Source of the DNA: Cryomorphaceae bacterium
Lineage (GTDB): Bacteria > Bacteroidota > Bacteroidia > Flavobacteriales_D > Crocinitomicaceae
NCBI GenBank assembly: GCA_021299335.1
Contig: JAJTGF010000002.1
Coordinates: 1-63,970, forward strand
DNA length: 63,970 nucleotides
Direction: 5' to 3'
This document shows, piece by piece, positions 1-63,970 of the stretch. Position numbers and translations under genes: made by a program. The notes under the pieces are model-generated. The model saw only the letters and a list, made by a program, of their open reading frames with translations. It made no database searches and was not told the DNA's origin. Each line of letters starts with the position of its first letter. Position 1 is the stretch's first letter.

Positions 1-54
1 CACATTCTTAACGCTGGCAACAAGCTGGGTTAAGGTATAGGTCTTTTTAGTCAT
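1..54 (-). CDS. N-terminal fragment of a CDS running off the left edge (MTKKTYTLTQLVASVKNV...), possibly exodeoxyribonuclease VII large subunit
   Basis: ATG on minus strand at 52-54, open to window edge; N-terminal pattern TYTLTQLVASV resembles XseA N-termini; too short to be sure. Confidence 0.4.
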   Translation of the reverse strand, partial: MTKKTYTLTQLVASVKNV

Positions 55-67
55 GACAAAATCACCC

Positions 68-511
68 TTATTGAGCAAGTATGGCCCGTTGATGTAATTT
101 TTTATTGTCGTGAATCGTTTTTGTGACGGCGTAAAGCATGCCTCCTGGTGAAGCAAATACGATGACATAAAGGGCTACAAAATCTGTATCCAATAAAAAC
201 GCAGCTCCTGCTCCGCCTAACATGAGGCCTACACCCACTCCCATTGCCACTTTCAGGGGAAGCAAGTTTTTGGATTTACGAGCATATTGATAATACTTTC
301 CATAAGGCACAAAAAAATTGGTGCTGAGGTCGGCTGTGGCCACCTTGTAATCCAATTTATCTGTTTTTGACTTAAAAAAGAGGGTGTCATCCGAGACAAA
401 ATGAAGCTTTGTATAACGGTAAGCACTGCCAGATTTGAGCGTGAGTGTTTTATACTGAGCGCTTATGGTTGAAGAAAAGAGCAAGAGCCCTAATAAGACG
501 ATGTATTTCAT
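68..511 (-). CDS. hypothetical secreted/membrane protein
   Basis: 147 aa ORF, N-terminal signal peptide (MKYIVLLGLLLFSSTISAQ) and two hydrophobic segments. Confidence 0.7.
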   Translation of the reverse strand: MKYIVLLGLLLFSSTISAQYKTLTLKSGSAYRYTKLHFVSDDTLFFKSKTDKLDYKVATADLSTNFFVPYGKYYQYARKSKNLLPLKVAMGVGVGLMLGGAGAAFLLDTDFVALYVIVFASPGGMLYAVTKTIHDNKKLHQRAILAQ

Positions 512-561
512 GCTGTAAAATAAATCAAAATTCCGTAATTTCGGTAAGTAACTGAGCTCTT

Positions 562-2481
562 ATGAAATTTTTACTCTTTATTTTTTTGCTGATTTCCAGT
601 CTTGTCTCTGCCCAAATCCCGAGTTATGTACCGGTCTATGGTCTGCAGTGCTATTATCCATTTAACGGCAATGGAAACGATGCCGGAAGTTTAAGCAACC
701 ACCTGACCAACAATGGTGCTGTACTCACCACAGACCGTTTTGGCACTCCCGATGCGGCATATAGTTTCAATGGGAGTTCTCAGTATTTGATTCGCAACAC
801 CCCGAGTTTTACTTTTAACCCAACCTCCACCTTTACGGTTTCCTTGTGGCACAACCGCAACACGAGCTCAGTAGTTGGGATTCCCATCATGCATGCCACT
901 AACGCGGCAGGTAACTTCATCTGGATTTTTCAAACAGGTGCAACGAACATGCAATTTGGCACCAACAAGCAACAATCAGCCTGGATTTGGGCGCAAAGCA
1001 CCAGCACCACTAATGTTTGGACGCACATTGTATTGGTGTACAATGCGGGCGCCATGACGCTATACAAAGACAATGTTGCCGTTGCTACTGGTACGTTTAA
1101 CCACACAGGCGTAACGAGTGCAACGCTTCCACTTTATATTGGCCGCGGCATTGGCGGATCTTACTTTAATGGTAAAATCGACGACATCGGTATCTGGAAC
1201 CGCTGTTTGTCTGCCTGTGAAATCAACGATTTATTCAACGCTTCAAATTCCCTCACGACAGTCAGTGCAGGGCCCGATTTATATGCTTGTAATGGCGGTA
1301 CAGTGACCCTCAACGGAACCGGAGCCAACACCTATTTTTGGTCGCCAAATGTGAGCAATGGATCTACGTTTACGCCGAGCATCAACCAAACCTATACGCT
1401 TTCGGGTTTTGATGCCAATGGTTGCTCTGCCTGGGATCAAACCAACGTGCTGCTCGAACAATTCAGCATCAATGCAGGGCAAGATCTTACCGTATGTCAA
1501 GGAGACAGTGCCGTACTCACCGCGACAGGTGCACCCAATATTCTATGGAACAACAACGACGTCAGTAATGGCATTCCATTCTTCCCCTTGAATAGTGGTT
1601 ATGTCACTGCTTTTGCCACAAGTCCGAACGGTTGTTTGGCATCAGATTCAGTACTCCTCACGATCAATCCTGCGCCTGCAGTAAATGCTGGTTATGACCT
1701 CTTTCCTTGCCCAGGTGATAGCATCACACTTTTGGCTACCGGAGCAAACAATCTCGTTTGGAACGGTAACATCCCCAACGACACCACTTTCGTGCCTACG
1801 ATGAGCGGTACTTATGTTGTGAGTGGGAACGACAGCCTTGGTTGCAATGGCTCTGATACACTTCAGATATTTTACGGAACGCTACCCGACCTTAATGCTG
1901 GTCCGGATCAAAGTGTTTGCTTTGGACAAGAAGTGACGCTCACAGGAACCGGTGGTATTTTCATGTACTGGGAAAACAACATTCCAGACGGCGTGCCTTT
2001 TATGCCACAAACAAGCGGTAGTTATGTCTTAAATGGTGCCAGCAACGAGGGCTGCTTAGGTACCGATACCGTTTTTGTAACAGTAAATGAGTCAACAAGC
2101 AATACGATTAATGTAACAGGTTTGGATAGTTATTCCTTGAACGGTGAAACTTACACTAGTTCGGGAACATATACTCAAATACTCACAAACGCCGCAGGAT
2201 GTGACAGTATACTTACAATCAACCTGACACTAGACTTCACAGGTTTAAATGAAAACCAAAAAGAGTTCAAACTCTACCCTAACCCAGTTAAAGATATCTT
2301 GGTTGTCAGCGTAATGCCTGAGTTGATTGGTCGTGAATTGGAAATGAGGAATGTTGAAGGTAAAAAGCTGTTGAGTCAAAATATGACCGCTACTACCCAA
2401 ACGATTCACCTCGAAAATATGCCGGCCGGTATCTACATAGTTCAAATTGGTGGAGTTGTACAAAAAATGGTGGTAGAGTAG
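562..2481 (+). CDS. LamG-domain protein with Ig/PKD-like repeats and T9SS type A sorting domain
   Basis: Signal peptide; LamG-like region; four repeats of the type AGxDxxxCxGxxxxLxxTGA; C-terminal LYPNPVKDIL...GIYIVQIGGVVQKMVVE. Confidence 0.85.
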   Translation: MKFLLFIFLLISSLVSAQIPSYVPVYGLQCYYPFNGNGNDAGSLSNHLTNNGAVLTTDRFGTPDAAYSFNGSSQYLIRNTPSFTFNPTSTFTVSLWHNRNTSSVVGIPIMHATNAAGNFIWIFQTGATNMQFGTNKQQSAWIWAQSTSTTNVWTHIVLVYNAGAMTLYKDNVAVATGTFNHTGVTSATLPLYIGRGIGGSYFNGKIDDIGIWNRCLSACEINDLFNASNSLTTVSAGPDLYACNGGTVTLNGTGANTYFWSPNVSNGSTFTPSINQTYTLSGFDANGCSAWDQTNVLLEQFSINAGQDLTVCQGDSAVLTATGAPNILWNNNDVSNGIPFFPLNSGYVTAFATSPNGCLASDSVLLTINPAPAVNAGYDLFPCPGDSITLLATGANNLVWNGNIPNDTTFVPTMSGTYVVSGNDSLGCNGSDTLQIFYGTLPDLNAGPDQSVCFGQEVTLTGTGGIFMYWENNIPDGVPFMPQTSGSYVLNGASNEGCLGTDTVFVTVNESTSNTINVTGLDSYSLNGETYTSSGTYTQILTNAAGCDSILTINLTLDFTGLNENQKEFKLYPNPVKDILVVSVMPELIGRELEMRNVEGKKLLSQNMTATTQTIHLENMPAGIYIVQIGGVVQKMVVE

Positions 2482-2484
2482 GTA

Positions 2485-3270
2485 TTACCGCTTAGAAGTA
2501 AGTGGATTGCGCAAGTTGGTGTAACCTACCAAATGCAAGCGAACTACACCGACAGGTAATTTTGCCTTGACCAAAACGGGCACTCTATTGGCATCGGCTG
2601 TTACCCAAAATTGAACGTCTTCTTCGTCTTTGAAATAGCGACCGGTTTGTACAAGTGGAACAAATTTATGACACTTGAATTTACCCTTCACTGTCTCAAT
2701 GACCTGGTCATTGAGGTATTTAATTTTCAGAGTGAAAACCTCGTTGTCCATGAAAATCGGAAAGCTGAAAGTCTCGCCTTTTTTAGCGTTTTTGAAATCT
2801 AAAGTTCGGGCGTAATAGAAAGCTGAAATCATATCTTGAGCACCCATCGGAATTTTAAACGTTTTTCCTTTATTGGTTTCTACCGTTTCATTCTGATGAT
2901 GAAAAGTGTAGTCCTGACTGATTTTATAACCGCCTTCGTCTACCCTGCGCTTGAAAAACCAAGGCATGATACTGCGCTGATCTAAGTAAGATTCATAAGT
3001 GTCGTCGACATGAAAAACGTGGTCAAAAGTATTGATAGAATAACCTTTTGCTACGGCATGAAACAAGGGCCTACCGTGACCTTTGCGATCTGTCCATTTG
3101 AGATAGAGCGTTGCTTCTCCGGCATCAATAATCCCGTAAGATAATTTGTAACGCAATTTTTCGCCTAAAGAAAACGCATTATTTTCAACTTCAGGGAACA
3201 CCTCTTTACCGCTACTGGTAAGTATTGGTATAGCTAAAGCGACAAAAACGATGTGTAGTAGCGATTTCAT
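2485..3270 (-). CDS. DUF3108 domain-containing protein
   Basis: GEKLRYKLSYGIIDAGEATL... and C-terminal pattern of DUF3108; start taken at MKSLLHIVF (signal peptide), ORF track start is 3303. Confidence 0.75.
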   Translation of the reverse strand: MKSLLHIVFVALAIPILTSSGKEVFPEVENNAFSLGEKLRYKLSYGIIDAGEATLYLKWTDRKGHGRPLFHAVAKGYSINTFDHVFHVDDTYESYLDQRSIMPWFFKRRVDEGGYKISQDYTFHHQNETVETNKGKTFKIPMGAQDMISAFYYARTLDFKNAKKGETFSFPIFMDNEVFTLKIKYLNDQVIETVKGKFKCHKFVPLVQTGRYFKDEEDVQFWVTADANRVPVLVKAKLPVGVVRLHLVGYTNLRNPLTSKR

Positions 3271-3316
3271 AGGTAGCATTTTTCTTGGCAACACAAAGGA
3301 CATGCCAAAAAAACAA

Positions 3317-4597
3317 CTACTCTACAATCAAGATGTAATTGTTTTTCTTCCCCTTGCCTAGAAGTACGTAGCGCTCATTGATTAATTGAGCTGGCCCAAC
3401 AATAAAATCTTCGCCCACTTTTTCTTTGTTGACTGAAATAGCATTTGCTTTGAGCTCGCGGCGTGCTTCTCCATTAGAGCTTAGAAAACCTGATTTAGCA
3501 GCTAATGCTTCTACAATACTGATGCCCGTTCCGAATTCTGCTTGAGAGATCGTAGCTTGTGGGACACCTTCAAATACGGCAAAGAAATCTTTCTCTGAAA
3601 GCGAACGCAGATCGTCGGCAGTAGACTTTCCAAAAAGGATATTGCTCGCGGCAATTGCCGTTTGCAAAGCTGCTGCTCCGTGCACGCGGGTGGTGATGTC
3701 GTCGGCAATTGCTTTTTGCAACACGCGCAAATGCGGAGCTTCGGCATGAGCAGCCTCTAGCGCTTCGATTTCTGCTTTGCTGCGCAGCGTAAAAATGCGA
3801 ATGTAGTTGGCTGCATCTGCGTCAGAAGCATTGAGCCAAAACTGATAAAATGCATAAGGGCTTGTTTTGTCTGGATCTAGCCAAACTGAACCGCTTTCGG
3901 TTTTACCGAATTTGGTGCCATCCGCTTTTTTGATCAATGGCGTAGTTACGGCGAAGGCCTCGCCACCGGCTTTGCGACGGATGAGTTCTGTACCGGTAAC
4001 AATGTTTCCCCATTGGTCAGAACCACCCAACTGAATGATGCAGTTGTGGTGCTTGTTCAAATGATAGAAATCATAGCCCTGCACTAATTGATATGAAAAC
4101 TCGGTAAAAGACATCCCTGTTTCTAAGCGTTTTTTGACGGAATCTTTGGCCATCATGTAGTTGACGGAAATGTGCTTGCCAACGTCGCGAATGAAGTCTA
4201 GGAAAGTCATGTTTTTGAACCAATCGTAGTTGTTGACCATTTCCGCTGAATTAGCGCCACAGTCAAAATCGAGGAATGCTTCAAGTTGCTTGCGTACACA
4301 GGCTACGTTTTGATCTAGTGTAGCTGCGTCGAGTAAATTACGCTCTTGGCTTTTGCCAGAAGGGTCACCGACCATACCTGTGGCACCACCAACAAGCGCA
4401 TAGGGTTTGTGACCAGCACGCTGAAAATGGACAAGCGTCATGATCTGCACGAGGTGTCCTACGTGGAGAGAGTCAGCGGTAGGGTCAAAACCGATATAAC
4501 CAGCTGAAACTTTTTGGAGGAGTGCTTCTTCGGTTCCGGGCATGATATCGTGGATCATGCCGCGCCATTGGAGTTCTGCGATAAAGTTGCTGGGCAT
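3317..4597 (-). CDS. tyrS: tyrosyl-tRNA synthetase
   Basis: 426 aa, [16 protein letters not shown] motif, KFGKTESG (KMSKS-equivalent), C-terminal S4-like region. Confidence 0.96.
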
Positions 4598-4598
4598 T

Positions 4599-5498
4599 TT
4601 ATTTTGTTAATTCTTTGAATACTTCTTCTAATGTTTTTTGCTCGATATTGAGCGTGAGAATCAGCCAATTTTGGGCTTGCGCATATTGAGCAAGTGCTTT
4701 TCGGAGGTCGTCGGCACCGATAGATTCGATGAGCCAACCGTCGTTGAGTGCCTCGACTTTGCTGACGTTCGGTATTTTTTTGAGTTGAGCTGCACTTACT
4801 TGATTGTCAAATTCGACATAAACGGTTTGATGTGTAAGCTCTTGCTGCAGGGTCTGGGCTTTGTCGTCGGCAACTATTTGACCTTTCGAGATGATGATGA
4901 CGCGGTCACAGATGGCCTCTACTTCTTGCATGATGTGCGTGGAAAGTAATACGGTTTTCTCCTTGCCGATACTGCGAATGAGTTCGCGTATTTCTACCAA
5001 CTGATTGGGGTCAAGTCCGGTGGTGGGCTCGTCTAAGATGAGCACTTCTGGATCGTGAATAATGGCTTGTGCAAGCCCAACCCGCTGGCGGTAGCCTTTG
5101 GACAGTGCCCCTATCTTTTTGTGCTGCTCTACATCGAGACCCACGGCGCTGATCATTTCGGAAACGCGCGCTTTGAGGTTTTTGATTTTATAGATGCGCC
5201 CCACGAATTCGAGGTATTCGCGCACGTACATATCGGTGTAGAGCGGATTGTTTTCTGGCAGATACCCGATGATTTGACGGGTGTCGAGTTTGTCAATATC
5301 TACTTTTTTGCCACAGATAAATACTTCGCCCTCACTAGCAGGCATAAAGCCCGTCATGATTTTCATAGTGGTGGATTTTCCGGCGCCGTTCGGGCCCAAA
5401 AAAGCGACGATTTCACCTTTTTTGACCGAAAAACTGACGTCGCGGACGGCGGCTTGTTCTCCGTAATATTTATACAGGTTTTTGACTTCTATAGACAT
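4599..5498 (-). CDS. gldA: gliding motility-associated ABC transporter ATP-binding subunit GldA
   Basis: Walker [10 protein letters not shown], signature [14 protein letters not shown], Walker [16 protein letters not shown]; overall GldA-like. Confidence 0.88.
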
Positions 5499-5533
5499 AC
5501 GATGCGAAGTTACTCAATTTTTCAAAGAAACGT

Positions 5534-6964
5534 TTAGTGAACCACCCTACGAGAGTAAAACGCGAAAAAGAAGGCAAAAATGGTCAGACCCATTTGGGTT
5601 TCGAGGCCGTCTTCGATGAACAAGGTGAAAACAAAGGTGAGGCCAATCAGTAAACCATGTAGCTGGCCATACTGGATTTGTCTTTTGAGAAATAGCAACA
5701 ATAAGCCCACAAACATGAGTAACCCAAAAACACCGAAATTCAACCAAGTTGTCAGGTAATAATTGTGTGGTCGCAGGCGGCGATCTGGCCGCAGCGTTGA
5801 ATTGCGCTGCTCATAGCGGCTTTGCATTTGATCTGTAACATCTCCAACTCCTACCCCAATCAGCCAATGATCTGCAATTAGAGAGGTGGCATTGCGCCAA
5901 TATTCTATACGCTCAAGTAGTGAATGGTCATTCGGGTTGGTGCTGTGCTGCAACTGATATCGCAAGCCAAATAATCGTGCCTGTAAGCCACCTTTTGCTT
6001 CTCGGACATCGGCAAAACCAAGTTCTACCAAATGAATTTCATCTGGGCTCAGTGCCCGCACTCCTGAGGCGGATGCACAGCCATTTTTACTCATCACAAA
6101 ACGCTCTAAAGTTGAAGCCAACAATTGTCCTCTCAAATCTCGACCTTCAAAGGGAAGAGTCGAACGCTTTTGCCATTCAAGCGCCATACTCACTCGATTG
6201 GGAGGGCAGGTTTCACGATTGTGGATGGGCTCAGACAAATAATTGGCCACCGCCAATATGACAATTGTACAAATTGAACCTATTGCCATTATCCAACCCC
6301 ATTTCCTCCTCTTTAATAAAAGGGAAATGGCATGGCCAATGCAAACAATAACGATCGTCAGAACACCCGACAAAGCCTGGCTATCAAGTGTGTAAAACAG
6401 GAACCAAAAGACCAATAATAAATACCACTTATTCTGATGAAGCCTCCATAAGGTGAAGGACAAGCCCAGGCCAATTAAAATACCAAAACGAATGTGAGAG
6501 CCAAATAAAGACATCTCTCTGATGTCGACCAAGTGGAGTTGTTCGGCAAAAAAGTGATAAGAAATGCTGTTAACCAAAGAAGTCAATAATAGTGCGCCTA
6601 AAAAGAAACTCCAAAGTCCTTCTATTTTTCGAGCACTTGGCAAAGTTCGAGCGGCAATAATGATCGGGATGAGAAGCAAACTTGTTAGTCTACGAAGTTG
6701 ATCAAAGCCCTCTTTGAGGTTATCTGACCATAACAAACTGAACCAAAATAAGAAGTAAAAAAGGAGCAGTAAATGCACCAAACGGTTTTCTTTAAGGCGT
6801 CGGAGGTTGTTGCGAAAATCAGCTTCTAGCAGTAAATTGAGGCTACCAAACAGTAAGCCCATCGACATCAAAAACTTGCTGCACACCATTCCCACCACAA
6901 AAAATAAAAGGGTGAGGTAATGGAGTCTTGAATGGGCTTTTGCCCCGAACCAGCGCTGCAACAT
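5534..6964 (-). CDS. O-antigen ligase/polymerase family membrane protein
   Basis: Multiple TM segments, large extracytoplasmic loop, ...LIGVGVGDV...RPHNYYLTTWLNFGVFGLL motif of Wzy/WaaL family. Confidence 0.8.
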   Translation of the reverse strand: MLQRWFGAKAHSRLHYLTLLFFVVGMVCSKFLMSMGLLFGSLNLLLEADFRNNLRRLKENRLVHLLLLFYFLFWFSLLWSDNLKEGFDQLRRLTSLLLIPIIIAARTLPSARKIEGLWSFFLGALLLTSLVNSISYHFFAEQLHLVDIREMSLFGSHIRFGILIGLGLSFTLWRLHQNKWYLLLVFWFLFYTLDSQALSGVLTIVIVCIGHAISLLLKRRKWGWIMAIGSICTIVILAVANYLSEPIHNRETCPPNRVSMALEWQKRSTLPFEGRDLRGQLLASTLERFVMSKNGCASASGVRALSPDEIHLVELGFADVREAKGGLQARLFGLRYQLQHSTNPNDHSLLERIEYWRNATSLIADHWLIGVGVGDVTDQMQSRYEQRNSTLRPDRRLRPHNYYLTTWLNFGVFGLLMFVGLLLLFLKRQIQYGQLHGLLIGLTFVFTLFIEDGLETQMGLTIFAFFFAFYSRRVVH

Positions 6965-6977
6965 GTGTTACTAACGC

Positions 6978-8618
6978 TTAAATCTTCAGAATAGTATTAT
7001 ACTGAGTAGGCGTTTGAAGAATTTCAATCCCTTTGCGCACAACTGGATCTGCTTGTAGTTGTTGCTGAGCACGGCCTTCTTGGAAATAGTAGCGTGATAT
7101 AATTTCATCTTCGAGCAACTCGCTGATTTCTTTTTGAAATTTATCGAGGTCGCGCTCTTTGGATGGCGTCACCTTTTGCAACATGTCGTTGTATGATGCA
7201 GAAATGTCCTCAAAATAGCCTTCTTTCTCCGCTGTTTCTTTCATCTTGCGCAATGCTTCTTCTGAAGCAGTTGTGTAGTCGAAATCGGTCTGAGCCATGA
7301 CATAACTTTTAAATGCAGCGTAGTCTTCGGGGCTCAGTTGGAATTGACCCGCAGGTGCAACAGTTGGGTGTTGAGCAGCATATTGCGTTGCATAATTGAA
7401 AATGTGGTTCTTGACCAAGAGCATGGCCGATAACCTGCTGAGGTCTTCAAAAGCAATTTCTAAATCGGGCTCAATACCTCGGCCATCGATAACTGGGCGG
7501 CCATTTTTGGTATAGAAAGTTTTGAGCAGTGAGTCTGCTACTTCTTTTGGCTTTTCGCCGTTTTCTTTGTCGTAGTATTCCAAGCGCTGAACGCAACGAC
7601 CAGAAGGCGTATAATATTTGGCAATCGTGATTTTGATTTTGGAACCGTATTTGAGATCGTAGGTGCGCTGAACCAAGCCTTTCCCATAACTTGTTTCACC
7701 AATCACCACAGCGCGGTCTAAATCTTGAAGGCTGCCCGCTAATATTTCAGACGCGGAAGCAGAACCGCCGTCGATGAGCACAACAAGTGGCATGTTGGGT
7801 GCAAATGGGTCTTCTAAGGTTTTGTAGATGCGGTTTTCTTCGGCAACGCGCCCTTTTGTGGTAACCACAACTTGGTTTTTTGCAACGAAGAAATTAACGA
7901 TTTTCACAGCTTCAATGAGCAAACCCCCACCATTACCACGCAAATCGAGCACCAGCTCTTGCATGCCTTGTGCCTGGAGTTTTTCAATTGCACTTTTTAC
8001 ATCTGACGCAGCAGTTTGTGTGAACGAATTGAGCTTGACGTAGCCAACTTTGTTTTGAAGCATGCCATAATAAGGAACATCAGGCAACTTGATTTCGTCG
8101 CGCGTGATCTTGAAACTCTTTTTGCCTTCGCTTTGTCTTTCAATTACCAATTCAAAAGAAGTGCCTTTCGGACCCTTCAAGGCATCAGAGACCTCCTCGG
8201 TGGTTTTTTTCTCCATGCTCTTGCCGTCAATACTAATGATTTTATCGCCTGCTTTGAGGCCGGCTACTTGCGCGGGTTTGCCTTCATAGGGCTCGGCGAT
8301 AAAACTAAAATCGCCCATTTTCCGAATCAGGGCGCCGATTCCACCATACTGCCCTGTGGTCATGAGGCGGTAGTCTTCAATATTGGACTCGTGGTAATAA
8401 ACCGTATAGGGGTCGAGCTCCTTGAGCATCGCGTCTATTCCTGTTTTCGCTAATTGCCCATTCTTCGTTTCATCCACAAAATAGAGGTCGAGGTGCTCAT
8501 AGATTTGATCCATGATTTCCAGACTCTTGAGCGTCTCAAAAGAGTTGTTTTGGGCATAACCAAATTGAAGGTTTACTAAAAAGGCGAAAAATAAACCTGT
8601 AAGTGTTGTTCGTTTCAT
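6978..8618 (-). CDS. S41 family C-terminal processing peptidase with PDZ domain
   Basis: PDZ region GIGALIRKMGDFSFIAEPYEGKPAQVAGLKAGDKI; S41 core GGSASASEILAGSLQDLDRAVVIGETSYGKG. Confidence 0.93.
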   Translation of the reverse strand: MKRTTLTGLFFAFLVNLQFGYAQNNSFETLKSLEIMDQIYEHLDLYFVDETKNGQLAKTGIDAMLKELDPYTVYYHESNIEDYRLMTTGQYGGIGALIRKMGDFSFIAEPYEGKPAQVAGLKAGDKIISIDGKSMEKKTTEEVSDALKGPKGTSFELVIERQSEGKKSFKITRDEIKLPDVPYYGMLQNKVGYVKLNSFTQTAASDVKSAIEKLQAQGMQELVLDLRGNGGGLLIEAVKIVNFFVAKNQVVVTTKGRVAEENRIYKTLEDPFAPNMPLVVLIDGGSASASEILAGSLQDLDRAVVIGETSYGKGLVQRTYDLKYGSKIKITIAKYYTPSGRCVQRLEYYDKENGEKPKEVADSLLKTFYTKNGRPVIDGRGIEPDLEIAFEDLSRLSAMLLVKNHIFNYATQYAAQHPTVAPAGQFQLSPEDYAAFKSYVMAQTDFDYTTASEEALRKMKETAEKEGYFEDISASYNDMLQKVTPSKERDLDKFQKEISELLEDEIISRYYFQEGRAQQQLQADPVVRKGIEILQTPTQYNTILKI

Positions 8619-9031
8619 GGGTTGATTTCTTTGATTAATTGGTCGAGTGCTTTACACAACTTTTGTTCCAAAAGTTGATAGTTCGGACGTTCGTCGGCAA
8701 CAAAAGTTAACGAAAAAACCAATTTTTTGTTGTTCTGTTGCAAGGTGGTCATTAATGCGGTCTTGTTCTTTCGCAAGACCTCGCGCATTAAACGCTTGAT
8801 ATAATTGCGATCATGGGCCCTCTTGAAGCGGCGTTTGGGCGCCGAGAACAAGACCTGAAACACTTCAGAAGCTTCCATTTCTGGGGCATTTTCTTCTAAT
8901 AAATACAAAACCCTCAAAGGAAAAACTTTGATCAATCGACCATTTTGATAGAGCGCTTCAATTTTTTTGAGGCTGCACAATTTGAATGCCTTTGGCATTC
9001 TTTGATCGATATGTTGTTGTGCTTTAGTCAA
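8615..9031 (-). CDS. rnpA: ribonuclease P protein component
   Basis: FKLCSLKKIEALYQNG..., FSAPKRRFKRAHDRNYIKRLMREVLR core RNR motif. Confidence 0.9.
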   Translation of the reverse strand: MTKAQQHIDQRMPKAFKLCSLKKIEALYQNGRLIKVFPLRVLYLLEENAPEMEASEVFQVLFSAPKRRFKRAHDRNYIKRLMREVLRKNKTALMTTLQQNNKKLVFSLTFVADERPNYQLLEQKLCKALDQLIKEINP

Positions 9032-9665
9032 GGTGTTGATCTGAAACTTCTTCGAAGTCTGTGTAATCGTCAGACTCTTGTGGGGCTTTGGGACCTGGTG
9101 GCTTCGGGCTAAATGCCTTTAGAATGCGCAAAAATATATTTAGCACAAAAAAGAAACCGAGAACTTGGAAGATAAAGCCCAAGAAAAAAGCTTTTTCAAG
9201 GCTGCGGATATTGGATTCGAACCACAAAGCAATAAAATTCTCTGAAAGGTAAGGGAAGAAATACAGCCCGGTAAAGGTGAGGGCAGACAATAGCAACAAA
9301 GCTATTTCTGCATTTTTGGAATAAGGCTGTTGTTGAATGGGCATCTGAAAAGCGCCGAAAAACTGAAGCTGCTCTTGTTGTTTTTGAAACTTTCCGAGCA
9401 GATATAACATAAGGATCAAGCCTCCGGGCAAAAGTTTTTGCCAATTCAAAACATATGTGGGTTCTTTTGGCGCAAAATCGAGGCAATAGGCAAAAGTGAT
9501 ATTGACGAGCAAGATGTACTTTACCGCTTTCAAAAGATAGTGTTCAGCCAAAAATGGAGGACGGGCACCGGTGAGCATTTTGCGCACGAGTTCAATGAAA
9601 AACCAAATAAAATTAAAGATGGCAAAGCGCACCCCAAGCTTAAAAAGTAGCGTGAGTAAAATCAT
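9024..9665 (-). CDS. hypothetical membrane protein
   Basis: 213 aa with several hydrophobic segments. Confidence 0.65.
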   Translation of the reverse strand: MILLTLLFKLGVRFAIFNFIWFFIELVRKMLTGARPPFLAEHYLLKAVKYILLVNITFAYCLDFAPKEPTYVLNWQKLLPGGLILMLYLLGKFQKQQEQLQFFGAFQMPIQQQPYSKNAEIALLLLSALTFTGLYFFPYLSENFIALWFESNIRSLEKAFFLGFIFQVLGFFFVLNIFLRILKAFSPKPPGPKAPQESDDYTDFEEVSDQHLD

Positions 9666-10549
9666 AGGCCGAAGTTACGAAGTTTCGTTAAGCTGCCTTG
9701 AAAGAAATTGCCATCCACAAAGGTATTGATGCCGTGTACCACCATTTTTTCTGAAAACTGATAAAATTGCCAAGGCAAATGCGACACTTTTTGATGAGGG
9801 CCATAAGATGCAACCCAGAGCGGATAACCGTCTATACTTCCTTTCAAATAGCGCTCATAAAAAAAACGGCCCGTGTAAACGATTGGTTTGCAGTGGTAGT
9901 GCTGCCCAACGATGCGCAGCCAATTTTGAACGCCTTTGCGCAAATTAGCAGCACCAAGTGGCGACATTCGTTCTACATCGAGTACTGGTGGAAAGTCTCC
10001 AGGTTGCAATTGAACTTGAGAAATGAAATTGTTGGCTTGTTCTACAGAATTTTCAAACGGACGGTAATAATGATAGGCCCCTCGCTGCAAGCCCACTCTT
10101 TTAAGCGCTGACCAATTGTCCTTAAATTTGGCATCCACTCCATTATTACCCATCGTTGCGCGCACAATGGCAAAGCGCAGGGGGTGTTTGGTCAGCAAGA
10201 CCTCATCCCAATTGATACTGCCTTGGTATTGAGAAACATCGATGCCAAAACAATAGGTCTGATCGTCGGCAATGGCTGTTTCTGAAAGCGTTTCGGCTGT
10301 TGCGTTGCGCAATACCGGACGCAGGAGGTCTATGCGGTCATAGAAGCGAATGAAGGTAAATACAAAAAGAACGAATCCTAAGGTGAGTAACCAGGGTAAA
10401 TAAGGTCGTTTTCTGCGCCATTTTTTTTTGGTCCAAATCAAAAGCAATGCAAGCAAAGCAAACAGCCCCAAAATATATTGTGGATGCGTGAGTAACCAAA
10501 ATGCAATTGAACGCAAAAAAGACATGAACAAAGATATCAATCCAAACAT
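9662..10549 (-). CDS. glycoside hydrolase family 25 (lysozyme-like) membrane-anchored protein
   Basis: N-terminal TM; FGIDVSQYQGSINWDEV...RATMG...GAYHYYRP...PPVLDVE; possible start at 10525. Confidence 0.88.
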   Translation of the reverse strand: MFGLISLFMSFLRSIAFWLLTHPQYILGLFALLALLLIWTKKKWRRKRPYLPWLLTLGFVLFVFTFIRFYDRIDLLRPVLRNATAETLSETAIADDQTYCFGIDVSQYQGSINWDEVLLTKHPLRFAIVRATMGNNGVDAKFKDNWSALKRVGLQRGAYHYYRPFENSVEQANNFISQVQLQPGDFPPVLDVERMSPLGAANLRKGVQNWLRIVGQHYHCKPIVYTGRFFYERYLKGSIDGYPLWVASYGPHQKVSHLPWQFYQFSEKMVVHGINTFVDGNFFQGSLTKLRNFGL

Positions 10550-11103
10550 TTACACGGCGGGTCTATCAGCACTTTCGTTTGAGGTAGGCGTGCGAGTAGT
10601 TGCTTGGCAAAAATTGTTCCGTACATGACGCCTTCAATGTTGAGCACGCGCAAGTCTGGCAGCAGAAAAATACCTTCCCCAAATTGTTCGATGGCATTGC
10701 CATAAAGATCAAGGGTCTGCAACTGAGTCAGTGAACTCATTTGATCGGGGAGGATGCGCAGCTCATTGCGTTCCAACGATAAGTATGCTAATGAAGGCAG
10801 CTGGCAAAGCACTAATGGAAAGTGATCTAGTTTGTTCTTTCCTATTTTTAAGTGTTTTAGTGTTGTAAAAACCTGCATCTCATCAGGAAGAAAAGTCAAT
10901 TTATTATTAGATAAATCGAGCGAGTCGAGCCAAACGAATTTAAAAAGCGCTGCGGGAAGGCTATCCCACTTGAGCCCAGAACAATCCAAGGAGTTTACAC
11001 TTGCTGGATCCATTTGCAAAGCATCTTGCCACTTGACGGCTTGTGCATTTGCCAGCAGCGTACAGTTTGAGAACAAAAGGAGCAAGCAAAGTTGTCGAAG
11101 CAT
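10537..11103 (-). CDS. leucine-rich repeat secreted protein
   Basis: Signal peptide; repeats LDSLDLSNNKLTFLPDE..., LAYLSLERNELRILPDQ, LQTLDLYGNAIEQF. Confidence 0.85.
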   Translation of the reverse strand: MLRQLCLLLLFSNCTLLANAQAVKWQDALQMDPASVNSLDCSGLKWDSLPAALFKFVWLDSLDLSNNKLTFLPDEMQVFTTLKHLKIGKNKLDHFPLVLCQLPSLAYLSLERNELRILPDQMSSLTQLQTLDLYGNAIEQFGEGIFLLPDLRVLNIEGVMYGTIFAKQLLARLPQTKVLIDPPCKCLD

Positions 11104-11185
11104 TTATCTAAGGTAGTAAAAAAATAAATGAGGCGCCTTCAGATAATTATTGTACTTTTAACAATATCTAACGCCTGACACTCCC

Positions 11186-12511
11186 ATGAAATTTCTTTTA
11201 TCACTTGCCATAGCGCTATCTTCTACTGTCGTTTTTTCACAAGCGGGCCCCATCGATTTCGAACCAACTGGCTACGGTGCCAACTGGGCTTGGACTACTT
11301 TTGAGAATGGCAACAATCCTTCCGTACAAATGGTCGCTAATCCATCTGCAAGTGGAATCAATGTTTCAAGTACTGTCTGTAAGTTCACTGCATTAGTCAA
11401 TGGCGCACCTTGGGCAGGTTTTGAATCTGTTCATGGCCAAGGCATCGGTGTTTTTAACCTCACTGCTGCCAATTGCCAGATCAAGGTCATGGTCTACAAA
11501 TCGGTCATAAGCCCGGTGGGGCTCAAATTTGCAACGCCCTCAGGTGCCTCATCCGGACAAATTTTGGTGAGCAACACGTTAGTCAACCAATGGGAAGAAC
11601 TCACTTTTGACTTCACTAATGTACTGAGCAACCCTACTTCTATTGGCATAGACCAGATTATCTTTTTCCCGGATTTTGCGCAAAGATCTGATAACAATGT
11701 GTGCTATTTGGACAATATCAAGTTCTCTAATCAAGATGGCTCGCAAAATGCAGCTCCTATGGGTCCTGCACCAACGCCAAACTACCCTGCTGCTGCAGTC
11801 ATTTCTCTTTTCAGCAATCCGTATGTAAATGTACCTGTAGACACTTGGCAAGCGCCTTGGTCACAAGCACAACTGACCGACCTTCAAATTCAAGGAAACG
11901 ACACCAAACGCTACAGCTCGATGAATTTTGCTGGTATTGAGACACTCGGTGGCAACCAACTCGACCTCTCTGACATGACGCATTTGCGACTAGATTATTG
12001 GACCGCAAACATGGATCCCTTTAAAGTGAAGTTGGTGGATTTTGGTGCCAACGGACAATACGCCGGTGGCGACGACAGTGAGAGCGAGCTCAGTTTTCAA
12101 CCAATTGCGCAAACTTGGAATACACTCGAGATCCCACTTAGTCAATTCAGTAACCTCAACAGCCTGAGTCATTTTTCTCAGCTCATTTTGTCGGGAGAAC
12201 CTGTAGGTACAGGAGTTGTTTTTATTGATAACGTATTGTTTTTTGACGAAAACCTAACGCATACGACTGTTCATGAAGCCCAACTCATGGAAGTTTATCC
12301 AAGTCCATTTGATGAAGTACTACACATCAAAAGCCAAGAAAATATCAGTGCTGTTGTCATCCAAAATATCCTCGGACAACACTTGATGACCTTGTCTTTT
12401 GAGCAAAATGAGGTAGAGATTCCAACCTCACATTTGCCTTACGGTATGTATGTTGTACAGGTGCATACCCAAAACGGCGGACTGCAACAAGTGAAAATCC
12501 TGAAAAAATAA
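11186..12511 (+). CDS. T9SS-secreted protein with tandem carbohydrate-binding-like domains
   Basis: Signal peptide; two jelly-roll-like modules; T9SS C-terminus VYPSPFDEVLHI...LPYGMYVVQVHTQNGGLQQVKILKK. Confidence 0.75.
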   Translation: MKFLLSLAIALSSTVVFSQAGPIDFEPTGYGANWAWTTFENGNNPSVQMVANPSASGINVSSTVCKFTALVNGAPWAGFESVHGQGIGVFNLTAANCQIKVMVYKSVISPVGLKFATPSGASSGQILVSNTLVNQWEELTFDFTNVLSNPTSIGIDQIIFFPDFAQRSDNNVCYLDNIKFSNQDGSQNAAPMGPAPTPNYPAAAVISLFSNPYVNVPVDTWQAPWSQAQLTDLQIQGNDTKRYSSMNFAGIETLGGNQLDLSDMTHLRLDYWTANMDPFKVKLVDFGANGQYAGGDDSESELSFQPIAQTWNTLEIPLSQFSNLNSLSHFSQLILSGEPVGTGVVFIDNVLFFDENLTHTTVHEAQLMEVYPSPFDEVLHIKSQENISAVVIQNILGQHLMTLSFEQNEVEIPTSHLPYGMYVVQVHTQNGGLQQVKILKK

Positions 12512-12519
12512 GCGAGTAC

Positions 12520-13452
12520 TTAGTTTTGGAAATACGCTCGAACAGCGTGTTCGTCTGCTTGTAATTGGGTTTTTAGCGCGGCAAGGTTCTCGAACTTATG
12601 CTCTGGCCTGATGCGCTCGTGCAAACTGAGCGCTAGATAAGCTTCGTATATATCGGACTGGAAATCAAAGAAATGCACTTCGATTTTGCGTTCTGTTTTG
12701 GCCTCTTGAATAGTGGGCCTCCAACCGATATTCATCATGCCAAAGCGTTTTTTTCCGTTGAATTCACTCGAGACCGCATAAACGCCATCGGCAGGGAGTA
12801 TTTTTTCGCTTTCGGTAAGCTGCACATTGGCTGTTGGGTAGCCGATACTGCGTCCGTTTTGCAAACCGCGCGACACAAAACCCGAAACTTGATAAGGCTG
12901 GCCGAGATACGCGTTTGCCTGTGCAATTTGACCAGACTCGATGGCTTTTCTGATTTTTGAAGAGCTGATGTAAACCGCATCAATTTGCTCTGCAGGAATT
13001 TCTGAGACTTCAAAGCTCCCTTTGGTTTCGTAACTGCGTAAAAAAGCGAGATTTCCCTGGCGATCATGACCAAACTGATGGTCGTAACCAATAATCACAC
13101 TTTGGGCATTGAGCCCCCTAATGAGCACTTCTTCGACAAACTGAGCTGCAGTTTGTTTGGCAAATTGTTCATTGAACTCGAGCACAACAACGTGATCTAG
13201 CCCTAGCGCTTCGAGACGAGCTAATTTCTCCTCTTGGGTTTGTATGAGACCGAGTGGTTCTGTTGGAAATAAGATGCGGCGCGGATGCGGATGAAAAGTG
13301 AGCAAGACCGAAACCAACCCTTTTTGCTTGGCTTGCGCGCAAACGGTTGCCAATATTTTTTGATGACCTAAGTGCAGGCCGTCGAAGGTCCCGATGGTCA
13401 GGACCGATTGTTGCTGTCGTGGAAAAGTTGCTAGATGCTTGTGTACCTGCAT
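12520..13452 (-). CDS. ribF: bifunctional riboflavin kinase/FAD synthetase
   Basis: TIGTFDGLHLGHQKIL, GYDHQFGHDRQGN, GRSIGYPTANV. Confidence 0.96.
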   Translation of the reverse strand: MQVHKHLATFPRQQQSVLTIGTFDGLHLGHQKILATVCAQAKQKGLVSVLLTFHPHPRRILFPTEPLGLIQTQEEKLARLEALGLDHVVVLEFNEQFAKQTAAQFVEEVLIRGLNAQSVIIGYDHQFGHDRQGNLAFLRSYETKGSFEVSEIPAEQIDAVYISSSKIRKAIESGQIAQANAYLGQPYQVSGFVSRGLQNGRSIGYPTANVQLTESEKILPADGVYAVSSEFNGKKRFGMMNIGWRPTIQEAKTERKIEVHFFDFQSDIYEAYLALSLHERIRPEHKFENLAALKTQLQADEHAVRAYFQN

Positions 13453-14510
13453 TAGAGGATGAGCATAGCGTCTCCGTAAGAATAGAAACGGTACTTTTCT
13501 CTAACCGCTTCTTCGTAGGCTTTGTGCATGAGTTCGTGGCCCATAAAGGCGGAAATCATCATGAGCAAAGTGGATAGCGGCGTATGGAAATTGGTGATGA
13601 GACAGTCTGCAATACTGAATTCGTATGGCGGGAAAATGAATTTGTTGGTCCAGCCTTCGTATGGCTTGAGCATGCCATCTGTAGAAACGGAGGTTTCGAT
13701 AGAGCGCATGGAAGTGGTGCCTACCGCACAAACTTTGCGTTTGTTGCGCTTGGCATCGTTGACCATTTGCACTGCTTTTTCGGGGATGATCACTTGCTCT
13801 GAGTCCATTTTGTGCTTGGTGAGGTCTTCTACCTCCACTGAACGAAAAGTCCCTAAGCCGACGTGCAGCGTAAGCTCGGCAAAATTGATGCCCTTGAGTT
13901 CAAGACGCTTTAACAATTGTTTGGAGAAATGAAGCCCTGCGGTAGGTGCAGCAACCGCGCCTTCTACACTGGCAAATACTGTTTGGTAGCGTTCTTCGTC
14001 TTCTGGTTCTACTTCCCTTTTGATGTATTTTGGAAGTGGTGTTTCGCCAAGCTCAGTGATTTTTGCTTTGAATTCTTCGTAGGGGCCATCGAATAAGAAA
14101 CGCAACGTACGACCTCTTGAGGTGGTGTTGTCGATTACCTCAGCAACGAGAGAGTCGTCTTCGCCAAAATACAATTTATTGCCAATGCGGATCTTGCGAG
14201 CGGGGTCGACAAGGACATCCCACAAAAGACTTTCACGGTTGAGTTCACGCAATAAGAAAACTTCAATTTTAGCCCCTGTTTTCTCTTTGTTGCCGTACAT
14301 GCGCGCAGGGAAAACACGGGTATTGTTCATGATCATGACGTCGCCTTCGTCAAAGTAGTCTAGGACATCGCGAAACATTTTGTGTTCTATGAGACCCGTT
14401 GAACGGTGCACAACCATAAGGCGGCATTCGTCGCGGTTTTCTTCTGGATAATTGGCGATTAATTCTTCAGGGAGGTTGAAGTCAAAATCAGAAAGTTTCA
14501 TTTTGCTCAT
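13452..14510 (-). CDS. queA: S-adenosylmethionine:tRNA ribosyltransferase-isomerase
   Basis: [47 protein letters not shown]. Confidence 0.97.
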
Positions 14511-14545
14511 AGGACGATTTTTTAATCCCCGCTTTCAGGGGAGCG

Positions 14546-14577
14546 CAAAGATACAACATCAAGACCCCCCATGTCAA
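14546..14577 (-). promoter_or_regulatory. queA promoter TTG-N21-TATCTTTG
   Basis: Minus strand TTG (14577-14575) then 21 nt then TATCTTTG (14553-14546). Confidence 0.6.
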
Positions 14578-14688
14578 GTATTTGCCCAACTATTTCTGGG
14601 CACAACCTGACTAATGTCATTTTTTGAGCAGATATCACTCATTTTTTATGCCTCAAATTCACAAGAAATTTGCTAAAAACGAACGCTT

Positions 14689-14949
14689 ATGTATGCAAAA
14701 ATGATTGAAGAAATGGACGATAACCGCTTTGGTTGGATTGCCATCATTATTTTGATTGTCGGATGTCTTGGCGGATTGACCGTTGGTCTTGGTGCCATTG
14801 GTTCAACGCTCACACTGATCACTGTCGTGCTTCCAACGATGCTCACGCTGAGCCTTTTGTTGGCTGTTGCGCCAATGCGCTGGATTGTCGCCAGTGCTAT
14901 AGTGAGCACAACGCTCGATTTATTGCTTATGGCCTACTTCCTTTTGTAA
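14689..14949 (+). CDS. small hydrophobic membrane protein
   Basis: 86 aa, three predicted hydrophobic helices. Confidence 0.6.
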   Translation: MYAKMIEEMDDNRFGWIAIIILIVGCLGGLTVGLGAIGSTLTLITVVLPTMLTLSLLLAVAPMRWIVASAIVSTTLDLLLMAYFLL

Positions 14950-14968
14950 GTCAAAAGCAGCGCAGCAA

Positions 14969-16630
14969 TTAAAACTGGAAGTAAACAAATGCCTTGAAGG
15001 TATCTGATACCGCTTGGTACATCACGAACACCGCTACAGCAAAGGTAAGCGCCTGAACAGGCATGGGCCATTTTGAAAAGAACAAAACGGTTTGGTCTTT
15101 CCATTTTTGAGGCAACCAATGTGTCAAAAAGCCAAGGAAGATCAGGTAGAAAATTCCTTGGTAGGTATTCCAAACAATCCACCATGTCTGATCCGTCCAG
15201 TCAAATTGTTCGGTGACAATCGTCAAGAATTTGAGGGGTTGATCGGCTTCGGGTAAACGAAACCATATGCGGGTAAAGGTGATGAAAGTCAGGGTTAGAA
15301 AAATGCGCCATGCGCGAACGGGCCAATTTGTTGCATGCTCGTACGGACTAATGCGTTTCCAATAATTATAAATCACCAATGCGGCACCATTCATAGCTCC
15401 CCAAATCACAAAATTCTGACTAGCGCCATGCCATAAGCCTCCTACAATCATGGTGATGAGCAAGTTCAAGTCTCGGACGGCAAAAGTTCGGAATGCCTTC
15501 CAAAATTGCCATAGAACGAGGTAGATGAGCAACAAAATGCCATAGGTATACCACAGCTCTACCCATCCGGTAATGAAATATAAAAATCCTAAAATGACAG
15601 CTGTCATGATGGCCGTCCCCCATGAACCTTTTTGATTGCCGCCGAGGGGAATATAGAGGTAGTCTCTGAGCCAAGATCCGAGCGATTTATGCCAACGCCG
15701 CCAGAAATCTGCCACCGAAATAGCTTTGTACGGCGACTTAAAGTTTTCTAATAAATCAAAGCCCATGAGCTTAGAAACCCCAATAGCCATATCGGTGTAG
15801 CCTGAAAAGTCTGCATAAATCTGCAAGGAATAAGCAAACATCGCAATCAGCCCGACAAATCCTGGATAGGAACCCGGCGCATCCAATACTTTATCAATAA
15901 AATGAACCGCAATATAATCGGCAAAAACGAGCTTTTTGAGAAGACCTTTGCCGATCATCCAAAGCGCCCAAGAAAATTCGTATTTGCTGAGTTGATACGG
16001 TTGGTGTATTTGAGGGATGAAATCGCGGGCTCTGACAATCGGGCCAGCAATCAAATGCGGGAAATACGTCACGTAAAAAGCATAATCAAAGAAGTTCTTG
16101 GCAGCAGGTATTTCTTTTCGAGAGATGTCGACCAAATAAGAAATATTGTGAAAAGTAAAAAACGAAACCCCCATGGGAACAAGGATTTTATCGACAAAAC
16201 TCCCTTTACCAAACCATTCGTTACCGATTACTGCAAATTGATTGACCACGTTATAATCAGTGCCAAATTGGGCATTGAACGCATCCGTAAAGAAGTAGGC
16301 ATACTTAAAGTAGAACAAGCCCGCCAAATTAACGATGAGCCCCGCGATCAAAAATCCTTTATTCCATTTGGGTCGGTCCAACCAACCAACGCCACGACCT
16401 ATCAAATAATTGAACAACAGCATAAAGCCAAGCAACAACACAAAGTTTCCAGAAGTTTTGAAATAAAAGAAGAGACTCACGCCTGTCAAGAAGATGCTGC
16501 GGAGTAAATAACGCTTGTGGATCAGGGCAAACACCGCCATCACCGCCAAGAAAAAAAGCCAGAAATCTAGGCGTGTAAAAAGCAAGCTCTCTTGCTGCTG
16601 CCATGAAAAAAGTTCGTGTATGCGATTCAT
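14969..16630 (-). CDS. MBOAT family O-acyltransferase
   Basis: SYLVDISRKEIPAAKNFFDYAFYVTYFPHLIAGPIVRARDFIPQ; DFWRRWHKSLGSWLRDYLYIPLGGN; GGLWHGAS. Confidence 0.94.
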   Translation of the reverse strand: MNRIHELFSWQQQESLLFTRLDFWLFFLAVMAVFALIHKRYLLRSIFLTGVSLFFYFKTSGNFVLLLGFMLLFNYLIGRGVGWLDRPKWNKGFLIAGLIVNLAGLFYFKYAYFFTDAFNAQFGTDYNVVNQFAVIGNEWFGKGSFVDKILVPMGVSFFTFHNISYLVDISRKEIPAAKNFFDYAFYVTYFPHLIAGPIVRARDFIPQIHQPYQLSKYEFSWALWMIGKGLLKKLVFADYIAVHFIDKVLDAPGSYPGFVGLIAMFAYSLQIYADFSGYTDMAIGVSKLMGFDLLENFKSPYKAISVADFWRRWHKSLGSWLRDYLYIPLGGNQKGSWGTAIMTAVILGFLYFITGWVELWYTYGILLLIYLVLWQFWKAFRTFAVRDLNLLITMIVGGLWHGASQNFVIWGAMNGAALVIYNYWKRISPYEHATNWPVRAWRIFLTLTFITFTRIWFRLPEADQPLKFLTIVTEQFDWTDQTWWIVWNTYQGIFYLIFLGFLTHWLPQKWKDQTVLFFSKWPMPVQALTFAVAVFVMYQAVSDTFKAFVYFQF

Positions 16631-16631
16631 A

Positions 16632-17903
16632 TTAGTTGCGCAAATTGTGTAAACTACTTAGATTTTTTTTGAAAGCTTCTATGAGCAATGTTCCTTTGAG
16701 GTGATAGCCAGTTCCTGTGAAATGCACGTAATCTGCTTGCATGAGGCCCGCAGTTTTCCATGTTTTTGAAGAGCCAAGCTCTCCCATAATGCCATAAAAA
16801 TCCCACACCGCCATCTGGTATTGTGCCGCGAGCTGAAAGATCACTTCGCGCTGTCTTGCCGTATTTCTATTTGGATATTTGCGCATGTAATAATCGTCGT
16901 TTGGGACCGTCAATAAAATAGCACAGTTTGGATTGCTTTCTAAAATTTGCAAGATCAACTTTTCCAAATTGGCTTTGTAAACCAACGGGTCAAATGCATC
17001 GTAGCTGCAATGTGCATCGTTGGTGCCGACAGACAAAATAAATAAATCCGGGGGGCGCAGTTGTAAGTCGCGACTAAAGTTGGTGTTGGCCAAATAAGTG
17101 GGTAAACTAGCCCCATTGATTCCGATGGCAGTATATGTGATTCCGGGCAAGTCATTGAGAAACTCAAAACCAAAAAGCTCTAAAGCAAATGGCGTGTTGA
17201 TCTTTTTTACAAAAAGTAAATCGAGTGAGTCCAGGTGATCTGAAAAGCGAACTTCCGTGTATCCCATTTCAGGATAGTGCGCGACATCGGTAACCAACAA
17301 CTCTTGATCGCCAAAATTGAGCTCGTAAGGGAATTCGCCCGTATTGTGATAAATGCGCAAGCGATCAAATGGCGGCTTGACAAGCGTGCGCAAATGCTTG
17401 AAATTGATAACAACCAAAGAATCTGAACACGTAATTGCGGCGCCACTCAATCCGTAATCAAAATCTTCGGAGCGCTGGGTTACACTGCGGTAACCTCTCC
17501 ATGTGTTGGGTGAAGAGAAGTCATAATTGGATGGATTATTGGTGTGAGCCAAATTATACGGGAAGACCAATCCGCGTTCCCCGCTCAAACCCGGCCAGTT
17601 AGACTGTAAAAACGTTCTGAAATCATGCGAGTAGATATCGGCCTGCAGATGGGAGCCTCCGATGTGATAAAAATTTAGTTTTCCTTTACCCGACTCAATC
17701 ATTTGACTCAATTCCCGATTGAGCAGCATCCAGTTGGGGCTTTCGTTGCCAAAAAATTGAAATTGATTGCATTGCACTTCGATAAACGGATAAGTGCGGG
17801 CAATTTCTTGCTCTACTTTACTCAGCGAATCATTGGTACAGAGCAAGGGCGTTTGTCCGAGCACAAAGAGAGGGATGCTACAAATCAACAGTAAGCATCT
17901 CAT
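16632..17903 (-). CDS. SGNH/GDSL-type hydrolase, periplasmic
   Basis: Signal peptide MRCLLLICSIPLFVLGQ; NFYHIGGSHLQADIY, SVGTNDAH, DYVHFTGTGYHLKG; start moved from 17930 to 17903. Confidence 0.82.
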   Translation of the reverse strand: MRCLLLICSIPLFVLGQTPLLCTNDSLSKVEQEIARTYPFIEVQCNQFQFFGNESPNWMLLNRELSQMIESGKGKLNFYHIGGSHLQADIYSHDFRTFLQSNWPGLSGERGLVFPYNLAHTNNPSNYDFSSPNTWRGYRSVTQRSEDFDYGLSGAAITCSDSLVVINFKHLRTLVKPPFDRLRIYHNTGEFPYELNFGDQELLVTDVAHYPEMGYTEVRFSDHLDSLDLLFVKKINTPFALELFGFEFLNDLPGITYTAIGINGASLPTYLANTNFSRDLQLRPPDLFILSVGTNDAHCSYDAFDPLVYKANLEKLILQILESNPNCAILLTVPNDDYYMRKYPNRNTARQREVIFQLAAQYQMAVWDFYGIMGELGSSKTWKTAGLMQADYVHFTGTGYHLKGTLLIEAFKKNLSSLHNLRN

Positions 17904-19351
17904 TCGTCTCCTCCCTTCTTGGCCTCCCATTCGGTGTAGGCAGCGCCAAAGGCTTCGAAAAAATATTGAGACGCGATACTGGCACCACGCGGACTAAAAT
18001 GCACGTAATCTTTGCCCGCTAGGCCCTGAGCAACCCATGCCGGCATGGAGTTGCGCCCACCCATGGCTGCATATAAATTCCAAAATGCGACTCCATTTTC
18101 TGCACACATTTTTTGCAAGCGATCGACAGTATACGGCAATAACGGATATGTTTCAAATACACCATCTTGTAGTCTGGACATATCGCTTGGGCCAATGAAA
18201 ATAATAGCCGCATCTGGCACTAATTTTTGAATATAATGAATGCGGTTTTTAAGCGCGCCTATGTAGTTACGCACGCTGCTGCTGTCGCGGAAAGCATGCA
18301 CTGAATTGCCGCCGAATTGCAATATAAATAATTTGGTGTTGGCTTCTCTGTGCATTTGCGCAAAGACACCTGCATCAGAAGAGCTGAGGTCGTGGCCGGA
18401 AGAACCGCGCATCGCGACGTTGTTGACCTGAACACCAATATCACCATCTAAACTGAAGCCTGTAAAAACCGGACTTTTAGTGGAAGAGAAGACAAAACGC
18501 AATTTATTGGGGGTGTGGTCAAAACTCAAAGGCAAGGCATGTGACCCACCGTCTGCCATTAATGAATCTTCGTGAATGAGTTTGTCGTTTTCGTAGACCT
18601 TTACCGCACATGGCTTGTAACAACTATTGTAGTAACACTTGACATGGCTGTAGTTACGAGCCCGCGAAAAAGCAGAAGGAGAGGGCGATATTTCTACCCA
18701 CGCTTCGGTCGGCGTGTCGGAAGCACCACTGACATCAAATGTAGCAGCTGACAAAAGCGCACCATAGCGACGAGAACTCATTTTGGGAGGCCAAAACGCG
18801 GTGTAGCGTTTAAAATTTGGCGATACTTTTTGCCTGAAGCTCTGCGTATTGTATACATTATAGGCAGGAATAAGACCCGGACCGATGCCGCCAAATTGTT
18901 GTTGAATGCGTTGCCGAATATAGCCTGTCATGCGATCACCTTCAATTTGGGAGTCACCGTAATGGAAAATACTGATTTTTTGACCTTCCGCTGCTCCTTG
19001 AAGCACCGCAAAAAATCGGCCGAGTTTAGCGGCAGCACTGCTGCTTAATTGCAGTGGATTTTCTGACGCACTGGCCAAAAGACCTCCTTCGGGAAGACCT
19101 GTCTGACCCGAACTTTTTCCTTGATGTTTGACGCCTTCATTGATATTGGAGGTGTCCACAGCCGTCACGATTTTATCAATATTCTTTTTGACCTGTTTTT
19201 TAGCCACCCAAACGCGCTCAAGAGGCAAAAAGCGCCAATTGACGCCCAACCACTGAACACCCTTTGCCGGAATAAAAGCACTGGGAATGCACAAAAGTGA
19301 CAGAACCACAACTAAAAAAAGCAGAACTTTGTAAGGGCGTATTTGTTGCAC
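17900..19351 (-). CDS. SGNH/GDSL-type hydrolase, membrane-anchored paralog
   Basis: N-terminal TM; SIFHYGDSQIEGDRM; KDYVHFSPRGASIAS; GTG start. Confidence 0.82.
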   Translation of the reverse strand: MQQIRPYKVLLFLVVVLSLLCIPSAFIPAKGVQWLGVNWRFLPLERVWVAKKQVKKNIDKIVTAVDTSNINEGVKHQGKSSGQTGLPEGGLLASASENPLQLSSSAAAKLGRFFAVLQGAAEGQKISIFHYGDSQIEGDRMTGYIRQRIQQQFGGIGPGLIPAYNVYNTQSFRQKVSPNFKRYTAFWPPKMSSRRYGALLSAATFDVSGASDTPTEAWVEISPSPSAFSRARNYSHVKCYYNSCYKPCAVKVYENDKLIHEDSLMADGGSHALPLSFDHTPNKLRFVFSSTKSPVFTGFSLDGDIGVQVNNVAMRGSSGHDLSSSDAGVFAQMHREANTKLFILQFGGNSVHAFRDSSSVRNYIGALKNRIHYIQKLVPDAAIIFIGPSDMSRLQDGVFETYPLLPYTVDRLQKMCAENGVAFWNLYAAMGGRNSMPAWVAQGLAGKDYVHFSPRGASIASQYFFEAFGAAYTEWEAKKGGDE

Positions 19352-19367
19352 GGTAAGATATCTTGGG

Positions 19368-19375
19368 CAAATATA
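19368..19375 (-). promoter_or_regulatory. putative -7 box (TATATTTG) for the SGNH/MBOAT gene cluster
   Basis: Exact TAnnTTTG match 16 nt before GTG start. Confidence 0.45.
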
Positions 19376-19402
19376 GTTCTTCTTTAGTCAAATTTTTAGC
19401 AT

Positions 19403-21373
19403 ATGGCCAACCAACTCGGCAACGAAAGCTCTCCGTATTTGTTACAACATGCCCAAAACCCTGTCCATTGGGTCGCGTGGTCTAACGACGTTTTTGAGCG
19501 CGCCAAGGCCGAAGACAAAATAGTGCTCATTAGCGTAGGCTATTCGGCTTGCCATTGGTGCCATGTCATGGAACACGAGTGTTTTGAAGACCAAGAAGTT
19601 GCTGCGCTCATGAACCAGCATTTTATCAATGTGAAAGTTGACCGCGAAGAGCGCCCCGACGTAGATCAAGTTTACATGACAGCTGTCCAGCTTATGACCC
19701 AACGTGGTGGCTGGCCGCTCAATTGTTTTACTTTACCAGATGGCAGGCCCATTTACGGCGGCACTTACTTTCCCAAAGACCAATGGATGCACATTCTCAA
19801 ATCGCTCGCACACACTTATGCCAATGACCGAGTAAAAGCGATTGAATATGCCACACAGCTCCACGAAGGCATCCAGCAAGCAGAATTGATTGCCTCACCA
19901 CAAGATTTAAGCGGTCTGAGTGCAGAAAGACTCCACGAAATAGTGATCAGGTGGGCGCGGACTTTTGATACATTTGAGGGGGGTACCAACAAGGCGCCCA
20001 AATTTCCTTTGCCCAATAACTGGCTTTTTTTAATGCGCTACGCGCAGGCGTTTGACGAAGCAAAAATTGAAAAACAAGTCCAACTGACGCTTGATAAAAT
20101 CGCATTTGGCGGCATCTATGATCACGTAGGTGGCGGCTTTACGCGCTACAGCGTCGATGTACTTTGGAAGGTCCCACATTTTGAAAAAATGCTTTATGAT
20201 AATGCGCAGCTGATCGGTTTATATGCCAATGCGTTTCTACAATTTAACGCAGCCCACTACAAAGATTTAGTGTATCAAACATTTGACTTTTTGGAGCGCG
20301 AGCTTCTGTCTAAACTCGGCGCCTATTACTGTGCACTTGATGCGGACAGCGAAGGTGAAGAAGGTAAATTTTACTGCTGGTCTCCCAAAGAAATTGATGA
20401 TTTGTTTGGGGCAAATGCCGGGCGTGTCAAGCGCTATTATCACATCAATCAAACAGGTCATTGGGAAGAAGACAAGCACATTCCGCTTCGCAAGCAGAGC
20501 GATGAAATATTTGCTCAAATGGAAGGCATAGATTTGAAGCAATGGCTCGAACAAAAGGCGGCCATCAATGAGACCTTGCTCAATGAGAGAAAAGGTAGAG
20601 TGAGACCCGGACTAGACCATAAATTACTCGTGAGCTGGAACGCCATGACAGCCAAAGGACTACTCGAAGCTTTCCGCGTATTTGGGGAAGACGCATTTTT
20701 ACTGAGAGCGCTGAAGATTCTTTCTTGGATCAAGGAAGTACAATGGGACGGGCACATCTTGTTGCGCGTCAATACGAACGAGGAGAAAAGTGTACCGGGT
20801 TTTTTAGAGGATTACGCACATGCCATTGAGGCGTTGAGCCTCGCGTATCAATGTACAGGACAACTCGATTTATTGGAATTTGCCCACACGCTCACTCAAA
20901 AAGTGGAAACTGAATTCCAGCATCCGAAAAGCAAGATGTGTTATTTCACAGCAACTGACTCGCAACTGATCAGCAGAAATATGGACCTACACGACAACGT
21001 GATTCCGGCGAGTAATTCGGTCATGGCACATGCTTTTTTAACAATGGGTACCTATTATCAAAACCAAGCTTGGATCCATAGTGCCCGGCAAATGCTGCAA
21101 AATGTATACGACGGCATGGAAACCTACGGCTCAGGATACTCCAATTGGGGGCTACTTTTAATCAGGGAAATACAGCCAGAAAAACATTGGCATGTGTTGC
21201 TACCCGAAGCACCCATGAAAGTTTTTCAGGCTACAAAAAACAGACCTTGTTTGTTGTCTTACCATCAAAGTTTGCCGCTGTCTCAGGTGTATGAGCCAGA
21301 TGCTATTTCTGTTTGCGAGTATGGTGTTTGTCATCAGCCAGTGCAAACAATAGCTGCAGCCTTAATGCTCTAG
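19403..21373 (+). CDS. thioredoxin domain-containing protein (DUF255/YyaL/SSP411 family)
   Basis: [57 protein letters not shown]. Confidence 0.95.
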
Positions 21374-22336
21374 TTAAATAATAATGGGTTTACGTGCAAT
21401 GGCGCGCTTTGCGGCAGCTACCACGTCGGGTGTGTCGATATGGTATTTGGTCATGAGTTCCATGGGTGTGCCAGACTCGCCAAAGGTATCATTGACTGCT
21501 ACGTATTCTTGAGGTGCTGGATGCTGACGGCTCAAAACTTGTGAAACCGCTTCGCCCAAACCGCCGTTCATCATGTGTTCTTCTGCGGTCACCACACAGC
21601 CTGTTTTTGCAACGGATTTCAAGATTGCGGCTTCGTCAAGTGGCTTGATGGTATGCATGTTGATCAGTTCAGCAGAAATACCGATTTCGCGCAACGCCTT
21701 GAGCGCTTCAATGGACTTCCAAACCATATGACCACAAGCAATAATGGTGACATCTGTGCCTTGTGCAAGTACATCTGCTTTCCCGATCACAAATTCGGCG
21801 TCTGGCTTCACAAAAATGGGCATCACTGGACGGCCAAAACGCAAATAAACCGGGCCTTCATGTGCGGCAATGGCAATTGTGGCTTGTTTGGTTTGATTGA
21901 AATCTGCAGGCACAATGACGGTCATGTTAGGCAACATGCGCATCATGCCGATGTCTTCGAGTACTTGATGCGTAGCGCCGTCTTCACCGAGGGTAAGGCC
22001 CGCGTGCGAAGCACATATTTTGACATTTTTTTTGGAATAAGCTACCGACTGACGAATTTGGTCATAAACACGCCCTGTAGAAAAATTGGCGAAAGTACCT
22101 GTAAACGGGATTTTACCCCCGATGGTCATGCCGGCAGCAAGTCCAATCATGTTGGCCTCGGCAATACCCGCTTGAAAGAAACGGTCTGGATGTGCCTTTT
22201 GAAATGCATCCATTTTAAGAGAGCCCGTGAGGTCTGCGCAAAGAGCAACGACATTGGGATTTTGCTCACCAAGCGCGGCTAAACCTTCTCCAAATCCAGA
22301 TCGGGTGTCTTTGTTTCCGAGTACTTCAAATTCCAT
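21374..22336 (-). CDS. transketolase, C-terminal subunit
   Basis: Split transketolase C-half: FFQAGIAEANMIGLAAGM, GEDGATHQVLEDIGMMR. Confidence 0.93.
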   Translation of the reverse strand: MEFEVLGNKDTRSGFGEGLAALGEQNPNVVALCADLTGSLKMDAFQKAHPDRFFQAGIAEANMIGLAAGMTIGGKIPFTGTFANFSTGRVYDQIRQSVAYSKKNVKICASHAGLTLGEDGATHQVLEDIGMMRMLPNMTVIVPADFNQTKQATIAIAAHEGPVYLRFGRPVMPIFVKPDAEFVIGKADVLAQGTDVTIIACGHMVWKSIEALKALREIGISAELINMHTIKPLDEAAILKSVAKTGCVVTAEEHMMNGGLGEAVSQVLSRQHPAPQEYVAVNDTFGESGTPMELMTKYHIDTPDVVAAAKRAIARKPIII

Positions 22337-22338
22337 TT

Positions 22339-23688
22339 TTATAAAGTTAGATTAGTGATTTTGAGGGATGTAATAGTAAATTTCTTTTCTCTGGTATAGG
22401 TTGTTGAGCGCTGGTCTTTTTCGCGATAAACTACCTTAAAAGTTCCTGGTTGCAATTTGATATTGCCCTTAGATTCATTATAGTTGAGGTCGCACACCCA
22501 CTCCCACTGGCCAGGATTGCGTTCGTAAAATAACTGAGCTACAATCCCTTTTGGCGCTTGGTATACAAACTGACCCGCTGCTGGAATATCAATACTGGTC
22601 AGTTTAGATTGCTCAATTTGCACTTCTCGATAGGTTCGGGGCAAGGTGAGTATTTCTAACTGATAAGTTCCAACCAAGTATTTTTGAATGACTGACAGTT
22701 GTTGCACGTTCAAGGTTTGGCTTGCTCCATTTTGCAGCACACGCGTTGGTAAAATAGTACCTTCAGGGCTTTTTACGGACGTAATTTTGAGCTGCCCTTG
22801 ACCCGCGGGAACTTGAATGATATTATGGGTATGTGGGACAATAGGAATGTTGTTTTTGAGTACTTCAGGAACCGTAGCCACGCGCAAATCGTATTTCAGC
22901 GAAGGGTCGAGTACTAAGGTGTCTGGTAATCCTTTGCGATTGAGCGTGTGCACAAATGTGTATTTCAAGTTAGGCGTTCCAGCCTCGTATAAAAACATAC
23001 TGACATCCGTCTCCAGCGGCTTACCAACTACTGTATTGAGGTTGATCTGAACAGTTGTGTTGAGCAAAGCCTTGGAAAGGATGTTGGAAAGCACGTTCTC
23101 AAATGCTGCTTTACTTTCGGCATCGGTATAACTGCCAATACACTCAAATTTGTCTAGGTAACTGAGGTCCATGCCGAGGCCAATGACAAATGGCGTGACT
23201 TTCACTCCTTTATCGCGCAGTTTGCGGGCAACTATACACGGGTCGTTGTCGCAAGATTCGAGGCCGTCTGTGATCAAAATGATGAAATTGCGGGCTAGCG
23301 TATCAGGGAAATCAGCAGCAGCGGCTTCTAGAGAACGGGCAATAGGCGTTGCGCCCTTTGCTTGTAAACCTTTGATTTTGTTTTTGATAGGATCTATGTT
23401 GGCAGGCCCAAAAGCAACCTCAAGTTTGGTATCTTGACAATCTTGAAACGTATTGGTGACATTCGACTGATGGCCATAAACACGCAATGCGAGCTCAAGA
23501 TTTGGGACGCCACGTAAGCTTTCAATGCTTTTGGTGAGGACCTCTTTGGCTGCGGCCATGCGGGTTTGGTTATTCCAATCGAGGTTCATGGAATTAGAGG
23601 CATCTAAAATGAAAAGGATGCGCGTCGTTTTTTGGGCCCAACTCAATTGGAAAAACAGCAATAATATGAGGCACCAAAATGTTTTCAC
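22339..23688 (-). CDS. secreted VWA domain protein
   Basis: Signal peptide MKTFWCLILLLFFQLSWAQ; MIDAS-like LFILDASNSMN, ITDGLESCDNDP; GTG start overlapping upstream TAG. Confidence 0.85.
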   Translation of the reverse strand: MKTFWCLILLLFFQLSWAQKTTRILFILDASNSMNLDWNNQTRMAAAKEVLTKSIESLRGVPNLELALRVYGHQSNVTNTFQDCQDTKLEVAFGPANIDPIKNKIKGLQAKGATPIARSLEAAAADFPDTLARNFIILITDGLESCDNDPCIVARKLRDKGVKVTPFVIGLGMDLSYLDKFECIGSYTDAESKAAFENVLSNILSKALLNTTVQINLNTVVGKPLETDVSMFLYEAGTPNLKYTFVHTLNRKGLPDTLVLDPSLKYDLRVATVPEVLKNNIPIVPHTHNIIQVPAGQGQLKITSVKSPEGTILPTRVLQNGASQTLNVQQLSVIQKYLVGTYQLEILTLPRTYREVQIEQSKLTSIDIPAAGQFVYQAPKGIVAQLFYERNPGQWEWVCDLNYNESKGNIKLQPGTFKVVYREKDQRSTTYTREKKFTITSLKITNLTL

Positions 23689-24530
23689 TAGTAGTCGCCG
23701 AGTGTTTCTTCGAGTTGTTGAAGGGCCACCTGCAGTTGTTCTGCGTTAGGGGCAACGCCATGCCATTTGTGAGAGCCCATCATGTAATCTACACCTTGAC
23801 CCATTTCGGTCTTCATAATAATGACAACGGGTTTACCTTTTCCTGTCATGGACTTGGCTTTTTGCATAGTGCTGCGAATGCTGTCAAAATCATGGCCGTC
23901 CATGTGCAGGACTTCCCAGCCGAAAGCCACCCATTTTTGGTGAAGATCACCCAAAGAAAGCACTTCGTCTACGTCTCCGTCAATCTGACGGCCGTTGGCG
24001 TCAATGGTAGCGATGATGTTGTCTACTTTATTGGCAGCAGCGTACATGGCGGCTTCCCAGATTTGTCCCTCTTGTAACTCGCCATCGCCGTGAAGGGTAT
24101 AGACAAGCGTGTTGTCGCGATTGAGTTTTTTAATTTGTGCCGCACCAACACCTACAGAAAGCCCTTGGCCCAATGAACCAGAAGCCATTCGAACACCCGG
24201 CAAGTTTTTATCGGTGGAAGGGTGGCCTTGAAGGCGCGAACCCAACTTGCGAAAAGTACCTAACTCGGCCGCTGGAAAGTAACCTGCTCTGGCCAAAACA
24301 CTGTACCAAACCGGTGAAATGTGGCCATTTGACAAAAAGAAAAGATCTTCATTTCTGCCGTCCATTTGAAAATCGCTTGCATTGTGGTGCATTTGCTCGA
24401 AATAAAGGTAAGTGAGAAAGTCTGTGCAACCCAATGAGCCGCCAGGGTGGCCAGAATTGACAGCCGAAACCATTCTAACGATATCTCTTCTTACTTGTGA
24501 GGCAATGCCTGCCAATGCTTTGTTTTCCAT
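23688..24530 (-). CDS. transketolase, N-terminal (TPP-binding) subunit
   Basis: NSGHPGGSLGCTDFLTYLYF, GDGELQEGQIWEAAMYAA. Confidence 0.95.
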   Translation of the reverse strand: MENKALAGIASQVRRDIVRMVSAVNSGHPGGSLGCTDFLTYLYFEQMHHNASDFQMDGRNEDLFFLSNGHISPVWYSVLARAGYFPAAELGTFRKLGSRLQGHPSTDKNLPGVRMASGSLGQGLSVGVGAAQIKKLNRDNTLVYTLHGDGELQEGQIWEAAMYAAANKVDNIIATIDANGRQIDGDVDEVLSLGDLHQKWVAFGWEVLHMDGHDFDSIRSTMQKAKSMTGKGKPVVIIMKTEMGQGVDYMMGSHKWHGVAPNAEQLQVALQQLEETLGDY

Positions 24531-24556
24531 GATAAAATATTGTACTTTTCGAGCTA

Positions 24557-24564
24557 CAAAGCTA
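24557..24564 (-). promoter_or_regulatory. putative -7 box (TAGCTTTG) for the transketolase operon
   Basis: Exact TAnnTTTG match 26 nt before ATG. Confidence 0.4.
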
Positions 24565-24656
24565 CGTTTTATTAACTTAGCCTCTGATTTAAAACTTTGA
24601 ACATTTGATGCAACTTTTCAACGAGAAATAACGTCTTCAACCGAATTCTAACCATT

Positions 24657-25025
24657 ATGAAACTTATCTACACCCTATTTTTTGCGCTTCTTAGCTTCTC
24701 TAGTTGGTCCCAGACCCTCGAAACGCAACTTAGCAAAAGTTATTCCAAAGAGGAAATTGCGCAGTTTAAAGCTGAAAATTCCTTACCATTATATGCCTAT
24801 GCCATTGAGCATGCGTGCTACCTCATCGATGTTCCGCAGGGTAAAGATGTTTCCGGATTCCCGACTGTAAAAGTAATCGGCGAAACCGTGCCTTTAGACT
24901 TCACCTATTACCATATCAAACTTACTGACCGCACTCAATATTTCCAAATCGAGGGAAGTACACGAATTCTTGCGGTCAAGTCTAAAAACGTCCTTTCTTT
25001 AGAAATGAAAAATCAGAAAAAATGA
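24657..25025 (+). CDS. small secreted hypothetical protein
   Basis: 122 aa with signal peptide; 4-bp ATGA overlap with next gene. Confidence 0.65.
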   Translation: MKLIYTLFFALLSFSSWSQTLETQLSKSYSKEEIAQFKAENSLPLYAYAIEHACYLIDVPQGKDVSGFPTVKVIGETVPLDFTYYHIKLTDRTQYFQIEGSTRILAVKSKNVLSLEMKNQKK

Positions 25026-27490
25026 AAATAATTCTACGACTTTCCCTTCTTTTGCTTGCTTTCATTTCTTCTGTTCAAGCGCAAGTCACCCTCACCTTAA
25101 CAGGTCCGGATTTCGGCCAAACCAACCCGCTTAACTGCGCGGGAATCGTGCCTACCGGTGGTACCAACTTTATCGATGGCACTGGAAACTACGCACCCAA
25201 CATGAATGAAACCTTAGTGCTTTGCCCAGATCTCACGCAAGGTTCTAAAGTATCAATTGCCTTTGCAACCAATATCGGTTTTGAATGGGATGTGCATCCG
25301 ACAGACACCCTTTACATTTACGATGGGCCGTCAATTGCTTCGCCATTGCTTGGCGCCTACAATAGCGGCACCAACCCTGTAGGTCTCTTTGCACAAGCGT
25401 CTTGGAATAACCCAACGGGTTGCCTCACACTTCGATTCAAATCAAATGGTGCCAATGAGGGCACAGGTTGGGTAGCAAATGTTGCGTGCGGGAATCCGCC
25501 GCAGCCCATTGTTCCGCATGTAGAGGCCTTCAAAAATGGTGTTGGCGCCAACATCATGAACCCCCTCGACACCGGATTTGTAGACCTTTGCCCTGGCGAC
25601 AGCGTCTTACTTAAAGCACTACCCAGCTTCCCGTACTCGTTGGAAAATACGAACACGGGGTATTCTCAAACGAACAACAACTGTAGTTTCACCTGGACAA
25701 TCGGCGGTGTCGGGCAATTTACTGGAGACCAGATCTGGTTTACGCCTAATGCCAACACTGGCTACTACGTAGACCTCGCAGTTACTGACCAATTCCCGCA
25801 AACCATCCATTCAAATTTCAAAGTTCGGGTATCAATTCCACCTATTTTTGCGGGAACCGGTCCGCTAGAAGACACCGTTTGTTTGGGTCAAAATTCTTAT
25901 CTCGTGGGTGGGGTAACACCTCAAGACACGGTGGGTATTGAAATCCCTGGTGGAACCTTCCAAATTGGCGGAACTTTCGCTGGTCTCACCTTTTTGCCAG
26001 ATGGCGCAGGCCAAATGTACCAAACAAATATCCCGATGTCAGGCTTTGACTCTACGGCCGTGATCACTTCAGCTGCTGATATCCAACAAATCTGTTTGGA
26101 TATTGAACACTCCTACATCGGCGACATCGAAATCGCTCTTACCTGTCCAAACGGCACCACTGTATCCTTAATGAATGCCTATAATCAAACGCCGTTTGGT
26201 TGGACTGAACTCGTTCCGGGTGGTTGTGGCAATGGTATCGGCACCTTCTTGGGCAATGATACCAATATCGATGGTGGCAATCCAGGCTCACCTGTCTGGA
26301 CCTACTGCTTCTCTACCACCAACAATACTTTCAACACCATTTGTGCCGAAAATGCGGCAGGCAATACCATCATCAACGACTACGGCTTTGCTTCTATGAA
26401 TCCGAATGGCGTTTACCTTCCCGACGGAGACTTCAATCAATTTGCCGGATGTCCGATCAATGGCAACTGGACCATCTCTGTTCAAGACAATCAAGGTATA
26501 GACGACGGTTACATTTTTTCTTGGGGCATTTACTTTGACGCGTCTCTTTATCCAGAAAGTGAGGGCTATCAAAATTATGTAGTCACTGAAGGTTGGTTGT
26601 CAGACCCAACCATTATCTCTGGCCAGAACGATACGCTTATCGTGATCCAACCGAGTGCGCCGGGTGTTACCAACTACACCTATAGCATAACCGATAATTT
26701 TGGTTGTAGCTACGACACCACCGTTTCTTTTGTGGTATTACCCCGCCCAGCTATCTTCTCCGATACCGCAGTTTGCCACTACAGTTATTTTGTAGGAAAC
26801 ACCCAAGCTTATGCAGGTGGACAATGGTATGCAATCGATACTGCTGTTCATTTCGAGCCCAATAACCTCGTCAATAATCCCGAAATCATGACCTACAATA
26901 TGGGAGGCGTTTTCCCGGTCTTTTTCGTGGACAACGCATGTCAAGATACCGTTGCTGCCAGTATTGAATTCATGCCATATGTTTACATGGCTATTCTAGA
27001 CTCCGCTATTTGTAAAGGAGCTAGTGTTTGGCTCAATCCATATGTCATCAATACCACGCCACTACAAAACGGTTATAGTCCACCAATTAGCGGTCAATGG
27101 TGGGATGCAAGTACGGAAGTACCTAGATTAGCCACAGAAGCCGGAAACTACATTTACACGGCCCAAAATTCGTGTAACAGTGTCAGCGATACCGCCAATA
27201 TTGTCTACAAACCCTGCGATATTACCGCACCAAATATTGTTGTGCTCTCCTCCCTAACTGGGAACGACGCATTTTATGTAGATTATCAAGGCATTGCTAC
27301 TTTCAATTGTACCATTTTGAACCGTTGGGGAAATGTCATTTTCGAATACACCAACCCGGCAGAAAAATGGTATGGTACCACTGCAGACGGAACTGTAGTA
27401 GAAGAAGGAACCTACTTTTACCGCATAGATGCGACGCTAGATGGCGGAATTGAACTTCAAAAACACGGTTTTGTAGTCTTGAAGTATTAA
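25022..27490 (+). CDS. CUB-like and P-domain-like secreted protein with gliding-motility-associated (T9SS type B) C-terminal domain
   Basis: Signal peptide; TLYIYDGPSIASPLLGAY (CUB-like); ICLDIEHSYIGDIEIALTCPNGT...NGNWTISVQDNQGIDDGYIFSWGIYF (proprotein convertase P-like); C-term CTILNRWGNVIFEY...KWYGTTADGTVVEEGTYFYRIDA. Confidence 0.85.
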   Translation: MKIILRLSLLLLAFISSVQAQVTLTLTGPDFGQTNPLNCAGIVPTGGTNFIDGTGNYAPNMNETLVLCPDLTQGSKVSIAFATNIGFEWDVHPTDTLYIYDGPSIASPLLGAYNSGTNPVGLFAQASWNNPTGCLTLRFKSNGANEGTGWVANVACGNPPQPIVPHVEAFKNGVGANIMNPLDTGFVDLCPGDSVLLKALPSFPYSLENTNTGYSQTNNNCSFTWTIGGVGQFTGDQIWFTPNANTGYYVDLAVTDQFPQTIHSNFKVRVSIPPIFAGTGPLEDTVCLGQNSYLVGGVTPQDTVGIEIPGGTFQIGGTFAGLTFLPDGAGQMYQTNIPMSGFDSTAVITSAADIQQICLDIEHSYIGDIEIALTCPNGTTVSLMNAYNQTPFGWTELVPGGCGNGIGTFLGNDTNIDGGNPGSPVWTYCFSTTNNTFNTICAENAAGNTIINDYGFASMNPNGVYLPDGDFNQFAGCPINGNWTISVQDNQGIDDGYIFSWGIYFDASLYPESEGYQNYVVTEGWLSDPTIISGQNDTLIVIQPSAPGVTNYTYSITDNFGCSYDTTVSFVVLPRPAIFSDTAVCHYSYFVGNTQAYAGGQWYAIDTAVHFEPNNLVNNPEIMTYNMGGVFPVFFVDNACQDTVAASIEFMPYVYMAILDSAICKGASVWLNPYVINTTPLQNGYSPPISGQWWDASTEVPRLATEAGNYIYTAQNSCNSVSDTANIVYKPCDITAPNIVVLSSLTGNDAFYVDYQGIATFNCTILNRWGNVIFEYTNPAEKWYGTTADGTVVEEGTYFYRIDATLDGGIELQKHGFVVLKY

Positions 27491-27497
27491 CATTGCT

Positions 27498-27505
27498 TAT
27501 TTTTG
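27498..27505 (+). promoter_or_regulatory. putative -7 box (TATTTTTG) for hutU
   Basis: Exact TAnnTTTG match 16 nt before ATG. Confidence 0.4.
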
Positions 27506-27521
27506 TGGCAAAACTCTGCAC

Positions 27522-29525
27522 ATGATCAGTTTTGCCGACGAAATCAAACAAGGAATTCCAACTGTGCTCCCTGCTCCAAAAGCTTGGGATGCCGAAGTCA
27601 ATCATGCGCCGAAGCGTAAAGAAATTTTAAGTCCGGCTGAAAAAAAATTAGCTATAGCGAACGCGCTGCGCTATTTTCCTAAAGAGCAACATGCCCTCTT
27701 GGCTCCAGAATTTGCGCAAGAACTCCAAACTTATGGGCGCATCTACATGTACCGCTTTATGCCGGAAAATCCCATTTTTGCTAGGCCAATTGACCAATAT
27801 CCAGGAAAATCTGAACAGGCAAAAGCGATCATGCTCATGATTCAAAACAACCTGGATCACCGCGTTGCACAGCATCCGCACGAGCTCATTACCTACGGCG
27901 GAAACGGTGCCGTTTTTCAAAACTGGGTCCAATACCGTTTGGTCATGCAGTACCTCTCCGAAATGACAGACGAGCAGACCCTAGTGATGTATTCTGGGCA
28001 TCCAATGGGCTTGTTTCCTTCGCATCCGAACGCACCGCGCGTTGTGGTCACTAACGGCATGATGATTCCAAATTACTCCAAACCAGACGACTGGGAAAAA
28101 TTCAATGCTTTGGGAGTCACGCAGTATGGCCAAATGACCGCTGGTTCTTATATGTATATCGGACCACAAGGAATTGTTCATGGCACCACCATCACCGTAT
28201 TAAATGCCGTGCGTCGCTTAGCTAAAACCCGCGAAGATATTCAAGGTAAATTATTCTTGACAGCAGGTTTAGGCGGTATGTCTGGAGCACAGCCCAAAGC
28301 AGGTAATATTGCGGGCGTTATCTCCGTAACCGCAGAAGTCAATCCTAAAGCGGCCAAAACAAGACACGAACAAGGTTGGGTGGACGAAATCATTTCAGAT
28401 TTAGACCTTTTGGTTGCTCGCGTCAAAAAAGCACAAGCTGCCAAAGAGGTGGTTTCAATTGCTTATTTGGGGAATGTTGTCGACGTCTGGGAAAAATTCG
28501 ACCAAACAGGCGTACATGTTGACCTCGGTTCAGATCAAACTTCTCTGCACAATCCTTGGGCCGGAGGATATTATCCTGCTGGCCTGAGCTTTGACGAGGC
28601 CAACGACATGATGGCCAATGAACCTGAAAAATTCAAAAATTACGTTCAAGACAGCCTGCGCAGACATGCTGCCGCGGTCAATAAACATACCGCCAAAGGC
28701 ACTTACTTCTTTGACTACGGCAACGCATTTTTGCTCGAGTCCTCAAGAGCTGGTGGTGAGGTGATGGCTGAAAATCATATCGATTTCAAATACCCTTCAT
28801 ACATACAAGATATTTTAGGCCCAATGTGCTTTGATTTTGGCTTCGGACCCTTCCGCTGGGTTTGTGCCAGCGGCAAGCCAGAAGACCTCGAAAAAACAGA
28901 TGCAATCGCTTGTGCTGTGCTCGAACAGATGATGAAAGAGAGCCCAGCAGAAATCCAGCAGCAAATGGCCGACAACATTCAATGGATCAAAGGCGCACAA
29001 CAAAATCAGTTAGTGGTTGGCTCACAAGCCCGGATTCTTTACGCTGACGCAGAAGGGCGCATGCGCATTGCTGCAGCGTTTAACGAAGCCATTTCTAGAG
29101 GTGAAATCGGACCCGTCATTTTAGGTCGCGACCACCACGATGTATCGGGAACAGACTCGCCGTATCGCGAAACATCCAATATTTACGATGGCTCTCGTTT
29201 CACAGCTGACATGGCTATTCAAAACGTGATTGGAGACAGCTTTAGAGGCGCAACTTGGGTGAGTATACACAATGGCGGTGGCGTAGGCTGGGGCGAGGTC
29301 ATGAATGGTGGTTTTGGAATGCTACTAGATGGATCAGAACAAGCACAGCGCAATCTTACGAGCATGTTGCATTGGGATGTCAATAACGGCATTGCAAGAC
29401 GCAATTGGGCTCGAAACGAAAACGCGATGTTCGCCATCAAACGTGCCATGGAAGCAGAGCCACTTTTGAAAGTTACGCTCCCGAATTTAGTTGAAGATCA
29501 ATTATTGGACGGGCTTTTTGAATAA
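27522..29525 (+). CDS. hutU: urocanate hydratase
   Basis: 667 aa; VVTNGMMIPNYSKPDDWEKFNALGVTQYGQMTAGSYMYIGPQGIVHGTTITVLNA; GGLGGMSGAQPKA-type core. Confidence 0.94.
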   Translation: MISFADEIKQGIPTVLPAPKAWDAEVNHAPKRKEILSPAEKKLAIANALRYFPKEQHALLAPEFAQELQTYGRIYMYRFMPENPIFARPIDQYPGKSEQAKAIMLMIQNNLDHRVAQHPHELITYGGNGAVFQNWVQYRLVMQYLSEMTDEQTLVMYSGHPMGLFPSHPNAPRVVVTNGMMIPNYSKPDDWEKFNALGVTQYGQMTAGSYMYIGPQGIVHGTTITVLNAVRRLAKTREDIQGKLFLTAGLGGMSGAQPKAGNIAGVISVTAEVNPKAAKTRHEQGWVDEIISDLDLLVARVKKAQAAKEVVSIAYLGNVVDVWEKFDQTGVHVDLGSDQTSLHNPWAGGYYPAGLSFDEANDMMANEPEKFKNYVQDSLRRHAAAVNKHTAKGTYFFDYGNAFLLESSRAGGEVMAENHIDFKYPSYIQDILGPMCFDFGFGPFRWVCASGKPEDLEKTDAIACAVLEQMMKESPAEIQQQMADNIQWIKGAQQNQLVVGSQARILYADAEGRMRIAAAFNEAISRGEIGPVILGRDHHDVSGTDSPYRETSNIYDGSRFTADMAIQNVIGDSFRGATWVSIHNGGGVGWGEVMNGGFGMLLDGSEQAQRNLTSMLHWDVNNGIARRNWARNENAMFAIKRAMEAEPLLKVTLPNLVEDQLLDGLFE

Positions 29526-29544
29526 AACCCCATTTTGGTTCGAA

Positions 29545-30489
29545 TCAATTTTTAGGGAACGCCGTTCTTAAGAACTCACCCTTACTTGTTGGTATTTCAA
29601 AATGAAGGATATCCGCTATGGTTTTAGAGATGTCTATCATTTCTGCTTTTTCTGTTACCACAACACCTTTTGGCGTATCTGGCCCCAAGACCAATAGCGA
29701 AATATGCCTGCAACCCTCACAGCGACAACCGTGATTGACAAACCCAGAGCGTACGCCATCTAAATGCCTTCCGTGGTCATTGGTAATGAGTAAGGTAGTT
29801 TGATCACGCAATACAGGATTTGCTTGAATCATTTGCCATAGTTGTGCTGCATATTGATCAGATTGTGTAATGGCCTCTAAATACTTATTCCAGTTGTTGG
29901 CGTGCCCATAGACATCTACTGCCAATAAATTGATGAGCATCAATTGAGGTGGATTTTCACTCCGAACCAATTCCGTGACTTTGGCAAAAGTTTTATCATC
30001 ACGGCCATACCCAAGGCCATTGCCATTTGGTCCGCAATAAGTGCTGGCTTGGTATAAATCATGCCATTTTTTGTGCGAGGTATTCACCAAAACATCCAAT
30101 TTTCCTTTACTCGCAACAACATATGCTGCCGAAGAATCTTTACCAGTCGCTTTCAAGAAATATTGAAAAATATTGGGTTCTTTGGGCAAAGCCGTTCCTG
30201 CATTTGAGATGCGCTGATAGGTTCCAGTGACAATAGCGGTATGCCCCGGAACGGTGAAGGTAGGGCCGTTGTTTCTAAAATCTGCGTAAAAGGTGCCTTC
30301 GTGTTTCAATGAGTCACATAGAATCGGACTGTATTTACAGGATGGCTCACCATAAGTTTCTGAATATCGGGGGCCGTCAATCACTAAAATATAGACGTAC
30401 TTAGTGTTGTAATTGGTTTGTGAATTTTGGGCAAACACTTGACCACCTGAAGACAAGCAAAGCAGCGCCAAGAAAATGATTCTTTCCAT
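29545..30489 (-). CDS. alkaline phosphatase/sulfatase-superfamily secreted protein
   Basis: Signal peptide; VIDGPRYSETYG, FTVPGHTAIVTG, LITNDHGRHLDG. Confidence 0.82.
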   Translation of the reverse strand: MERIIFLALLCLSSGGQVFAQNSQTNYNTKYVYILVIDGPRYSETYGEPSCKYSPILCDSLKHEGTFYADFRNNGPTFTVPGHTAIVTGTYQRISNAGTALPKEPNIFQYFLKATGKDSSAAYVVASKGKLDVLVNTSHKKWHDLYQASTYCGPNGNGLGYGRDDKTFAKVTELVRSENPPQLMLINLLAVDVYGHANNWNKYLEAITQSDQYAAQLWQMIQANPVLRDQTTLLITNDHGRHLDGVRSGFVNHGCRCEGCRHISLLVLGPDTPKGVVVTEKAEMIDISKTIADILHFEIPTSKGEFLRTAFPKN

Positions 30490-30529
30490 CGGCTAAAATT
30501 ACATAGAAAACCCTAAACTAGCTGAATAC

Positions 30530-31954
30530 CTAGATACGTTGCAATTTGAATACTGTAAGCGGTCTGTTTTCGCTTGAACATTTCAAGATATAGAACCCAA
30601 CTTGCGGTAATGAGAGTTGTTCGCTTGACTTAGTAACCCTAAGAGCTTGTATCAATCTGCCTGAACCATCAAATAATTCAAGTAGTTCGTTAGCTTGTAA
30701 ACCACTAATTTGAATGGTTTCGGAAGTAGGATTTGGATAAACGCCAATCCGGGCAATATCCATTTCATTTGTTCCTGCGAGATTTGCATCGTATACAACT
30801 CTAATTGGGATGTTTTTTGTGACGGTTTGCGCCGGAATGCCATTGTCTGTAGTTTCAATTTGAATATGATACAAACCCGGTTGTACACCTGTGGCATCAA
30901 AGGTGAGGTCGAAACTGGTAAATTCATTGCTCACTGCAGAAGATTGGTAGCTCAGCGCATTCGGTTCATCGCAGGTAATGTTGGTCGTTAAAATTTGACC
31001 GATTTCTGGTGTGCTGATACCAATTGTAAAATCGACTGCATTTAAACTTTTTAGGGTATCGCCAGTATATACATCGATGGTGTCGCAGATACCACTGCTC
31101 ATGATCAGTGGCGGAATATTTGAATTGGTATTTGCCAAATCAAAATAAATTTCTTGACCGTCTAAAAAATCGACTTGATCGTTCGTATTGTAGGGCCCAT
31201 CAAAATTGACACCAGCTGTATCGAATTGCCCAACCTGAAAATAATTGATTCCGTTGCCAATATTGACCCCAACGGTAGCAGGTGAACCGCCAAAGCCATT
31301 TGAGCCACCCGAAGCAGAACCTGTTGTCCATTGCATGTCGCCATAGCAAAACGAAACATTGTTGGCGTTCGGTATGAGTGTGTCTAAGCCGTCTGAGATG
31401 ATCAGCTGAAACGTATTGAGCTTATCTTCCATCATTGGAAAATATCCGACATGATCCCAAATAACAACTAAAGAGTGTGGATTGACTTTGTACCATACAT
31501 TTCCACCATTAGTAGACCTCGTATCTACATCTGCCCAAAAAGGTGCAATCATGTTAAATGTTGGGTCTGGAAAGGGGTAAGCAGTAAAAGTGAAATATGG
31601 TTGTGAAAACGAGATGTTGCCATTGTTATTGATGTATAAGCTATCGTAAGTGGTGCCATAAAAACTGAAAGTAAATGGCAGAGCAATGCTATTTGAATAT
31701 TGGTCGTCGTTAGGAAGCATGGCTAACTGAAAAGTTGAATCTAACGGAATTAAGCAGTCACACAAGCCCGTTTTTTGATCCTGCGATCCGCTAAAATGTT
31801 GGTTCACAGCAGGCGCTGCAGGCGCTACAAGTGCTGCGCCATTTAGGTTGTTAGCTGCTTTAAGTACTTGATATTCCTTGGAATCAATAATGACTTGCTG
31901 AGCTATAACTTGTGCTAAGGAAAATAGACTGCAAAAGAAGAAAAATAGACGCAT
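30530..31954 (-). CDS. nidogen-like-domain protein with T9SS type A sorting domain
   Basis: ALPFTFSFYGTTYDSLYINNNGNISFSQPY...MIAPFWADVDTR; C-term VYPNPTSETIQISGL...GFYILKCSSENRPLTVFKLQRI; start at MRLFFFF. Confidence 0.8.
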   Translation of the reverse strand: MRLFFFFCSLFSLAQVIAQQVIIDSKEYQVLKAANNLNGAALVAPAAPAVNQHFSGSQDQKTGLCDCLIPLDSTFQLAMLPNDDQYSNSIALPFTFSFYGTTYDSLYINNNGNISFSQPYFTFTAYPFPDPTFNMIAPFWADVDTRSTNGGNVWYKVNPHSLVVIWDHVGYFPMMEDKLNTFQLIISDGLDTLIPNANNVSFCYGDMQWTTGSASGGSNGFGGSPATVGVNIGNGINYFQVGQFDTAGVNFDGPYNTNDQVDFLDGQEIYFDLANTNSNIPPLIMSSGICDTIDVYTGDTLKSLNAVDFTIGISTPEIGQILTTNITCDEPNALSYQSSAVSNEFTSFDLTFDATGVQPGLYHIQIETTDNGIPAQTVTKNIPIRVVYDANLAGTNEMDIARIGVYPNPTSETIQISGLQANELLELFDGSGRLIQALRVTKSSEQLSLPQVGFYILKCSSENRPLTVFKLQRI

Positions 31955-32029
31955 AACTTTGTTTTTGAGTAAGTTGAGTATAAAAATAAGCAAATCACAA
32001 ACAAGCCCATAATTTCTTTGTTTAAATCC

Positions 32030-32061
32030 TTGGATGCAATACCATTAAAGTGGTAAATTTG
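32030..32061 (+). promoter_or_regulatory. suf operon promoter TTG-N21-TAAATTTG
   Basis: TTG at 32030-32032 and TAAATTTG at 32054-32061, matching Bacteroidota -33/-7 consensus with usable spacing. Confidence 0.65.
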
Positions 32062-32107
32062 CAGCAAACAAAGTGTTTTATTTATAATTAATCTAAATAA
32101 AAACGAG

Positions 32108-32431
32108 ATGTTAACCGTTACAGATGCTGCCAAAAAACAGTCGCTTCGTCTTATGGAAGACGAGCAAAAAGAAGGTTACTTTATCCGCGTAGGTGTACAA
32201 GGCGGAGGCTGCTCAGGCCTCATGTATCAACTCACTTTTGACAACCAAGAAAACGAAGGCGATATGTCCTTTGAAAACAACGGCGTCAAAGTTGTTGTAG
32301 ACAAAAAAAGTTACCTGTATTTAGTGGGTACTACCCTTGATTTTTCAGGAGGTTTGAATGGAAAAGGTTTTGTATTCCAAAACCCAAATGCCGATAGAAC
32401 CTGCGGTTGTGGTGAATCTTTTTCTGTATAA
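32108..32431 (+). CDS. HesB/IscA-type iron-sulfur assembly protein
   Basis: [14 protein letters not shown] and C-terminal TCGCGESF. Confidence 0.93.
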
Positions 32432-32433
32432 CG

Positions 32434-33882
32434 ATGTCTAACTACACCGAAAACGAACTCGCCCAGGACCTCGAAAGCCAGGAATACAAATTTGGTTTTG
32501 TAACGGATATCGAAACCGACACAGTTCCTATTGGGCTCAACGAAGACATCATTCGCCTCATTTCTACCAAAAAAAATGAGCCACAATGGCTCCTAGACGA
32601 ACGTCTCAAATCGTTTGCCATTTGGCGAGAAATGACCGAGCCTGAATGGGCTCATGTCCATTATCAAAAGCCCGATTTCCAGGCCATCGCCTACTACTCT
32701 GCCCCTAAACAAACCAAGAAATACGAATCCTGGGACGACGTCGATCCGGAGCTTAAGGAAACCATGAAAAAATTGGGTATCTCTATGGAAGAGCAACAAC
32801 GCCTCACCGGAGTGGCCGTAGATTTTGTCATGGACTCCGTTTCTGTTGCCACCTCATTTAAAGAAAAACTCAGCGAACTCGGCATCATCTTCTGCTCCTT
32901 CTCCGACGCCGTTCAAGAACATCCAGAACTCGTACAAAAATATATGGGAACAGTGGTGCCTAGTACCGACAACTTCTATGCTGCGCTCAACGGCGCCGTT
33001 TTTACAGATGGCTCATTTTGTTACATTCCCAAAGGTGTTCGCTGCCCCATGGAACTCTCTACATACTTCCGCATCAACGCAGGCGGCACTGGCCAGTTCG
33101 AGCGGACGCTTGTTGTAGCTGATGAAGGCGCTTATGTTTCTTACCTAGAAGGTTGTACGGCCCCTCAACGCGACGAAAACCAACTGCACGCAGCAGTAGT
33201 AGAACTCATTGCCCTCAAAGATGCCGAAATCAAGTATTCAACCGTGCAGAACTGGTATCCCGGAGACAAAGAAGGCAAAGGTGGTGTATTTAATTTTGTC
33301 ACCAAACGAGGCATGTGTGAAACCAACGCCAAAATTTCCTGGACTCAAGTAGAAACAGGTTCGGCAGTTACTTGGAAATACCCTTCTTGCATCTTAAAAG
33401 GCGACAACTCCGTTGGCGAATTCTATTCAGTAGCAGTTACCAACAACTACCAGCAAGCCGACACCGGAACCAAAATGATCCACCTCGGTAAAAACACGAA
33501 GTCAACCATCATTTCCAAAGGCATCTCTGCCGGAAACTCCCAAAACTCCTACAGAGGGCTGGTTCAAATTCATAAAGGAGCACAAAATGCGCGCAATTTC
33601 TCGCAATGCGACTCCCTGCTCATGACCGACCATTGCGGTGCTCATACCTTCCCATATATCGAATGTAAAAATCCGAGCGCCAAAATTGAACACGAAGCCA
33701 CCACCTCCAAAATTGGTGAAGACCAACTCTTTTATTGCATGCAGCGCGGTATCAGCGAAGAAAAGGCCATCAGCCTCATCGTCAATGGCTACTGCAAAGA
33801 AGTACTCAATCAATTACCTATGGAATTTGCCGTAGAAGCGCAAAAGCTTTTGGCAATAAGTCTAGAAGGTAGCGTAGGTTAA
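32434..33882 (+). CDS. sufB: Fe-S cluster assembly protein SufB
   Basis: 482 aa; VEGCTAP-type [42 protein letters not shown]. Confidence 0.97.
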
Positions 33883-33912
33883 AACACATCTCAAGACCAG
33901 AACTCGACAACA

Positions 33913-34659
33913 ATGATAAAAATAGAAAATTTACACGCGAGCATCAACGGAAAGGAAATCCTCAAAGGATTGAACCTCGAAGTAAAAGCAGGTGAAGTAC
34001 ATGCCATAATGGGGCCCAACGGCGCCGGTAAGAGTACACTTGCCTCCGTTTTAGCAGGTCGTGAAGATTACGAAATTACTGAAGGCAGTGTTACTTTCTT
34101 AGGCAAAGACCTTCTCGAACTCGCAACTGAAGACCGCGCAAGAGAAGGCTTGTTCTTGGCTTTTCTATATCCCGTAGAAATTCCATGTGTAAGCAACGTC
34201 AACTTTTTAAGAACTGCCCTCAATGAAAAGCGCGCTTATTTGGGTCAAGACCCAATTTCGGCAAAGGATTTTATGGCACTTGTCCGCGAAAAATCTGCAC
34301 TTGTAGAGCTAGATGCCAAATTAGCTTCTCGTTCTGTCAATGAAGGTTTTTCAGGTGGCGAAAAAAAGCGCAACGAAATCTTTCAGATGGCGATGCTCGA
34401 ACCCAAACTCGCCGTGCTCGACGAAACCGATTCAGGTCTTGACATCGATGCCCTACGCATTGTTTCGCAAGGCGTTAACGCACTTAAGTCTGCAGAAAAT
34501 GCAACCATTGTGATTACCCACTACCAGCGTTTGCTCGACTACATCGTCCCAGATGTAGTGCACGTCCTTTATGACGGAAGAATCGTCAAATCAGGCCCAA
34601 AAGAACTTGCGCTAGAACTAGAAGAACGCGGCTACGACTGGATCAAAGAAAGTTTGTAA
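33913..34659 (+). CDS. sufC: Fe-S cluster assembly ATPase SufC
   Basis: [47 protein letters not shown]. Confidence 0.97.
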   Translation: MIKIENLHASINGKEILKGLNLEVKAGEVHAIMGPNGAGKSTLASVLAGREDYEITEGSVTFLGKDLLELATEDRAREGLFLAFLYPVEIPCVSNVNFLRTALNEKRAYLGQDPISAKDFMALVREKSALVELDAKLASRSVNEGFSGGEKKRNEIFQMAMLEPKLAVLDETDSGLDIDALRIVSQGVNALKSAENATIVITHYQRLLDYIVPDVVHVLYDGRIVKSGPKELALELEERGYDWIKESL

Positions 34660-34660
34660 G

Positions 34661-35914
34661 ATGGAAACCACTGTCAGTAACAAACTCGATCAATTTATTG
34701 CCGATTTAAAGGCAAGCCCAATTGCAATGCCAATCGCACTGCAAGAAGCAGCACATGGCTATCTTTTAGGACAAGACTTCCCGACTACCAAAGCCGAAAG
34801 GTTTAAATACACTAGACTTGGTAAATTGGCAGCCTCTGCATTCGATAGCGCAATTCAGCTCGATCAAACACAATTAAAAGAACATTGTGTATGCAGTGAC
34901 GCCTACACAATCTTCGTGAACAACGATCAAATTATAGTGCCGCAAAGTTTACCTCTGGGTTTAGAAATCAGCTTGCTTACCGAGGCCAATACGGCGTTCC
35001 ACGAGGCTAGTTTTAACGATATTTTTGGTGCGCTCAACGTGTTATACGCTCAAAATGGAGTAAGCATCTCTCTTGCCAAAAACTGCACCTTAGATAAACC
35101 CATTCAAATCGTTCAGGTGAATAGCGGTGGTAAGTATTTCTATCGACATCATTTTCAATTTGGTGAAAATTCAGAAGCAGCTCTTTACTTTGTTTCAAAA
35201 AGCACTGCAGATACCACTAGTTTTGCCCACACGCATTTTCAATATGACGTCGCGCAATCAGCTCGCATCAAAGTCTCCAAAATTCAAGATTGCAGCACAG
35301 GCCATTTCGACTTTAATGAAGACCGCGCCAAACAAGATGCGCAATCCCATTTCGAAATCAACACCATTACACTAGACGGCAGTTTTGTCCGCAATGATGC
35401 TGCCGTAAAAATCGAAGGGCAACACGCCCAAACCTATCTGAATGGCGCTTATTGGCTCAAAGAAGAGCAGCACGTAGCCAACTACACCACCATGGACCAC
35501 AAAGTTGCCAACTGCGAGTCCTTTGAAACGTACAAAGGTGTAGCCGCAGACAAAGCAACTGCAGTATTCAATGGTAAAGTTTTTGTGCGCAAAGACGCCC
35601 AAAAAACAAATGCTTACCAAAGCAACGCAAACGTCCTGTTGTCAGACAACGCAAGCGTTAATTCCAAACCAGAGCTTGAGATTTATGCCGACGACGTCAA
35701 ATGTTCACATGGCTCCACAACAGGCCAGCTCGATGAAACCGCGCTGTTCTACCTGAGAGCCAGAGGTTTGAGTGCTGCTTCGGCAAAAAATCTACTGCTA
35801 CAAGCATTTATGGAAGACGTGCTCATGTACATCAAACACGAGGAAGTGCTGAATTATATTCATCAGCGTGTAGCAGACCGCTTCAATTGGAGTTATGAAG
35901 CGAAGTCAAAGTAA
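34661..35914 (+). CDS. sufD: Fe-S cluster assembly protein SufD
   Basis: ELEIYADDVKCSHGSTTGQLDETALFYLRARGLS. Confidence 0.95.
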   Translation: METTVSNKLDQFIADLKASPIAMPIALQEAAHGYLLGQDFPTTKAERFKYTRLGKLAASAFDSAIQLDQTQLKEHCVCSDAYTIFVNNDQIIVPQSLPLGLEISLLTEANTAFHEASFNDIFGALNVLYAQNGVSISLAKNCTLDKPIQIVQVNSGGKYFYRHHFQFGENSEAALYFVSKSTADTTSFAHTHFQYDVAQSARIKVSKIQDCSTGHFDFNEDRAKQDAQSHFEINTITLDGSFVRNDAAVKIEGQHAQTYLNGAYWLKEEQHVANYTTMDHKVANCESFETYKGVAADKATAVFNGKVFVRKDAQKTNAYQSNANVLLSDNASVNSKPELEIYADDVKCSHGSTTGQLDETALFYLRARGLSAASAKNLLLQAFMEDVLMYIKHEEVLNYIHQRVADRFNWSYEAKSK

Positions 35915-36011
35915 GCGAAGCAAAAAGCATTTGAAGAAATAAACTGAATTCAGAAATCGTGAGAAGTTTTCAAATCCAATTGTCCTCTGATTCTATCTAA
36001 ATTCCTTAAAC

Positions 36012-36046
36012 AAAAAAAAGAGCGCTGCACCAGCGCTCTTTTTTTT
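36012..36046. terminator. bidirectional rho-independent terminator between sufD and atpG
   Basis: Perfect inverted repeat AAAAAAAAGAGCGCTG-CAC-CAGCGCTCTTTTTTTT between convergent genes. Confidence 0.93.
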
Positions 36047-36065
36047 GAATGATGTAGAAACAAAA

Positions 36066-36935
36066 TTAACCGTTGAGGGCTTCTGCACCACCGACAATCT
36101 CGAGGATTTCGTTGGTGATAGCCGCTTGGCGTGCTTTGTTGTAGCTTAATTTGAGACTTTTTTGTAGTTCACTTGCGTTATCGGTGGCTTTGTGCATGGC
36201 GGTCATGCGGGCGCCGTGTTCAGCTGCAAATGAATCTCTGATGGCTTTGTAAAGCTGTAGCTTCATGGATTTTGGCAACAAGTCTTCTACAATATCCATT
36301 TTCGAAGGCTCAAAAATGTAATCACCAGATTCGCTTTCGCTGACCGTCGGAACAATAGGCAAGAACTGTTCTGTTTCGATTGCCTGGGTGGCTGCATTGA
36401 CGAAGCGGTTGTAAACCAAAACTACCTTATCAAAAGATTTGTTGAGGAACTGCGCCATGATTTCTTCCGCTACTTGAGCTACGAGCTCAAAACGCAAATC
36501 TGCGTAGACGTCTTCCATGTTCTCCAACTTTTCATTGGCATAGAATTGTGGCGTATGCTTGTAAACGTCTTTGATTTTTTTACCAAGGCAAAGCACAGCA
36601 ACTTCTTTTCCAGCGTAATCTTCAGAAATAAGGGTGCCTACGCGCTTGATGATGTTGTTGTTGAAACCACCACAAAGACCGCGATTTGAGGTAATGCCTA
36701 CAATCAAAATTTTGTTGGTTTCACGCTGCTCAGCATAAGCATTTTCTGATAAATCTAGGCTCGCACTCAGGTTCTCGAGGATTTCACGCAATTTACCCGC
36801 ATACGGACGCATTTGCGTTACAGCATCTTGTGCGCGTTTCAATTTAGCAGCCGACACCATTTTCATGGCAGAAGTAATCTGCATGGTGGAACCCACTGAA
36901 CTGATGCGGTTACGTATTTCTTTTAGATTCGCCAT
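36066..36935 (-). CDS. atpG: ATP synthase gamma subunit
   Basis: MANLKEIRNRISSVGSTMQITSAMKMVSAAKL; TSNRGLCGGFN. Confidence 0.97.
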   Translation of the reverse strand: MANLKEIRNRISSVGSTMQITSAMKMVSAAKLKRAQDAVTQMRPYAGKLREILENLSASLDLSENAYAEQRETNKILIVGITSNRGLCGGFNNNIIKRVGTLISEDYAGKEVAVLCLGKKIKDVYKHTPQFYANEKLENMEDVYADLRFELVAQVAEEIMAQFLNKSFDKVVLVYNRFVNAATQAIETEQFLPIVPTVSESESGDYIFEPSKMDIVEDLLPKSMKLQLYKAIRDSFAAEHGARMTAMHKATDNASELQKSLKLSYNKARQAAITNEILEIVGGAEALNG

Positions 36936-36959
36936 TCTAATCCTAAATTAAGGCGTTAA

Positions 36960-38537
36960 TTATGCAAATTTAGCAGCTACTTCTTTGGCTGTTTTTGTCA
37001 AAACTGCCTCGATTTCGTCTGTATATTTTCCCGCCTTGAGCGCAACAAGCGTATCGGCATGGTTGGCTTCAAGAACGGTGAGGTAATCTTTTTCAAATTC
37101 CTTGATTTTTGCTACCGGAACTGGCTGCATAAGGCCTTTCACACCTGCGTAGATGATGGCAATTTGCTTCTCTACTGGGTATGGATCACCTTCGCGTTGC
37201 TTCAAAATTTCTACGTTGCGAGCTCCTTTGTCAAGTACTGCTTTTGTAGCAGCATCTAGGTCAGATCCAAATTTAGCAAATGCTTCGAGTTCGCGGTACT
37301 GAGCTTGGTCTAGCTTAAGGGTACCCGCAACTTTCTTCATGGACTTAATTTGAGCAGAACCCCCTACGCGAGATACAGAGATACCTACGTTGATCGCTGG
37401 ACGAATACCAGAGTTGAACAAGTCTGACTCCAAGAAGATCTGACCATCAGTAATGGAGATCACGTTTGTAGGAATGTAGGCAGAAACGTCACCTGCTTGT
37501 GTTTCAATGATAGGAAGTGCTGTAAGTGAACCTCCACCGCGTACTTTATCTTTTAAAGAAGCTGGTAGGTCGTTCATTTGCTTAGCGATGTTGTCATCGG
37601 CAATTACTTTTGCAGCGCGCTCGAGTAAGCGAGAGTGAAGATAGAAGACGTCACCTGGGTAGGCCTCGCGACCTGGAGGGCGACGCAAAAGAAGCGATAC
37701 TTCACGATAAGCAACTGCTTGCTTAGAGAGGTCATCGTAAACAATGAGTGCTGGCTTACCGCAGTCACGGAAATATTCTCCGACAGCAGCTCCGGTCATT
37801 GGAGCATAGAATTGCATTGGAGCTGGATCTGATGCGTTGGCAGCTACTACAGTTGTGTAGGCCATTGCACCTGCATCTTCTAATTTTTTAACGATACCCG
37901 CAACAGTTGATCCTTTTTGACCAATTGCTACATAGATACAGTATACTGGCTCTCCGCGATCGTAAAACTCGCGTTGGTTGATAATGGTGTCGATGGCAAC
38001 AGTAGTTTTACCAGTTTGGCGGTCACCGATGATGAGCTCGCGCTGACCACGACCAATTGGAATCATGGCATCTACGGCTTTGATACCCGTTTGAAGTGGT
38101 TCGTTTACCGGTTGACGGAAGATAACTCCTGGTGCTTTGCGCTCAATTGGCATTTCGTAAAGTTCACCTTGGATAGGGCCTTTGCCGTCGATTGGCTGAC
38201 CGAGCGTGTCTACAACACGACCTACCATGCCATCACCTACTTTAACAGAGGCAATTTTACCTAGACGACGAACGGTATCACCTTCTTTAACACTAGAAGA
38301 ACGACCAAGCAATACTGCTCCGACGTTATCTTCTTCGAGGTTCAATGCAATTCCTTGCATGCCACCATCAAATTCAATGAGTTCGCCGTATTGTACGCCG
38401 TTCATTCCGTAAATGCGTGCAATACCATCTCCTACCTGAAGTACCGTTCCTACTTCTTGCAATTCAGCTTCTGAGCGGAAACCTGAGAGTTGTTCTCTCA
38501 ATATTGCGGAAACTTCTGCTGGTTTAATATCTGCCAT
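36960..38537 (-). CDS. atpA: ATP synthase alpha subunit
   Basis: [35 protein letters not shown]. Confidence 0.98.
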
Positions 38538-38567
38538 GTGTACTTATTTTATTTTGTCTGTTGACGA

Positions 38568-39098
38568 TTATACAAATTGTTGTTTAAGGCGCTTGAGTTG
38601 ACTGGCAACTGAAGCGTCTATTTGGTGGTCTCCCATGCGAACGATAAAACCGCCGAGGAGCGCTGAATCGATTTCTTCCGTGATTTCTGGCGTACCAGCT
38701 ACCGAAGAAGAAATTTTAGCCAAAATCGATTGTTTGGTGCTCTCTTCTAATTGCTGCGCGCTGATGATCGTGATTGGAACAATACCGCGGTGTGCTTTGA
38801 GTTGAGACATAAACTGTTTGGCGATGTCGAGCATCACAGACTCGCGACCGTTGTTGGTGACGAGTGAAAGAAAATCGATGGTTGTTTGATTGAAGTCCTT
38901 GAAAATTTGCTTGATCACGGCAATCTTTTTATCGATATTGATGAGCGGTGAATTCAAGAAAATTTGGAAGTCATGTGCATCGTTGGCTACAGCTAAAAGC
39001 TGAAGGATGTCGGACTCGATGAGCTCCACTTTATTGTGCTCAATGGCTAACTCTAGAAGAGCGGTAGCGTAACGAACAGCAGATTTGTTGGACTTCAT
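38568..39098 (-). CDS. atpH: ATP synthase delta subunit
   Basis: OSCP/delta family pattern, position between atpF and atpA. Confidence 0.92.
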   Translation of the reverse strand: MKSNKSAVRYATALLELAIEHNKVELIESDILQLLAVANDAHDFQIFLNSPLINIDKKIAVIKQIFKDFNQTTIDFLSLVTNNGRESVMLDIAKQFMSQLKAHRGIVPITIISAQQLEESTKQSILAKISSSVAGTPEITEEIDSALLGGFIVRMGDHQIDASVASQLKRLKQQFV

Positions 39099-39101
39099 GG
39101 A

Positions 39102-39596
39102 TTAGTTCATTTTGATTTCACCAGCAAGTTGGCTTGCGAGTGCTTTTTGTTTGTCGTCTGAGCTGAGTTCTTGACGCACGACTTTCTCTGCAATTTCCAA
39201 TGAAAGACTCGCAACATGATTTTTGAGTTCAGCCATGGCAGCAGCTTTTTCGCTGTTGATGGTCTGGCGTGCAGACTCTACAATTTTAGCCGCTTCCTCT
39301 TTAGCTTTTCCTTTTGCGTCTTCGACCATGCCAGTTGCTGCTTCTTTCGCTTCTTTCAAAATTTGATCGCGTTCTGCACGCGCTTCTTTCAAAATTTGGT
39401 CGTTTTCTGCTTTGAGTGCTTGCATTTCTGCTTTGGTTTTCTCCGCCATTTCAAGCGCCTCAGAAATGTGCTTTTCACGCTCATTGACTGCAGATAAAAT
39501 AGGTTTGAGCGCAAATTTTCCTATGATAAACAATAGGCTAACGAATACGATACCTGTCCAAAATAATAAACCTGTACTTGGTGTAATTAAATCCAT
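39102..39596 (-). CDS. atpF: ATP synthase b subunit
   Basis: Single TM then long charged coiled-coil; start at MDLITPSTGLLFWTGIVF because the ORF-track start (39620) lies in a hairpin stem. Confidence 0.93.
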   Translation of the reverse strand: MDLITPSTGLLFWTGIVFVSLLFIIGKFALKPILSAVNEREKHISEALEMAEKTKAEMQALKAENDQILKEARAERDQILKEAKEAATGMVEDAKGKAKEEAAKIVESARQTINSEKAAAMAELKNHVASLSLEIAEKVVRQELSSDDKQKALASQLAGEIKMN

Positions 39597-39613
39597 GATT
39601 TTTTGCAATTTAA

Positions 39614-39648
39614 AAAGCATTTCTAGGCCAACCGCCTAGAAATGCTTT
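39614..39648 (-). promoter_or_regulatory. perfect inverted repeat / intercistronic hairpin between atpE and atpF
   Basis: AAAGCATTTCTAGGC-CAACC-GCCTAGAAATGCTTT: 15-bp perfect stem, 5-nt loop; followed on the mRNA strand by UUUUUAAA-type run. Confidence 0.88.
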
Positions 39649-39657
39649 AGTTTTGAA

Positions 39658-39882
<225 letters not shown>

Positions 39883-39897
39883 TTAAAAGGTTACTAT

Positions 39898-41028
39898 TTA
39901 ATGGTGTGCCTCATCTACAGCCGCTCCAATGAACAATGCCGAAAGCATTGCAAAAAGATAAGCCTGCAGGAAAGCCACAAGGATTTCTAAGACAGAAATA
40001 AATAAAGCCATCGGGACGGATAATAGGCCCCAGGTGGCATTTTCGTAAATAAAAATGATTGATATCAACGCCAAAACTATAATATGCCCAGCTGTAATGT
40101 TGGCAAAAAGACGAATCATTAATGCGAATGGCTTGGTAAAAATTCCAACAATTTCTATCGGAATCATGATAGGAAGCAAAGCTAATGGTACTCCGGGTGT
40201 AAAAAAGATATGTTTCCAGTAATTTTTATTACCAGAAAAGACAGTAATAACAAGTGTGCAGATTGCCAAAAAGGCAGTGACGGTGATATTTCCTGTAAGG
40301 TTCGCTCCACCCGGAAGTATTGGAATCAGTCCTAACATATTATTGATCCAAATAAAAAAGAATATGGTTACCAAATAAGGAAGGTATTTAAGGTGCTTAC
40401 CATGATGGATATTTTCTTTGGCAATGTCGTCACGGATGAATAAAATAAGTGGCTCAATAAATCTTGCAATTCCTTTCGGAACCACTGCCCCATTGGATTT
40501 ATAAAATCGTGAAGCCCCTAACAACAAAACGATAACTAATAGCGCTCCAAAAAACAAGGAAGCAACATTTTTGGTAATTGAAAAATCAAGTGGCTGGGTA
40601 TTGTGTGGATGTCCTTTTTTGAAATGTAAATGCCCGGCAGGGTCTTCATTTTGGTTTTCTGATTGTGCTAATTTGTATATTTTTTCGTGATAGAGTGCAT
40701 AACCTTTTGCCGGACCTACACCTACCATATATTGATAGCTCTTTTTGTCGTCTCCGATAACTTTTACTTTTTTGCCATGGTAAAAATGCTTTGAACTAAA
40801 AATTTTCAAGTCGTTATCGAGTAAAATAACAGGTAGATACACACTAATACCATTGTGTTCGTCACCCGTGATGTGCCATTCATGAGCATCTTGAATGTGG
40901 TGCATGATGGTTTCACTTACATTAAATCTTTCTTTTTCAGAAGCAAAACTCACATGAGCAATCGAAGAAAAGCAAATTGTAAAAATGAGAGAAAGCAGTA
41001 TTGACGAAAACTTATAAGTTAGCTGCAT
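39898..41028 (-). CDS. atpB: ATP synthase a subunit with N-terminal extension
   Basis: FAMMIRLFAN-type FALMIRLFANITAGHIIV; signal-peptide-bearing N-terminal extension. Confidence 0.96.
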   Translation of the reverse strand: MQLTYKFSSILLSLIFTICFSSIAHVSFASEKERFNVSETIMHHIQDAHEWHITGDEHNGISVYLPVILLDNDLKIFSSKHFYHGKKVKVIGDDKKSYQYMVGVGPAKGYALYHEKIYKLAQSENQNEDPAGHLHFKKGHPHNTQPLDFSITKNVASLFFGALLVIVLLLGASRFYKSNGAVVPKGIARFIEPLILFIRDDIAKENIHHGKHLKYLPYLVTIFFFIWINNMLGLIPILPGGANLTGNITVTAFLAICTLVITVFSGNKNYWKHIFFTPGVPLALLPIMIPIEIVGIFTKPFALMIRLFANITAGHIIVLALISIIFIYENATWGLLSVPMALFISVLEILVAFLQAYLFAMLSALFIGAAVDEAHH

Positions 41029-41112
41029 TTGCTGTATTTTGTGCTTGGTTGCTAAAAAATTTTTGCAAATGTAATTAAACTTTCTAAAGTAACAATTTAA
41101 TTTTTGAACAAT

Positions 41113-41664
41113 TCAGCCCTGAGTTTTGCGCAATTTTTTGTAGAGTTTGATCCCTAACATCAAAAGGATTCCGACCCCAAAAAAGCCAATTGTGCCGGTA
41201 AGCCAACTGAGTTGTCCTTTTAATACCACAATGAAAACGATACTGACCAATAAGAGAGTGGCCACTTCATTCCAAATACGCAACTGATTAGAAGACCAAG
41301 TGATTTGGCCGCGCTCGCAATTTCTCAGGAGTTTTTGAGAATAAAAATGATAGATTAATAAAACAAAAACAAAGCCTAGCTTGAGGTGCATCCAAGGCGC
41401 AGATAGCAAATAATCAGGATTCAAAGCAAGCATCCAGGTGCCAAATAAGACAGTAAGTACCATTGCTGGCGTGGTGATGATCCACCAAAGTCGCTGCATC
41501 ATGATGATAAATTGCGGCTGAAGAATTTCTTTCTCAGGTGAAGTTTTGTCGGCAGCTTCTCTGAAATAAATGAACAAGCGCACCATATAGAATAGACCTG
41601 CAAACCAACTTACCATAAAAATTAGGTGCAGTGCTTTAATAAAGTCGTAGTTTGCGTTCAGCAT
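41113..41664 (-). CDS. hemJ: HemJ-type protoporphyrinogen oxidase family membrane protein
   Basis: ALHLIFMVSWFAGLFYMVRLFIYFREA; WWIITTPAMVLTVLFG; HLKLGFVFVLLIYHFYSQKL. Confidence 0.85.
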   Translation of the reverse strand: MLNANYDFIKALHLIFMVSWFAGLFYMVRLFIYFREAADKTSPEKEILQPQFIIMMQRLWWIITTPAMVLTVLFGTWMLALNPDYLLSAPWMHLKLGFVFVLLIYHFYSQKLLRNCERGQITWSSNQLRIWNEVATLLLVSIVFIVVLKGQLSWLTGTIGFFGVGILLMLGIKLYKKLRKTQG

Positions 41665-41668
41665 GACA

Positions 41669-41676
41669 CAAAATTA
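41669..41676 (-). promoter_or_regulatory. putative -7 box (TAATTTTG) 4 nt upstream of hemJ ATG
   Basis: Exact match to Bacteroidota TAnnTTTG consensus. Confidence 0.6.
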
Positions 41677-41698
41677 ATCGAAAGCGCTTGATTCGTAC

Positions 41699-41706
41699 TA
41701 TATTTG
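41699..41706 (+). promoter_or_regulatory. putative -7 box (TATATTTG) for the 41708/41723 gene
   Basis: Exact TAnnTTTG match, 1 nt before first ATG, 16 nt before second in-frame ATG (41723). Confidence 0.5.
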
Positions 41707-41707
41707 T

Positions 41708-42535
41708 ATGAAAAGCTTCTCTATGGGCCTCCGGATACTTTTTTTGCTCGTGATTTTCAAGTTTTCCTCGCTTTTAGCGCAGGTGCAGTTGCTGTCGCTG
41801 GAGGGTACATACCAAGAAAAGAATTTGCTGGTCAACAACCCCCCAATGGCCGACGGTTTTGGCTTTTGTATCAGTAAAGTTTTGGTCAATGGCGAAATTT
41901 TACCCGCAGTAATCCAAACTTCTCATTTCGAAATAGACTTCCAACTTTTTCACTTGAAAAAAGGCGATGAAGTTTTTGTAGTGCTCGAGCACGCAGCCGG
42001 TTGTGAGCCTCGCTTCCTTAACCCAAGTATCCTATTGCCAAAAAGCACCTTTGAGTGCGCAGTAATTTCCGCTCAAAAAGACGGCAATTTAACTTGGACC
42101 ACCACCAATGAACAAGCTGTGCTCGACTTCAGTATCGAGCAATATAAGTGGGGGCGTTGGGTAGAAGTCGGGCAAGTCAAGGGTAAAGGCATGAAAGGAA
42201 GCAACACCTATCAGTTCCAACTGACGCCACACTCGGGAAAAAATACGGTCAGGGTGAGTCAGACCGACAGCTCCGGAAAACCCAGGACTTCAAAGAGCAC
42301 CAGTTTTACTTCTAGCATTCCCAGCATATCGTTTAGCCCTACAAAAGTGCATTCTACACTCACCTTCAAAGCTAAAAATCAAGTGGTTAAAACAAAATAC
42401 GAGATTTATGACGCTTATGGAAATCTCCTCAAAACCGGCTTTAGTTCTTCGGTAGACTGCAGGAATATTGTAAGTGGTGTTTACTTTATCAATTACGATA
42501 ACAAGTCAGAAAAATTCATCAAAATTGACGATTAA
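41708..42535 (+). CDS. secreted hypothetical protein with probable T9SS-like C-terminal domain
   Basis: Signal peptide; C-term ISFSPTKVHSTLTFKAKNQ...VSGVYFINYDNKSEKFIKIDD; start may be 41723. Confidence 0.7.
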   Translation: MKSFSMGLRILFLLVIFKFSSLLAQVQLLSLEGTYQEKNLLVNNPPMADGFGFCISKVLVNGEILPAVIQTSHFEIDFQLFHLKKGDEVFVVLEHAAGCEPRFLNPSILLPKSTFECAVISAQKDGNLTWTTTNEQAVLDFSIEQYKWGRWVEVGQVKGKGMKGSNTYQFQLTPHSGKNTVRVSQTDSSGKPRTSKSTSFTSSIPSISFSPTKVHSTLTFKAKNQVVKTKYEIYDAYGNLLKTGFSSSVDCRNIVSGVYFINYDNKSEKFIKIDD

Positions 42536-42940
42536 ATGAAGCGCATAGAACATCTTGGTATTGCAGTTGAAAATCTTGAAAAAGCCATTCCACTTTTTGA
42601 AACTTTGCTCAATACGCCGTGCTACAAAGAAGAAGAAGTGGCATCTGAAGGGGTCAAAACCGCTTTTTTCCATGTTGGCGAATCCAAAATTGAATTGCTA
42701 GAGGCCACTCAGCCAGCATCGCCAATTGCCAAATTTTTACAAAAAAACGGGCCTGGATTTCATCACGTAGCCTTTGAAGTTGCAGATATAGATGCAGAAC
42801 TTGAGCGGCTCGAAAAAGCAGGTTTTCAATTGATCCATCAAAGTCCAAAAGATGGTGCAGACAACAAGCGCATTGCCTTTTTGCATCCCAAAGCCACTAA
42901 TGGCTTACTTGTTGAATTGTGTCAAGAAAAGAACGCGTAA
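42536..42940 (+). CDS. mce: methylmalonyl-CoA epimerase
   Basis: MKRIEHLGIAVENLEKAIPLFETLL; FHHVAFEVADIDAELERL; VELCQ. Confidence 0.93.
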   Translation: MKRIEHLGIAVENLEKAIPLFETLLNTPCYKEEEVASEGVKTAFFHVGESKIELLEATQPASPIAKFLQKNGPGFHHVAFEVADIDAELERLEKAGFQLIHQSPKDGADNKRIAFLHPKATNGLLVELCQEKNA

Positions 42941-43539
42941 AAATCGCTCTCATTCTGATAAAAATAAGTTTGCAACCCTGCCGCTTGTGCGCCCTCAATA
43001 TGCTGCGGGCTGTCATCTATAAATAAGACATCTTTTGGTGCAAAACCCATTTGTTTACAGGTCCATAAGAACGTCTCCGGATGTGGTTTGCGCTTCCCAA
43101 TTTCATGTGATAAAAAGACCTCCTCGAAATAAGTATTCAAACCCAAATCCGAAACCTTTTGAAGTGATTTGACTACTTCAACGATATGCAAAGCATTGGT
43201 ATTACTCAATAAAAAAAGAGGGACTTGAGCTGTTTTAAGTTTTACCAATAACGCCAATTTTTCTAGAGGGAAGTCGCCAATCATGGCATTCCAAGCAGCA
43301 ACCACTTGGTTTGGTGAAGTGCCAATTTTGGTCTCTGGCAATAATAAATTAAGGAAGTGTTGGGGAGAAATTTCACCGCATTCAAAGCGGTCAAAAACTT
43401 CATTTTGAGCAAATTGTGTGTAACGACTTTTAAAATCGCTCACGCCTAATTGTTCGAATGCTTTTTCGGTAGCCAAATAGTCGATATCAATGAGCACGCC
43501 TCCTAAATCAAAAAGAATGGCTTGGTAACTTTCCTTCAT
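42922..43539 (-). CDS. HAD family hydrolase
   Basis: ILFDLGGVLIDIDY; LLSNTNALH; KPHPETFLW; VLFIDDSPQHIEGAQAAG. Confidence 0.9.
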   Translation of the reverse strand: MKESYQAILFDLGGVLIDIDYLATEKAFEQLGVSDFKSRYTQFAQNEVFDRFECGEISPQHFLNLLLPETKIGTSPNQVVAAWNAMIGDFPLEKLALLVKLKTAQVPLFLLSNTNALHIVEVVKSLQKVSDLGLNTYFEEVFLSHEIGKRKPHPETFLWTCKQMGFAPKDVLFIDDSPQHIEGAQAAGLQTYFYQNESDFYAFFS

Positions 43540-43543
43540 AGTC

Positions 43544-43551
43544 CAAAGTTA
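43544..43551 (-). promoter_or_regulatory. putative -7 box (TAACTTTG) 4 nt upstream of HAD hydrolase ATG
   Basis: Exact TAnnTTTG match. Confidence 0.6.
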
Positions 43552-43591
43552 TATTTCTTGGGCTATTTGAACCCATTCTAAATTAGTAAAT

Positions 43592-43610
43592 ATGACAATT
43601 CGATGACAAT
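43592..43610 (+). repeat. direct repeat ATGACAAT-tcg-ATGACAAT upstream of hemA
   Basis: Two identical 8-mers with 11-bp period just upstream of the TAGCTTTG box. Confidence 0.7.
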
Positions 43611-43628
43611 ACTCGGGCAGCTAGCACT

Positions 43629-43636
43629 TAGCTTTG
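43629..43636 (+). promoter_or_regulatory. putative -7 box (TAGCTTTG) for hemA
   Basis: Exact TAnnTTTG match; the ORF-track TTG start (43634) lies inside it. Confidence 0.55.
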
Positions 43637-43654
43637 CACCATAGAAATAGCGCT

Positions 43655-44887
43655 TTGTTGCAACAACTCCATATCATCGCCTTCACACACCGACAACTCG
43701 AGGTCAACAAGATTGGTTTGTTACACATCGAAAAAGAAGCGCAAGCTACTTCATTAGCCCAACTCAAAGCAGCACTTGGGCTAAAAGAACTGATGTTTCT
43801 CACCACCTGTAATCGAGTTGAAATCACTTTTGTCAACGACTCTGAACTCGACACACCCTTTTTAACGCGCTTGTTGCAAACGCTGTACCCAAAGCTTGTC
43901 CCGATTCAACTCGAAGATTTCGTGCGCAAAGCAGAAATCTATTCCGGAAGTACCGCCGTTCAACACGCCCTGTCCGTTGCTTCTTCTATTGACTCCATGA
44001 TCATTGGTGAACGCGAAATCATTACACAAGTGCGCTTGGCTTACGAACACTGCAATAGCCTTCAGCTCACCGGTGACCTCCTTCGCTTACTAATGAAAAA
44101 AGTGATCGAAACCGCCAAGCAAGTATACACCGAAACCAGTATCTCCACAAAACCTGTTTCTGTTGTTTCATTGGCTTATCAATACCTCAAGCAACTCAAT
44201 ATCCCACTTGAGGCCCGCATCCTGATTGTGGGGGCTGGCGTCACCAATACCACCATGGCACGCTTTCTCAAAAAGCATGGCTTCAAAAATTTTGAGGTCT
44301 TCAATCGCTCCATTGAAAACGCACAAAAACTTGCCGACGAAATCCGCGGCCATGCAAGTGCCCTAAAAGACCTTCCGCAATACCAACTCGGATTCGACGT
44401 CCTCATTACTTGTACTGCGGCAGACGGCGTGATCATCACGCCGGCATTGTACAGTAGCCTGCTCAACGGCGAAAAGCAAGAGAAAATAGTCATTGACCTC
44501 GCTATTCCTCAAGACCTCGACCAAGCCATTCTAGACGCTCACGCCGTCAAGTATTTATCCATTGAATACCTTCAGCGCATCTCCAACGAAAACGTGAAAG
44601 AACGCTCCAAAGAACTTCAACAAGTCGAAGAAATCATCGCCACTGCACGCTATGAATTTCAGCATTTGTTGCGCGAACGCAAGGTAGAAATTGCCATGCG
44701 CGAGGTACCTGCTCAGGTTAAAGAACTTCGCGCTACTGCCTACACCGAAATTTTTAAAGAAGACCTCGACACCCTAGATCCCCAGGCCAAAGAAGTCCTA
44801 GACAAAGTGGTGAGCTACCTCGAAAAAAAATACATTAGTGGCCCTATGAAATTGGCCAAAGAAATCATCCTCAATCATGCAGACTAA
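43655..44887 (+). CDS. hemA: glutamyl-tRNA reductase (probable TTG start at 43655 or 43658)
   Basis: FLTTCNRVEITF; SVASSIDSMIIGEREIITQV; ILIVGAGVTNTTMARFL. Confidence 0.95.
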   Translation: MLQQLHIIAFTHRQLEVNKIGLLHIEKEAQATSLAQLKAALGLKELMFLTTCNRVEITFVNDSELDTPFLTRLLQTLYPKLVPIQLEDFVRKAEIYSGSTAVQHALSVASSIDSMIIGEREIITQVRLAYEHCNSLQLTGDLLRLLMKKVIETAKQVYTETSISTKPVSVVSLAYQYLKQLNIPLEARILIVGAGVTNTTMARFLKKHGFKNFEVFNRSIENAQKLADEIRGHASALKDLPQYQLGFDVLITCTAADGVIITPALYSSLLNGEKQEKIVIDLAIPQDLDQAILDAHAVKYLSIEYLQRISNENVKERSKELQQVEEIIATARYEFQHLLRERKVEIAMREVPAQVKELRATAYTEIFKEDLDTLDPQAKEVLDKVVSYLEKKYISGPMKLAKEIILNHAD

Positions 44888-45755
44888 ACCGCTTATCCGC
44901 ATCGGAACGCGCGGAAGCGACCTGGCCCTGTGGCAAGCGCATTTCGTCAAAAATGCACTCGAGGCATTGGGCTGCGAGGTGAGCCTTCAAATCATTGTTA
45001 CCCAAGGCGACCGCATCCAAGACCTCAGTTTTGACAAACTCGAAGGAAAAGGCTTCTTCACTAAAGAAATCGAAGCAGCCTTGCTCAACAGCGAAATTGA
45101 TCTGGCCGTACATTCTCACAAAGACCTCGAAACTACACAACCAGAAGGTCTTTGTATTGGCGCTGTTTCTTACCGAGAAGACCCATCAGAACTCCTACTC
45201 ATGCGCACATCCGCGCAAGACCCAACGCAAAAATGGGGCCTCAAACGAGGTGCCATTATCGGCACGTCTTCGGCGCGCAGAAAATCGATCATACGCGCAC
45301 TGCGCCCCGATCTACAAATCGAAGAATTACGTGGCAACGTTCCGACGCGCATCGAAAAACTGCGCAACGGCCAATACGACGCCATTATTTTAGCCAACGC
45401 CGGCGTGAGTCGTTTGGAGCTCCACCTAGACGACCTCCATACGCTTGTGCTCGACCCTACAGAATTTGTGCCCGCTCCGGCGCAAGGCGTGTTGGGTTTG
45501 CAAATCCGTCAAAACGATCCGCAAACCCAAGCCATAGTGGCCCAGCTGAATCATCCAGAAGTTGCTGCTCAAATCGCCATTGAACGCGGTGTTTTACAAG
45601 CCCTACAAGGTGGCTGCCAACTGCCATTAGGCGTTTACTTCGGCAAAGACCAAATCTATGCTGCCCACGCTCCTTCTTCATCAACGCCTGCTCAATTTTT
45701 TGAGTTCCATATCGGAGCAAGCATCCAAGAGATTACAGCTACTCTGGCCCAATAA
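44877..45755 (+). CDS. hemC: hydroxymethylbilane synthase
   Basis: IRIGTRGSDLALWQA; LRGNVPTRIEKLRNGQYDAIILA; LQGGCQLPLGV. Confidence 0.97.
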   Translation: MQTKPLIRIGTRGSDLALWQAHFVKNALEALGCEVSLQIIVTQGDRIQDLSFDKLEGKGFFTKEIEAALLNSEIDLAVHSHKDLETTQPEGLCIGAVSYREDPSELLLMRTSAQDPTQKWGLKRGAIIGTSSARRKSIIRALRPDLQIEELRGNVPTRIEKLRNGQYDAIILANAGVSRLELHLDDLHTLVLDPTEFVPAPAQGVLGLQIRQNDPQTQAIVAQLNHPEVAAQIAIERGVLQALQGGCQLPLGVYFGKDQIYAAHAPSSSTPAQFFEFHIGASIQEITATLAQ

Positions 45756-45757
45756 CC

Positions 45758-46411
45758 ATGAGCAAGATTTTCATTTCCAAAGATGTAGAAGACCTCAATA
45801 GCGGTCTTTTGGCCTTGCAACAAAATGGAATCCTCGAAGCGCAGTCACTCATCGAATTCGGCGCCCTACCGTTTGAATGCCCAAGCCACTACGACATTCT
45901 ATTTTTATCGAGTATCCGCGCAGCTGAGTTCTTTTTCAAACAATGTAATACCCAAGCCACAATTGCTTGTGCGGGCATAGAAACCGCTAAAAAAGTGGCC
46001 GAACGTTACCAAAAAGAAGTGGCATTTATCGCCCAACAATCGGGGCAGCCACAAGTAGAAGCCAAGCGTTTCAATGCCTGGAGAAACGGCCGTAGCGTTT
46101 GCTTCCCGAGTAGCCAATTGTCTATCGGAACCTATGCTGCTTTGCTCCCAGAAAGTGAAAAAATCATTTTACCGATTTACAACACAACTTTCAAACAATT
46201 GCCAATCGAAGAAAAAGACATTTATATTTTTTCTTCTCCCAGTAATGTACTAGCCTTTCTAGCGCACAACCGCATACCAGCTCAAGCGAAAGTTGTTGCC
46301 TGGGGAGCCTCAACCGCACAAGAATTGATTCAACAGCAAATAAGTGTCACCACTGTTCTAAATGGCGAACAACAAGCCGAATTGCTCACCTGGCTCAGCA
46401 AAGTAATTTAA
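45758..46411 (+). CDS. hemD: uroporphyrinogen-III synthase
   Basis: HemD-like fold pattern (YDILFLSSIRAAEFFF; YIFSSPSNVLAFL) and position after hemC. Confidence 0.85.
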   Translation: MSKIFISKDVEDLNSGLLALQQNGILEAQSLIEFGALPFECPSHYDILFLSSIRAAEFFFKQCNTQATIACAGIETAKKVAERYQKEVAFIAQQSGQPQVEAKRFNAWRNGRSVCFPSSQLSIGTYAALLPESEKIILPIYNTTFKQLPIEEKDIYIFSSPSNVLAFLAHNRIPAQAKVVAWGASTAQELIQQQISVTTVLNGEQQAELLTWLSKVI

Positions 46412-46415
46412 GTAC

Positions 46416-46423
46416 TAGATTTG
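46416..46423 (+). promoter_or_regulatory. putative -7 box (TAGATTTG) 3 nt before ATG 46427
   Basis: Exact TAnnTTTG match; ORF-track TTG start lies inside box. Confidence 0.5.
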
Positions 46424-46426
46424 TCT

Positions 46427-47422
46427 ATGCAATTTGAACAAACCGACCACATCAGCCCTGATTTAATTGGCTTATTCGAAAATACGGTTTTAGGTACAAA
46501 TGGTGCCAAATACAAGCACCTTGATGTAGCGCAAAGTGTGTCTCACACGGATCATCCCTTGAGCTTTTCCTTGCGCAGACGAGAACAACTCATTGCCAAT
46601 ATCACCTTTTGTAAGCGGCCTTTCGGCTTGTATCTGCGCTATTTCGCTTTTGACAAGCGCTTTCAATCAAAAGGAAAAGCACGCATGAATCCGAAATCGC
46701 AAATCAAGAAAGAAATTGAAAATGTGTTCAAGGACATCACAGCCAGATATCCCGGAAGCCAAGCATATTGTTACGCTTATATCGATGCCAAAAATATACG
46801 CAGCAAATGGATGAGTGAAACTTTTGGTTTTCAGACCAAAGCCTATTTAGCTACCCAAACCTTTAGTCGGGTTTTCCCGAAAGCTACTACTCACTTAAAA
46901 GAAGAGGAAATTTCAGACGATGTTTTTCAAATAATCGAAAGCCATTATAGCCATTACAGCGCGTACTTTTCCCACTTTTTTGAACATGGCAAAGTGGCCA
47001 CGCTTTTCAATGAAAAAGGTGAACGCCTGGCCTTTGCACAATTTCACAAAGTACGCTGGGAGATTCAGCGCTTACCCGGCAAATTAGGTGGGCTTCAAGT
47101 GAAGCTCTTGCCTTTTATACCGTTGATCAACAGACTGATCCAGCCAAAAGAACATACCTTTTTGGTGCCAGATGTCGTGTGTAATCCATCGGGAGACGTT
47201 AAAGATGTGGAACGCTTATTTGAGGCCGTATTAGCCAAAGAAAAACTCCATTCAATGCTCTGGTGGAACGATACGCGAGACGCGCTCTACCAAAAAGCGC
47301 AAGGACGTTTCAAATGGGGGCTGTTGCATAAACTAATTGGCGTAGCAAAGGTCGATGTCGTTTTCAGAGGCGACTTTGAACCCAAAGATCCCATTTTTAT
47401 TGCGGCCTTTGATATGGTTTAA
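46427..47422 (+). CDS. hypothetical protein, possibly acyltransferase (GNAT-like)
   Basis: 332 aa; repeated GNAT-like alpha/beta patterns, no firm family. Confidence 0.6.
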   Translation: MQFEQTDHISPDLIGLFENTVLGTNGAKYKHLDVAQSVSHTDHPLSFSLRRREQLIANITFCKRPFGLYLRYFAFDKRFQSKGKARMNPKSQIKKEIENVFKDITARYPGSQAYCYAYIDAKNIRSKWMSETFGFQTKAYLATQTFSRVFPKATTHLKEEEISDDVFQIIESHYSHYSAYFSHFFEHGKVATLFNEKGERLAFAQFHKVRWEIQRLPGKLGGLQVKLLPFIPLINRLIQPKEHTFLVPDVVCNPSGDVKDVERLFEAVLAKEKLHSMLWWNDTRDALYQKAQGRFKWGLLHKLIGVAKVDVVFRGDFEPKDPIFIAAFDMV

Positions 47423-47423
47423 G

Positions 47424-47795
47424 TTAGGCTTGATAAGAGAGAAAACGCGTAATGAGGAGTTCTTTAACGCGCTTATCGACAATTGATTTGTGATTCAAAT
47501 AAAACGCAAATTCTTCATCGGTAAACAAGCCGCAGACCATACCAATATAACGATTGGTTAGATTTGGATTTTTCGACAAAAAATTGCTGAGTTGGGTTCG
47601 TTGTAATACGGGGTTTTCAATTGATTGTATAGCCTTAAATAAAGGGTTTTGAAACCATTCAAATTGGAAAAGTTCATGCTGCAGTTTCAGTATTGGACGC
47701 AAAACGTCGTTTTGAAACGATTCCAATTCAGTGGATACAGTGGCTTCTTTTCTGACGCTCGGCCTAAGTTGCTTTATAGATACATTCGACCTCAT
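47424..47795 (-). CDS. conserved hypothetical protein
   Basis: 123 aa; FQNDVLRPILKLQHELF... pattern; operonic with next two genes. Confidence 0.65.
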   Translation of the reverse strand: MRSNVSIKQLRPSVRKEATVSTELESFQNDVLRPILKLQHELFQFEWFQNPLFKAIQSIENPVLQRTQLSNFLSKNPNLTNRYIGMVCGLFTDEEFAFYLNHKSIVDKRVKELLITRFLSYQA

Positions 47796-48337
47796 GCTTC
47801 TTCAGACAACTCAAGGAGGCGAATGTTCGGATAAAATTCTTCTAGATAACTCACCAAACGTTCTTCGTCTGGATTTGCGGTAAAAAACAAAGACTTGCAT
47901 TTAGGTAAGCTCTCCGTGAGGCGAACAATGTAGCCTTTATGGCCGGCACGCATTTGTTCTTCAAGCCCAAGGACAATGAAAAGCTTGAGTTTTTTGATAT
48001 TGAAGCCGTTCTGAAAATAAAGCTCAGCCATGCGACGGGTGGTGCCTACAATAATTTCAGTGCCATCAAAAAGGTCATTGCGCTGCTGCAATTTGTTTCC
48101 TTTTTCTACCACTAGGTCAACGGTAAGATCTTTCGGCTTGACCAATTTGACAAATTCGGCGTGAATTTCTCTTGCTTGCACATCGCTGGTGCAGAGAATG
48201 ATGGCTCTTGGCGAGCCTTCTTCTGATTGCGGAATCACTTCATCAATCAAAGGCCAAAGTTGCATTTGGTATTGCTGAGGAAGGGCAGAAACCAAGAGAT
48301 ATTGGGCTGGTTGTAAGGCTTTTTGAATGGTTTCCAT
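47792..48337 (-). CDS. stand-alone DEAD/DEAH-box helicase-like N-terminal domain, catalytic motifs degenerate
   Basis: SPRAIILCTSDVQAREIHAEF (Ia), EIIVGTTRRMAELYF (Ib), IVLGLEEQM at motif II position, LPKCKSLFFTANPDEE at motif III position; start METIQK at 48337, TAATG overlap with upstream stop. Confidence 0.7.
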   Translation of the reverse strand: METIQKALQPAQYLLVSALPQQYQMQLWPLIDEVIPQSEEGSPRAIILCTSDVQAREIHAEFVKLVKPKDLTVDLVVEKGNKLQQRNDLFDGTEIIVGTTRRMAELYFQNGFNIKKLKLFIVLGLEEQMRAGHKGYIVRLTESLPKCKSLFFTANPDEERLVSYLEEFYPNIRLLELSEEA

Positions 48338-48666
48338 TAGGACTTCAGTTTGGGGTTTTCGTGATGACGCGTGGCATCCCGCTCCGTTTTTTTCTCGAGG
48401 TTTTTGACTAACGCGGTATCGAGGTCTATGCCCGTCTGATTGGCCAAACAGCACAAAACAAATAAAATATCGGCCATTTCGTCGCCGAGGTCTTTATTCT
48501 TATCGCTTTCTTTCTCAGATTGCTCGCCATAGCGCCTGGCCATGATACGAGCGAGCTCGCCAACTTCTTCCATCAAAACAGCCATATTGGTGAGTTCATT
48601 AAAGTAACGAACTCCCAGCGTCTGGATCCATTGATCAACTTTTGCTTGCGCTTCTTTGATTTCCAT
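48337..48666 (-). CDS. MazG-like nucleotide pyrophosphohydrolase
   Basis: EEVGELARIMARRYGEQ...DLGDEMADILFVLCCLANQTGIDL. Confidence 0.92.
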   Translation of the reverse strand: MEIKEAQAKVDQWIQTLGVRYFNELTNMAVLMEEVGELARIMARRYGEQSEKESDKNKDLGDEMADILFVLCCLANQTGIDLDTALVKNLEKKTERDATRHHENPKLKS

Positions 48667-48670
48667 GTTG

Positions 48671-48678
48671 CAAAGGTA
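48671..48678 (-). promoter_or_regulatory. putative -7 box (TACCTTTG) 4 nt upstream of the MazG-like gene ATG
   Basis: Exact TAnnTTTG match. Confidence 0.6.
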
Positions 48679-48701
48679 TCAAATCCTCTCGTTGATATGC
48701 T

Positions 48702-48709
48702 TACCTTTG
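48702..48709 (+). promoter_or_regulatory. putative -7 box (TACCTTTG) 6 nt upstream of ALDH ATG
   Basis: Exact TAnnTTTG match. Confidence 0.6.
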
Positions 48710-48715
48710 TCTTGT

Positions 48716-49974
48716 ATGGAAAAATTGAGCAATTTCATCAACGGCCAATACGTCGCACCGAGCAGCGGCCGCTACCTAGACAACTACGAGCCAGCCACTG
48801 GCCAAGTTTATTCACTCATCCCCGACTCAGACGCCCATGATGTCGAGCATGCGGTATTAGCCGCCGAGGCTGCTTTCCCGGTATGGTCAACTATGGGAAT
48901 TGAAGGCCGGGCTGCAATACTGCGCAAGCTATCTGAAGGCATAGAAGCAAATATGGACGCTTTTGTTGCCGCAGAATCCAAAGATAACGGCAAGCCACTC
49001 AGCCTTGCTCAGCATGTAGATATTCCGAGAGCGGTATCCAATTTCCATTTCTTTGCGACCGCGATCGAGCATTTTGCATCGGAATCTCATCAGATGGAAG
49101 GTGTAGGGCTCAACTACACGACCCGCAAACCAATTGGTGTAGTGGGCTGTATTTCTCCTTGGAACCTTCCGCTTTACCTTTTCTCCTGGAAAATAGCGCC
49201 TGCTTTGGCAGCTGGCAATTGCGTGGTTGCTAAACCTTCTGAAGTAACGCCCTATACCGCTTATATGTTGGGTAAAATCGCCAAAGAAGCTGGAATGCCC
49301 GATGGCGTACTCAATATTTTGCATGGCACCGGCCCGAACGTTGGCGATGCCATTGTAAAACACCCAAAAATCAAAGCCATTTCTTTTACAGGTGGCACCA
49401 AAACCGGCGAATACATTGCGCAAACCGCTGGGCCCATGTTCAAAAAGCTATCGCTTGAACTCGGCGGTAAAAACCCCAATATCATCTTTGCCGACTGCGA
49501 TTTCAAAGATGCACTCAGCACCACTATTCGCTCCTCTTTTGCCAACCAAGGCCAGATTTGTTTGTGTGGTTCGCGCATCTTTATCGAAAGACCTATTTAC
49601 GAGCAATTCAAGGAAGCATTTGTTGCCGCCATGGCCAAAAATAAGGTGTCGTTCCCTACCGACCCCGAGGCAAAAATGGGCGCAGTTGTTTCCAAACCTC
49701 ACATGGAGAAAATCCTGAGCTACATCGAACTTGCCAAAGAAGAAGGCGGCACCATTTTGTGTGGCGGAAAGCGCAAAATTTTAGACGGCGCACATGCCGA
49801 AGGTTATTATATTGAGCCGACTATCATCGAAGGTTTGCACTACACTTGCCGCACATCGTTCGCGATTTGCGTACACCATTTGGCGGCGTCAAAGCCTCAG
49901 GTGTGGGCCGCGAAGGCGGCTGGGAAGCCCTGCGCTTTTTCACCGAAGCCAAAAACGTGTTTATCAAGTATTGA
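48716..49974 (+). pseudogene. aldehyde dehydrogenase (2-aminomuconic/2-hydroxymuconic semialdehyde dehydrogenase-like) with internal frame-shifting deletion
   Basis: MEKLSNFINGQYV...LELGGKNP...GQICLCGSR...YIEPTIIEGLHYTCRT then, in another frame from about 49855, IVRDLRTPFGGVKASGVGREGGWEALRFFTEAKNVFIKY*; about 60 residues including the EEIFGPV region are absent. Confidence 0.85.
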
Positions 49975-50030
49975 TAAATAGAATACCCTCGAAAAAAATA
50001 AGGTCATTACGTTCTATTCATCGATACAAA

Positions 50031-51269
50031 ATGAAATACAGCATCCTATTTTTACTCTTTTTATCATTTGGTTTGAGGGCCCAAATCAAACCGGTGCTTT
50101 TCCAATTCAGGACCGATACTGTGCTGCAATGGCACTACCATTTCGGAGATGAGTTCAGCGGGCAAAAAGTAGATGAAAGCAAATGGTATCCGCGCTATCC
50201 ATGGGGTGGTTTATTGCTCGACCAAAGCCAATGGGCCGTGCCCGAAATGCTCACCCAAAAAAATGGCTGGCTGCATTTAGGCGCCAAAGAATTTGGACAA
50301 AGAACAGCAGTGCCTCATTGGATGATCAACCAACAACAAGCGCAGGAATTAGACATCAATATCAAAAATGATTCAGTTTATTTAGATTACCTCACTTCTT
50401 GTATTTGGAGTATAGATACCTTCCGCTATGGCTATTTTGAATGCCGTGCAGTAGTGCCCGAAGGCAAAGGATTATGGCCGGCATTTTGGCTATTTGGGCA
50501 AAACGGAAAAGATGAAATCGATATCATGGAGTGCAAAGGAGAACGAGGCAAAGACGTGCATGTCGATATCCACCTACCAGAACGCAAAGATTTTGTCAAA
50601 AATAAAATCGGTCTGAACAAAGATTGGGGCGGATGGGTCAAAATGAAAACGCCCATCGTGAACGACACCATTATTTATTCAGGTGTTTGGTTGCCCAATT
50701 CACTTACGTATTTTGTGAATGGTGTGCCGGTATCGCATTTTGCTGGCGATTTTTCTACACCAATGAATGTGATTGTCAATTTAGCTGTTGCAAGAGACGG
50801 CTACCCGTTCAACCCCGGGCCAGACGCCAAAACCCAATTCCCTGCCGATTACCAAGTAGACTACGTTAGGGTTTGGAAATTGGATCCGAACGCAGCCAAA
50901 AAAATGACGGCATTTCCTCAAGTAGACCTCGAAGAAAATGGCTGGATTCCTCTTCAAAAGGAAGTGCTCAAAAAGAAAATTACACTTATTTATCCTAAAA
51001 AGGAACTGCAAAAAGAACAGGGTTTTGTGAGCCTCATTCCGCTTTCAGCATACAATTACATGGTACAGGTGAATGGTACTGAGGAAGTTCAAGTGAGCAC
51101 TTGGGTGAAGGGAGTTCAACAAACTAAATTTGTAACGGAAATTGCTTATACTCGGGGTGAAACTATACTCGGAAAAGATCTTTCTATTCAATTAAAAGAC
51201 GCGCCAAGAAACATTGAATTGCGCATTACCTACAACGGAAAAACAGTTTCTTACTTTCCCTTTAATTAG
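50031..51269 (+). CDS. glycoside hydrolase family 16 protein
   Basis: Signal peptide MKYSILFLLFLSFGLRAQ; catalytic GKDEIDIMECKGE (ExDxxE); start moved from 49794. Confidence 0.9.
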   Translation: MKYSILFLLFLSFGLRAQIKPVLFQFRTDTVLQWHYHFGDEFSGQKVDESKWYPRYPWGGLLLDQSQWAVPEMLTQKNGWLHLGAKEFGQRTAVPHWMINQQQAQELDINIKNDSVYLDYLTSCIWSIDTFRYGYFECRAVVPEGKGLWPAFWLFGQNGKDEIDIMECKGERGKDVHVDIHLPERKDFVKNKIGLNKDWGGWVKMKTPIVNDTIIYSGVWLPNSLTYFVNGVPVSHFAGDFSTPMNVIVNLAVARDGYPFNPGPDAKTQFPADYQVDYVRVWKLDPNAAKKMTAFPQVDLEENGWIPLQKEVLKKKITLIYPKKELQKEQGFVSLIPLSAYNYMVQVNGTEEVQVSTWVKGVQQTKFVTEIAYTRGETILGKDLSIQLKDAPRNIELRITYNGKTVSYFPFN

Positions 51270-52248
51270 GTGAAATTTTTTCTTTCTCTTTGAAACGATA
51301 ACCTGCCACAAACTTCAGGGCAAAATAAATTTGACGGTAGCGGAAATCATCAAAACGCATGCTTTTGTTGTCAAAATCACTCACCAAAAAGAAGAATTTT
51401 TCATCGGAAGAATACCCACCCATTAGTCTTATATCGTAACGTGGTGCGAGTCCTATGCTGATTTTTGAAAAACCTGCCGTTTCATATTCTTTGAATTGAA
51501 CCACAGGGCCCACCCCCGCCCAACCGCCAATTTGCCAATTCTTTTGACGCTTGACATAAGCAAGACCTGGTGCTGCGCCTAAATCAAGTGCTTTGAGCTT
51601 GGTAATTGTTGTCAACGGATCGTTGGGGTTTTGAAAAGCCATTGGAATCAAGCTACCCGATGGATTACCCGATCCAAAATAATTGAGAGTTCCTTTTAAA
51701 TACCATGTCAGAATTTGCGCATTGTAATGGGCACGCTTACCAAGAAGACCGTTCATCTGAAAATCTGGATTCCCAAAATACCACCCATTAGCCATGACAT
51801 TGATCGAATAGGCATCTGGTAAAATCACTTTGGGTTGGTTGAGGGCATAACCAAATGTCGATTTGAATTCGAAATCATACCACACGCGCTTGTAGGTCAG
51901 GTCATAAGCAAAATTATACTGAGTGGTTTTGCCGTATTTTGAGGGCGATCTTAAATTGCCAATTACAGGAAAGCCCAAGCGCAAATGAAACCATTTGTAG
52001 GCAAAACCCAATCCTAAAAACGGACTGTAATTGTTCTTGTAAGCAAGTGAGTTGGTTTGAGCATCAAAAGCGTAGCTCAAGCGAAACGGATTGACGTTGT
52101 AGCCTAAATCTGCATACATCACAGGCCTGTCACGGAAACTCTCCAGAGCCGGCTGTTGGGCAAAGGAAAACGTACTCCATAAAAAGAGAAAGCAACTAAT
52201 GTGTAATACCCTGCTCAAGACCGATGATAAATGCCAATACTTTTGCAC
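51262..52248 (-). CDS. outer-membrane-like hypothetical protein
   Basis: Signal-peptide-like N-terminus, alternating beta-strand-rich sequence; exact start uncertain as it overlaps the upstream gene. Confidence 0.65.
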   Translation of the reverse strand: MQKYWHLSSVLSRVLHISCFLFLWSTFSFAQQPALESFRDRPVMYADLGYNVNPFRLSYAFDAQTNSLAYKNNYSPFLGLGFAYKWFHLRLGFPVIGNLRSPSKYGKTTQYNFAYDLTYKRVWYDFEFKSTFGYALNQPKVILPDAYSINVMANGWYFGNPDFQMNGLLGKRAHYNAQILTWYLKGTLNYFGSGNPSGSLIPMAFQNPNDPLTTITKLKALDLGAAPGLAYVKRQKNWQIGGWAGVGPVVQFKEYETAGFSKISIGLAPRYDIRLMGGYSSDEKFFFLVSDFDNKSMRFDDFRYRQIYFALKFVAGYRFKEKEKISPN

Positions 52249-54286
52249 GCTCTAAACGCTCCACACTGCGGCCAGAACCGCCACCGTGTCCGGCGTCCAT
52301 GTTGCACTCAAAAATCAGTGCTTCTTTGTTGGTGCGCAAGGTTCTCAGTTTAGCGACATATTTGGCAGGTTCCCAATACTGAACTTGAGAATCGTGATAA
52401 CCCGACGTCACGTACATAGCTGGGTAATCCATTGCATGCAAGTTATCATAAGGTGAGTACTTGAGTAAGTAATAGTAGTAATGCGGGTCAGTCGGATTGC
52501 CCCATTCTTCGTATTCGCCAGTAGTGAGCGGAATACTCTCGTCAAGCATGGTGGTCACGACGTCTACGAACGGCACTTCTGATACAATTCCTTTGAAAAG
52601 ATAGGGGGCCATGTTGGAAATAGCACCCATTAATAAACCTCCTGCACTACCACCGTTGGCGTAAATGTGAGCGGGGTCACAGTAGCCCATGTGGCCTAAA
52701 AATTCGGCAGCATTGATAAAATCGGTAAACGTATTGATCTTTTTGTCAAATTTTCCGTCTTGATACCATGCTTCACCGAGATACTTACAGCCGCGAATGT
52801 GCGCCGTGGCAAAAACAAATCCGCGATCGAGTAATGAAATTCTCGTTGGACTGAAGATATCGGGAATGGTGTAGCCATAGGATCCATAACCATAAAGCAA
52901 CAATGGAGCTTTGGCTAATACCGTTCCTTTTTTGTAAACAATACTCACGGGAATCTTTGTGCCGTCATTGGCAGTGGCCCAAACCCTTTCTGAAACATAA
53001 TGATCAGGCGTGAAAGTTGGATCTTTTAATTTTTTCTCAAAGAAAATATCGCGCTTGTTCGTCTGCAAGTCGTAAGAATAAACCCTTGAAGGCGTGGTCA
53101 TAGAATTGAAAACATAATAAATTTTAGACGCGGCATAATTGTCATTGACCGCAAGTCCTAAATAATAAGTTTCGCCATCGACCTCTATATACTTTTCTTG
53201 ACCATCGGTGACATTTTTTAATTTCAATTTCAAGAGCCCGTTGTCTCTTTCTTCAATGAGTAAATGCCCCTTGAAAACGCTCAATCCTTCAATTAATACT
53301 TTCGGATTGTGTTCGACGACCTCTTGGCACGCAGCAATATCTTTTGGAATTCCTTTTGAAAACAAAATGCGGTTGTTGATGGCGTTGTCATTACTTAAAA
53401 TGTAAAAACCATTATCGTGGTGCTCCACTTCATAAATATGTCCAGCTTTTCTGGGAAGAAAAACCTGCAGCGTTGCCTTGGCGAGATGGGCATCTAGTAA
53501 AGACACCTCTGAGGTAGTGGAACTGTAACTGTAAATCTGGATGTACTTTCCAGTCAGTGTTTTACCAATCCCTACGCTAAATTTATCGTCTTTTTCTTCG
53601 AAGATGAGTTCATCAGCGGTTTGTGCAGTGCCAATCGTATGGCGGTAAACCAAGTATTCGCGAAGTGTTTCTGGATCCTTTTTAGTGTAATACACCGTTT
53701 TGTTGTCGTTTGCCCACACCAAGCCACCACTCGTTTCGGTGAGCACATCTTTGAGGTATTTACCATTTTGTCGAAAGCGAATTTCGTATTTTCTGCGGCC
53801 CTTGAAATCCTCACAAACTGCTAAAATCTGGTTGTCAGGAGAAGGCACCCAACTGGCCAATTCATAAAAAGATTTGCCTTTGGCGCGTTCGTTTTCGTCG
53901 AAAAACAAGACGGCTTTACCGTCGAGTTCGTAGCGGAAGATTTGCTGGTAGTCTAGGCCTTCCACATTGCGCGTCTGATACTGATAACCGTTTAAAACGA
54001 AAGGTGCACTTGTTTCATTGGGGTCAATGCGCTGTTCAAATTCTTGGAGTAGGGTATTGACAAGCGGATCCAAAGCCTTAAAATAGGCCGCTGCATAAGC
54101 GTTTTCTGCTTGTAAGTAATCGAGAACGGGTTGTGTGTCGCGTTCGCGCAGCCAGTAGTACGGATCATTCCTTTGGTGCCCGTGTTGCTCAAGGTTGTGG
54201 TCAATTTGAGGAGCAACAGGTTCTTGAGCAAAGAAATCTAAATTCATAAGGATGCAGAAAAAGAGGAATAAAGGCTTGATTTTCAT
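52196..54286 (-). CDS. S9 family prolyl oligopeptidase (oligopeptidase B-like)
   Basis: YANGGSAGGLLMGAISNMAP; HDSQVQYWEPAKYVAKLR; AGHGGGSGR. Confidence 0.94.
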   Translation of the reverse strand: MKIKPLFLFFCILMNLDFFAQEPVAPQIDHNLEQHGHQRNDPYYWLRERDTQPVLDYLQAENAYAAAYFKALDPLVNTLLQEFEQRIDPNETSAPFVLNGYQYQTRNVEGLDYQQIFRYELDGKAVLFFDENERAKGKSFYELASWVPSPDNQILAVCEDFKGRRKYEIRFRQNGKYLKDVLTETSGGLVWANDNKTVYYTKKDPETLREYLVYRHTIGTAQTADELIFEEKDDKFSVGIGKTLTGKYIQIYSYSSTTSEVSLLDAHLAKATLQVFLPRKAGHIYEVEHHDNGFYILSNDNAINNRILFSKGIPKDIAACQEVVEHNPKVLIEGLSVFKGHLLIEERDNGLLKLKLKNVTDGQEKYIEVDGETYYLGLAVNDNYAASKIYYVFNSMTTPSRVYSYDLQTNKRDIFFEKKLKDPTFTPDHYVSERVWATANDGTKIPVSIVYKKGTVLAKAPLLLYGYGSYGYTIPDIFSPTRISLLDRGFVFATAHIRGCKYLGEAWYQDGKFDKKINTFTDFINAAEFLGHMGYCDPAHIYANGGSAGGLLMGAISNMAPYLFKGIVSEVPFVDVVTTMLDESIPLTTGEYEEWGNPTDPHYYYYLLKYSPYDNLHAMDYPAMYVTSGYHDSQVQYWEPAKYVAKLRTLRTNKEALIFECNMDAGHGGGSGRSVERLERAKVLAFIIGLEQGITH

Positions 54287-54300
54287 AGCGTGATTTGCTA

Positions 54301-54308
54301 CAAAAGTA
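54301..54308 (-). promoter_or_regulatory. putative -7 box (TACTTTTG) for the S9 peptidase
   Basis: Exact TAnnTTTG match 14 nt before ATG. Confidence 0.5.
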
Positions 54309-54331
54309 GCGATATTCTCTTTTGAAAAGGT

Positions 54332-54339
54332 TAACTTTG
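54332..54339 (+). promoter_or_regulatory. putative -7 box (TAACTTTG) 4 nt upstream of GTG 54344
   Basis: Exact TAnnTTTG match. Confidence 0.6.
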
Positions 54340-54343
54340 GTAC

Positions 54344-55123
54344 GTGAAGAAACTCTACAAATACCTCCTTAATAAGCTCCCTCGGCCTTTACTTATTCGG
54401 CTGAGCTATCTTTTTCGTTTAGTTGCTCCGGTTTTGTACAAAGGAGAGGCCGTAAGTTGCCCCGTTTGTGAAAAATCTTTCTCTAAGTTTTTGTCGTATG
54501 GTTCGGAAGTGGCTCACCGCGAAAACGTACTTTGCCCCTATGACCTCACCCTAGAGCGCCACCGCCTCATGTGGCTCTACCTCAAAAACCACAGTAACTT
54601 TTTTACCCAAGAAAACCTGTCGGTGCTACATATGGCCCCTGAGCAGTGCTTCATAGATCGCTTCAAAGCACAAAAAAACCTCAACTACCTCACCGCAGAT
54701 CTCGTTTCACCTATCGCCGATCTCCATTTTGATTTACATCAAATTCCACTCGAAGACCAGCGTTTCGATGTCGTTTTTTGCAACCACGTCATGGAACATG
54801 TCCAAGACCCCATTCAGTGCATGTCAGAACTTTTCCGAGTGATGAAACCTGGCGGTTGGGCCATCATGCAAGTACCTCAAGATTTCTCGAGAGAGACTAC
54901 CTATGAAGACCCTACTATCATCACCGAAGCAGACCGCGAAAAGCATTACTGGCAAAAAGACCACGTGCGCTTATTCGGAAAAGATTACCCAACTTACCTT
55001 GAAAAAGTAGGTTTTGAAACGCAGGTTTTTGACTTTCATGCCCATTACTCACTAGAAGAAATCGAGCGCTTTCGACTCATGAAAAATGAAGTCTTGTATA
55101 TATTTAAAAAGCCCCTCCAATGA
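54344..55123 (+). CDS. class I SAM-dependent methyltransferase with Cys-rich N-terminal segment
   Basis: CPVCEKSF...CPYD; FDVVFCNHVMEHVQDPIQCMSELFRVMKPGGWAIMQVP. Confidence 0.88.
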   Translation: MKKLYKYLLNKLPRPLLIRLSYLFRLVAPVLYKGEAVSCPVCEKSFSKFLSYGSEVAHRENVLCPYDLTLERHRLMWLYLKNHSNFFTQENLSVLHMAPEQCFIDRFKAQKNLNYLTADLVSPIADLHFDLHQIPLEDQRFDVVFCNHVMEHVQDPIQCMSELFRVMKPGGWAIMQVPQDFSRETTYEDPTIITEADREKHYWQKDHVRLFGKDYPTYLEKVGFETQVFDFHAHYSLEEIERFRLMKNEVLYIFKKPLQ

Positions 55124-56091
55124 GAATTTTACTTTTTACGCTGTTGTTTAGTTCCAGCCTAACCTGGGGTCAAAAAAATATTTTCCTACATATTGATCCG
55201 CTTTTTGGAAGTCAACCTTTTGCACTGAACCAAACCTTTACAGGCAATGACGGCGTAGCCGTCAGCATAGAACATTTCAATTATTATTTGTCCGATGTCA
55301 AAATTTTTCACGACAACGGACAGCAAACCAACCTGCTCACCGACATCTGGTTAATCACTCCAACACAACACACCCTTTATTTGGGCTACTTCGCGATCCA
55401 ACAAATCGACTCCATTAATTTTACAATTGGTGTTCCAAAACGCTACAATACGCAAACGGGTGCGCTTGCTCAAGATATTTCTACATATCCAGAGATTCAT
55501 CCTCTGAGCTTTCAGAGTCCTTCCATGTATTGGGGTTGGTCTTTTGGCTACATGCACATGATTGCCGGTGGAAAGGCGGATAGCAACAATGATGGCGTTC
55601 CTAACGCCTACTTTGAACTGCACAACCTCGGCAATAACAACCAACAAAGCGTTACACTCCCTGCAATCCAGACAACAAGTGGCAATCAAATTGACTTACA
55701 TTACAACTGTCATGTTGACCGTTGGTTCAATCAAATGCCACTCTCAAGTGTGGGCGTTCTCCACGGAGAAACCGGGCTCAACCTAAGTGTCATGCAAAAT
55801 GTAAATACGCAAGATGTGTTTGCACTCAACCCAGCTGCAACGATCCAAGAAAATCACAATCTATTTGTTTCTTGGAAACAAACCCCTACTGAAATTACCA
55901 TTCATGGCATTCAAAATCAGGGTATTGAAAATTTTCAAGTCTTTTCCAATACGGGTCAAAAATTACTAGACGTGGACGTTCAAAATGCGGTGGCAAGCTT
56001 TCCACTCGATCGTTTGAGTAGTGGTTTTTACCTTGTGGGCGTTCAAGGCTCACATGGACAATTCCAATCTTTTAGAATCGTTAAACCATAA
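55120..56091 (+). CDS. MbnP-family protein with T9SS type A sorting domain
   Basis: IFLHIDPLFGSQPFALNQTFTGNDGVAVSIEHFNYYLSDVKIF; SPSMYWGWSFGYMHMIAGGKADSNNDG; C-term FQVFSNTGQKLLDV...LSSGFYLVGVQGSHGQFQSFRIVKP. Confidence 0.82.
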   Translation: MRILLFTLLFSSSLTWGQKNIFLHIDPLFGSQPFALNQTFTGNDGVAVSIEHFNYYLSDVKIFHDNGQQTNLLTDIWLITPTQHTLYLGYFAIQQIDSINFTIGVPKRYNTQTGALAQDISTYPEIHPLSFQSPSMYWGWSFGYMHMIAGGKADSNNDGVPNAYFELHNLGNNNQQSVTLPAIQTTSGNQIDLHYNCHVDRWFNQMPLSSVGVLHGETGLNLSVMQNVNTQDVFALNPAATIQENHNLFVSWKQTPTEITIHGIQNQGIENFQVFSNTGQKLLDVDVQNAVASFPLDRLSSGFYLVGVQGSHGQFQSFRIVKP

Positions 56092-57081
56092 ATGACGCTG
56101 CGCTTTTTATCCATAGCGCTTCTTTTGCTCGGCGGTTTTTTAACCCTCCGTTGCGGCCAAACCCAAGACCTCAATGCAAGTGTTTTGGTGCCAGCTCCTT
56201 CAGACAACCCTCAAAATACCGAGAAAATTGCTCTCGGCCGCAAGCTCTTTTTTGACACTCGACTTTCCTTAGATGGAACCGTTTCTTGTGCCACTTGCCA
56301 CGATCCAAAAAAAGCCTTCTGCGACCAAAGAAGCAAAAGTGTTGGCATTAAAGGGCAGCTCAGCGAACGCAATGCGCCTAGCATTCTCAATGCCGCTTTC
56401 TTGAAAACCGCCATGTTCGATGCGCATTTGGCTACACTTGAGTTACAAGCTATTGTACCCATTCAAGAGCCTGTAGAAATGGGGCACAACATGAAAAACC
56501 TGATCAAGCAATTGCGCCAAATTCCCGAATACCAAGCGGCGGCTCAGGCTATTTTTGGGCGAGACTTCGACGCTTGGGTGCTGACGCGCAGCCTTGGCGC
56601 TTTTGAACGCAGCCTACTTTCTTTGAACGCGCCATTTGATCAATACATGGCCGGCAATAAAAAGGCGATGAGTAAAGACCAACTTGCTGGGTGGCGCATT
56701 TTTTCTGACAAACTCTACTGCACCCAGTGTCATCCGGCACCTTATTTCACAACCTATGAAGCGGCCAACAATGGCTTATATGCGAGCTATGAAGGCCAAA
56801 CCGACCAGGGGCGTTTTCGGATACACCACGATTCATCGGACATTGGCAAATTTAAAATTCCATCGTTAAGAAACCTGCCACTCACCTATCCCTACATGCA
56901 CGACGGTAGTAAAAAATCTTTGGCGGAAGTTCTTGCACACTACCAACAAGGTGGAGCCAAACATCCACTGCAAGACCCACGGATTGTCGCATTTGAACTT
57001 TCGGAAAAAGAAAAAGCCCAGCTCCTCGATTTTTTTAGCGCTCTAGTCGATACTTCTTACTTGCGCAGAAACGGCTTTTAA
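56092..57081 (+). CDS. di-haem cytochrome c peroxidase / MauG-MbnH family lipoprotein
   Basis: Two haem motifs CATCH and CTQCH; lipobox-like TLRCG; KIALGRKLFFDTRLS. Confidence 0.93.
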   Translation: MTLRFLSIALLLLGGFLTLRCGQTQDLNASVLVPAPSDNPQNTEKIALGRKLFFDTRLSLDGTVSCATCHDPKKAFCDQRSKSVGIKGQLSERNAPSILNAAFLKTAMFDAHLATLELQAIVPIQEPVEMGHNMKNLIKQLRQIPEYQAAAQAIFGRDFDAWVLTRSLGAFERSLLSLNAPFDQYMAGNKKAMSKDQLAGWRIFSDKLYCTQCHPAPYFTTYEAANNGLYASYEGQTDQGRFRIHHDSSDIGKFKIPSLRNLPLTYPYMHDGSKKSLAEVLAHYQQGGAKHPLQDPRIVAFELSEKEKAQLLDFFSALVDTSYLRRNGF

Positions 57082-57092
57082 GCGAGATTGCT

Positions 57093-57100
57093 TACCTTTG
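57093..57100 (+). promoter_or_regulatory. putative -7 box (TACCTTTG) for aspS
   Basis: Exact TAnnTTTG match 20 nt before ATG 57121. Confidence 0.5.
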
Positions 57101-57120
57101 TTGCTTCAAAATCAAAGGCT

Positions 57121-58866
57121 ATGTATCGCTCACACACTTGCGGAGAATTAAGAATTGAACACATCGGAACAAAAGTCACACTCGCTGGCTGGATGCAACG
57201 CTCCCGAGACCTCGGCGGCATGACCTTCATTGATCTCCGCGACCGCTACGGTCTCACCCAATTGGCTTTCAATATGGAGGTCAATGCCGAACTATGCGAG
57301 CAAGCCCGTAAGCTCGGACGCGAATTCGTGATCCAAGTAGAAGGCGAGGTCATTGAACGCAGTAGCAAAAACAAAAATATCCCTACTGGTGAAATCGAAA
57401 TCAACGTCACCAATTTAGTCGTGCTAAACGCCGCCAAGTTACCACCATTTACCATCGAAGACGACACCGACGGTGGCGACGAACTACGCATGCAATACCG
57501 CTACCTAGATTTGCGTCGCAACCCTGTTTTGGAAAAACTACGCCTGCGCAACCGCGTGGCCTTAGAAACGCGTAAATACTTAGACTCCAAAGAATTTTTA
57601 GACGTCGAAACGCCTGTCCTGATCAAGTCTACGCCAGAGGGCGCACGCGATTTTGTAGTGCCTAGTCGCATGAACGAAGGTCAATTTTATGCGCTTCCGC
57701 AGTCACCACAAACCTTCAAGCAATTGCTCATGGTGAGTGGTTTTGACCGCTACTACCAAATTGTCAAGTGTTTCCGCGACGAAGACCTCCGTGCAGACCG
57801 CCAACCCGAGTTCACCCAAATCGACTGCGAAATGGCGTTTGTAGAGCAAAACGACATCTTGGAAATGTTCGAAGGCCTCATCAAGCACCTTTTTGAAACC
57901 GTTCGCGGTGTCAAATTCGAAGGCGCTTTTCCGCGCATGACCTACGCTGAAGCCATGGAGCGCTATGGCTCAGATAAACCCGATATCCGCTTCGGTATGG
58001 AGTTCGTAGACCTCACCGCTCTGGCTCAACAAAACGATTTCGTTGTTTTCAATAGCGCAGAAGCTGTATTGGCCATCAATGCCGAAGGCTGCAGCGAATA
58101 CACGCGCAAACAACTCGACGAACTCACCGAATGGGTCAAGCGCCCACAAATTGGCGCTAAGGGCTTGGTATATATCAAATGCAACACCGACGGTACTTTC
58201 AAGTCGAGCGTAGATAAATTCTACAGTGAAGCAGATCTTAAAGCCATGGCCGAGCGCGCCAATGCCAAGCCAGGCGATTTACTCTTACTCCTTTCCGGAG
58301 ATCTTGCCAAAACACGCAAGCAACTGAACGAATTGCGTTTGCACCTCGCTAGCCAACTTGGCCTGCGCGACCCTAATGTATTCAAACCACTTTGGGTCTT
58401 GGATTTTCCGTTACTTGAATGGGACGAAGAAAGCGGTCGTTACCACGCCATGCACCACCCCTTTACCTCGCCTAAACCCGAAGACATGCACCTCATCGAT
58501 ACAGACCCAGGTAAGGTACGTGCCAATGCCTATGACCTCGCCATGAACGGCGTAGAACTCGGGGGCGGCTCTATCCGTATCCACGACCGTGCTCTCCAAT
58601 CCAGAATGTTTGACCTGCTCGGTTTCAGCAAAGAAGAAGCACAAGCGCAATTCGGTTTCTTGATGTCTGCATTTGAATACGGCGCACCGCCACACGGTGG
58701 TTTGGCCTTTGGTCTAGACCGTTTGGTGGCTACCATGGGCGGATCAGAATCTATCCGCGACTACATCGCCTTCCCGAAAAATAACTCGGGACGCGACACC
58801 ATGATCGACGCGCCTTCACCACTAAACGAAGCCCAACTCAAAGAATTAGGTCTCAAGCTCAACTAA
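57121..58866 (+). CDS. aspS: aspartyl-tRNA synthetase
   Basis: [51 protein letters not shown]; start at 57121. Confidence 0.98.
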
Positions 58867-58891
58867 GCTGCTTGTAAATTGTTGTAAAGAT

Positions 58892-59665
58892 ATGAACCCA
58901 CAAATCGATCAACTTCAAGCTGCGCTCAGCGCACAACGCACCAAACTATTGGCGCACCCGATGTATGCTCAAATCCATAGCAGCACCGATTTTCAGGTGT
59001 TCATGGAGCAGCACATCTTTGCCGTTTGGGATTTCATGAGCCTGCTCAAAGCCCTGCAGCGCAACCTCACTTGCGTAGAAGTTCCGTGGGCACCAAAAGG
59101 ATCTCCAGTTACCCGCCGCTTCATCAATGAAATTGTATTAGGCGAAGAGTCTGACCTCGACAAAGACGGCAAAGTGCTCAGTCATTTTGAAATGTACTTG
59201 GAAGCCATGCAGCAAATTGGCGCCAACACGCTGCCCATTCACCAACTCACCGAGTGGCTTTCCTATGGCAAAACACTAGATGAAGCCCTCTACCAACTAG
59301 AAATCCGAGAAGAAACAAGAGCGTTTGTTCGCTTCACTTTTGAAATCATCAACAGCGGGCAACTCCACAAAATTGCAGCGTTGTTTACCTTTGGCAGAGA
59401 AGACCTCATCCCCGATATGTTCATTGAAATCTTGCGCGAAATGCAAAGCCAAGGACAAACCAATATCGACAAACTACTCTATTACCTCGAAAGACATATC
59501 GAAATAGACGGCGGTGATCACGGTCCTATATCACTTCAAATGATGCAAGAAATTTGTGGTTCGGATGCCATCAAGTGGCAAGAAGCAACAGAGGTTTCTA
59601 TTCAAGCACTCGAAAAACGCTACGCGTTGTGGGATGGCGTTCAAGCCAAACTCAACTCCAAGTAG
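58892..59665 (+). CDS. DUF3050 domain-containing protein
   Basis: IFAVWDFMSLLKALQRNLTCVEVPW; RFTFEIINSGQLHKIAALFTFGREDLIPDMF; RHIEIDGGDHGPIS. Confidence 0.85.
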   Translation: MNPQIDQLQAALSAQRTKLLAHPMYAQIHSSTDFQVFMEQHIFAVWDFMSLLKALQRNLTCVEVPWAPKGSPVTRRFINEIVLGEESDLDKDGKVLSHFEMYLEAMQQIGANTLPIHQLTEWLSYGKTLDEALYQLEIREETRAFVRFTFEIINSGQLHKIAALFTFGREDLIPDMFIEILREMQSQGQTNIDKLLYYLERHIEIDGGDHGPISLQMMQEICGSDAIKWQEATEVSIQALEKRYALWDGVQAKLNSK

Positions 59666-61118
59666 TTCCGTCTTTACCGTCTTTGACTACAATTCCGGCT
59701 TTGGCCAAACCATCTCGAATTTGATCTGAGGTTGTCCAGTCTTTGTTGGTTCGGGCTTGGCCACGCAAATCTAGAACGAGCTCCATGACAGGCGCTAAAC
59801 GACTTTCTGAGCCAGCAGCTTCTTTTTGCAAGCCCAACACATCATAAGCAAATACCGTTATTTTCTCTTTTAAAAGAGCGAGGTCTGGTGAAGAAATATG
59901 TTCTTTGCCATCGTTGACTAAGTTGATCAGGCGTGTGGCTTCAAATAAATTGGCCACAAGAATTGGCGCATTGAAGTCGTCGTTCATGGCTTTATAGAAC
60001 GACTGAACCAACATGTTGACATCAAAAGATGATTGCGCTGCGGGTTGGATGCGCTCGAGTGTAGCAATGGCGTCTGTGAGTTTAGACAAGCCCTTTTCTG
60101 CCGCATTGAGTGCGTCTTGGGTAAAGTCTAGGTTGCTGCGATAATGGGCCTGCATCATGAAAAAACGCACTACATTGGCAGAATAAGATTTATCAAATAA
60201 GCCCGTACTACCATCTAAGATTTGCTTTGGCAAAAAATAATTCCCAAAAGACTTCGACATCTTTTGGCCATTGACATTGAGCATATTGGCATGCATCCAG
60301 TAGCGGGCAGGGTTGCAACCAAAAGAGCCGCAACTTTGCGCAATTTCATCTTCGTGGTGCGGAAATTTGAGGTCCATGCCGCCACCGTGAATATCGAATT
60401 GCTTGCCGAGGTATTTGGTACTCATGGCTGTGCACTCGATATGCCAACCAGGATTGCCGTTGCCCCAAGGCGAGCGCCAAATTTGCATGTCGTCGGGGTT
60501 GGCTTTTTTCCAGAGAGCAAAATCGGCAAAGAAACGCTTTTCGTCTTGGGCGTTGAGCGTTCTGGTTTCGTTTTCGAGCTCGTCTACTTTTCGCCCACTC
60601 AAAATTCCATAATTGAAATCTTGCATGTACCGACGCGTATCAAAATAAACAGAGCCGTTCACTTCATAAGCATAACCATTGGCTAAAATTTGCTCAATGA
60701 TTTCGATTTGCTCTTGAATGTGCTGCGTGGCGGTTGGCTCAATAGAAGGCGGTAAGAGATTGTAAATGCGCTGTAATTCTTGAAACTTGACCGCATATTT
60801 ATAGACAATTTCTAAAGACTGTAGCTGCTCGGCTTTGGCCGCCGCACCGATGCTGTCTACCTCTTGGCCAGCTGAATTCGTGATATGGCCCGCATCGGTG
60901 ATGTTGCGGACATACTTGACACTGAAACCTAAATGCAGGAGATAGCGGTAAATGAGGTCAAAATTGATGAAAGTGCGCATGTTACCCATATGCGGCTCGC
61001 TGTAAAGTGTTGGCCCACAGACGTACATTCCAACACGCCCAGCTACGATCGGGACAAAAGGTTCTTTTTCTCCTTTGAGTGTATTGTAAATGACGAGTTG
61101 ATCTTGCTGCGCTTTCAT
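59652..61118 (-). CDS. cysS: cysteinyl-tRNA synthetase
   Basis: MYVCGPTLYSEPHMGNMRTFINFDLIYRYL; GWHIECTAMS; KMSKSFGNYF. Confidence 0.98.
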   Translation of the reverse strand: MKAQQDQLVIYNTLKGEKEPFVPIVAGRVGMYVCGPTLYSEPHMGNMRTFINFDLIYRYLLHLGFSVKYVRNITDAGHITNSAGQEVDSIGAAAKAEQLQSLEIVYKYAVKFQELQRIYNLLPPSIEPTATQHIQEQIEIIEQILANGYAYEVNGSVYFDTRRYMQDFNYGILSGRKVDELENETRTLNAQDEKRFFADFALWKKANPDDMQIWRSPWGNGNPGWHIECTAMSTKYLGKQFDIHGGGMDLKFPHHEDEIAQSCGSFGCNPARYWMHANMLNVNGQKMSKSFGNYFLPKQILDGSTGLFDKSYSANVVRFFMMQAHYRSNLDFTQDALNAAEKGLSKLTDAIATLERIQPAAQSSFDVNMLVQSFYKAMNDDFNAPILVANLFEATRLINLVNDGKEHISSPDLALLKEKITVFAYDVLGLQKEAAGSESRLAPVMELVLDLRGQARTNKDWTTSDQIRDGLAKAGIVVKDGKDGTTWS

Positions 61119-61136
61119 TTGTTGTGATTATTCTTA

Positions 61137-61144
61137 CAAATTTA
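61137..61144 (-). promoter_or_regulatory. putative -7 box (TAAATTTG) for cysS
   Basis: Exact TAnnTTTG match 18 nt before ATG. Confidence 0.5.
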
Positions 61145-61169
61145 GCCAATTTTACGGCATCATTTTTGT

Positions 61170-61177
61170 TAAGTTTG
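61170..61177 (+). promoter_or_regulatory. putative -7 box (TAAGTTTG) 4 nt upstream of ATG 61182
   Basis: Exact TAnnTTTG match. Confidence 0.6.
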
Positions 61178-61181
61178 CGGC

Positions 61182-61568
61182 ATGAACGGAATATACAGTT
61201 TGCTAAGCGCCCTCCTGATTTCACTGAGCCTCAGTAGTGATTTACCCTACGCGACCATTCAGCGAGGCATGGAAACGAACGACGCACACGCTATTGTTGG
61301 TCTTGGCAAGGATAAAATCGTATTGCAAGTCCCCGGCTCTGACGGCGCATATCCGTTGTCACAGGCAGAAATGATCTTAAATAGTTTCTTTCAAAAAAAT
61401 CCTAGAGGCACTTTCGTTTTCAGGTATAAAAACACCAAATCTGTCGAAGGAAACGCAACCGCAATAGGCTCATATGTAGCAAAAGGCAACAGTTACCGTG
61501 CTACATTTCAATTCCGCAGCGGAAAATACGAAACCAAGCTCGAAAGCCTGAGTATCGTCAAAGAATAA
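61182..61568 (+). CDS. secreted DUF4783-like protein
   Basis: Signal-peptide-like N-terminus; LQVPGSDGAYPLSQAEMILNSFFQKNPRGTFVFRY. Confidence 0.7.
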   Translation: MNGIYSLLSALLISLSLSSDLPYATIQRGMETNDAHAIVGLGKDKIVLQVPGSDGAYPLSQAEMILNSFFQKNPRGTFVFRYKNTKSVEGNATAIGSYVAKGNSYRATFQFRSGKYETKLESLSIVKE

Positions 61569-61573
61569 AACAA

Positions 61574-63475
61574 TTAGGCTGGCTGCGTACGGTTTTCTTT
61601 GAGCGTATTAAAGAAAATGATACCGTAACCTATCGCGAGCATCAAATGGAAAGGCACCATTCCTAAGTCACCATATATCGCTCTGTTGACTGCCGTAAAG
61701 CCGAAAGTTACCATGAAAATTCCTTCCATGATATTGATGATCGAAAGGCTCTTCTTGTCGTATTTATTGCCCTTGAATTCATCTTTCTTCGCAACATTGA
61801 ACTTTGGCGTGCGCACAAAAGAACTCTTGATCCCGAGGTAACCCTCAATCACCGCCACTGCATTGCTGAGGCCGAGCGCCATTGAAACCGTTAAAAACTG
61901 TACAAAACGCCCCAAGAAACGGAAGAGGTCGCCAAAAAAGTTACCGCGCTTGTCGCGGAAAGAATTCCAGTAGTAGAAGCCCAAGAAGATGGTACTCGAG
62001 AAGAAGTACATCCCGTACTTGATAAAGATATTGAGATCAGAGAAAGAATCTTTGATGTGCAATACTGCCAAACTTAGTAGGGAAAGGATCAAGATAAAGA
62101 CGAAAACGGATGAGTTGAAAAGGTGCGCCAAACCGTGAATGCGATCTCCAATTTTAAGACCTTTGGTAGTTGCCAAGCGCTTCCACATCTTGATGAATAC
62201 TTCTGCCCCGCCTTTCATCCATCGGTGCTGTTGGCTTTTGAGCGCAGACATGGTAATCGGCAATTCTGCAGGCGACTCCACTTCTTCTAAGTATACAAAA
62301 CGCCAGCCTTTCATTTGGGCGCGGTAGCTGAGGTCGAGGTCTTCGGTAATGGTGTCGTGTTCCCAACCGCCAGCGTCGTCAATGGTAGCACGGCGCCATA
62401 CTCCAGCAGTACCGTTAAAGTTGATGTAGTGCCCGCTGGCATTGCGACCACCTTGCTCAATGGCAAAGTGCCCGTTCAGGCCAAAAGCTTGCAACTCCGT
62501 GAGCAATGAATAATCTTTGTTGAGGTGACCCCAACGCGTTTGTACCACACCCACATTTTCAGTGAAATAAGGAATGGTACGCAACAAGAAATCTTTGCTC
62601 GGCACAAAATCAGCATCGAAAATGGCGATGAATTCTCCTTCAACTTTATCCATAGCACAATCCAAAGCACCTGCTTTGTAACCGGTGCGGTCTGTGCGGT
62701 GCACATGCTGAATATTGATGCCGCGGGCAGCTACTTCTGCACACTTGTTGGCAATGATGTCTTTGGTTTCATCGGTAGAATCATCGAGCACTTGAATTTG
62801 GAATTTATCGCGCGGATAATCCATTTCTGCACAAGTTTCGATGATGCGCTCAGCCACATACATTTCATTGAACATCGGCAATTGCACCGTAACTTTTGGC
62901 GCTGTTGCAAGATCAAATGGTGGGGTAACGCGGCTTTGTTGTTTTTTCTTATTCCTGACATAGGCAATTGCCAAACTCAATTGAATGACGCTATAGAAGA
63001 AAATCAAGACCAAACACAAACCGTAAATCACCAAAATGATGCGGGCCACCATATGAGACCAATAATGTTCTTGGCCTTTATAATCGCCCCAGTTGAACAA
63101 CCAAGATACTTTGAGTTGGGCAGAAAAAGGTTGGGTTTGGCTGAACGTATAATGAACAAGGTGTTCTTTGGCATTGGTTTCGAACACTTTTAAGACCGCT
63201 GCACGGTAATCTTTGTCAATGAGTTTAATGGTAGACTTCCCGATCGGTACATTTCTAAAAGTGAATTTTCCGTTTTCGTCGGTCTCAGTCGTATATACTT
63301 TTCCTGTGACGGCTGATTTGAGCTGAACCTCAACTTCTTCAACTTCAGATTTTGTCTTGAAATCTACGAGAAAACCTTCGATTTTTTTAGATACAGGAAT
63401 CGCGAGGTCTTTGTGCGCATGGCTAGAAAAAGCAATAAAAAGACCAAAAAAGAGGAGTAATAAAGAATTCTTCAT
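61574..63475 (-). CDS. membrane glycosyltransferase family 2 with N-terminal CarboxypepD-reg-like extracytoplasmic domain
   Basis: Signal peptide MKNSLLLLFFGLFIAFSSHA; EVQLKSAVTGKVYTTETDENGKFTFRNVPIG; GT2 core FDADFVPS, TEDLDLSYR, QQHRWMKGG; multiple TM; start moved from 63586. Confidence 0.88.
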   Translation of the reverse strand: MKNSLLLLFFGLFIAFSSHAHKDLAIPVSKKIEGFLVDFKTKSEVEEVEVQLKSAVTGKVYTTETDENGKFTFRNVPIGKSTIKLIDKDYRAAVLKVFETNAKEHLVHYTFSQTQPFSAQLKVSWLFNWGDYKGQEHYWSHMVARIILVIYGLCLVLIFFYSVIQLSLAIAYVRNKKKQQSRVTPPFDLATAPKVTVQLPMFNEMYVAERIIETCAEMDYPRDKFQIQVLDDSTDETKDIIANKCAEVAARGINIQHVHRTDRTGYKAGALDCAMDKVEGEFIAIFDADFVPSKDFLLRTIPYFTENVGVVQTRWGHLNKDYSLLTELQAFGLNGHFAIEQGGRNASGHYINFNGTAGVWRRATIDDAGGWEHDTITEDLDLSYRAQMKGWRFVYLEEVESPAELPITMSALKSQQHRWMKGGAEVFIKMWKRLATTKGLKIGDRIHGLAHLFNSSVFVFILILSLLSLAVLHIKDSFSDLNIFIKYGMYFFSSTIFLGFYYWNSFRDKRGNFFGDLFRFLGRFVQFLTVSMALGLSNAVAVIEGYLGIKSSFVRTPKFNVAKKDEFKGNKYDKKSLSIINIMEGIFMVTFGFTAVNRAIYGDLGMVPFHLMLAIGYGIIFFNTLKENRTQPA

Positions 63476-63519
63476 TCGAGAAAACGCAATAGTTGTGAAA
63501 ATAAAAAGCAAATATAGAT

Positions 63520-63970
63520 TTATTCTTTCATTAAGGTCATTTCGTCGACCAAGTGTTTGGCGCCAGAGTAAATATCCATGACCCAAAGTACATAGCGGAT
63601 GTCCACCACAATGTTGCGGCAGCGGTTCGGATCAAATAAATAATCGCTCATGGTGCTTTCCCAACTGCGGTCAAAATTGAGCCCCATCAGGTAACCGTTT
63701 TCGTCGAGTACTGGCGAACCAGAATTACCGCCTGTTGTATGGTTAGAACCTGTAAAGCAAACCCATAATTCATCGCCTTGCGCATACGGGCCATAGTTTT
63801 TGGCGGCATGCAAGTCGAGCATGCGCGGCAAGAGTTCAAAATCAGGGTTGCCTGTATTGTATTTGGCCACAATACCATCTAAAGTGGTGTGTTCGGTGTA
63901 GCGCATGCCATCGGTTGGTGCCGAACCTTCGAGCTGCCCATAGGTAATGCGCAACGTAGAGTTGGCATCG
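63520..63970 (-). CDS. S46 family dipeptidyl-peptidase, C-terminal part (runs off right edge)
   Basis: TTGGNSGSPVLDENGYLMGLNFDRSWESTMSDYLFDPNRCRNIVVDIRYVLW. Confidence 0.92.
   Translation of the reverse strand, partial: DANSTLRITYGQLEGSAPTDGMRYTEHTTLDGIVAKYNTGNPDFELLPRMLDLHAAKNYGPYAQGDELWVCFTGSNHTTGGNSGSPVLDENGYLMGLNFDRSWESTMSDYLFDPNRCRNIVVDIRYVLWVMDIYSGAKHLVDEMTLMKE

Follow-up and report, generated by a model that had tools for sequence, protein, structure and literature searches.

The closest described counterparts of the gene pair analyzed here are MbnP and MbnH of Methylosinus and Methylocystis (structures 7L6G and 6E1C; families TIGR04052 and TIGR04039; GenProp0940), which are encoded as an adjacent pair and whose MbnP has the same fold as the protein described below. 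In 7L6G, Manesis et al. reportedly found in 2021 that the first Trp of a WxW motif is converted to kynurenine, and a His and a Met are said to bind Cu(I). Two other methanotroph systems, CorA/CorB and MopE/SACCP, consist of a surface or secreted kynurenine-Cu(I) protein and a co-transcribed di-haem peroxidase-like protein, and thus provide a precedent for such an arrangement; by the descriptions in these papers, their ligands are WxH plus a second His, and they lack a type IX secretion (T9SS) domain (PMC3912023, PMC3423442). The di-haem enzyme MauG resembles the enzyme studied here in its fold, its Tyr axial ligand, and its Gln/Pro/Glu pocket, but it lies outside the MbnH clade in our tree and keeps Trp93 between its haems. 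BthA of Burkholderia has naturally lost the inter-haem Trp and has Tyr/His ligation, as does our enzyme, but it belongs to another branch and carries Ser at the Trp position; the sections of PMC6405878 drawn on here describe the roles of the pocket residues in MauG and BthA and do not describe an MbnP partner for BthA.

The window, a 63,970-nucleotide stretch of contig JAJTGF010000002.1 from a Cryomorphaceae bacterium (GCA_021299335.1), contains an MbnP/MbnH-type pair; it is a T9SS-exported form, widespread in the order. The source genome is a 1.8-Mb draft, 82% complete, and its relatives are Flavobacteriales, mostly Crocinitomicaceae. With the methanobactin-operon pair, the window pair shares the MxWxW motif and the His of MbnP; the two di-haem enzymes are also both Tyr ligated and fall in one clade. 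The window pair differs in its T9SS tail, in scoring below the equivalog cut-offs, in an enzyme without the inter-haem Trp, and in its genome: a first-pass annotation of the window had seen no methanobactin genes, and our search of the 82%-complete genome likewise found no match to MbnB (PF05114). We interpret the pair as an MbnP/MbnH copper-site system adapted to type IX secretion, with a probability of about 0.62. The features of the locus are as follows.

54344-55123, plus strand: SAM-dependent methyltransferase, 259 amino acids, GTG start (Methyltransf_11, 55 bits)
55120-56091, plus strand: MbnP-family protein with a T9SS tail, 323 amino acids (PF20243, 91.1 bits)
55120-55170, plus strand: predicted signal peptide, MbnP residues 1-17 (hydrophobic N-terminus; modeled as a helix over residues 2-15)
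55525-55539, plus strand: core motif M136-Y-W138-G-W140, by alignment the counterpart of GMAWNW in the 7L6G family
55621-55623, plus strand: His168, candidate copper ligand, which lines up with the MVHLGS/MVHVGS His of methanotroph MbnP
55762-55764, plus strand: His215, possible extra ligand of the tailed type, from conservation in the MbnP alignment
55885-56085, plus strand: T9SS type A C-terminal sorting domain, residues 256-322 (TIGR04183; fold match)
56092-57081, plus strand: MbnH-type di-haem enzyme, 329 amino acids (PF03150 CCP_MauG, 176.7 bits)
56152-56154, plus strand: Cys21, where the hydrophobic N-terminal stretch ends, in an atypical lipobox with Arg at position -1 (alignment)
56287-56301, plus strand: first haem c site, CATCH, residues 66-70, kept in all sequences compared
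56416-56418, plus strand: Phe109 at the inter-haem Trp position (MauG Trp93), by alignment
56446-56478, plus strand: distal pocket Gln119, Pro123, and Glu129, corresponding to MauG Gln103, Pro107, and Glu113
56719-56733, plus strand: second haem c site, CTQCH, residues 210-214, conserved
56941-56943, plus strand: Tyr284 at the axial Met position of CCP (MauG Tyr294 type), by alignment

Inspection of the sequence bore out the gene arrangement first described for the locus: the ATG of the di-haem ORF at 56092 directly abuts the TAA of the MbnP gene, and the methyltransferase gene overlaps the MbnP start by 4 bases (ATGA). Promoter and terminator scans of the locus gave matches no better than chance level. 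The methyltransferase is likely in the same transcription unit as the MbnP/di-haem pair in the window's clade. Just 5' of its GTG start lies TAACTTTG (54327-54346), which is conserved in six relatives and which we take to resemble a Bacteroidota -7 element; from its placement, a very short leader is possible.

The methyltransferase has a Zn-ribbon-like CPVC/CPYD motif at its N-terminus, is present in a single copy in the source genome, and has only generic database matches. In 71 of 76 close relatives, it immediately precedes the pair in the same orientation, and the outer flanks vary (aspS, trmE-like, sigma-factor-like, and other genes). Across the order-wide set, its only occurrences were at four loci of the window's family (L202, L203, L208, and L210) and not at those of other families. 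A Zn-ribbon methyltransferase (54344-55123) dedicated to the MbnP/di-haem cluster is a trait of one family only, and it may be uninvolved in copper.

The MbnP-like ORF proved to encode a true MbnP. Its PF20243 score is well above the Pfam cut-off of 27 bits, and structure prediction, which had been proposed as a check, gave an AlphaFold2 model (mean pLDDT, 86.3) with Methylosinus MbnP as its best match among solved structures. 7L6G accounts for the top six fold matches (E values of 5.6e-7 to 5.4e-6; moderate TM scores of 0.43-0.50), and T9SS tails are among the next. Against the NCBI equivalog TIGR04052, the protein scores 39.3 bits, with a cut-off of 140; it is outside the equivalog yet inside the wider Pfam family. 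In searches of the PDB, phmmer found no match to the window MbnP, a profile of untailed MbnPs gave a weak match to 7L6G, and a mixed-family profile gave matches confined to T9SS tails. The Methylocystis methanobactin-operon MbnP matches the crystallized Methylosinus protein with an E value of 1.5e-160, confirming the link made by the untailed profile. A tblastn search of plasmids with MbnP returned Deinococcus matches and, over the tail, a single weak match in Aeromonas.

The Trp-containing signature highlighted in the first-pass annotation, SPSMYWGWSFGYMHM, is present at residues 134-148. We aligned MbnPs from five phylogenetically distant sources, namely, the window, the second MbnP of the same genome, Deinococcus, Pseudoalteromonas, and a Methylocystis methanobactin operon, and M136-x-W138-x-W140 and H168 are common to all five. 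Among 178 MbnPs, including those of two methanobactin operons, M136, W138, and W140 are invariant and His168 is kept in 172, so that the positions of the predicted modified Trp and the candidate His ligand are conserved. One of the six without His168 is at L207 (3473-4432), where a tailed MbnP has Asn in its place and lacks a di-haem neighbor, possibly a loss of the modified site. Position 215 is His in 134/134 tailed relatives; in the untailed ones (n = 29) it is His in 17, Met in 10, and another residue in 2. The string GYMHM is typical of the window's clade only, with His146 in 69/74 sequences there and 2/60 elsewhere. By correspondence with the 7L6G site, we take W138 to be the kynurenine position and predict that it is kynurenine in the window MbnP. 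By the same correspondence, Met136 and His168 are candidate copper ligands, and the protein would be expected to bind copper.

Both ends of the protein point to export. A Sec signal peptide was called by eye and from the structure model, with cleavage probably before Gln18, which is invariant in the MbnP alignment. The proposed T9SS type A domain at the C-terminus was confirmed by TIGR04183, at 28.2 bits against a cut-off of 23 (31.2 bits in the genome-wide search); the Pfam T9SS model scored 15.9 bits, below its cut-off of 27. A profile search likewise matched the tail to solved T9SS tails, and fold comparison matched it to 8gl6 RemA-CTD (TM score, 0.82) and the mirolase CTD; the same tail model was matched in 28 of 34 relatives scanned. 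The window MbnP thus has the two marks of a T9SS type A cargo, a Sec signal peptide and a TIGR04183 tail. The source genome contains SprA, as three over-cut-off pieces on two contigs, and 47 T9SS tail proteins over the cut-off. These results suggest a cell-surface location for the window MbnP. Among the papers searched, none connects T9SS or Bacteroidetes with MbnP or with kynurenine.

The di-haem ORF contains both haem motifs reported for it, CATCH and CTQCH. MbnH (TIGR04039) is its best-scoring family, at 248 bits, yet below the cut-off of 362.85; this shortfall, like that of MbnP with TIGR04052, counts against our main reading. Its top fold match is MbnH 6E1C (E value, 5.5e-20). In the phylogeny that had been called for to separate MbnH from CCP, the enzyme groups with MbnH (6E1C and Methylocystis) and Deinococcus enzymes, apart from classical CCPs and MauG (support, 99.4/100); a larger tree supports the MbnH grouping at 0.989. 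Gln119, Pro123, and Glu129 are invariant in the di-haem enzyme alignment. All MbnP-linked enzymes compared have Tyr at position 284, apart from one with a gap there, whereas the CCPs 3o5c, 1iqc, and 3hq9 have the axial Met; where CCP carries His71, the window enzyme has Ile86, and the position is Ile/Val. We rejected an identity as a classical di-haem CCP on the basis of the tree placement, Tyr284 for Met, and Ile86 for His71. The first-pass annotation had stated that its reading would fall if the ligand and Trp positions were not conserved or if the enzyme clustered with classical CCPs; the positions are conserved and the enzyme groups with MbnH, and the reading therefore stands on both counts. 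The enzyme might still be a plain periplasmic H2O2 peroxidase, with MbnP as an unmodified surface metal scavenger, as its fold and peroxide pocket are common to CCPs. This seems quite unlikely given its position inside the MbnH clade, the exchange of both CCP residues, and the adjacency of the two genes across families.

The N-terminus of the enzyme had been called lipobox-like and the protein membrane-tethered. The conserved Cys is indeed there, as Cys21 is kept in 68/71 close relatives, but the small residue expected before it is not: position -1 is mostly Arg or Lys (LRC in the window), in contrast to Ser, Ala, or Gly in the Trp-containing comparison enzymes. Because this breaks the lipobox grammar, tethering by a lipobox is not supported, and an uncleaved signal anchor is just as likely.

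The inter-haem Trp seen in 6E1C is absent from the window enzyme, where the position is Phe109. Among 71 close relatives, the residue is Phe in 64, Tyr in 6, and Trp in 1, the last being the enzyme of an extra untailed pair at L109. The stretch around position 109 aligns without gaps with CCP, and some members of the branch lack any Trp. The enzymes without this Trp form a single branch of 114 members in the large tree (support, 0.987), all of which have Phe, Tyr, Arg, Leu, Thr, or Ser instead. A residue thought to be important for the chemistry has thus been lost from the window enzyme's branch, and the electron path must therefore differ from that of MauG. Outside the window's family, the gene after the tailed MbnP encodes solely a Trp-less enzyme at 23 loci and solely a Trp-containing enzyme at 11, whereas 20 loci have both enzymes. 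We tentatively suggest, without committing to it, that the Trp-less branch is dedicated to the T9SS-exported copper protein, that in some families a second, Trp-containing enzyme acts on the same MbnP, and that kynurenine would be formed through a different electron path. The first-pass annotation was right about the pair, the tail, and the residues and missed this branch.

Because the enzyme lacks the inter-haem Trp, it could instead install another oxidation on WxW (e.g., hydroxy-Trp or a crosslink), with copper held by other ligands or with a role in surface redox chemistry. The absence of the Trp from the entire 114-enzyme branch, monophyletic at 99.9/100 in a reduced set, and the invariance of His215 in the tailed type are consistent with this alternative; we regard it as unlikely, since MbnPs partnered by Trp-containing enzymes share the MxWxW motif and His168 and since BthA, with Ser at the inter-haem position, still forms bis-Fe(IV) (PMC6405878). 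Loss of the Trp could weaken Trp oxidation, contrary to our main explanation, and BthA is the counter-example.

Under our preferred reading of an MbnP/MbnH system adapted to type IX secretion, MbnP would enter the periplasm via its Sec signal peptide and meet the di-haem enzyme, which would be held there through either a signal anchor left uncleaved or a lipid anchor of an atypical kind. By analogy with MbnH/MbnP and CorA/MopE, the enzyme, with one open haem and one His/Tyr-ligated haem, would use peroxide to oxidize Trp138 to kynurenine. Kynurenine, Met136, His168, and perhaps His215 would then form a high-affinity Cu(I) site. The tail would direct MbnP to the SprA translocon for passage to the cell surface, and MbnP might take up or hand on copper there. 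This order of modification and export is presumptive.

T9SS-tailed MbnP with a di-haem neighbor is common across the sampled order, and this, together with a second, untailed pair in the same genome, had escaped the first-pass annotation. MbnP was found in 185/199 genomes of the order, and in a phylum sample the window MbnP finds relatives in 42/297 genomes. At 60 order-wide tailed loci, the MbnP ORF is of tailed size or cut by a contig end in all, and nearly all have a di-haem neighbor. Among 80 close loci, the two genes are adjacent in 71, and in five more the di-haem gene is cut by a contig end; only L115 clearly lacks it. At L134 the di-haem gene lies across a run of N, and an apparent 492-amino-acid MbnP/di-haem fusion there was rejected as a join produced by that run in the assembly. 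Two tandem tailed MbnP genes precede one Trp-less di-haem gene at L153 (3459-5453) and L161 (3551-5522). The second pair of the source genome is on contig C91 (6046-7856). There, too, the two families are adjacent, but the MbnP is untailed and lipoprotein-like (MHWGWNPGYIFM; 245 amino acids), and the enzyme (357 amino acids) has a canonical lipobox and keeps the inter-haem Trp.

No copper gene was found beside the window pair, and the 82%-complete source genome shows neither a multicopper oxidase nor an HYC_CC_PP protein; both points count against our main reading. Elsewhere, 18/63 loci of other families have copper genes beside the pair, which favors that reading; these genes encode multicopper oxidases, CusA-like proteins (a call that rests on sequence judgement), HYC_CC_PP proteins, and CopZ-like HMA proteins; in Deinococcus, the MbnP, di-haem, CopC, and CopD genes are close together. 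Multicopper-oxidase-like proteins adjoin tailed pairs at L153, L161, L166, L204, L209, and L210 and are possible copper clients of the tailed MbnP. Such neighbors, and a T9SS tail on one of the two scanned (at L153), would fit a tailed MbnP that acts not as an importer but as a copper donor to a surface, T9SS-borne multicopper oxidase. We give this little credence, as no multicopper oxidase was found in the 82%-complete source genome. The neighborhood of the pair at 14 loci, including L153, L154, and L155, encodes a small secreted protein. Several of these proteins contain an FCFPNCYPIG-type motif, and some end in a T9SS-like tail; the one scanned had no Pfam match.

Our findings suggest that many aquatic Flavobacteriales routinely bear kynurenine copper sites at their surface, so that such sites would not be a methanotroph specialty. 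The family also offers a large natural experiment on the need for the inter-haem Trp in oxidizing a protein Trp: the residue was lost in one branch and kept in its sister, and some 20 loci hold both enzyme types beside the same target protein. The Trp-less branch is the part most worth experiment.
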